DNA of 27,687 nt, taken from the IMG/VR virus record IMGVR_UViG_3300028400_000026, positions 1 through 27,687 of that record. One strand, given 5' to 3'. The number at the start of each line of letters is the position of its first letter. The stretch's first letter is position 1. The notes below the pieces were generated by a model. It did no database searches. It saw only the letters and a list, made by a program, of their open reading frames with translations, and was not told the DNA's origin. Positions 1 to 27,687 of this stretch are shown piece after piece. The DNA comes from a virus. The translations under genes were made by a program, and so were the position numbers.

Positions 1-17
1 AGACTTTCAACAAGCAT
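1..17 (-). CDS. Possible gene start running off the left edge
   Basis: An ATG on the minus strand at 17-15 is preceded by an AGGAG at short spacing (GAGAGGAGACCC then ATG), and five codons (MLVES) are readable before the window ends. Nothing can be said about function. It is listed only because the ribosome binding site is good and it lies downstream of the truncated helicase-like gene on the same strand. It may be a chance site. Confidence 0.3.
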
Positions 18-60
18 GGGTCTCCTCTCAGATACTCGGTTAGTTTCGCAACTCCTAAGT

Positions 61-78
61 GCCTGATGGGACTCAGGC
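61..78. other. Small hairpin between minus-strand genes
   Basis: GCCTGA (61-66) and TCAGGC (73-78) form a perfect 6-bp stem around a 6-nt loop. It lies just after the stop codon of the truncated helicase-like gene. The plus strand has only TTTT after it and the minus strand has no T-run, so it is at best a weak terminator. Confidence 0.35.
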
Positions 79-81
79 TTT

Positions 82-330
82 TCAACTATACAACCCTTTC
101 TCCTTGCACCGATTCGCGAGAGGAACCGATAGTGATTCAGCTAGACTTATACGGTGCGTTATTACCAATATAGAACGTTTTTGTTTCTTGAATTTTGCAA
201 CTAACTTTTCTAATTGGTAAGTTTTACCAGTACCCTTTGCTGACTTGATACAAGTATATTTCGTTGAACTGCAATCAATGGTGCTAATATATCGGCTGTG
301 TTCTGTTATATGGGTAATATTAGATCTCAT
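82..330 (-). CDS. Truncated P-loop helicase-like (origin-binding-type) protein
   Basis: The 82-residue product has a Walker A-like motif SAKGTGKT about residue 30 and a following strand with ILVITHRISLAESL. This pattern resembles the N-terminal ATPase motifs I and Ia of replication origin-binding or superfamily 2 helicases, where an 'SPMGTGKT...HRxSLA' arrangement is common. A whole protein of that kind would be several hundred residues with a DExx box and later motifs; here a TGA at 84-82 ends it and the next codons contain more stops. The ATG at 330-328 is chosen because the frame further upstream is shared with the preceding gene, whose stop lies at 322-320, giving an 11-nt overlap. It is probably a broken gene or an assembly break; a small stand-alone P-loop protein is less likely. 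Confidence 0.55.
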   Translation of the reverse strand: MRSNITHITEHSRYISTIDCSSTKYTCIKSAKGTGKTYQLEKLVAKFKKQKRSILVITHRISLAESLSVPLANRCKEKGLYS

Positions 331-583
331 CCACTTTACCCCCAAAGTCATTGCCCTTTTTGTTTTTCGCATCTATAGCTATTTTTACTATTGCCAGTTT
401 AATTTTTAGCATGGGCACCATAATACCTTGTATAGTGTCAAAGTCGTATGGTCCTTCACCGTAAAGCGCTGTTACCTCATTGAGCATTTCTTCGTAATTT
501 TTTTTGTGTGTTAAGAGCTCATCCATCGACAAGTTTATGAGTTCTTCCATTGGGTTGTTTGAATCGTTGTGTTTTTTTGGCAT
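320..583 (-). CDS. Small acidic protein of unknown function
   Basis: This encodes about 87 residues starting MPKKHNDSNNP. The ATG at 583-581 has AGGA seven bases upstream (TAGGATTTGTCT), so it is preferred over the TTG two codons earlier. The sequence is rich in Asp and Glu and has a likely amphipathic helical middle (MEELINLSMDELLTHKKNYEEML) but no recognisable motif. It overlaps the following helicase-like gene by 11 nt, so the two are probably cotranscribed. A T4-late-like octamer, TATAAATA, lies about 100 nt upstream at 696-689 on the same strand. The function is not recognised. Confidence 0.6.
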   Translation of the reverse strand: MPKKHNDSNNPMEELINLSMDELLTHKKNYEEMLNEVTALYGEGPYDFDTIQGIMVPMLKIKLAIVKIAIDAKNKKGNDFGGKVDEI

Positions 584-669
584 AGACAAATCCTAATTGT
601 TTGTTTTTAAATAAAACTGCATACATTAAGATGTTTTTATCATATTGAATTGATAAGTGTATCTCCATG

Positions 670-698
670 TTGTATTTGAATGCAATTTTATTTATAAT
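670..698 (+). promoter_or_regulatory. Sigma70-like promoter for candidate small RNA
   Basis: A perfect -10 hexamer TATAAT (693-698) lies 17 nt after TTGTAT (670-675), which matches TTGACA at three of six positions. The predicted start of transcription is near 705. No gene follows until 932, and a terminator stands at 801-829, so the transcript would be a short RNA. Confidence 0.5.
689..696 (-). promoter_or_regulatory. T4-late-like octamer TATAAATA
   Basis: TATAAATA is read on the minus strand at 696-689, upstream of the small acidic protein gene that starts at 583. That gene also has a Shine-Dalgarno, so this would give an ordinary 5' leader of about 100 nt. The stretch is very AT-rich, so a chance match is possible. 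Confidence 0.3.
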
Positions 699-704
699 TT
701 TCTA

Positions 705-829
705 ATAATAAATAAATATATTCAAGTTGGCCTTCTAGTTATCTCCTAGACGTGTTGTTTTGAATGCAATCCTTCCAACCATAGCCAACTTGAACTTAGA
801 GAGCTGGGATAAAACCCAGCTCTTTTTTT
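705..829 (+). ncRNA. Candidate structured small RNA with its own terminator
   Basis: This stretch has no plausible protein but contains a perfect 11-bp inverted repeat (721-731 pairs with 784-794). The repeat encloses a 5-bp hairpin (734-738 with 746-750, 7-nt loop) and a possible 4-bp stem (754-757 with 776-779). It is followed directly by a strong terminator hairpin. A sigma70-like promoter upstream predicts a start near 705, giving a transcript of about 125 nt. It does not fit a tRNA: there are no recognisable D- or T-arms and the closing stem is too long. A 12-nt segment inside it (759-770) exactly repeats a segment of the promoter spacer (675-686). Its role is unknown; a regulatory RNA is a guess. 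Confidence 0.5.
800..829 (+). terminator. Rho-independent terminator
   Basis: GAGCTGGG (801-808) and CCCAGCTC (815-822) form a perfect 8-bp stem with loop ATAAAA. One further A-T pair flanks it, and seven T follow (823-829). There is no plus-strand gene upstream in the window, so it most likely ends the candidate small RNA. Confidence 0.85.
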
Positions 830-867
830 CATCCCCAGTTCTCTCCTGCATTCTTTTGTCTCCTTGT

Positions 868-875
868 TATAAATA
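868..875 (+). promoter_or_regulatory. T4-late-like octamer TATAAATA upstream of HNH-AP2 gene
   Basis: A perfect TATAAATA lies 57-64 nt before the ATG at 932. In T4 late-promoter geometry the start would be near 881, leaving a leader of about 50 nt that holds the AGGAG ribosome binding site. Confidence 0.4.
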
Positions 876-885
876 CAAATACACG

Positions 886-918
886 CCAACTAATATGGTT
901 AGTGTTACACCAACTAAT
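886..918 (+). repeat. Direct repeat CCAACTAAT x2 in leader of HNH-AP2 gene
   Basis: CCAACTAAT occurs at 886-894 and 910-918, 24 bp apart, both within an ACAC(g)CCAACTAAT context. The second copy abuts the ribosome binding site. It could be an operator pair for a regulator or a nuclease recognition site; this is inference. Confidence 0.4.
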
Positions 919-931
919 TAAGGAGATAATT

Positions 932-1642
932 ATGTCGAAAATTAAATTATTGAAACGAATTGAGCTACCAATACTCGAACCGGCCAAAGACTTTGCCGAG
1001 CTGTACGAATATGCCATTTCCACTATGGATTACGGAATAGGCACAAACGGTGAACGTGGGCTTTTCTGGGTACGTACCAAAGGACAAGCTAAACGAGGCC
1101 ATCGCGTTGGGACAATGGATCCAAACGGATATAGGTGGCTAAGCTCAAAAAACAAATTCGAGCATCAGTTTGTATTTTTACTCCATCATGGCTATATACC
1201 CAAACGTCCCCTCACGATAGACCATATAGACCAATGCAAGACAAATAATGACATAGGCAATCTTCGTATAGCTTCCCAATCACAGCAGAATGCCAATCGA
1301 AAGAGCAATATTGGGACATCACGACACAGGGGTGTTGCTTACTGCTCGAAATATAAAAAATGGCTAGCACAATATATCACCTGTATCAACCATGAGCGTA
1401 AAACTTATTTCATTGGATATTTCCCAACAGAGGATATTGCGGGATATGCGTACAATGCGTTTGTTCGTGTCCATCCTGATTATGACCCAAAATTTCAACA
1501 CCTCAACGATATAAATGAGACAAAGCTTACAGCTGATCAACGTGAATATATTGACCAACTGATATGCAAGAAACATGCCCATTTCTTTGAAAATTCCAAA
1601 ATAAAGAAAATCGACAATAGAGATGTGCTGTGTGTCACATAA
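932..1642 (+). CDS. HNH homing-type endonuclease with AP2 DNA-binding domain
   Basis: This is a 236-residue protein. The ATG at 932 has AGGAG six bases upstream, so it is preferred over an in-frame ATG ten codons earlier. The middle has an HNH_3-type core (TIDHIDQCKTNNDIGNLR, then a run of SQSQQNANR). After it comes an AP2/ERF-like DNA-binding domain, SRHRGVAYCSKYKKWLAQYI, ending with an alpha-helix-like AGYAYNAFVRVH segment. This HNH plus AP2 pairing is typical of free-standing phage homing endonucleases, which cut a specific DNA site and spread by repair. It stands alone between a terminator and a hairpin-rich spacer. A second, more diverged HNH-AP2 protein is encoded at 15394-16389. Confidence 0.88.
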   Translation: MSKIKLLKRIELPILEPAKDFAELYEYAISTMDYGIGTNGERGLFWVRTKGQAKRGHRVGTMDPNGYRWLSSKNKFEHQFVFLLHHGYIPKRPLTIDHIDQCKTNNDIGNLRIASQSQQNANRKSNIGTSRHRGVAYCSKYKKWLAQYITCINHERKTYFIGYFPTEDIAGYAYNAFVRVHPDYDPKFQHLNDINETKLTADQREYIDQLICKKHAHFFENSKIKKIDNRDVLCVT

Positions 1643-1667
1643 TATTTGAAAAATCGGCAAGTCGCTG

Positions 1668-1686
1668 CTAAACACTGCCTGTTTAG
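1668..1686 (+). other. Hairpin downstream of HNH-AP2 gene
   Basis: CTAAACA (1668-1674) and TGTTTAG (1680-1686) form a perfect 7-bp stem with a 5-nt loop, 26 nt after the stop codon. No T-run follows (GGGTTGTG), so it is not a classical terminator. It may stabilise the 3' end of the transcript. Confidence 0.4.
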
Positions 1687-1729
1687 GGTTGTGCTAACTG
1701 ATTGATTTCTCGTTGAATATTACAAACCG

Positions 1730-1757
1730 TTGTGACGTGGTTATCAGTTCATATAAG
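1730..1757 (+). promoter_or_regulatory. Possible sigma70 promoter for the 1836 gene
   Basis: TTGTGA (1730-1735) and TATAAG (1752-1757) are separated by 16 nt. They lie about 80 nt before the start codon at 1836, after the hairpin that follows the HNH-AP2 gene. Both boxes are imperfect. Confidence 0.35.
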
Positions 1758-1798
1758 TTGATATATGTACATCTCGCTTTTATGTGCTTAGTGTAAGG

Positions 1799-1830
1799 GC
1801 CTCCTAAAGAAAACGAGCCCCAAAGGAGGC
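1799..1830 (+). promoter_or_regulatory. Hairpin that would sequester the ribosome binding site
   Basis: GCCTCCT (1799-1805) is the exact complement of AGGAGGC (1824-1830), which contains the AGGAGG ribosome binding site of the gene starting at 1836. The pairing makes a 7-bp, GC-rich stem with an 18-nt loop. If it forms, it would hide the site and repress translation until it is opened, for example by a protein, another RNA or translation upstream. The pairing is seen directly; the regulatory role is inference. Confidence 0.5.
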
Positions 1831-1835
1831 TGAAA

Positions 1836-2186
1836 ATGAGTTATAGACCATATAGACCACGTTTTATCTCCACCATCGAAGACATCCTCGAAAATGTGGA
1901 CCCCACCGGATTTCATCCACATGTACGGCTGGAATTCAAATGGTGTGAACTGAGACAGAAAGAAGCTGATATCGAATGGCAAATGCATGCAGCTCAACGA
2001 AGGAAAATCCTAGCTGAAAAGCAGTTGATAACTCGACTTACAAAAGCTATGGATATGTCATATAAGCTTTATGATGGTTCGGTTGTTCGTAAATTCGAGG
2101 CCCGTTGCGATGATGATAATGTCGTGCCCACTGCTGATGAGATATTAGAATTTGTTAAAAATAAAAGGAGGCGTGAAGCTAACTGA
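1836..2186 (+). CDS. Small basic protein of unknown function
   Basis: It encodes 116 residues beginning MSYRPYRPRF. A very strong AGGAGG stands six bases before the ATG, but it is buried in the hairpin at 1799-1830. The N-terminus contains a YRPYRPR repeat. The middle (about 30-75) is charged and likely helical, with many Arg, Lys and Glu, and the C-terminus ends in KNKRRREAN. No motif links it to a known family. A hairpin terminator follows at 2204-2228. It may be a small nucleic-acid-binding phage protein, judged only from its composition. Confidence 0.65.
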   Translation: MSYRPYRPRFISTIEDILENVDPTGFHPHVRLEFKWCELRQKEADIEWQMHAAQRRKILAEKQLITRLTKAMDMSYKLYDGSVVRKFEARCDDDNVVPTADEILEFVKNKRRREAN

Positions 2187-2203
2187 AACAGACCAAAAAG
2201 GAG

Positions 2204-2243
2204 GAGCTGCCAGGAAGGTGGCTCTTTTCCTCTAACATCAGGT
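2204..2243 (+). terminator. Terminator-type hairpin, copy 1 of a repeated 3' element
   Basis: GAGCTGCC (2204-2211), loop AGGAA, and GGTGGCTC (2217-2224) form an 8-bp stem with two wobble pairs, followed by TTTT. The conserved tail TCTAACATCAGGT comes next (2231-2243). A near copy with a fully Watson-Crick stem lies at 3155-3193 after another plus-strand gene. Confidence 0.65.
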
Positions 2244-2249
2244 TATTAC

Positions 2250-2306
2250 ATGCAAGAAGTTGGCATCCCCCGTTTGATTTATATTTCAGAAGCAGCGGAG
2301 AAGTAA
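2250..2306 (+). CDS. Possible 18-codon leader peptide
   Basis: ATG at 2250 opens a frame of 18 codons (MQEVGIPRLIYISEAAEK) that ends at TAA 2304-2306, one base before the ATG of the next gene at 2308. An AGGT sits a few bases upstream and is part of the repeated 3' element. The close stop/start arrangement suggests translational coupling, with the leader's last codons covering the CGGAG site of the next gene. It is too short to be sure it is translated. Confidence 0.3.
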   Translation: MQEVGIPRLIYISEAAEK

Positions 2307-2307
2307 A

Positions 2308-2898
2308 ATGAATGACATGGCACAAAAAATCAGGAAAACATTTGGTGACAGCGATATCAACGTCAAAGTCAATAACATCGTCGCAGATGCTTTGGGGTAC
2401 GATAGTGACCCACGTTTTGGAATACACCAACGTGTGATCCGTTCCCTAGGTGAGCTCACGTATCAGGCGCAACGTCTTCTCGTGTATATCAGGAGGCAAT
2501 CTGACATAGACGTCGATGAGTACATGAAGATTTCGAACATGGCAACGAATATTCTATACGGAGTTGTCACGTTAGCGAAAATTGAGCTTAGTCATAGAAA
2601 TTATGGAGACGATGTGATTTCCAAGCTAAACCGTACTCTTGACAAGATAAAGGAGGAGATTGATGGCATTCGCATTATTGGGCCAGACACGGAGTTTATC
2701 GATCTATTGAATCCATTCGATATATTCGACCCTGACTCACGAACTGATATTGTGCTGACACAGGAGGATCAAGATTTACAATTGAATGAACTTCTTGAGC
2801 GTGTGCATGTCTCAATATCATGTAATGCTGACATAGCATGTAATGCTGACATAGCATGTAATGCTGACAAAGACGACCAATCTCGACAAGAAGAATGA
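2308..2898 (+). CDS. Protein of unknown function with a Cys-containing C-terminal repeat
   Basis: A 196-residue protein starts at the ATG at 2308, preceded by CGGAG. Residues 1-120 are predicted mainly helical, with long stretches such as SLGELTYQAQRLLVYIRRQ and SKLNRTLDKIKEEIDG. The region from about 125 to 165 is acidic, and the C-terminus carries three tandem copies of a six-residue unit, (A/S)CNADI. The 18-bp DNA units are identical, which indicates recent slippage or selection for the repeat. The stop overlaps the ATG of the next gene (ATGA), so the two are coupled. No family is recognised. Confidence 0.68.
   Translation: MNDMAQKIRKTFGDSDINVKVNNIVADALGYDSDPRFGIHQRVIRSLGELTYQAQRLLVYIRRQSDIDVDEYMKISNMATNILYGVVTLAKIELSHRNYGDDVISKLNRTLDKIKEEIDGIRIIGPDTEFIDLLNPFDIFDPDSRTDIVLTQEDQDLQLNELLERVHVSISCNADIACNADIACNADKDDQSRQEE
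2821..2870 (+). repeat. 18-bp in-frame tandem repeat, 2.8 copies
   Basis: The unit TGTAATGCTGACATAGCA occurs at 2821-2838 and 2839-2856 without change, and partly at 2857-2870. It encodes (C)NADIA repeats at the C-terminus of the gene at 2308-2898. Because the unit is 18 bp, copy-number changes would keep the frame. Confidence 0.85.
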
Positions 2899-3149
2899 GA
2901 AGTGCTCACTCGCGTTGTTTGGATGCATGGATGATCATTTCCCCATCATCGATCAAGCGGTTTATGGGAAAAATGGCATATAACGTTCATCTGAAGAATG
3001 TGAGTAAAATGGATGTCGCTAAAGTGATATTCAAGGACGAATATGGCCGAAGTAATCGCAAGGCGATAATCCGACGTTTCATAGAAGAAGCAAGGTTAAC
3101 TCCTGCTGGTGCTTCGACGTACTATCAGTTACTGAAGACAGCCAAGTAA
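2895..3149 (+). CDS. Small protein with an 'LTxAGASTYY' C-terminal domain
   Basis: The ATG at 2895 overlaps the upstream stop codon as ATGA, giving 84 residues. Internal ATGs at 2964 and 2973 would give shorter forms starting MGKMAYNV or MAYNVHL, which may be the conserved part. The last 50 residues read KMDVAKVIFKDEYG...RKAIIRRFIEEARLTPAGASTYYQLL. They align without gaps to the C-terminus of the protein at 26984-27397 (KMDIAIDLMTKFYG...RKEIIEMLMNEAGLTQAGASTYYYNI). The domain looks like a small all-helical, possibly helix-turn-helix fold; that is inference. The function is unknown. Confidence 0.7.
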   Translation: MRSAHSRCLDAWMIISPSSIKRFMGKMAYNVHLKNVSKMDVAKVIFKDEYGRSNRKAIIRRFIEEARLTPAGASTYYQLLKTAK

Positions 3150-3154
3150 AGAAA

Positions 3155-3193
3155 GAGCTGCCAGGAAGGCAGCTCATCTTTCTAACACCAGGT
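3155..3193 (+). terminator. Terminator-type hairpin, copy 2 of a repeated 3' element
   Basis: GAGCTGCC (3155-3162), loop AGGAA, and GGCAGCTC (3168-3175) form a perfect 8-bp stem five bases after the stop codon of the 2895-3149 gene. The tail ATCTTTCTAACACCAGGT follows. Compared with the copy at 2204-2243, the loop and left arm are identical, while the right arm differs only at positions that keep pairing. Confidence 0.6.
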
Positions 3194-3246
3194 CAATTAA
3201 GTCGGAGAACTCAATTATGCCGTAAAGTATTTATTCGGGATCAGCT

Positions 3247-3335
3247 ATCAGCCGTAGGCTGGGCTTCGCCATCAGCTGTTAGGCTGTGCTGCGCCATCAG
3301 CTGTTAGGCTGTGCTGCGCCATCAGTCGAAGACTG
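3247..3335. repeat. Tandem 24-25-bp hairpin repeats between convergent genes
   Basis: Three adjacent units (3247-3270, 3271-3295, 3296-3320) begin ATCAG and end GCC; units two and three are identical. A shorter fourth unit starts at 3321. Each carries a small hairpin: CAGCC-GTA-GGCTG, CAGCT-GTTA-GGCTG (twice), and CAGTC-GAA-GACTG. The stems differ between units but stay paired. They lie between the ends of a plus-strand and a minus-strand gene, so they could act as a two-way 3' boundary, though there are no T-runs. A 28-nt segment of unit one recurs with one mismatch inside the fibre gene at 4720-4747. Confidence 0.8.
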
Positions 3336-3336
3336 C

Positions 3337-3606
3337 TCATAAATCATCGACTGAGCCATCTAGCTCTGGCAACGTCTTCAAGTACGTATAGATCGAATTG
3401 AGGTCCATCCCATCCTGATATGGTATCTCGTAAGTGTTGATCTCAATTGGCTGCTTTTCGTCTGTTCGTGCCTGCTTATCAGCATATACAGCTACGACAA
3501 ATCTCACCGTTGCCTTGTCGCCTTCGAACGAGACGATGCGAATATATGCCGATGGTATGACCATCCCATGCTTAGTGTCGTCATAATTATCTTTTATTAA
3601 TGCCAT
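3337..3606 (-). CDS. Small tail-fibre-associated protein
   Basis: It encodes 89 residues starting MALIKDNYDD. The ATG at 3606 has GGAG at good spacing (TTGGAGAAAAT), so it is preferred over the ATG four codons earlier. The sequence alternates short beta-strand-like segments (YIRIVSFEGDKATVRFVVAVYAD, EINTYEIPY) and ends in an acidic tail. It resembles small beta-rich proteins often found next to tail fibre genes in phages. It follows the fibre gene at 3622-4854 with a 15-nt gap, and its stop is inside the fourth hairpin repeat. A structural or chaperone role for the fibre is inferred from position. Confidence 0.65.
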   Translation of the reverse strand: MALIKDNYDDTKHGMVIPSAYIRIVSFEGDKATVRFVVAVYADKQARTDEKQPIEINTYEIPYQDGMDLNSIYTYLKTLPELDGSVDDL

Positions 3607-3621
3607 TATTTTCTCCAATTT

Positions 3622-4854
3622 CTATGAGGACTGGATTGTCTCCCATGTGGTACCATTATAGAATTTCATTTTCTTAGTCGTTTTGTCGAATATCAGCGTG
3701 CCCTCTGGTACGTTTGTCGGTTCACTTCCCGTGTTATAGCCAGGTACTACGTATCCAGCGCTTGACCCCAATAAATTTAGCTGCCCATTATTTTTTATAT
3801 GCAGTGCATTCTGGTTGCTTGACCCGACCTTCGCTGAGTGCGTGATGCTGTTCGTAACGTTTGCACCAATAGCAACGCTATACTGGTTGTCGACTCGTGC
3901 GCCATAGCCAATCGCTACGCCATACTTTCCACCTCTTAGCTTCGCGTACATTCCGACAGCTACGCCATAGTCACAGCCACCCCATGTCCCGTCTACTTGA
4001 CACCCATAGCCAATCATCACCGCTCCGTTGTACGAGATATTGACAGTCGACAGGTAAGCCCTTGGAGACCCGGCGTATGCTCCAATTACGACTGTCTTGT
4101 CAACATCTGTGGTCGAGTACGCATTTGCCTTATACCCAATCACGACGTGGCGATCGTTGGATTGGTTTGGGCGATTGGCAGTTTCCGTGTAATCGCCAAT
4201 CAGTATTGAATATCCGGATTGATAGGCCTTAGCCCTGTTTCCAATAATGAATGTGCTTGTCGATCCGCCAGTTGGCGGTTGCGTTACTGTTCCAACGTAT
4301 CTAGCCCAATCGGGGTTCGAGCTTGCCGATGATCCAGAGGTACCACCTGAGCCGCTAGGTGCCTTATTGATCCATTTGGTGCCATCCCAGGTGATCACGT
4401 GATCGATCTGTGGCGTCGTCACTGTAACGTCTGAGAGGTCACTGAGCTGCGTTGTACCACCCGTTGAAGATATCTGCCTTCCAACCCAGCTAGAAGTCGC
4501 CTGATCCCAACTCAAGACGTCTGAGTCGACCGGGGCGGTGACGCTTACATCTGATAGCGTGCCAAGTGCTATAGGTGGGACCGTTTCTAGCTTGCTATCA
4601 AGTGCTGTTTGTAACCCAGTAACATCTGAGATCGAATGGGAATGTGTCGTTGGGGCAAAAATATCACTCAATGAAGATATCGTCGTATCAACTTCAGTTT
4701 TCGTGTAATAGTTCGTGAGATCAGCCGTAGGCTGGGCTTCACCATCAATAGTCGTGGTTGCATCGCCGCTTCCAGTTGTTTGATCTGTCGTTGATCCACT
4801 TGTTGTTGAATTTAAAAGTTTTGATACTGCTCCTATTTTAATATTAATTCCCAT
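3622..4854 (-). CDS. Tail fibre protein with YadA/Hep_Hag-like head repeats
   Basis: A 410-residue protein with GAGGTCAAT before the ATG at 4854. The N-terminal 45 residues are Ser/Thr/Gly-rich. A fibre stalk-like part follows, with YYTKTEVDTTISSL and HSHSISDVTGLQTALDSKL, a motif common in phage fibres. Next are two related modules with LSDV(S/T)VT(A/T)P and a Ser/Gly linker near 165-180. From about 200 to 345, repeats such as VAIGYGARVDNQYSVAIGANV match the left-handed beta-roll head repeats of trimeric YadA-type adhesins. The end (EGTLIFDKTTKKMKFYNGTTWETI) is a common fibre tip. It probably binds the host surface as a trimer. DNA encoding GEAQPTAD recurs in the intergenic hairpin repeats. 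Confidence 0.82.
   Translation of the reverse strand: MGINIKIGAVSKLLNSTTSGSTTDQTTGSGDATTTIDGEAQPTADLTNYYTKTEVDTTISSLSDIFAPTTHSHSISDVTGLQTALDSKLETVPPIALGTLSDVSVTAPVDSDVLSWDQATSSWVGRQISSTGGTTQLSDLSDVTVTTPQIDHVITWDGTKWINKAPSGSGGTSGSSASSNPDWARYVGTVTQPPTGGSTSTFIIGNRAKAYQSGYSILIGDYTETANRPNQSNDRHVVIGYKANAYSTTDVDKTVVIGAYAGSPRAYLSTVNISYNGAVMIGYGCQVDGTWGGCDYGVAVGMYAKLRGGKYGVAIGYGARVDNQYSVAIGANVTNSITHSAKVGSSNQNALHIKNNGQLNLLGSSAGYVVPGYNTGSEPTNVPEGTLIFDKTTKKMKFYNGTTWETIQSS
4720..4747 (-). repeat. Coding copy of the intergenic hairpin-repeat unit
   Basis: These 28 bases match 3247-3274 at 27 positions. Here they are part of the fibre gene and encode DGEAQPTAD on the minus strand. The intergenic units would encode related short stretches (DGEAQPTAD, DGAAQPNS) but run into stop codons. 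Confidence 0.85.
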
Positions 4855-4871
4855 ATTGACCTCTTATTATT

Positions 4872-6191
4872 TTATGCTGCATAGAAGCTGACATTTATAT
4901 ACAGCCAATTATTATTCGTTAAAGCAATCCAGTGTGTTTTTAATATTCCAACTGAATCAATTCTTGTCCGGTATTCCCCAGCATTGTCTGGACCAATAGA
5001 GCTTATCATTACAGTAGAAACTGGGCGATACCCTACAGGTAACTGCGTTATCACAGTATTGGGAGTTATTGTTCCACCTGAGATCATCCCCTCAATCGTT
5101 ACCAACCCTTCTGAATTCTTCCAGTACGAAAGGTTTCCATATCCATTGCCATAATTAACCCATCCATTTTGCAATGTACATGGATACTTCGTCGGTGAAT
5201 TTTGTTTAATTCGTCCATTGTTCAATGTCCACACGTTATTGCCATCTACTGTGGCCATCAACACACCATTTCGCTTGAGCTCGAAGTTGCCGGCTACGGT
5301 TGACCTAAATTGCCACTCAGCATTCGCAATTAAAGAGAACATTGTGCTAGCTGTTGATGCTGTTTCTATTGAGAAGTATATGTTAGCTCCGTCATATCTC
5401 TTCATTCTTCCACCTGATGTTCCCCAAACTACGAAGTTCTCAACATACGTTCCATCAAGATTGCTTAGAAATCGTAAATTGTTTCCATTATTAACTATCT
5501 TCCAGTTTGAAGCATCAGTATCTGTAAATTGAATCGCTGGTGACAATCCTTCGATTGTGAAGTATCCTGAATCTAGAAAATGGTATCTATCAACAAACCC
5601 AGTTGTCGGATCGTTTGGATTGGTTGTTGTATTAACCGAGATCGTCAGTTTAGCCTGATCAGCTTGTACTTTGAAATCAGCTGAGTTGTTCGAAATGTCA
5701 CTAAAGATGATATTTGGCTGATAGCTTTCAATGACTAAGCTTGTATCTTTCCCACCATCTGAAAACAAACCGTCTGATTTTAATGTCAGTATTCCATTGT
5801 ATGATGGCGTTACTCCGTTTAAAGCGATACATGTTTTATTCGTTATTGCAACATCAGGTTGATTTAGTACCACATTATCAAGTTTATTGAAGTTATCAGC
5901 TAAACCAAAACTTGGCTCTTTATCATCTTTGTTTGGGAGATATAATCCCAAGTTAGCGCTAAAATCTTTATTAATTAGATATGGGACGTTAGGTTTAGTT
6001 GCTCCCTGGTACGTACTTGTCAGTGTAATTTGTGTATCGCTATCAACTGAAGCGATATAATAAAAAACATCATCTTCAATAACTTTAAAAGTATCACCGG
6101 GATCAACATTCGCTGTGAATTCTGTTGATGTTCCTGTTACTACAGCACTACCATTTGTTACTGAAACTGATCCAAAAGTGTATTGACTCAT
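4872..6191 (-). CDS. Tail fibre or tail spike protein
   Basis: It encodes 439 residues, with AAGGAG before the ATG at 6191, which also overlaps the upstream stop as ATGA. The N-terminal 85 residues (FGSVSVTNGSAVVTGTSTEF, then PGDTFKVIEDDVFYYIASV and TLTSTYQG) match a beta-rich module found at the start of many phage tail proteins. It probably attaches the protein to the tail. The middle is beta-rich with Asn, Thr and Ser. The C-terminal ~130 residues (about 310-439: WQFRSTVAGNFELKRNGV, then YPCTLQNGWVNYG, then a jelly-roll-like end) look like a receptor-binding tip. Its place between small tail genes and the YadA-like fibre supports a fibre role. The ligand cannot be told. Confidence 0.78.
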   Translation of the reverse strand: MSQYTFGSVSVTNGSAVVTGTSTEFTANVDPGDTFKVIEDDVFYYIASVDSDTQITLTSTYQGATKPNVPYLINKDFSANLGLYLPNKDDKEPSFGLADNFNKLDNVVLNQPDVAITNKTCIALNGVTPSYNGILTLKSDGLFSDGGKDTSLVIESYQPNIIFSDISNNSADFKVQADQAKLTISVNTTTNPNDPTTGFVDRYHFLDSGYFTIEGLSPAIQFTDTDASNWKIVNNGNNLRFLSNLDGTYVENFVVWGTSGGRMKRYDGANIYFSIETASTASTMFSLIANAEWQFRSTVAGNFELKRNGVLMATVDGNNVWTLNNGRIKQNSPTKYPCTLQNGWVNYGNGYGNLSYWKNSEGLVTIEGMISGGTITPNTVITQLPVGYRPVSTVMISSIGPDNAGEYRTRIDSVGILKTHWIALTNNNWLYINVSFYAA

Positions 6192-6370
6192 TTATTATTC
6201 TCCTTGTTGAGATGTTTTATTATTAATTTAATCACCATCCACATCTCATCAGGTGTTACGACATCATCACTTTCTACATGCTCGATGATCTCATCCAAAT
6301 CGTTATACTTTTTAGCTAGTGCTCTTGCATTTCCAGCTTTAATTTTAATTGTTTTATTATTTGTACTCAT
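6188..6370 (-). CDS. Small protein of unknown function in the fibre cluster
   Basis: It encodes 60 residues (MSTNNKTIKIKAGNARALAKKYNDLDE...). Its ATG at 6370 overlaps the upstream stop as ATGA, and its own stop overlaps the fibre gene's ATG the same way, so three genes are translationally linked. The sequence looks helical, with a basic first half and an acidic second half (DEIIEHVESDDVVTPDE). No motif is recognised. A fibre assembly or regulatory role is only a guess from position. Confidence 0.62.
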   Translation of the reverse strand: MSTNNKTIKIKAGNARALAKKYNDLDEIIEHVESDDVVTPDEMWMVIKLIIKHLNKENNK

Positions 6371-6774
6371 CTAACATAAACCCAAATTAATTTCTTTTCA
6401 TAATCCAAGTGATCAAACGCAAGCATATATTGCCCAATCGTGTCAAAACTAACTTCCAATTGCTGATCATCAATCAAGATTATGTCAGGTGTTTGCTTTG
6501 AATGAATCTTTACAGCAGTATCAATGGGAAGATTAAAAGATATCACTTCATCAATCTGTACATCGTAATGATCTTCGACATCAAATTGTTTTAATTTTAC
6601 AATCTCCCCATCGTTTAATTTGCAGCCAATTAAATCATGTGAAAAAACATCTTGCGGTATCTCATGTACGAAACGGTGCGGTTGTACATATGGCGGCGTT
6701 GTCGAATTAATTACTGATATAATTCTATTCTCTGTATCAGTTATTGCATATTTCTTTTCTTTTAAGTTGTGCAT
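6367..6774 (-). CDS. Tail-region protein of unknown function
   Basis: It encodes 135 residues starting MHNLKEKKYAITDTENRIISVI. The opening resembles the N-terminus of phage tail assembly proteins that begin with an annotation-like beta segment, but the rest has no clear match. It is beta-rich with repeated Asp/Glu. There is no Shine-Dalgarno; instead GATAAATA lies with its first base 13 nt before the ATG and overlaps the stop codon of the gpJ-like gene. The stop overlaps the next ATG (ATGA). Function is inferred only as tail or fibre related. Confidence 0.6.
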   Translation of the reverse strand: MHNLKEKKYAITDTENRIISVINSTTPPYVQPHRFVHEIPQDVFSHDLIGCKLNDGEIVKLKQFDVEDHYDVQIDEVISFNLPIDTAVKIHSKQTPDIILIDDQQLEVSFDTIGQYMLAFDHLDYEKKLIWVYVR

Positions 6775-6779
6775 ATTGA

Positions 6780-6787
6780 TATTTATC
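6780..6787 (-). promoter_or_regulatory. GATAAATA octamer at fixed distance from the 6774 start
   Basis: On the minus strand GATAAATA starts at 6787, 13 nt before the A of the ATG at 6774, and no Shine-Dalgarno is present between. It matches seven of eight positions of the T4 late -10 octamer and overlaps the TAA of the preceding gene. Confidence 0.5.
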
Positions 6788-9700
6788 GTTTGAGCAACAT
6801 TTCTTTGAAGTATAGGTTTAAAATCCCAACAACTTCAGCGTTAGGGTCATTTGCTGGATTAGCTGGATTTGGACGAATCAACAATTCTGTTTTTATATTT
6901 CCAGCATATCTATCGTATATCGTTGGATAATCGAAAGAAAATGCTAATGAAACATATTGCCTATCTGTAACACCAGCAACGGTATATCCTGAAATATAGC
7001 TAAATGGGAACAATGTTTGTTCAACCAATTGTTTTGTCGAATCGTATTGCTGTATTTCAGGTGGAGTATCTAGAGCGAGATTTCCCGTATAATTATGGTA
7101 AAGCCAGTCTGGATCTTCTGGATGTGGATCATTAACGTTCCAATCCCACCAACTTGGATATGTTCGTTCTTCCCATGAACGTTTTACAGCGATTTCAACA
7201 GGCATCGTATAGTTATATCCTGTGTTCTTCCAAAACTCGAACGTATAGAATAAATGAACACGTTTTCCAGCTAGTGTTGACTGATATATCTGAAAGTCAA
7301 ACAATAAGACAAAGCCATCTGTTGTTAAGGGAGCTTCATGTATTCCTTGATACGTCAAGATTTCATGTGTTTTTACACGCGTTGCTGCTTCATTAATCAA
7401 TTGATACTGGTACACTGAGTTATCAGCTATTGAATCTTGATTTACTGCATCAGTTGCTATCTGGTCGTTGGTAACAGCATTTGATTGCAACTGGGAAGTC
7501 CCAACTGAATTACTTTGTAAATGCGTTTGATCGACAATATTTGCAGCTAGCCCCGTTGCTGTTTCTACTAAAACCCCATTTTGATTTAAGTGATAACCTG
7601 TCAATGCGTCTTGCTTTACATGTGATCCATCAACAGCATTTGCGGCAAGCTGTGTTGAACCAACTGCATTGCTTGCAATAGAATCTCCGTTAACAGCATC
7701 TGTTGCTATCTGGTCATTCGTCACTGAATTTGTTTGAAGCTCGTTTGTTCCAACAGCATTTGGAGATATTAAGTCATTGGTAATTGCATCTGTTAGGATA
7801 TGGACTGTCGCAACTGAGTTATCTGCTATTGAATCGCTATTAACTGCATCTGTTGCTATCTGGTCATTTGTAACTGAATTTGTTTGTAACTGGGCTGTAC
7901 CAACAGCATTCTGAGTTATATGAACTGTACCAATTGCATCAGTTCTGATATTAACTCCATCAACGGCATTATTTGCTATTTGATCGTTCGTAACTGAATC
8001 ACTTTGAAGATGCGTCGTACCAATAGCGTTTGTTGAAATATGGTTACTGACTACTACGTCATTTGCAATCTGTGAACTTGAAGTGATCAGTTCTGTATTT
8101 GACAAGTTAAATGCATCGATTGCTCCTTGTCCTATTTCTTGTGATACCGTGGGGACTGTTACATTAAATGGACCAACATAATTAACACCACTCGGCTGTT
8201 CGAATCCAAATGCATCGTATGCCCCAATCCAAAACTTGTAAGTGTTACCTGGCGTTAGATTATTGATCCATATGTGAGTATCTTTTCCTTTGTATACGCA
8301 ATTTCCACTACCAACTTCTGTTCCATCTGGTGCAGGATCACTACCAGTCATCCAAACGACAATTCCTTCGAAATCATTATCATTTGTCACTGTCGTGTCA
8401 TATGTGATACCAATAGACTTGTACATCCCAGTGCCAACGACGTTCTGCAATGGTGCTGGTTTCGGGTTTGTTACATACAATGGGACTTTCTTTGCTGATC
8501 TTTGTCCCCAAACTGCTACGACACCGACCATAAACTTCAAGTTTCTACTTGGTGCCAATCCAGCTTTCTTGCTAAAACGTACATTCTGGTGATGTGTGAA
8601 TGTAATATTCGTTTTATTGGTTGTTAATGTTGTTAGCTTGATTGGATTAGAAGTGTCATCGACATTGAATACATCGATCTCATAATACCTAAGCCAATCG
8701 TTCGGTGAATCACCTGCATCTAGTCCTGTTACATCATTTCTTAAAGATATCCCATTCGATGTTGGAAGCCTCCACTTGATAGAACAATCTCTTCCAACAA
8801 ATTCAGCAGCATGTGGATTATCCCACCCCTCGTCGAGTTGCAATCCTGCTACGTTGGGGACACCAGCCTCATATTTCTCGAATGAAATCTTGTTCGGATC
8901 AACGTAATATTTGAAAGATATAGTTTCAGCTTTTACTTGTTGGGAAGGATGCAGCGGATTGAAAGTTATTCCTGTTGGGTTAAATTCAAAATCGATATAA
9001 TTAATATCACGCGAAACCTCAATGCTTGCAGAACTTCCATATGCATCAAATGTCCTCGTTGTACCAGTGCTTGGTTTTATAATAATCCTCGACCCTGTGC
9101 ATTGAATATTCTCCCAATTGAGAAATACATATATCTTCTGATCAACTACACTAGTTTTCGCTTTAATGTTAATGTTTTTTGCAATCAGTGATCTTCTATC
9201 CCAATATGAAGGCCCAACGTCGGGTATTCCATTAACTATGTTTGGAGTATTCGTTTCTCCTATTCCATTTTCCCATCCAAAGATAGAATATCCTTTCGTT
9301 TGTGGTTGATTGTCGGTTTCAAGTTGATAATATGAACTGTCTTCTTTTCTAGCTGTTATTATGATCTTGTCATCTTGTGTTTGTTCCAATGAAATGATCT
9401 TACAAATACGTGGCGAATCAAGAACATGGGAATTCGTAACTGATATAACATCACCCTTATTCACCACACAGCCCAAGAAATTAGTTTCAAATGATATGAT
9501 CTCCCTTGTATGCTTTTGTTTGTTATAAAGGAGATTTGCTATCTTGTGTGCCTGTGCTCTATTAGTAATTCCAGCTACTTCTACATGTGTAAATGGTGCA
9601 TTGCCTACTTTTGCTTGAGCTAGAATATAGTCATTATCACGATCTAGGTAACTGACTGATATTCCCGCTTGTGCTTGATCAGTCAAATATGTAACTGTCA

Positions 9701-11303
9701 TCGAATCACGAATAATGTTTTCTTCTGTAAATGCTTGGATTACTGGCTGATTCTCTTTGTCAATCACTACACCAAGCTTTCCGGTTGCCCAACTAATCTG
9801 CGCATTCCCTGCTGCTGCAATTAATTCTAAACACTCGCCAACTGTTGTTGGCTTATTGAATGTATAATTAAACTCAAATTGTTGTGAATCGCAATATGCC
9901 TTAAAGTCATCTATCGATGCTGTGTCGAGCTGATCCTGGGTAAATCCTCCATGCTCCATTGCGAATGATTTAAAGATGAGCCCGGGATTTCTGCTATATA
10001 ATCCTGCAACGGTTGCAGTTTCAACGATTGCGCTGACTTGGCCCAATGCTCCTCTTAATTGTGCGCTTGCTTTAGCTTTAATTGCTAATCGTTTTTGATT
10101 CGTATAGATCCCGGTATCAGGTTGAAAGCTACGTACTTGCAATACGTTAAGATTCATCGATCGTTTATTGTCATCTGATTTGCCTGATATCCTAGTAATA
10201 CGTACTTGATACTGATCAGCAGGGACATTTTTTGAGAAACTTTCTATGAATGGTTTTGCATCACCATTTTCAAATGTGATATTTCCGTTCGGGTTGATTG
10301 CAGGTACCTCTGCATATTCATATTGGACTTCACCAGTAAGTGCATTGTATGATTCCCCAGTAATCACCCTCTCCATTAGGATATACTTACTAAACGAGCC
10401 ATTGGAGAATATTGACCAATCTGTATCTGATACTTTTTTATATTCAATTTTAAATTCTATTTGCTGATCGTAATATTTCCCTTTTTTATTAATTGCAAAT
10501 AATACAAATTCAATGTCGATTGATATCCTTGTCGTATTTTCAGCAGTTGTTGCAATTATGAAGTCATTAGCATCGTTGAGAATACCACCTTGCGCTGTAT
10601 CAACGCATGCTGGGAATAGATCAATCTTCCCATCATTTCCACTTAACTGATATTCTATCTCATCGTAAGAATCGATTGGCTGATTGCCAACCTTTATATC
10701 AGTTACATTGATCCCCCCTTGCGGGATAAGTCCAAAACAATAAATTTGATACAAATACTGATCATCACCTGCATATTCGACATATGTTTGAGATACAAGG
10801 TCAGGTGCAACTCTAATTTTACCAACTGTTAATGGGATAACTTCACCATAACGGCTTCTGTTTGCTGCAACACCAGTTAACCTGAATCTTTCTTCCGGTG
10901 TTAGTACATCTGGATCTGTTCCAAATTTTATATACTTCGCTCCAACTCCCATTACTACTGAGGCAACGACTGTTGAAGTTACCGAATATGCTATTGAACC
11001 TTGTGCTAATCCCAATGCTCCTGCTGCGGCTCCGCCGGTGTATACCGCTGCTGCCGTTAATGCAAGAAGCGCTAAAGTTTGATTGAGCTCCCTTCCTCCA
11101 CCTGTTACACGTGGTACGACAATAATATTGTCATTATTTTTCAATTTAATTCGATCTACTTTCCCATTTACAATATACTGATATAGATCAACAGGATATC
11201 TTTGTAATAGCTGGGATTTCGATATCGTAATTTCTTTGTGATTTGTCGTGAGAAATGGGTTATCAACGACTGTGATATTCAAGTGATGTTCAAGTAATTT
11301 CAT
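6783..11303 (-). CDS. Tail tip/host-specificity protein, lambda gpJ-like
   Basis: This 1506-residue protein is the largest in the window. Residues 1-60 resemble the N-terminal part of gpJ-type tail tip proteins. A hydrophobic, Gly/Ala-rich stretch at about 70-125 is like the gpI/gpJ hydrophobic region. Then come the baseplate-hub-like domains (about 130-700, including MNLNVLQVRSFQP and NRAQAHKIANLLYNKQKHTREIISFETN) that are characteristic of lambda gpJ relatives. Fibronectin-III-like segments follow at about 800-1050, then a repeat stalk at about 1068-1300 and a beta-rich C-terminal end that probably contacts the receptor. There is no Shine-Dalgarno before the ATG; GATAAATA starts 14 nt upstream. 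It lies directly after the NlpC/P60-like gene, as in lambda-type tails. Confidence 0.9.
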   Translation of the reverse strand: MKLLEHHLNITVVDNPFLTTNHKEITISKSQLLQRYPVDLYQYIVNGKVDRIKLKNNDNIIVVPRVTGGGRELNQTLALLALTAAAVYTGGAAAGALGLAQGSIAYSVTSTVVASVVMGVGAKYIKFGTDPDVLTPEERFRLTGVAANRSRYGEVIPLTVGKIRVAPDLVSQTYVEYAGDDQYLYQIYCFGLIPQGGINVTDIKVGNQPIDSYDEIEYQLSGNDGKIDLFPACVDTAQGGILNDANDFIIATTAENTTRISIDIEFVLFAINKKGKYYDQQIEFKIEYKKVSDTDWSIFSNGSFSKYILMERVITGESYNALTGEVQYEYAEVPAINPNGNITFENGDAKPFIESFSKNVPADQYQVRITRISGKSDDNKRSMNLNVLQVRSFQPDTGIYTNQKRLAIKAKASAQLRGALGQVSAIVETATVAGLYSRNPGLIFKSFAMEHGGFTQDQLDTASIDDFKAYCDSQQFEFNYTFNKPTTVGECLELIAAAGNAQISWATGKLGVVIDKENQPVIQAFTEENIIRDSMTVTYLTDQAQAGISVSYLDRDNDYILAQAKVGNAPFTHVEVAGITNRAQAHKIANLLYNKQKHTREIISFETNFLGCVVNKGDVISVTNSHVLDSPRICKIISLEQTQDDKIIITARKEDSSYYQLETDNQPQTKGYSIFGWENGIGETNTPNIVNGIPDVGPSYWDRRSLIAKNINIKAKTSVVDQKIYVFLNWENIQCTGSRIIIKPSTGTTRTFDAYGSSASIEVSRDINYIDFEFNPTGITFNPLHPSQQVKAETISFKYYVDPNKISFEKYEAGVPNVAGLQLDEGWDNPHAAEFVGRDCSIKWRLPTSNGISLRNDVTGLDAGDSPNDWLRYYEIDVFNVDDTSNPIKLTTLTTNKTNITFTHHQNVRFSKKAGLAPSRNLKFMVGVVAVWGQRSAKKVPLYVTNPKPAPLQNVVGTGMYKSIGITYDTTVTNDNDFEGIVVWMTGSDPAPDGTEVGSGNCVYKGKDTHIWINNLTPGNTYKFWIGAYDAFGFEQPSGVNYVGPFNVTVPTVSQEIGQGAIDAFNLSNTELITSSSQIANDVVVSNHISTNAIGTTHLQSDSVTNDQIANNAVDGVNIRTDAIGTVHITQNAVGTAQLQTNSVTNDQIATDAVNSDSIADNSVATVHILTDAITNDLISPNAVGTNELQTNSVTNDQIATDAVNGDSIASNAVGSTQLAANAVDGSHVKQDALTGYHLNQNGVLVETATGLAANIVDQTHLQSNSVGTSQLQSNAVTNDQIATDAVNQDSIADNSVYQYQLINEAATRVKTHEILTYQGIHEAPLTTDGFVLLFDFQIYQSTLAGKRVHLFYTFEFWKNTGYNYTMPVEIAVKRSWEERTYPSWWDWNVNDPHPEDPDWLYHNYTGNLALDTPPEIQQYDSTKQLVEQTLFPFSYISGYTVAGVTDRQYVSLAFSFDYPTIYDRYAGNIKTELLIRPNPANPANDPNAEVVGILNLYFKEMLLKR
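7400..8100 (-). repeat. Stalk repeats in the gpJ-like C-terminal region
   Basis: Residues about 1068-1300 contain many short units of roughly ten residues of the form xxIxxxAVxxxx, such as NSVTNDQIATDAV (several times), NAVGTAQLQ and ADNSVATVHI. Such units form triple-stranded stalks in phage fibres. At DNA level the copies of VTNDQIA differ in codons, so they are older than the exact 18-bp and 25-bp repeats elsewhere in the window. Confidence 0.8.
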
Positions 11304-11304
11304 A

Positions 11305-11658
11305 TCAGTTATTTATCGAATATACTCCAACAAAACTAAGTGATAACTCCTCCATTTTTTCAAACGGGGTTAGAATTACTGATTTCGTTGCAATGAAATT
11401 ATGAAGTACATATGGATTATTATCGTATTTGAATATCACCCCAACATGAAACCTCCCACCTTTATCTTTGTATAATGCAACATTACCATCTTCGAGGTGT
11501 TCTGTTTGCTCAACATCTGGTGAATTAACATTATCCGGCAGTGATTTGTTAAATTCTCTTTTTAGTACATCATTAACAAAATCTTTGCAGTTATACGATG
11601 GAGAATATTTTGTCCCAATATATTTCAAATACCAGTGAGGGGTTTTATCTTTACTCAT
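11305..11658 (-). CDS. NlpC/P60-like tail peptidoglycan peptidase (gpK-like)
   Basis: About 117 residues, starting MSKDKTPHWYLKY. The ATG at 11658 overlaps the stop of the upstream gene as ATGA, which is preferred over an ATG seven codons earlier. The catalytic pattern of NlpC/P60 and related CHAP-type papain-fold enzymes is visible: Cys24 in YNCKDFV at the start of a helix and His71 in RFHVGVIF in a strand. The protein is short compared with lambda gpK and lacks its Mov34/JAB half. It sits between the minor tail protein and gpJ, where such an enzyme locally opens the cell wall during DNA entry. Confidence 0.75.
   Translation of the reverse strand: MSKDKTPHWYLKYIGTKYSPSYNCKDFVNDVLKREFNKSLPDNVNSPDVEQTEHLEDGNVALYKDKGGRFHVGVIFKYDNNPYVLHNFIATKSVILTPFEKMEELSLSFVGVYSINN
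11310..11317 (-). promoter_or_regulatory. GATAAATA octamer at fixed distance from the gpJ-like start
   Basis: GATAAATA is read on the minus strand from 11317, 14 nt before the A of the ATG at 11303. It lies within the last codons of the NlpC/P60-like gene, and there is no Shine-Dalgarno near the ATG. Confidence 0.45.
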
Positions 11659-12104
11659 AATAATCCAGGTGCTGTCCATTGGTCATAATATTGTGTAAGT
11701 ACAGGTTTGTTATATACATCTGTGAATGACAATCGTCCTGATATTGAATTTGCTGATACTGTTATATTTGTAAGATTGAGTTCAATAGACCATTCTATCG
11801 TTGTGGGGCTTGATAACAATGCATGTTCAAATTTTACTTTTGTACCTTCAAGATTCGTTGACGAGGTGATAGTCTGCGATAATTGAGTTCCTATGTTACT
11901 AATTACGATGTTTGACGTTGGTACACCTGAATCTGGCTGAGTGGGCTTCTGTACCTCAAAAGCTGTTCCTGTAAATCCATTGATATCTTCATTATTATTA
12001 ACGATTTTAATTTGTGACCCATCGCCAAATGTGATTGTGATGAAAGTTAAAACATAATCTGCCCCAGCTTCCATCGTTGTTCTGAAATTACTTGAATATG
12101 CCAT
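11655..12104 (-). CDS. Minor tail protein, DUF1833-like (gpL position)
   Basis: 149 residues, with GAGGTG before the ATG at 12104. The pattern MAYSSNFRTTMEAGADYVLTFITITFGDG followed by beta-rich segments is like the DUF1833 family, which replaces lambda gpL in many siphophages and caps the tail tip before the NlpC/P60 protein. The order (this gene, NlpC/P60, gpJ) agrees. The stop overlaps the ATG of the next gene. The family assignment comes from pattern memory and position rather than a search. Confidence 0.68.
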   Translation of the reverse strand: MAYSSNFRTTMEAGADYVLTFITITFGDGSQIKIVNNNEDINGFTGTAFEVQKPTQPDSGVPTSNIVISNIGTQLSQTITSSTNLEGTKVKFEHALLSSPTTIEWSIELNLTNITVSANSISGRLSFTDVYNKPVLTQYYDQWTAPGLL

Positions 12105-12431
12105 TTACACCTCAAACTCTGCTCTAAATGATACCGTCATGTGCTGATATGTCTGAAAAGTTGATGTTGAGTACCCACCAACAATTCTATAATCACGTGT
12201 TCCACCAGTTATTATATTTGGGAATGTGAACCAATCATGCCCATTGGTCTTATACCAACTGACAAATTGATCTGCTTGTGCTTTTGTCAACAGTATCTTG
12301 AAACTCGCAATGCCATAATGCTTTGTGAATCGATTTACTTGATGGATTGTCCCTGATTCCATTTCTGTTCTAACTGGCAATGTCTGCGAATGTTCTGTGT
12401 AATCTAGAATTTTTGTATATGCGAATGCCAA
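12105..12431 (-). CDS. Minor tail protein (gpM position)
   Basis: 108 residues beginning MAFAYTKILDYTEHSQTLPVRTEMESG. The start codon is TTG at 12431, supported by a GAGGGGG Shine-Dalgarno; there is no ATG nearby. The sequence (RFTKHYGIASFKILLTKAQADQFVSWYKTNG) resembles small minor tail proteins related to lambda gpM that follow the tape measure. It ends just before the DUF1833-like gene, with no gap. It is probably a tail tip component. Confidence 0.66.
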   Translation of the reverse strand: MAFAYTKILDYTEHSQTLPVRTEMESGTIHQVNRFTKHYGIASFKILLTKAQADQFVSWYKTNGHDWFTFPNIITGGTRDYRIVGGYSTSTFQTYQHMTVSFRAEFEV

Positions 12432-12432
12432 A

Positions 12433-12858
12433 TTATATTCCCCCTCTCATTGTTTGGAATATTGGGCCACGTGATCCTAAATCTTCCAATACAACATTCT
12501 GGACAAATGCCCTTCCATCAAAAGATGTTGAAATATCTGATTGCTGAATTGGGATAGAAGAATTATTCGTTATATTGAGTTTTACTTGAGGCTGAGTTGC
12601 AACTCCAAAACTACTTGCATTGTTTTGTCCAGCTACTCCATTTGCTACTCCATTTGCAATTCCCTGTTGCAATCCTTTTGTTATCCAACTGATCAATCCA
12701 CCATTCTCTTGTGAAAATAGCTGAGTCCACATTCTAGCTATCTCTGATCTTATTATCTGATTCGCAATTGATTGTAGAAAATCTGAGAAACTACTATCAG
12801 CTTGTTTTAACATTGCAATGAATTCATCAGCGAAAGAATATGCGAAGCTTGCGAATAT
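12433..12858 (-). CDS. C-terminal part of the tape measure, separated by an in-frame TGA
   Basis: Directly after the TGA at 12861-12859 the same frame continues for 141 codons without a stop: IFASFAYSFADEFIAMLKQ and then DFLQSIANQIIRSEIARMWTQLF. This is the kind of hydrophobic helical C-terminus seen in lambda-family tape measure proteins. The first ATG, at 12813, has no Shine-Dalgarno, so independent translation looks weak. Three readings are possible: readthrough of TGA, a nonsense mutation, or a sequencing error. With the gap filled, the whole tape measure would be about 819 residues. Confidence 0.7.
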   Translation of the reverse strand: MFASFAYSFADEFIAMLKQADSSFSDFLQSIANQIIRSEIARMWTQLFSQENGGLISWITKGLQQGIANGVANGVAGQNNASSFGVATQPQVKLNITNNSSIPIQQSDISTSFDGRAFVQNVVLEDLGSRGPIFQTMRGGI

Positions 12859-14892
12859 TCAATCTGCTCTTTTTGCGAAATTATCAGTCGATCGTTCCAT
12901 GTCCTTCATTGCTCGTTTGTATTCGTCTGATATTTCTCTGATTTTTGCGTTGAATACATCTGTATCAAGTCCTTGGGCATATAACTCCTGCAAATGTTCA
13001 AAGTCATCGACCATCTTCTCATATGGTGACCTTATATCGACTGTTTTGTTAAGTTCTTCTGCCTCTTTCTTGAGATCAAATATCCGCTTTTTAGCTGGAT
13101 CGTTTTCAAGTTCGTATTGCTGCTCTAGTTGCTTTCTTTCTTGTTGCGCTTTGGTTAATGACTTCTCAAGATCATCTTTCAATGACTTCAAATTGCTAGC
13201 TCGTTCTGGTGTAAGCTCTTTTGAGAGATCACGATTGACATCTTGTAACGAATGTTGAATTGCTTGTATGTCTTCATTGATCGATCTCAGTTTTGCTACC
13301 AATGGGTTATACCTATCGATTAGCTTCTGATCATTTTCAAATGGTGCGAACTCACTTTGTGCTTTTTGTACAATTTGCTCCCAAACCATTTGAACACGTT
13401 TAGCTTCATCGATTCGATTAGTGAACTTCCCAGTATCAAAGTCAAAGATTTCACCTGGGAGAATCGTGTCAAATCGCCCTTGTTGAATCTCTTTAATGAT
13501 TGCTTGCTTGTTTTTTAACAAGTTCGCATATTGATCGATATACGTGAATTCAGGCGGTACAAAAGTACTTGCGAATGATAATGCTCGTTTCTTTTCCTCG
13601 TTGAGTTGTTGATGCACAGATGTCAGCTTTTGGCCCAACTGTATTTGCTTTTCGTATCTCTGATTTTCAGCAGCTATTGCTCGTTGATACTTAACATCAC
13701 CTAGTTCGTCTTTGATTGCTTTTAGTTTTTGTAAGTTTGCTAGATGTTGCTCACGTGCTTTTTTGTTTGGGTCAAGAAGATTATCAACGAGTTGTAATCC
13801 TTCACCTCGTACCTGGGCTCGTTGTTGTTTTCTTTGCTTTTCTAACAGTTCACGCTCGTCTTTGATGCGTTTCTCTATAAGATCTTTTCGCCTTTTATCC
13901 GCAGCTTCGATCTTATCGTTGACCTCGTTTAATTGCTCGAGAAAATCATCAACGTCCCGTTTTTCCCAAAAATACAAATCACCATATTCTCTTCCATCTA
14001 ACGTGCGTGTGATGTTATCACGTAATCTTTGTTGCTCATCGATTAGGTTCTGATATTTGATATCAAATTCAATCCCATTGAGTTCCTTTATATCGCTAGC
14101 GGCGATTCTTACTGTTTGACCGAGAATCTTGAATAGTTTTATTGCATCATTCACGTAATTTAGGACAAAGCTATAAGCTGGTGATAACTCCAACTTCAGC
14201 TCATCTTTCTGTGCTTCCAATACGCGATTGATATCTGTCAGTTTGTCTTGATACTCAGATGCTTTCTCGAAAAACTCAGGTGGCTTAATTAATCCAAGTT
14301 CATGCGCTGTTTTTGATAATTTTTCATAGTCCTGGGCAACTAATATAGCTCTTGTTGCTGAATCGCCAAATGCCGATGTTGCTATTCGAAGTTGTTCTGT
14401 CTCAGTCTTTGCCTCACGTATTGCCTTGAAAACACGCTTTATTGCAACTTCTGTTGATGTGATCTTTTGAAGATCACCAAACAATGACCCAAAACCATTA
14501 TTCTTAGAAACATTTTCAAATAATGTTCCATATCCACCTTTGAAGTTAGCGAATGTTTTTGCGAATGTCTTGATGTACTGATTAGCTTCATTTGCGCTAA
14601 CACCTGATCGTTCGGCAACATAACTAAATTCTTGCAAGAAAGAAGTCGTTACATGCGATTGCTGTGATATCTTGTTTAATTCATCAAGTGATCGCGTCGT
14701 TTCATTTATTGAGCTGATAACTGCTGAGATCGAAAATCCAGCGATAAGAGATATTCCTAGTCCTTTTGCTGATCTCGAAAATGAGTTTATTTTTCTATCA
14801 AGTTGCGAAAGTTGTTTGTCGATGCTTCGAACTGATTGCTGAAATTGCTGTGTCCTAGTACGAATATCGACCACGAGGGTTTTCTTAGCCAT
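12859..14892 (-). CDS. Tail tape measure protein (N-terminal and central part)
   Basis: 677 residues to an in-frame TGA. The N-terminus (RTQQFQQSVRSIDKQLSQLD) and the hydrophobic segment LGISLIAGFSISAVISSI at about 48-65 are typical of lambda-family tape measures. The middle and end are long coiled coils rich in Lys, Glu, Gln and Arg (for example about 330-400 and 560-660). The protein sets the tail length and is ejected ahead of DNA. The gene follows the G/GT chaperone directly. There is no Shine-Dalgarno; CATAAATA starts 13 nt before the ATG and overlaps the stop of the GT frame. The frame resumes after the TGA in the C-terminal part at 12433-12858. Confidence 0.9.
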   Translation of the reverse strand: MAKKTLVVDIRTRTQQFQQSVRSIDKQLSQLDRKINSFSRSAKGLGISLIAGFSISAVISSINETTRSLDELNKISQQSHVTTSFLQEFSYVAERSGVSANEANQYIKTFAKTFANFKGGYGTLFENVSKNNGFGSLFGDLQKITSTEVAIKRVFKAIREAKTETEQLRIATSAFGDSATRAILVAQDYEKLSKTAHELGLIKPPEFFEKASEYQDKLTDINRVLEAQKDELKLELSPAYSFVLNYVNDAIKLFKILGQTVRIAASDIKELNGIEFDIKYQNLIDEQQRLRDNITRTLDGREYGDLYFWEKRDVDDFLEQLNEVNDKIEAADKRRKDLIEKRIKDERELLEKQRKQQRAQVRGEGLQLVDNLLDPNKKAREQHLANLQKLKAIKDELGDVKYQRAIAAENQRYEKQIQLGQKLTSVHQQLNEEKKRALSFASTFVPPEFTYIDQYANLLKNKQAIIKEIQQGRFDTILPGEIFDFDTGKFTNRIDEAKRVQMVWEQIVQKAQSEFAPFENDQKLIDRYNPLVAKLRSINEDIQAIQHSLQDVNRDLSKELTPERASNLKSLKDDLEKSLTKAQQERKQLEQQYELENDPAKKRIFDLKKEAEELNKTVDIRSPYEKMVDDFEHLQELYAQGLDTDVFNAKIREISDEYKRAMKDMERSTDNFAKRAD

Positions 14893-14897
14893 GGCTG

Positions 14898-14905
14898 TAT
14901 TTATG
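14898..14905 (-). promoter_or_regulatory. CATAAATA octamer at fixed distance from the tape measure start
   Basis: CATAAATA starts at 14905, 13 nt before the A of the ATG at 14892. It contains the TAA that ends the frameshifted GT reading frame. The five bases between it and the ATG (CAGCC) carry no Shine-Dalgarno. Confidence 0.5.
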
Positions 14906-15397
14906 CCTTATCGAATTTTTTTAAAGTTGTAATTATTTGCTCACGAACATCTGCTGGATCGGTCGAAACTGGTGTATCGGGTTCGTCTTGCAATTGAATA
15001 TGAGCAAGATATAGCTGGATATGGGAAACAGGGAAGGATAACACCTCAGTCAATGGAAGGTGCAATCTCAGTGACAAGCCAACTAAAAGATTAAGAAAGT
15101 GATTTTGTTTTAATTTTTTTTAGTGTTATCTATTGAATCATCGGATAACCCGGATTCAAATAACAATGCATCACTTAGTGGCTTCAATGATCTAGCACTA
15201 AGTCGAGCTTTAACATCTTCTGGTGAAGAGAATAACTGTTGATCATTTGTATCTGTTACCATCAAATGTGCTAACTTGTAAATCATCATATCATCCTCAT
15301 CTGAAGATATAATGTCCGTTAGTTCACCAGCCGTTAGTTCACGAAACGAAATATCAACGTCAGTGAATTTACCGTCTTGTTTTATCCTGATTTTCAT
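14901..15397 (-). CDS. Tail assembly chaperone GT, made by -1 frameshift
   Basis: The frame from 15397 ends at TAA 15112-15110, but shifting back one base at A AAA AAT (within the eight-A run at 15121-15114) opens 70 more codons to TAA 14903-14901. The tail part (LKQNHFLNLLVGLSLRLHL, then LTEVLSFPVSHIQLYLAHIQ and an Asp/Pro-rich end) has no stop and ends just before the tape measure. This is the arrangement of lambda gpG-gpGT and its relatives. A minority of ribosomes make the long form, whose C-terminal T domain binds tail tube subunits while the G part coats the tape measure. The fusion would be about 165 residues. The shift site and open frame are seen directly; frequency is unknown. Confidence 0.82.
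15110..15397 (-). CDS. Tail assembly chaperone G (unshifted form)
   Basis: 95 residues (MKIRIKQDGKFTDVDISFRELTAGELTDI...). AAGGAT precedes the ATG at 15397, which overlaps the stop of the nuclease gene as ATGA. The position between tail tube and tape measure and the slippery run at the 3' end identify it as the G protein. The middle has two likely helices (ELTDIISSDEDDMMIYKLAHLM) and a C-terminal helical part. It keeps the tape measure soluble during tail assembly. An AATAAATA octamer 38-45 nt upstream, in the end of the nuclease gene, may supply transcription. Confidence 0.82.
   Translation of the reverse strand: MKIRIKQDGKFTDVDISFRELTAGELTDIISSDEDDMMIYKLAHLMVTDTNDQQLFSSPEDVKARLSARSLKPLSDALLFESGLSDDSIDNTKKN
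15113..15121 (-). promoter_or_regulatory. Slippery sequence for -1 ribosomal frameshift
   Basis: On the minus strand the codons ACT AAA AAA AAT TAA contain A AAA AAT, a fitting X XXY YYZ heptamer inside a run of eight A. The zero-frame stop follows at once. No strong downstream hairpin is obvious by eye, so long A-run slippage may be enough. Indel errors in the run would also change the frame in a sequencing read. Confidence 0.75.
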
Positions 15398-16389
15398 CGA
15401 TTATCCTTTAGCTTAAAAATTCTATGTTGATACTTATTTATTAAATCCAAATATAATTTTGTGTAATCACCATTTGAATAATATGTTTCTATTGGAAAAT
15501 TTAAAAGATGTTGCCTTTTTATGGGGTTTTTTAAAATATTATCGATCCCAATTCTAGCAATTGTGGTCACATCACGAAGTTGAGCAGCAGTTTGCTCATC
15601 TTTACTTTGCGCAATATACATCACGTATTTCTTATCACAATGCCCGGATGTGTATTTGTTATGATATGTATTATAAAACACACCAATATAACTAGAGGTG
15701 CAATTTTTTCTTTTATATTCCCCAGGCTTTAGTTTTTCTTTATAAATTCGATTCTTGTATTTCGCCTTTATTTTTTCAAATAAATCAGTATATTTTCCAC
15801 CACTCCAATAATCAGTTAACGGATAATTTATTTTAAAATACTCAGGTGTTTTGATTATTTCTTCAATTTTGTTACGACAAATTATCGTCACATCGTATAT
15901 TCTTGCTCCATATTCTTCATTTGAAACGTTGGCGATGTGTTCTGAATATTCATCATTCCAATGTTTCACTACGTATGTGTTATGAGTTTTGTCATAAAAA
16001 ACACCCAAAAAACAGGATGTTTTATTTACTTTCTTCCGTCTATTCCTATTATTTTCGCTATATGTAACAATTCTTAAATTTTCAATACGATTGTCTTGTC
16101 GATCTCTATTAATATGATCGCATAATTCTTTTGGATAATCAGGCAGTTTTTTGTTGAAGTATAATAATACTAATCGGTGCAATTGGATTCTTTTACGTTT
16201 AATAATTGCGTATATATAACCATCGGCTTTATTCAAAGAGCCAATATAATCACCTGACTTGTGCTGACGATATTGTTTCTTGAACTTGAATCCTTTTCCA
16301 CTTGGATCATACTCGAGATATTCATCTATAAATTCGAGCAATAGATGCTCATCTTCTTTTCTTGCTGCAACTGTTTTACCATTTGCCAT
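15394..16389 (-). CDS. HNH endonuclease with two AP2-like domains, inserted in the tail operon
   Basis: 331 residues. The HNH core sits at about 85-125 (LCDHINRDRQDNRIENLRIVTYSENNRNR). Two AP2-like DNA-binding units follow, around 125-165 (SCFLGVFYDKTHNTYVVKHW) and 230-275 (SSYIGVFYNTYHNKYTSGHC), each with a short helix-like segment. The sequence is unusually rich in Lys, Asn, Tyr and Ile, and more AT-rich than its neighbours. It splits the usual adjacency of tail tube and chaperone genes, as free-standing homing endonucleases often do. GGGGA before the ATG at 16389 is locked in a terminator hairpin. The stop overlaps the chaperone ATG. Confidence 0.85.
   Translation of the reverse strand: MANGKTVAARKEDEHLLLEFIDEYLEYDPSGKGFKFKKQYRQHKSGDYIGSLNKADGYIYAIIKRKRIQLHRLVLLYFNKKLPDYPKELCDHINRDRQDNRIENLRIVTYSENNRNRRKKVNKTSCFLGVFYDKTHNTYVVKHWNDEYSEHIANVSNEEYGARIYDVTIICRNKIEEIIKTPEYFKINYPLTDYWSGGKYTDLFEKIKAKYKNRIYKEKLKPGEYKRKNCTSSYIGVFYNTYHNKYTSGHCDKKYVMYIAQSKDEQTAAQLRDVTTIARIGIDNILKNPIKRQHLLNFPIETYYSNGDYTKLYLDLINKYQHRIFKLKDNR
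15435..15442 (-). promoter_or_regulatory. AATAAATA octamer upstream of the tail chaperone gene
   Basis: AATAAATA is read on the minus strand within the last codons of the nuclease gene. It lies 38-45 nt before the chaperone ATG, leaving room for the AAGGAT site. This would let the chaperone be transcribed despite the terminator after the tail tube gene. Seven of the eight T4 late bases match. Confidence 0.3.
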
Positions 16390-16430
16390 AAAAAAAAATC
16401 CCCAAAGAAATAAAAAACATCTTCGGGGAT
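16390..16430 (-). terminator. Strong terminator after the tail tube gene, overlapping the nuclease start
   Basis: On the minus strand ATCCCCGAAGA (16430-16420) pairs with TCTTTGGGGAT (16408-16398), an 11-bp stem with one G-T pair. Eight T follow, running right up to the nuclease ATG. The right arm holds the only Shine-Dalgarno-like sequence (GGGGA) of the nuclease gene. It would end most tail tube transcripts and also block nuclease translation. Confidence 0.85.
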
Positions 16431-16458
16431 CTGATTTGACAAAATCAACGCTACAAAA

Positions 16459-16875
16459 TTACGCCCAAGTTACAGCACCAGTAATCTCCACAGTGCAGCT
16501 AGCTTCTACTACACCATCGACAGTTGCGCTAATTGGCAGGCTCAGGATATATCCACTGAAACTTGCGGTTGTTGCTGCTTCTCCGCCTTCGCCTGCTGGG
16601 ATATTGATCTTAAATGGGGTTAACGCTTGAGAATTGCGCTGAGCTTTTAGTTTAGTAAAACTCGTATCATTGGCGAACTTGATATCGATTTGGACCTGAC
16701 CTTCATCAGGTAGGCCGACCAACTTCTCCTTCGCAGTCGAGCTTAAATTTGTTGTATCGATAACTGCGGCTGACCCACCTTGTAAACCACTAAAACCAGT
16801 TACATTACCAATAGTCGCAAAACCAGTTCCATCGTCAATCTCAATCGTAATTCCTTGTGCCTTTGTTGCTGACAT
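16459..16875 (-). CDS. Major tail tube protein
   Basis: 138 residues, with TTAGGAG eight bases before the ATG at 16875. The sequence (GITIEIDDGTGFATIGNVTGFSGLQGG, then AVIDTTNLSSTAKEKLVGLPDEG and FKLPAGEG-like PFKINIPAGEGGEAATTASFSGYILSLPIS) has the pattern of lambda gpV/HK97-type tail tube subunits, which polymerise into the hollow tail. It follows the tail terminator gene and is followed by a strong terminator, as expected for a highly expressed structural gene. A CATAAATA octamer about 31-38 nt upstream may be its own promoter. Confidence 0.88.
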   Translation of the reverse strand: MSATKAQGITIEIDDGTGFATIGNVTGFSGLQGGSAAVIDTTNLSSTAKEKLVGLPDEGQVQIDIKFANDTSFTKLKAQRNSQALTPFKINIPAGEGGEAATTASFSGYILSLPISATVDGVVEASCTVEITGAVTWA

Positions 16876-16905
16876 ATTTTTTCTCCTAATAAATTCTTAT
16901 AGTTA

Positions 16906-16913
16906 TATTTATG
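16906..16913 (-). promoter_or_regulatory. CATAAATA octamer upstream of the tail tube gene
   Basis: CATAAATA on the minus strand (16913-16906) contains the stop codon of the tail terminator gene. With T4 late geometry the start would be near 16900, giving a leader of about 25 nt that carries TTAGGAG. This is the ordinary, leadered version of the motif. Confidence 0.4.
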
Positions 16914-17262
16914 ATATCTTGCCAATTCTTTTAACAATCACTTGTTTCAAATATAACTCTAATTTTTCTTCATATTCATCTCTGCTAGAAACTATGTAAT
17001 AATCATCTCGTATTAACAATAATATTTGCTGCAAGATTGCTTCTGTCTCACTATATGTTTTCGCAATGATGTCTAGCTGAAATACCGCATTCGAAACATC
17101 TAATTGCGAATTATCCAAGAAATTATAATAATCACTTGTTATATTGTTATATACGATGACTGGGAATGTTGCTTGTTTATCAAAATGAAGTGGATACACT
17201 CGATCTAATGCATCGGTTGCGCCATTCAATAGAAAATATAAATGTTCACTTTGTGTGCTCAT
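16909..17262 (-). CDS. Tail terminator/completion protein, DUF3168-like
   Basis: 117 residues (MSTQSEHLYFLLNGATDALDRVYPLHF...). The pattern LYFLLNGATDALDRVYPLHFDKQATFPVIVYNNI, an alternating beta sheet (VFQLDIIAKTYSETEAILQQILLLI) and a final strand match the DUF3168/gpU-like tail completion proteins that cap the tail tube and join it to the head. It lies between the gp10-like gene and the tail tube gene, the usual place. There is a 7-nt gap to the gene before it. Confidence 0.78.
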   Translation of the reverse strand: MSTQSEHLYFLLNGATDALDRVYPLHFDKQATFPVIVYNNITSDYYNFLDNSQLDVSNAVFQLDIIAKTYSETEAILQQILLLIRDDYYIVSSRDEYEEKLELYLKQVIVKRIGKIS

Positions 17263-17269
17263 TGTGTAC

Positions 17270-17680
17270 TTATTTCCACCCCATCTTTTTTAGTTCTTTA
17301 TCGATTTCATCGACGATTGTTTGTTTTACTGTTCGTTCTGCTTCATCTTTCATTAGATCAAATGCAGTTTCCAAGAATAACTTCGGTTTTAAATATTTCG
17401 TCCCCACTTCTTGAAAATACATGTATGGTGCCAACCTTGATCCTTTTGGCGTATCAAATATGATCGTATGCCCTCGCTCGTACGACTTATCGACTTTCTT
17501 AATTTGTACGATTTTAAATTGGCGTAAACCAGCCCTAGTTCGTTTCGGTGCGAGTTCTTTAGCTTTCTTTGCAATCAATGCAGCTCCACGTCGATTTGCT
17601 TTCAACACGATTCGTTTTTGTAATTTACCATCTAGCTTCTTGAAATCCCGGCTTATTGCTCTAACGCTGAATTCTTTCAT
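17270..17680 (-). CDS. HK97 gp10-like head-tail joining/tail component
   Basis: 136 residues from the ATG at 17680, which overlaps the stop of the preceding gene as ATGA; an ATG four codons earlier is possible. The sequence (FKKLDGKLQKRIVLKANRRGAALIAKKAKELAPKRT then a beta region and YMYFQEVGTKYLKPKLFLETAFD) is characteristic of the HK97 gp10 family. It is strongly basic, as are other members. Members function at the head-tail junction or in tail assembly. Confidence 0.82.
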   Translation of the reverse strand: MKEFSVRAISRDFKKLDGKLQKRIVLKANRRGAALIAKKAKELAPKRTRAGLRQFKIVQIKKVDKSYERGHTIIFDTPKGSRLAPYMYFQEVGTKYLKPKLFLETAFDLMKDEAERTVKQTIVDEIDKELKKMGWK

Positions 17681-17991
17681 CGCTCTACCCAAAATATAAT
17701 TTCGTTATATTGTTTTATCCAATGCGATATTTTGAATGTGTCACCACCAATGATCATTTGCATTTCCTGATGGTATAAATTTGCAAGTGAATTTCTATCA
17801 CGAATCTTAACGACATATGCAAGATGTTCACTGGGATGCATTTGTGCATACGTTTCAAACGACTTCGATTTTAATATCTCACCCCATGTCGTTATCAAAT
17901 CAACCCACGTTTTCTGTTCTTGCCCATAACTATCACGTGTTACCTGTTTTTCCCTAATTGTTACTTTCGTTTTTAAGTTCCCAGGATTCAT
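17677..17991 (-). CDS. Head closure/head-tail joining protein (SPP1 gp16-like)
   Basis: 104 residues beginning MNPGNLKTKVTIREKQVTRDSYGQEQKTW. This opening, followed by WGEILKSKSFETYAQMHPSEHLAYVVKIRDRNS, is typical of the phage head-tail joining family that stops DNA leakage beneath the connector. It follows the connector gene by seven bases, and the stop overlaps the next ATG. A weak AGGTTGAG lies upstream of the ATG. Confidence 0.85.
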   Translation of the reverse strand: MNPGNLKTKVTIREKQVTRDSYGQEQKTWVDLITTWGEILKSKSFETYAQMHPSEHLAYVVKIRDRNSLANLYHQEMQMIIGGDTFKISHWIKQYNEIIFWVER

Positions 17992-17998
17992 TTGGAGC

Positions 17999-18538
17999 TC
18001 AACCTGCTTTTAAATGTCGATGTGGGTTTAAAATATATTCAATGCCATTTGGCAATTGTGAAGCTGACCCATAAACGACAATATTCCGGTTTTCATAGAG
18101 ATGTGCTGTAAACCAAACAATTGCAATGTTAATATCTTCAGTCGGTGGATAAGCAGTTTTCCCTTTGATCAATATCTTATCACTGTTCGGGAGTTCACCA
18201 TCGATGTTTAGCTCAAAGTGCATGTCATAAAGATATGCTGTAAATGTATTCGTTAGTTCAACTGGGGGATTTACACTATAATCCCATAATGAAGTAACCT
18301 CAGTGATATATCTAATATCGAACTTGTTTTCTCCAGTAATGATCTTGTCTGGGACAAAACTAAATTCTCGTTCAATAATATACTGGTCAATATGTGCTTC
18401 TATTGCATGTGTTGCAGCTTTAATGAGGTCAGTTATCAATTGGTCATCATCAGTAAAATCAACACGGAGATATTCTTTCATTCGATCAAGTGTAACAGGG
18501 GGAGTTCCTATCTCATTCGTGATGTAAAACTGTGACAT
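17999..18538 (-). CDS. Head-tail connector (HK97 gp6-like)
   Basis: 179 residues. The N-terminus (ITNEIGTPPVTLDRMKEYLRVDFTDDDQLITDLIKAATHAIEAHID) is the signature of gp6-type connector proteins that form a ring under the portal. The C-terminus has a helix (IAIVWFTAHLYENRNIVV), also typical. AGGA precedes the ATG at 18538, and the upstream gene's TAA directly abuts that ATG. Confidence 0.88.
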   Translation of the reverse strand: MSQFYITNEIGTPPVTLDRMKEYLRVDFTDDDQLITDLIKAATHAIEAHIDQYIIEREFSFVPDKIITGENKFDIRYITEVTSLWDYSVNPPVELTNTFTAYLYDMHFELNIDGELPNSDKILIKGKTAYPPTEDINIAIVWFTAHLYENRNIVVYGSASQLPNGIEYILNPHRHLKAG

Positions 18539-18742
18539 TTATTTTTCCTGTTGCGTTCTGATAACTTTTGTTTGCTTCTTAGGTCGAGTGGTTTTAGGTT
18601 TATCCTCAACTAACAAATTCAATCGTTTTGCTGCTTCAAAAGCTTCATCTGGTGTATCCCATACATAACCTTTCGGGTAATCAACGATGTTTACTCCATC
18701 AAAGCTAAATTTCCAGTTCTGTTTTAGTTTATAAGTTTTCAT
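18539..18742 (-). CDS. Small protein between capsid and connector genes
   Basis: 67 residues starting MKTYKLKQNWKFSFDGVNIVDYPKGYVWDTPDEAF. The ATG at 18742 is chosen because CATAAATA lies 13 nt upstream and the frame further up runs into the terminator after the capsid gene. The N-terminal half looks beta-rich with an EAAKRLNLL helix after it, and the C-terminus is very basic (KTTRPKKQTKVIR). Small proteins of this sort are common between capsid and connector genes in HK97-type phages. The function is not known. Confidence 0.65.
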   Translation of the reverse strand: MKTYKLKQNWKFSFDGVNIVDYPKGYVWDTPDEAFEAAKRLNLLVEDKPKTTRPKKQTKVIRTQQEK

Positions 18743-18747
18743 AATTT

Positions 18748-18755
18748 TATTTATG
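18748..18755 (-). promoter_or_regulatory. CATAAATA octamer at fixed distance from the 18742 start
   Basis: CATAAATA starts at 18755, 13 nt before the A of the ATG at 18742. No Shine-Dalgarno is present. It restarts expression just after the terminator that follows the capsid gene, which fits a promoter better than a purely translational signal. Confidence 0.5.
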
Positions 18756-18791
18756 TTTGATCGATCTTTTGATCGGGCTTCGCCTTTGGAT

Positions 18792-18824
18792 AAAAAAAGA
18801 GAGGTTGAGTTGCCCCAACCTCTC
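18792..18824 (-). terminator. Rho-independent terminator after the major capsid gene
   Basis: On the minus strand GAGAGGTTG (18824-18816) pairs with CAACCTCTC (18807-18799), a perfect 9-bp stem with an 8-nt loop. Seven T follow (18798-18792). It would end most capsid transcripts, so the connector genes need another start. Confidence 0.9.
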
Positions 18825-18850
18825 AAGCTCTTTGTTATTGTTATATGTTA

Positions 18851-20011
18851 TTATAACGATTTAAACAGCTTCATTGCATACGTATCGCATATCGCCGAAC
18901 CAACGGTCTTAGTTGTATAAAATGATACGTATGGCTTAGCGGTATACGGATCACGAATAGTTACAGGGCGTGCAACATCGAGGATCGTGTACGTTTGCTT
19001 CATATCACCAAATGCAATTGGGAAAGTTCCAGTTGCAATGTTAGGTAATGCATCAGCAGTTACTACATCGAAACCGTGAAGTTGAAAACCACCCTCGGTG
19101 ATACGTACTACCGGGCTGTTATCAGCATATGCGAGTTTACGGACAGCGGCTAAAGTGCTGCGATTCATATAGAATTTAGCATTGGACAAATAGCCAGTTC
19201 GTAACGATGCAACAATATCAGTCAGGATATCGGCGCTGAGATTACCTTCGATGAATTGAAGTTGTCCCAATACTCGAGTTGTGTCATCCAAGTTAGAAGT
19301 GGTTGCAGCTAATAACCCCTTTGGCTTATTAACACCATCACCGGTCCAAAATGCTTCTTCTTCAGCATTAGCCCAATTCATGCCAATTTCTTCAGCCAAG
19401 AATTGCTCAACATTCCAATCAGCTTCATCAAGTAATGCTTGTGATACCTGGGGAGCTGAATAGATTTCGCCGTAAGTACCAGTAATGCGGATAATATCCG
19501 GATTATCAGTCGCAGGCCGAGCTGCAGTTTCACCAACCCAGGACGATAATGCGAAGTTCCCACGATCAGAGAAGTTCTTAGCCCAGTTCTTGCTAGGTAC
19601 TTGTAATACCATTGCGTTTTGGCGCATTACACTGTTATTGTAAAGATAAGTGCCAATGTCTTTATCTAAGTTCTCACTTACGAGATATCCGCCGTTTGTA
19701 CCGGACGTTGCATCCATCGCTTTTTTGAGAACATCAACTTCCATTCCCTTGCGAAGATACAGGCCAAATGCCTTTGCATACTCATCGGCAGGTTTACCAG
19801 TTTGTTCGCCAACACGAGCTTGTTTCTTGGCAACATCTTCCAACTCACTCGTTAAACGGTCGATCTCAGCCTGAAGTTTCTTCTGCTCCTCAACAAATTC
19901 GCTTTTTGTTTTAGAAGTAGTTTTCTCGAGTTCTTCCTTGAAACTTTTACGTTCCTGTTCCAGCAGCTCATTGAGCTTATCCAATTTTTCATTGATTTCT
20001 TTTGTTTCCAT
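18851..20011 (-). CDS. Major capsid protein, HK97 fold
   Basis: 386 residues with AGGAG before the ATG at 20011. Residues 1-70 are a charged coiled coil (METKEINEKLDKLNELLEQE...), the delta/scaffolding domain that is normally removed by the prohead protease. The capsid fold begins near residue 100 (MDATSGTNGGYLVSENLD) and contains the family pattern EEAFWTGDGVNKPKGLL near the A-domain/spine. Processing around residues 95-105 is inferred from the boundary. The gene follows the protease gene by 12 nt and is followed by a strong terminator. Confidence 0.95.
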   Translation of the reverse strand: METKEINEKLDKLNELLEQERKSFKEELEKTTSKTKSEFVEEQKKLQAEIDRLTSELEDVAKKQARVGEQTGKPADEYAKAFGLYLRKGMEVDVLKKAMDATSGTNGGYLVSENLDKDIGTYLYNNSVMRQNAMVLQVPSKNWAKNFSDRGNFALSSWVGETAARPATDNPDIIRITGTYGEIYSAPQVSQALLDEADWNVEQFLAEEIGMNWANAEEEAFWTGDGVNKPKGLLAATTSNLDDTTRVLGQLQFIEGNLSADILTDIVASLRTGYLSNAKFYMNRSTLAAVRKLAYADNSPVVRITEGGFQLHGFDVVTADALPNIATGTFPIAFGDMKQTYTILDVARPVTIRDPYTAKPYVSFYTTKTVGSAICDTYAMKLFKSL

Positions 20012-20023
20012 TATTATTTTCTC

Positions 20024-20692
20024 CTACACTTTGCTTATTTTTGATAATAATTTATCAATTTTCTCTGAAATATTTTTCAGTTCGATCTCTTCAGCATCTC
20101 GCTGTTTGATCTGTGCAAGTATCACCTTGCTTTGTTTATTTGAAACACTCGCAACATCGCGCAGGAGTTTTTCAAAATACTTGGGCTTGACCGATGTTTG
20201 ATTTGCTATATCGCATTTAATCTTATCGATCAAAGCTAATGAGTTAGCAGGAAGTTGGACAATGGAGATTTCATATAACTCAATGTCTTTTAATAGGTAT
20301 GTTCCATCTCCAAGTGATTCGTAATCATTCAATTTATATCCAATACTTAAACTTCCAACTGATCCTGCTTTTAAAAACTTGACAATATCTTCTACTCGAT
20401 CTACACCACCTATCAGTACTCCAGTTACTTTTAATCCGTAATCATCAGTTTCGAGTTCTTCCCAATGCCCAATAACATTTTCCCAGTTATGGTTGAATAG
20501 CATCGGCAATGGTGATTGCTTTGTTTCCCATTGTTTTAATGTGTTATCGAATGCTTTTTTGTCGATTATGTCCCCATATGAATCTGGCTGATCATGAAAA
20601 GTGCTGGCATACCCAGTTATTCGATAATTGCCATCTTCTGTTACTTCTACATCGACTTTGCTTACATTTAATTTAGATTTTATTTGTTTCAT
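20024..20692 (-). CDS. Prohead protease (HK97 family)
   Basis: 222 residues. The catalytic pattern of the U35/herpes-like fold is present: His68 in PMLFNHNW and Ser116 in GSLSIGY, with an acidic strand (IELYEISIV) after it. YASTFHDQPDSYGDII near the start is also typical. The C-terminal 60 residues form a charged coiled coil that may act as a scaffold and be removed. There is no Shine-Dalgarno; AATAAATA lies 14 nt before the ATG at 20692 and includes the stop of the portal gene. It cleaves the capsid delta domain during head maturation. Confidence 0.92.
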   Translation of the reverse strand: MKQIKSKLNVSKVDVEVTEDGNYRITGYASTFHDQPDSYGDIIDKKAFDNTLKQWETKQSPLPMLFNHNWENVIGHWEELETDDYGLKVTGVLIGGVDRVEDIVKFLKAGSVGSLSIGYKLNDYESLGDGTYLLKDIELYEISIVQLPANSLALIDKIKCDIANQTSVKPKYFEKLLRDVASVSNKQSKVILAQIKQRDAEEIELKNISEKIDKLLSKISKV

Positions 20693-20697
20693 CGCTT

Positions 20698-21894
20698 TTA
20701 TTTATTATTTTCGTTGTCAATATCTGCCTGTGGTTCACTGTTTGTTTCTTTTGCTGTCTCAATAAATGCATTGTTCAGCGGATATAAATGAAAATCCCCG
20801 TTTTCAATTGGCTCTAAATTCTCGAGCTCTCTTATTTCATTAACGGATCTGATCCCATTTAATATCTGCTTCTGATATGCCTCAAACTTGCTTGCCGTAT
20901 CAGCTCGCATCAATGTATTCCATTCAAATTCAAGATAGATATCAGGCTCATTAATTAGAAATGTGTTAATTGTGCTTTCAATAGTTCTTACAATTGGCAT
21001 CATCGTGAAACTTTGAAATTCAATTCCCAATGCCTCAATTGAGTTATACGATGTACCTTCGTATGATTGAATAAGATGTGCTGGGAGATTAAAGATTCTT
21101 GCGATTTCAATCACTTGTTTTTGTTTTAATTCTGTTACCTGGCTTTCTCTTAATGAGCTATCAAGCTTCTGGTACTTGTTAATTCCTTCAACTAGTGGTA
21201 TGCCATGACGCGATAATGCTTTTTGAAGTGTTTTTGCAAGATCATTGAAAACGCCTTCTCGTGTTATCACCTGGTCGATCATGAATATTCCAGATGCCCT
21301 TGCTCCTGATTCAAAGAATTGTTTTGAATATTGCTCAAGGCTTAGATATAACTCAATCGGTTGTCTTGCCTGTTTCCACGTGGGTTCTACTGTCAATCCA
21401 TCTGATGATGTTCCTTTGAAACGGAGAATATCATTTGGATCAACTTCAATTCCCCTAAATCGATATGTCACTGAAAAATCATTGTGGACATCGACTGAAA
21501 CTTCATCAGTTGCAAGTGGGATTAACTCAACGACACGTGTTCCAGCTCGAACTACTCGGACAAATGCTTCGTTGTGATGCAATAAATTGAAAACAATAGT
21601 TTTGAAGAAATCTTGCGAAGTTTGAAATGCGTTTGGCTTTGTGATTAATTTAGAAAGAGGATGATTTGGCTCTTTTTGCCTAATCGAATTAGGACGTTTC
21701 TTGTAAATCGAAGCTGATAAAACACCAATGCTCTCAGTTATAATGTTTATCGCTGATCGATACGGGACGCATTTTAATGCTGTTCTCGCATTTACGTTGA
21801 CAGTATTAGTCGATGTTAAATCTGCAACAATATCTAATGTGCTTGCTGATTTAGTCGATAATTTTTGTTTTTTGAATTTGCTGAATAATCCCAT
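20698..21894 (-). CDS. Portal protein (HK97 family)
   Basis: 398 residues, a usual length for HK97-type portals. Characteristic segments are VDPNDILRFKGTSSDGLTVEPTWKQARQPIELYLSLEQY, then LKQKQVIEIARIFNLPAHLIQSYEGTSYNSIEALGIEFQSFTMMPIV, and near the end FEAYQKQILNGIRSVNEIRELENLEPIENGD. The dodecameric portal is the DNA gate at one head vertex. No Shine-Dalgarno is present; CATAAATA begins 15 nt before the ATG at 21894. The gene lies between terminase and protease. Confidence 0.95.
   Translation of the reverse strand: MGLFSKFKKQKLSTKSASTLDIVADLTSTNTVNVNARTALKCVPYRSAINIITESIGVLSASIYKKRPNSIRQKEPNHPLSKLITKPNAFQTSQDFFKTIVFNLLHHNEAFVRVVRAGTRVVELIPLATDEVSVDVHNDFSVTYRFRGIEVDPNDILRFKGTSSDGLTVEPTWKQARQPIELYLSLEQYSKQFFESGARASGIFMIDQVITREGVFNDLAKTLQKALSRHGIPLVEGINKYQKLDSSLRESQVTELKQKQVIEIARIFNLPAHLIQSYEGTSYNSIEALGIEFQSFTMMPIVRTIESTINTFLINEPDIYLEFEWNTLMRADTASKFEAYQKQILNGIRSVNEIRELENLEPIENGDFHLYPLNNAFIETAKETNSEPQADIDNENNK
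20699..20706 (-). promoter_or_regulatory. AATAAATA octamer at fixed distance from the protease start
   Basis: AATAAATA starts at 20706, 14 nt before the A of the ATG at 20692. It overlaps the final codons and TAA of the portal gene. The intervening bases (AAGCG) hold no Shine-Dalgarno. Confidence 0.4.
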
Positions 21895-21901
21895 ATATGT
21901 T

Positions 21902-21909
21902 TATTTATG
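21902..21909 (-). promoter_or_regulatory. CATAAATA octamer at fixed distance from the portal start
   Basis: CATAAATA begins at 21909, 15 nt before the A of the portal ATG, just after the terminase stop. The surrounding 16 bases GAATCATAAATAAACA are identical to those before the gene that starts at 25215. No Shine-Dalgarno is seen. Confidence 0.5.
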
Positions 21910-21911
21910 AT

Positions 21912-23615
21912 TCAGTTCTTAAATACATAGTTGTCCCATATATTTTCCTGTTCTCTTTCTGCTGATCTTAGATATCCCCCCATTGCCATTAACAATGCTA
22001 CTACTGAATCTATCTTTTGATGCGGAGATACTTTAGTTGGTCGTAACAAGTTATCAGCATTGCGATGTGCAACTACATTTTGAAATTGCCACGTGAGAAG
22101 TTTGCTATTTGAAATAATTATGTTTTGTTCATTGACCAACGATGCAAGTTCTTGCATTGCAACGTTATAACTTCGATGGTTTTGATAATGTTTGTATGCG
22201 CTAAACCCGCGTTTTTTCAGCATTTGTGCGAAATGTTCTAAACTAAATGGGTCATAAAATACACTTTGAATGTCAATAATATCTTTCAGTTTTGTAAGGT
22301 ACTCGAGTATCTGGTCGAAATCTGTTGCGACTTCACCGCATTGCTCAATTAAACCCGCGTCACGATATTCAATAAATCTCATGTCTGATTCAATTGCTTG
22401 TTTATTGAGAAACACTTTATCAATCATTACAGCTGGTCTTTCTTCAGTTGCTGGGAAGAATATTCCAATTGAAGCGAAGTCATTACGTGTTGCTATATCA
22501 ACTCCTATTATTGCTGTTTCACCCCTAAAATCTTCTATGTTGATTTCTTGTTGAACACGTACAAGTTTTTCTATTGGGATGTAAACTGAACTTGAAGATG
22601 CCCAAACATTCAATCTTTTTGTTAAGAAATTCGGTCGTTCTGTATTGGTGTTCAGTGCCTGAGTTGCAAGATTCTTCATATCCTGAACATAACAAGAAAC
22701 ACCTAGATTGGGATTTGCTTTGTACCAAAGTGATTGATCAGTTAGCAATTTAACTTCATCTGCTAAATCTTCAGGATCAAGTGTATATGCAAGAAAAAAT
22801 ATCGAATCATCTTCTATCTCATTATTGACAATCCGTTTGCCGTATTCGTAAAGTTGAAATGCAACGGATGTTCTACTAAATCCTGCTGTCGTAATTGCGA
22901 ACACAAGTGGTTCTGCCCTAGCCCCAGTCGAAGTAATCAATGAATCGTACATTGCACGATGTTCAATAAGATGTACCTCATCGAATATAACGAAACTTGA
23001 ACTTATCCCATCTGTGCTTTGCCCATGCGTGTCTTTGGACAATGCTTTAAAGTAACTGCCTGATTTCTCTTGATGGATGCGATACGTGTTGTATGTTAGG
23101 CCAAATGCTTTTGCTAAAGATGGGTCACTTATCAACATCTGGCGAGATACATCCCATGTTAGCTTTGCTGCATCTCTTTTTACTGATACTGAATAAACTT
23201 GTGATGCGCCATCACGTGGATCAATGAGATGATAAAGAGCTAATCCTGAAAGAAGAAAAGATTTGCCGTTTTTACGAGGTAAGAATAATTGTGCTTTAGT
23301 GAAACGACGAAAGTTTGTATCTTTATGAACCCATCCATACAAAACTGAGATCATTGCGATCTGCCAGTTCTCTAATATGAATTTCTTGCCAGCTAATGCG
23401 CCTGATATATGGGGAAGAAGTTCAAGAAAACGAATTACTTCGGTTGCCCTCTTGATATCAAACTTATATTCAAACTGTGCTGTCTTTGATTTTTCTAAAT
23501 CTTTTCTGTGACGAATGTAAGTACGTTTTACTAGATCACATACTGCAACTTTGCCACTTAGAATATCATCGATATATTGATCTGTTATTTTTTGTACTTC
23601 ATTTGTCGATCTCAA
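21912..23615 (-). CDS. terL: Large terminase subunit
   Basis: About 567 residues from a TTG at 23615, chosen because AGGAG lies five bases upstream; an open frame continues a further eight codons to another TTG at 23639. Walker A is PRKNGKS (about residues 113-119 from this start) and Walker B is FVIFDE (about 208-213). The nuclease domain starts at GVDIATRNDFASIG, whose Asp (about 373) is the first metal ligand, with FYDPFSLEHF and DSVVALLMAMGG following. This is the ATP-driven DNA-packaging motor and headful/cos nuclease of the HK97-like class. It is preceded by the HNH gene, which overlaps the open frame above the TTG. Confidence 0.95.
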   Translation of the reverse strand: MRSTNEVQKITDQYIDDILSGKVAVCDLVKRTYIRHRKDLEKSKTAQFEYKFDIKRATEVIRFLELLPHISGALAGKKFILENWQIAMISVLYGWVHKDTNFRRFTKAQLFLPRKNGKSFLLSGLALYHLIDPRDGASQVYSVSVKRDAAKLTWDVSRQMLISDPSLAKAFGLTYNTYRIHQEKSGSYFKALSKDTHGQSTDGISSSFVIFDEVHLIEHRAMYDSLITSTGARAEPLVFAITTAGFSRTSVAFQLYEYGKRIVNNEIEDDSIFFLAYTLDPEDLADEVKLLTDQSLWYKANPNLGVSCYVQDMKNLATQALNTNTERPNFLTKRLNVWASSSSVYIPIEKLVRVQQEINIEDFRGETAIIGVDIATRNDFASIGIFFPATEERPAVMIDKVFLNKQAIESDMRFIEYRDAGLIEQCGEVATDFDQILEYLTKLKDIIDIQSVFYDPFSLEHFAQMLKKRGFSAYKHYQNHRSYNVAMQELASLVNEQNIIISNSKLLTWQFQNVVAHRNADNLLRPTKVSPHQKIDSVVALLMAMGGYLRSAEREQENIWDNYVFKN

Positions 23616-23623
23616 ACCTGCTC

Positions 23624-23923
23624 CTAAACACAAACCCAACTTGTTGTTGATGGGTGTTTGTCTTTTGTTCTGTTCTTTTTATGTTCCAATCTTGTCTTTT
23701 CTATATGACATTCACTGCATAATAGCTGGAGATTATTTATATCCCACGGATGACCGTTTTCAGCTAATGCAATAATATGGTCAACTTCGTTACCTGTTTT
23801 ATACTTGCCATTTTTCAGGCAGTTTTGGCATAATCCCTTGTCACGTTGAAGTACAGCTTTGCGAAGTTGTTGCCAACGTCGAGTTGCGTATATTTCCCGG
23901 TTGTAAAGTTTGTTACTGTTCAT
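23624..23923 (-). CDS. HNH endonuclease next to the terminase
   Basis: 99 residues with a complete zinc-bound HNH motif: Cys32-x2-Cys35, Asp48-His49 (EVDHIIALA), Asn64 region (WDINNLQLLC), and Cys69-x2-Cys72-His73. N-terminal YATRRWQQLRKAVLQRD is the usual start of this group. Such HNH proteins are encoded beside terminases in cos phages such as HK97 and are needed for cutting at packaging sites together with the terminase. The ATG overlaps the stop of the small terminase gene as ATGA. Confidence 0.9.
   Translation of the reverse strand: MNSNKLYNREIYATRRWQQLRKAVLQRDKGLCQNCLKNGKYKTGNEVDHIIALAENGHPWDINNLQLLCSECHIEKTRLEHKKNRTKDKHPSTTSWVCV
23734..23741 (-). promoter_or_regulatory. TATAAATA octamer inside the HNH gene
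   Basis: A perfect TATAAATA is read on the minus strand at 23741-23734, within HNH codons for DINN and about 119-126 nt before the terminase TTG. It could be an internal late-type promoter for the large terminase or a chance match fixed by the conserved protein motif. Confidence 0.2.
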
Positions 23924-24315
23924 CCGTCGAAATTGAATATACTGAGATATTCAAGCGCTGCATCATCTTGCTCTGTATCAACTCCAATAATATTGTTACG
24001 CGATCGTATGCTTCCCCCAAAGTTGTCACTGAGTTTTATAAGCTGTTGAAGTGCTCCTGTTGTCATAGATGATGGATTATCACGATACTTGAATAGTAAA
24101 TTACAAAATATTTCTAATTGAAAACGATCAGTGTTTTGAAAAGCATCATCTGGATATACGCCAATAACTTCGTTCCATATTATTTTAAGATCAGCATTGA
24201 AATGTGCTGGTGGTGTTCTATCGAATTTATCTTGATCAAGTACAAACTTCTTTTTTGGGGACTTTTTGTCGTCCCTTCCACCAGTAACTTCGGTTCTATT
24301 GATATTCTTCTTCAT
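23920..24315 (-). CDS. terS: Small terminase subunit (P27-like)
   Basis: 131 residues. The core (PPAHFNADLKIIWNEVIGVYPDDAFQNTDRFQLEIFCNLLFKYRDNPSSMTTGALQQLIKLSDNFGGS) has the usual P27-family small terminase pattern, including a basic N-terminal tail and a helical DNA-binding part. The protein recognises the packaging site and stimulates the large subunit. Both ends overlap neighbouring genes by ATGA, so HNH and the membrane gene upstream are translated in sequence. No Shine-Dalgarno is obvious. Confidence 0.85.
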   Translation of the reverse strand: MKKNINRTEVTGGRDDKKSPKKKFVLDQDKFDRTPPAHFNADLKIIWNEVIGVYPDDAFQNTDRFQLEIFCNLLFKYRDNPSSMTTGALQQLIKLSDNFGGSIRSRNNIIGVDTEQDDAALEYLSIFNFDG

Positions 24316-24566
24316 ATTTTTGCTGGTGGGTTTTGGCGTGCGGCATCAAAAGAAAAGTGTTGAAAGTGTATCTCAGTAATTGGGTTTTCGAATTTTGAGG
24401 CGGGTATATGTGGTTGATTGTCTTGTCCGCTCGCTGTGTTGTTCCCATTGCCACTCTTGATATTGTGCAACCTGATCGCGCTTGAGATAAATGCTATCCA
24501 AATCACTAACGTTGCTGCTCCTATTATCGTTCTCATATGTGTCCAATGGTGATACTCATCTTTCAT
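24312..24566 (-). CDS. Single-span membrane protein of the lysis-type cluster
   Basis: 84 residues from the ATG at 24566, which overlaps the preceding stop as ATGA and has TAGGAG upstream. One N-terminal membrane helix (RTIIGAATLVIWIAFISSAI, about residues 12-31) is followed by a polar tail rich in Asn, Pro and Gln. This shape fits an inner-membrane spanin subunit or other accessory lysis protein; no lipobox or second spanin gene is visible, so the assignment is tentative. Confidence 0.55.
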   Translation of the reverse strand: MKDEYHHWTHMRTIIGAATLVIWIAFISSAIRLHNIKSGNGNNTASGQDNQPHIPASKFENPITEIHFQHFSFDAARQNPPAKI

Positions 24567-24982
24567 AGATGTGCTCCTATGTATGTTCCTACCCCCGTTG
24601 CCATTGCTAATCCAATTATCGAAATAATCCATTTGAGTGGCGTGCTAATTAACAAATAGTTTTTGTCCGATGTATTACATATCTGAGTTACTTCTTGCAG
24701 TGACTTCTTGCATTGATTGAATTCGTTGATGTAATTATTGAGATCATTTTCAAGAAGTTTCATGTTCTGTTGTAACTGGTTGCACTTCTCAGCTAGTCCA
24801 GTATGAATAGACATCGTTGATGTAACTGTTGTGATCTGAAGTACAAGTTCTTTCAATTCGTTTTTGATGTTTGACATCTCATCAACGAGGCGTTCATTGA
24901 TCAAAACGATATTGTCATAATGGACCTCGAGCTTAGCTAACCTCGTATCATGTGAATGTAATTTGTCCTCAGCGTCTTGCAT
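24563..24982 (-). CDS. Coiled-coil protein with C-terminal membrane helix
   Basis: About 139 residues. The ATG at 24982 shares one base with the preceding stop (TGATG) and has GAAGG upstream; a GTG one codon earlier is also possible. Residues 1-105 form a continuous coiled coil (LAKLEVHYDNIVLINERL, then EMSNIKNELKELVLQI and further). A C-terminal membrane span (WIISIIGLAMATGVGTYIGAHL) follows. The layout resembles tail-anchored haemolysin XhlA-like or spanin-like lysis proteins. It sits among other membrane genes just before the terminase. Confidence 0.58.
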   Translation of the reverse strand: MQDAEDKLHSHDTRLAKLEVHYDNIVLINERLVDEMSNIKNELKELVLQITTVTSTMSIHTGLAEKCNQLQQNMKLLENDLNNYINEFNQCKKSLQEVTQICNTSDKNYLLISTPLKWIISIIGLAMATGVGTYIGAHL

Positions 24983-25215
24983 CACTTAACCTTCAAGTTT
25001 GTGACAATTGCCTCTAGTGCCAAGTTGATTAAATGCTCACGTATTTGAGGATATGTTGCTTTCACTTTAGCAGTTACGTGTTTACGCTTTTGTTCGTTGG
25101 GAATATCTTTGTTCTGATATTCAGTAACGAGCACTTGAATGAAATCAAACACCTGTTTCGACACGATTTGTTTTATAAGTTTAAGTAAAATTGTTAATAA
25201 TATTTTTGTAATCAT
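24982..25215 (-). CDS. Small membrane-associated protein of the lysis-type cluster
   Basis: 77 residues with an N-terminal hydrophobic helix (ITKILLTILLKLIKQIV) and a helical, charged C-terminal part (PNEQKRKHVTAKVKATYPQIREHLINLALEAIV). The C-terminal pattern resembles that of LL-H-type phage holins and related proteins, but it is only a resemblance. No Shine-Dalgarno is present; CATAAATA begins 13 nt before the ATG at 25215. It is followed by the coiled-coil membrane protein with a one-base overlap. Confidence 0.55.
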   Translation of the reverse strand: MITKILLTILLKLIKQIVSKQVFDFIQVLVTEYQNKDIPNEQKRKHVTAKVKATYPQIREHLINLALEAIVTNLKVK

Positions 25216-25220
25216 GTGTT

Positions 25221-25228
25221 TATTTATG
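25221..25228 (-). promoter_or_regulatory. CATAAATA octamer at fixed distance from the 25215 start
   Basis: CATAAATA begins at 25228, 13 nt before the A of the ATG at 25215, and fills most of the 16-nt gap to the preceding stop. The 16-mer GAATCATAAATAAACA is shared exactly with the portal leader. Confidence 0.5.
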
Positions 25229-25231
25229 ATT

Positions 25232-25471
25232 CTATTGATCTATTTTTGATCTATATTGAACACCACTGTTCGTATAAAACCGGAATATAATAGGAATCGT
25301 TGAGAATGCAATACTAATGAAAGTTGTTTGGGACGCTGATAGATCGTTTAGTGATATCGCCCAAAAAACAATTTTCGTTAATAAGTAGCAATACCAAACT
25401 ATGATTAGTCTTGGAACGATTCTGTATAGGTTCAGCTTGTGGTAAAGTGGGATAGTCTTTCTTGTTATCAT
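25232..25471 (-). CDS. Putative holin with two membrane helices
   Basis: 79 residues with two hydrophobic helices: LIIVWYCYLLTKIVFWAI and FISIAFSTIPIIFRFY, separated by a short polar loop (SLNDLSASQT). The pattern Pro-Arg-Leu before helix one and FYTNSG after helix two is like a small holin group common beside phage terminase genes. It would form holes in the inner membrane at lysis. No endolysin gene is visible in this window. The ATG at 25471 lacks a Shine-Dalgarno; TCTAAATA begins 14 nt upstream. Confidence 0.65.
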   Translation of the reverse strand: MITRKTIPLYHKLNLYRIVPRLIIVWYCYLLTKIVFWAISLNDLSASQTTFISIAFSTIPIIFRFYTNSGVQYRSKIDQ

Positions 25472-25477
25472 TGTTGA

Positions 25478-25485
25478 TATTTAGA
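25478..25485 (-). promoter_or_regulatory. TCTAAATA octamer at fixed distance from the holin start
   Basis: TCTAAATA begins at 25485, 14 nt before the A of the ATG at 25471. It differs from TATAAATA at one position. It is the first motif of the minus-strand late block, in the 80-bp gap between divergent genes. Confidence 0.4.
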
Positions 25486-25551
25486 AAAACCGTTGCTGTG
25501 ATATGTATTTTGTTTTGTAAAATTAAGTTTTGAAAATTAAAGAGAGATATT

Positions 25552-26406
25552 ATGATAAAGAACAATATTATGATATATGATTGTGGAGATGATAATTATA
25601 AAACATTTGTTAATAACATACATCGTTTGATTAACATATTAAACCTCAACCCCAATGATTTTGTTGAATGTTATAGTCAGGTTCGATTTGATAATAATCG
25701 CTGGAATAAGCCATTATTCAAGTTAGGTGAGGTTAATATATTTGGTTTAAAAACAAAACGAAAATTAGATAATGGTTGGAAACCGTTATCTACTAAGAAC
25801 TTTAAGAAGATGGTTGTGGACAAAGTTAATATCTATGGCGAAACTTTAGCCCAAAACAGCTCTCAACCGCTAACTATAGAACTTCCTAGAGTAATTAGAT
25901 CGCTTAGTGTGAGAGATTGTAAGTGTCTAATGGATTTAAAATGTGATTATATTAACAAATTAAGTATCCATAATTGTTCGTCTTTAACAATTGCTGAATG
26001 GCCGTTGGGCTTACAATGGATATCATTATTTGGTTATAATAATATCTTATTTGATTACTTTCCCAATGAATTACGTGATCTTCATATATCTATTAGTATT
26101 GATCAGTTGGATTTTTTATATGCTTGTATAGATAAACTTAACAAATGTGACAAATGTGATAGATTAACAATATGGTTAGAAAGGGGTGAGGAAAAGGTAG
26201 ATGCATACAAGAATATAATGATAAAGCCTACGTTTTTAAAAAATGACAACATCCAGAATGTTACAATATGCATGCAAAGTCTAAAACGGAACGGGGTTCT
26301 TGAAGTAATATCTCCCCCTATTGAGAATTATAGACCTCTGACAAGTATGACTCAAATGTTTGAATATATGACATATATAAAAAACCAAATCAATGAGTTA
26401 ATATAA
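25552..26406 (+). CDS. Leucine-rich-repeat-like accessory protein
   Basis: 284 residues, with AGAGAG before the ATG. Residues about 105-185 show consecutive units of about 20 residues of the form LPxxIxxLxVxxCxxL: LPRVIRSLSVRDCKCLMDL, INKLSIHNCSSLTIAEWP, LQWISLFGYNNILFDYFPNE, and LRDLHISI. This is the spacing of leucine-rich repeats, which usually bind other proteins. The flanks have no known motif. The gene is more AT-rich than the structural genes and points the opposite way to the neighbouring holin. It looks like an acquired accessory gene, perhaps acting on host proteins; that is inference. A weak promoter, TTGCTG-17-TGTAAA, lies at 25493-25521. Confidence 0.65.
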   Translation: MIKNNIMIYDCGDDNYKTFVNNIHRLINILNLNPNDFVECYSQVRFDNNRWNKPLFKLGEVNIFGLKTKRKLDNGWKPLSTKNFKKMVVDKVNIYGETLAQNSSQPLTIELPRVIRSLSVRDCKCLMDLKCDYINKLSIHNCSSLTIAEWPLGLQWISLFGYNNILFDYFPNELRDLHISISIDQLDFLYACIDKLNKCDKCDRLTIWLERGEEKVDAYKNIMIKPTFLKNDNIQNVTICMQSLKRNGVLEVISPPIENYRPLTSMTQMFEYMTYIKNQINELI

Positions 26407-26418
26407 AACACCATTTTG

Positions 26419-26426
26419 GATAAATA
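26419..26426 (+). promoter_or_regulatory. GATAAATA octamer at fixed distance from the resolvase ATG
   Basis: GATAAATA begins at 26419, 13 nt before the A of the ATG at 26432. The same spacing at eight other starts supports this ATG as the intended start of the resolvase even though the frame breaks at the next base. Confidence 0.45.
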
Positions 26427-26431
26427 CCCCA

Positions 26432-26897
26432 ATGTAACAAAACAAAAATAATTGGGATCGACCTTTCATTAACCTCGACTGGATTAGTTTGTTTGTTGAA
26501 TTCCAACCTCATCGATTTCAAGATTATCAGCTCAAATGCGAAAGACAGTGACTACGAAAGATTAATAGATATCAACAGTCAGGTTATCAACTTTATTAAT
26601 ACCCACAATCCATCACTAATTGTGATCGAAGGTCTAGCATTTAGATCAGTTGGATCGAAAGCTAAGACATTAGCTGGATTGCATTATATCGTTGCATGTG
26701 AGCTGATTAGCCTGCAATACGAAGTGAAAATTGTGTATCCATCAACACTAAAGAAATATGCAACTGGTCGTGGCAATGCAAACAAACAAGAGATGGAGCA
26801 TTGCACCCCAAGTGAGATATTAGATCAATTTAAATGCAAGAAAATCGACGACTTGGTCGATGCATATTGGCTGGCAAAAATAGGGGAGCGACCTTAA
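26432..26897 (+). CDS. RuvC-like Holliday junction resolvase, start disrupted
   Basis: The frame encodes (N)KTKIIGIDLSLTSTGLV, then LIVIEGLAF, a basic stretch with STLKKYATGRGNANKQEM, and IDDLVDAYWLA. These supply the four acidic residues of the RNase H-like RuvC/poxvirus A22 resolvase fold. The enzyme would cut branched DNA before packaging. The frame is open from 26424 but has no usual start before TTG 26493, which would lose the first catalytic Asp. An ATG at 26432 is followed by an extra T; without it the protein reads MNKTKIIGIDLS. So either one base was inserted (biological or error) or a rare start such as ATA or ATT is used. The translated part without doubt is 26436-26897. Confidence 0.75.
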
Positions 26898-26910
26898 TTA
26901 GATCACTCCC
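26884..26910. terminator. Possible terminator at the end of the resolvase gene
   Basis: GGGAGCGACC (26884-26893) and GATCACTCCC (26901-26910) pair at eight of ten positions around loop TTAATTA and overlap the resolvase stop. AATTT follows on the plus strand. The gene on the other strand ends at 26984, so it could serve both directions weakly. Confidence 0.4.
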
Positions 26911-26983
26911 AATTTGCACCTCCATGTGCTTGTTGACTTTTCTTCTACAAGTTCCTTCTTCTCATCGTGTCCTAGTTCCGTTT

Positions 26984-27397
26984 TTAGTCGAGTTTGTACT
27001 TTTTCTTGATATTATAATAATAAGTTGATGCTCCTGCTTGGGTTAGTCCAGCCTCATTCATCAGCATTTCGATGATTTCTTTTCTTGTTTTCTCGCCATA
27101 AAACTTGGTCATCAAGTCGATTGCGATATCCATTTTTGTAACGTTTGTCTCTTTATCAGTTTTCTTTGCAATTTTCTTCTTGGTCACTTTCTTTGTTTCG
27201 ACTTTGGGCAATTTCTTGTATTTGTAATATTGCCAAACTTGGTCTGCTGCCTTTGTCTCATCTGATACGATAATGTCCTCGAGAAGTTGGAGTGTGGTCT
27301 CTACTACATCTGATTTCTTTGCCTTTGATCCAATTTGCTGTTTGACAGCATCGGTGAGTTCAACGATTTGGTCGTTTGTAAGATCAGTCTTGGGCAT
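26984..27397 (-). CDS. Protein with C-terminal 'LTxAGASTYY' domain
   Basis: 137 residues from the ATG at 27397, chosen for GAGGTGA upstream; an open frame continues above it through a hairpin. The N-terminal 75 residues look helical (LTNDQIVELTDAVKQQIGSKAKKSDVVETTLQLLEDIIV). A Lys/Thr-rich linker follows (about 80-95). The last 45 residues (KMDIAIDLMTKFYGEKTRKEIIEMLMNEAGLTQAGASTYYYNI) are homologous to the end of the protein at 2895-3149. Similar AGA-TYY endings occur in other phage proteins as far as I recall, without a known function. It may be a small DNA-binding or regulatory module. Confidence 0.72.
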   Translation of the reverse strand: MPKTDLTNDQIVELTDAVKQQIGSKAKKSDVVETTLQLLEDIIVSDETKAADQVWQYYKYKKLPKVETKKVTKKKIAKKTDKETNVTKMDIAIDLMTKFYGEKTRKEIIEMLMNEAGLTQAGASTYYYNIKKKYKLD

Positions 27398-27457
27398 TTT
27401 GTTCACCTCGTGTTTGTTTGATTTGAAATAGGCTAATTGCTTAACCCATGACTGCAC

Positions 27458-27483
27458 TGTCCCAACTCCAGGTGGTTGGGACA
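27458..27483 (-). promoter_or_regulatory. Strong hairpin in the leader of the 27397 gene
   Basis: TGTCCCAAC (27458-27466) and GTTGGGACA (27475-27483) form a perfect 9-bp stem with an 8-nt loop. It lies about 61 nt before the ATG. Neither strand has a T-run after it, so it is more likely an operator or leader RNA structure than a terminator. Confidence 0.45.
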
Positions 27484-27526
27484 ACGGCTATGAGGTGATT
27501 TTTGCTATTAAATTCAGTTACTTGAG

Positions 27527-27563
27527 ATAACTAATAGTGATTTCCCCCAACTTTGTTAGTTAT
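27527..27563. repeat. Inverted repeat ATAACTAA/TTAGTTAT
   Basis: ATAACTAA (27527-27534) and TTAGTTAT (27556-27563) are perfectly complementary with a 21-nt spacer. The location, upstream of the 27397 gene, suits an operator. The rest of 27484-27575 shows no gene. Confidence 0.4.
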
Positions 27564-27574
27564 GTAAGATTGAT

Positions 27575-27687
27575 CTAGATGAACAGTCCGCCGAAGCCGA
27601 TCCCGAGGGACATCACCAGCAGCAGGTAGCGGACACTGCCGGCGATGCGACGGTAGACGCCGAGAACCGCGACCGGGTGCAGTGACC
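27575..27687 (-). CDS. GC-rich C-terminal fragment of a membrane protein, probably foreign
   Basis: The last ~107 bases are 67% G+C against 32% in the 100 before. On the minus strand they read SLHPVAVLGVYRRIAGSVRY, then LLLVMSLGIGFGGLFI and TAG at 27577-27575. The first part is amphipathic and basic; the second is a good membrane helix. Base use suggests a high-GC bacterium such as an actinobacterium. It may be a chimeric assembly end, or host DNA next to the phage DNA. Confidence 0.4.
   Translation of the reverse strand, partial: SLHPVAVLGVYRRIAGSVRYLLLVMSLGIGFGGLFI

What the first reader, a model, noticed from the sequence alone, without database searches (positions are those of the whole stretch)
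670..829. Orphan small RNA: promoter, folded body and terminator with no ORF
A TATAAT with a 17-nt spaced -35, an 11-bp perfect closing stem (721-731/784-794) around one or two smaller stems, and a textbook terminator (801-829) stand in a gap with no plus-strand gene upstream. The terminator has no other obvious purpose. It does not look like a tRNA. Its size (~125 nt) suits a phage regulatory or anti-host RNA.
Basis: partly seen in the sequence, partly recalled or inferred. Interest (0 to 1): 0.7.

Follow-up and report, generated by a model that had tools for sequence, protein, structure and literature searches.

The report
Terminated leader RNA guarding homing-endonuclease gene
A short, well-folded RNA with its own terminator does appear to be encoded in this phage, just ahead of a DNA-cutting "homing" endonuclease gene, and it most likely helps keep that gene switched off; this resembles known phage controls, with one possibly new layer.

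Summary
The described elements exist: TATAAT (693-698), a perfect 11-bp stem (721-731/784-794) and a strong terminator (798-829), folding far better than shuffles (z -5.7). The promoter is weak evidence (-35 matches 3 of 6). No Rfam match and no homologue was found, so conservation could not be tested. Its leader has an RBS-sequestering hairpin (856-869/915-929) with a second promoter-like box (TGT-TATAAATA, 865-875) inside it. Transcripts from upstream hide the RBS; transcripts from the inner promoter would free it. This is the published design of T4 I-TevI, lysozyme gene e and Aeh1 mobE. The candidate RNA's hairpin loop (736-747) is complementary over 12 bp to the same RBS (921-932), reached by about 1% of shuffles. 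Most likely the unit is an upstream-promoter transcript that ends before the endonuclease and releases a 125-nt anti-RBS RNA, comparable to phage P1 C4 RNA. Expression and repression are inferred, not shown. New variant of a known kind; moderate interest.

The parts
670..698 (+). Promoter P1: weak -35 TTGTAT (670-675), 17 nt, -10 TATAAT (693-698)
   Evidence: not significant alone
605..625 (-). Inverted partner of the P1 sequence (18 of 21 bases identical to 677-697 when read on the minus strand); possible shared operator or promoter element for the divergent gene at 583
   Evidence: next best match in the window has 6 mismatches
705..829 (+). Predicted ~125-nt RNA (start ~705 inferred from the -10 position)
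   Evidence: z -5.7
721..794 (+). Body closed by a perfect 11-bp stem 721-731/784-794
734..750 (+). Hairpin UCUAG-UUAUCUC-CUAGA; with flank, 736-747 UAGUUAUCUCCU is complementary to the HNH RBS
   Evidence: I5
798..829 (+). Intrinsic terminator, 11-bp stem, 6-nt loop, T run
856..929 (+). RBS-sequestering hairpin of the HNH leader: 856-866 with 919-929, 867-869 with 915-917; opening the SD costs 10.8 kcal/mol
   Evidence: (1/300 shuffled leaders reach this)
865..875 (+). Promoter P2-like box TGT-TATAAATA inside the hairpin; transcripts starting ~880-882 lack the 5' arm and the SD opens at 1.7-1.8 kcal/mol
920..934 (+). Shine-Dalgarno AAGGAGAUAA and start codon ATG (932-934)
932..1642 (+). HNH homing-endonuclease-like gene, 236 aa (phrog_99, E 3.5e-32; Pfam HNH_3)

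Best explanation
The element is the first part of a guarded leader of an HNH homing-endonuclease gene. Promoter P1 fires, RNA polymerase makes a 125-nt structured RNA and stops at the terminator, so little P1 transcription reaches the gene. Any read-through RNA hides the HNH RBS in a hairpin (856-869/915-929). Transcripts from the inner promoter (TATAAATA, 868-875) lack that 5' arm and can be translated. The released 125-nt RNA exposes a loop (UUAUCUC, with flank UAGUUAUCUCCU) complementary to the HNH RBS and most likely pairs with it to lower translation further. Shown by computation: fold, terminator, cis hairpin, complementarity. Inferred: that P1 and P2 are used, termination efficiency, and repression in trans.
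For: Fold z -5.7 and terminator -17.9 kcal/mol. The cis hairpin makes SD opening cost 10.8 kcal/mol in upstream-initiated RNA versus 1.7-1.8 in P2 RNA; 1/300 shuffled leaders reach this. Both HNH genes of this phage have the two most occluded RBS regions of 34 genes (15.8 and 11.3, next 6.1), and both lie directly behind a terminator-like hairpin. The loop-RBS duplex is -13.8 kcal/mol, net -7.5 after opening costs, the best of 36 phage RBS regions (next -4.7); 4/400 shuffled RNAs and 3/400 random 125-mers reach it against this RBS. AGGAGATAA-ATG occurs only twice in the MAG, one being this gene. The MAG encodes Hfq. The hairpin-plus-inner-promoter design is published for I-TevI, segB, mobE (PMC2988022) and T4 gene e with TATAAATA (PMC3014915).
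Against: The loop complementarity was found after the fact. If any phage RBS were allowed as target, 173/400 shuffles do as well. The predicted net energy is modest. No homologue exists to test conservation. P1 has a poor -35. TATAAATA is not enriched in the window (3 sites), so T4-type late transcription is not implied. No expression data.
Confidence: 0.42

Rival explanations
1. Only the cis leader matters: P1 transcription is ended by the terminator and read-through RNA is silenced by the local hairpin; the 125-nt RNA is an inactive by-product whose outer stem merely stabilises it or aids termination.
For: The cis hairpin and terminator explain gene shielding without any action in trans; the second HNH gene also sits behind a terminator-like hairpin. 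The interior of the body is not better folded than shuffles.
Against: Leaves the perfect 11-bp closing stem and the loop complementary to the RBS unexplained.
Confidence: 0.28
2. A stand-alone regulatory sRNA acting in trans on host or other phage mRNAs (for example through C/U-rich loops on SD sequences), unrelated to the HNH gene.
For: Own terminator with T run, stable fold, C/U-rich unpaired stretches; Hfq is present in the MAG; 7-bp matches to the RBS of the major head and major tail protein genes.
Against: No better target than HNH among 36 phage RBS regions; few MAG genes have the same SD; no homologue or Rfam family.
Confidence: 0.2
3. No RNA of note: chance AT-rich promoter look-alike plus a terminator that stops spurious transcription; inverted repeats serve DNA-level functions such as operator or replication sites.
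For: P1 is not significant by itself; the 18/21 inverted repeat 605-625/677-697 and repeated GAATGCA suggest protein-binding sites in the same gap.
Against: The fold is far beyond shuffles and the terminator is one of the two best in the window and strand-specific.
Confidence: 0.1

Closest known systems
RBS-sequestering leader hairpins of phage homing endonucleases and late genes (T4 I-TevI, I-TevII, I-TevIII, segB, gene e; Aeh1 mobE)
   Same: Endonuclease gene; long upstream transcripts hide the RBS in a hairpin; a promoter inside the hairpin (here TATAAATA) gives short transcripts lacking the 5' arm.
   Different: Here a second upstream unit with its own promoter, structured RNA and terminator precedes the hairpin; the phage is a siphovirus-like HK97-type phage, not T4-like; the timing of P2 is unknown.
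C4 antisense RNA of phages P1/P7 (Rfam RF01695)
   Same: Short structured RNA, encoded in the same operon as its target, whose loop complements the target's RBS region (PMC5320573, PMC8198154, PMC12197685; that c4 lies upstream on the same strand is also from my own knowledge).
   Different: No match to RF01695; C4 is cut from a longer transcript by RNase P and targets antirepressor mRNA via two loops; here there is an intrinsic terminator, one complementary loop, and an HNH gene.
Other phage sRNAs (OOP of lambda, sar of P22)
   Same: Short, phage-encoded RNA that lowers translation or stability of a phage mRNA.
   Different: OOP acts on cII and sar on ant mRNA; no sequence similarity was found here.

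Membership tests
Homing-endonuclease leader hairpin with internal promoter (T4 I-TevI/mobE type) | RBS paired in upstream-initiated transcripts | tested here: met
   SD opening cost 10.8 kcal/mol; 1/300 shuffled leaders reach it
Homing-endonuclease leader hairpin with internal promoter (T4 I-TevI/mobE type) | Promoter placed so that its transcripts lack the 5' arm | tested here: met
   Placement only: TGT-TATAAATA 865-875 inside the hairpin; predicted start ~880-882; SD then opens at 1.7-1.8 kcal/mol. Whether the promoter is used is not testable here
Homing-endonuclease leader hairpin with internal promoter (T4 I-TevI/mobE type) | Inner promoter is a late promoter (T4 gp55 type) | tested here: inconclusive
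   Exact TATAAATA, but only 3 in the window, not enriched; it also fits an extended -10 sigma-70 promoter
Homing-endonuclease leader hairpin with internal promoter (T4 I-TevI/mobE type) | Downstream gene is a homing endonuclease | tested here: met
   phrog_99 HNH endonuclease E 3.5e-32; Pfam HNH_3; homing activity not testable
C4 antisense RNA (RF01695) | Covariance-model match | tested here: not met
   (the last search rang nowhere, so it is weak on its own)
C4 antisense RNA (RF01695) | Encoded on the same strand upstream of its target, loop complementary to the target RBS | tested here: met
   12 bp, 736-747 with 921-932
C4 antisense RNA (RF01695) | Processing by RNase P from a longer transcript; a second specificity loop | not testable with these tools
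   no expression data; no second compatible complementary loop found
Hfq-dependent trans sRNA | Intrinsic terminator with long U run and C/U-rich unpaired seed | tested here: met
   T run 823-829; loop UUAUCUC; Hfq gene in the MAG
Hfq-dependent trans sRNA | Binds Hfq and acts on a separate mRNA | not testable with these tools
   needs pull-down or reporter experiments

The most novel reading that the evidence does not exclude
A homing-endonuclease gene controlled by three stacked RNA devices: a terminator, a cis RBS-hiding hairpin with an inner promoter, and a separate terminated anti-RBS RNA acting in trans, the last not described for homing endonucleases as far as I know.
Probability: 0.3. 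Interest if true: 0.65.

Novelty: new variant of a known kind. Interest (0 to 1): 0.42.

Why it matters
Homing endonucleases are selfish cutters, and T4-type phages silence them early by hiding their RBS. Finding the same hairpin-with-inner-promoter design in an unrelated siphovirus-like phage suggests convergent or transferred control outside the T4 group. A trans-acting anti-RBS RNA made by the upstream promoter could also silence incoming copies of the same endonuclease in co-infection, which is directly testable with reporters.

Tried and rejected
Rfam at gathering and at permissive thresholds: only chance hits (SNORA20, NsiR8, RatA etc. far below cut-offs). tRNA/tmRNA: none. Coding: only a 6-codon ATG frame without an SD inside the RNA (sequence). 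Homologues of the RNA: none by blastn in phages or plasmids, by DNA in 63 genomes of the order, by stem or loop pattern in genome contigs and viral contigs (the loose pattern was far too permissive and was not pursued), or by a single-sequence covariance model over 63 genomes and 81 fetched phage loci. Neighbouring proteins (HNH, 2308-2898 protein, 583 protein, terminase) have no close relatives in viral contigs or, for HNH, genome contigs (terminase at most 35% identical; single-protein scans need exact short peptides and can miss relatives), so covariation could not be tested. Terminator as attenuator with an alternative antiterminator: no second copy of the stem arm upstream was seen by eye in the sequence. 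A second C4-like contact (5' arm AGUUGGC with the leader's GCCAACU, 885-891) exists but has the wrong order for a simple duplex and the arm is locked in the stem. T4-type late promoter class for the phage: TATAAATA is not enriched. Cofolding RNA with P2 mRNA also picks the SD duplex but with only a modest gain.

Full report
OBSERVATION. The -10 box TATAAT is perfect but the -35 (TTGTAT) matches 3 of 6; TATAAT is frequent in this window (23 on the + strand), so the promoter is plausible, not proven. The body is closed by a perfect 11-bp stem. The terminator (798-829) is one of the two strongest terminator-like sites found in the window and is directional. The fold of 705-829 is far better than dinucleotide shuffles (z -5.7), mainly through the outer stem and the terminator; the body alone has z -3.6 and the interior alone z -0.8.

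SETTING. The window lies on contig C270, from its first base, of a fragmented 2.6-Mb MAG (573 contigs) and carries a siphovirus-like phage: HK97-type terminase, portal, major head protein, tail genes, J-like tail protein and two HNH genes. The nearest terminases found are 35% identical or less, so this is an isolated phage. The gap 590-931 lies between a leftward gene (start 583) and a rightward HNH endonuclease gene (ATG 932; phrog_99 E 3.5e-32, Pfam HNH_3).

Folding 705-960 shows a second structure after the terminator: 856-866 (UUGUCUCCUUG) pairs with 919-929, covering the Shine-Dalgarno AAGGAG of the HNH gene. A promoter-like box TGT-TATAAATA (865-875) lies inside this hairpin. In any RNA begun upstream, opening the SD costs about 10.8 kcal/mol (11.1 in the full P1 transcript); in RNA begun at about 882-884 it costs 1.7-1.8. 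Only 1 of 300 leaders with a shuffled 830-917 segment hides the SD as well. Among 34 gene starts of the phage, the two HNH genes have by far the most occluded RBS regions (15.8 and 11.3, next 6.1); the second HNH gene also stands directly behind a terminator-like hairpin. This is the published design of T4 I-TevI, I-TevII, I-TevIII, segB, Aeh1 mobE (PMC2988022) and of T4 gene e, whose late promoter is TATAAATA (PMC3014915).

THE RNA AND THE RBS. The hairpin loop of the candidate RNA reads UAGUUAUCUCCU with its flank (736-747) and is complementary over 12 bp (11 Watson-Crick, one G-U) to AGGAGAUAAUUA (921-932), that is, from the SD to the first base of the start codon. TTATCTCCT and AGGAGATAA each occur once on the + strand of the window. 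After opening costs the interaction is -7.5 kcal/mol, the best of 36 phage RBS regions (next -4.7). Against this RBS 4/400 shuffled RNAs and 3/400 random 125-mers do as well; against any phage RBS 173/400 do. Because HNH is the immediate neighbour, the first figure is the relevant one, but the match was noticed after the fact and is suggestive only. In the MAG, AGGAGATAA followed by ATG occurs at one other place. The MAG has Hfq.

MECHANISM. Most likely P1 transcription is stopped before the HNH gene, read-through is silenced by the hairpin, and the released RNA pairs with the HNH RBS on P2 transcripts. Steps 1 and 2 rest on strong sequence evidence but no expression data; step 3 is a testable inference. 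Architecture on the same strand with a loop against the RBS of the next gene is C4-like (PMC5320573, PMC12197685), but the C4 covariance model does not match, so it works like C4 at most and is not a member.

CONSERVATION.

VERDICT. A real, non-random RNA-coding unit in all likelihood, but not an orphan: it is the first layer of a guarded leader of a homing-endonuclease gene. The cis part is a new member of a known design in an unrelated phage; the anti-RBS RNA would be a new variant.

Noticed in passing
window 605-625 and 677-697: Inverted repeat, 18 of 21 bases, TGNATGCARTTTTATTTAWAA, on both sides of the divergent start region; GAATGCA recurs at 678+, 762+ and 853-. Possibly operators of a phage regulator.
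   Followed up: partly
window 15394-16440 (minus strand): A second HNH gene starts directly behind a terminator-like hairpin ending in a run of T, with no clear SD, the most occluded start of the phage.
   Followed up: partly
window 1-372 (minus strand): A helicase-like ORF (ResIII, Walker A region) breaks off after 96 codons near the contig end; could be an interrupting intron, a frameshift or a contig end. Rfam is silent.
   Followed up: partly
window 27590-27687: Abrupt rise to about 70% G+C in the last ~100 bases of a 38% G+C window: possibly a chimeric contig end.
   Followed up: no
window 3247-3325: Tandem array of a 25-bp G+C-rich unit (ATCAGCTGTTAGGCTGTGCTGCGCC) in the gap between converging genes, very structured on both strands.
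   Followed up: no
window 2815-2869: In-frame 18-bp repeat (3 copies, 97%) near the 3' end of the gene 2308-2898.
   Followed up: no
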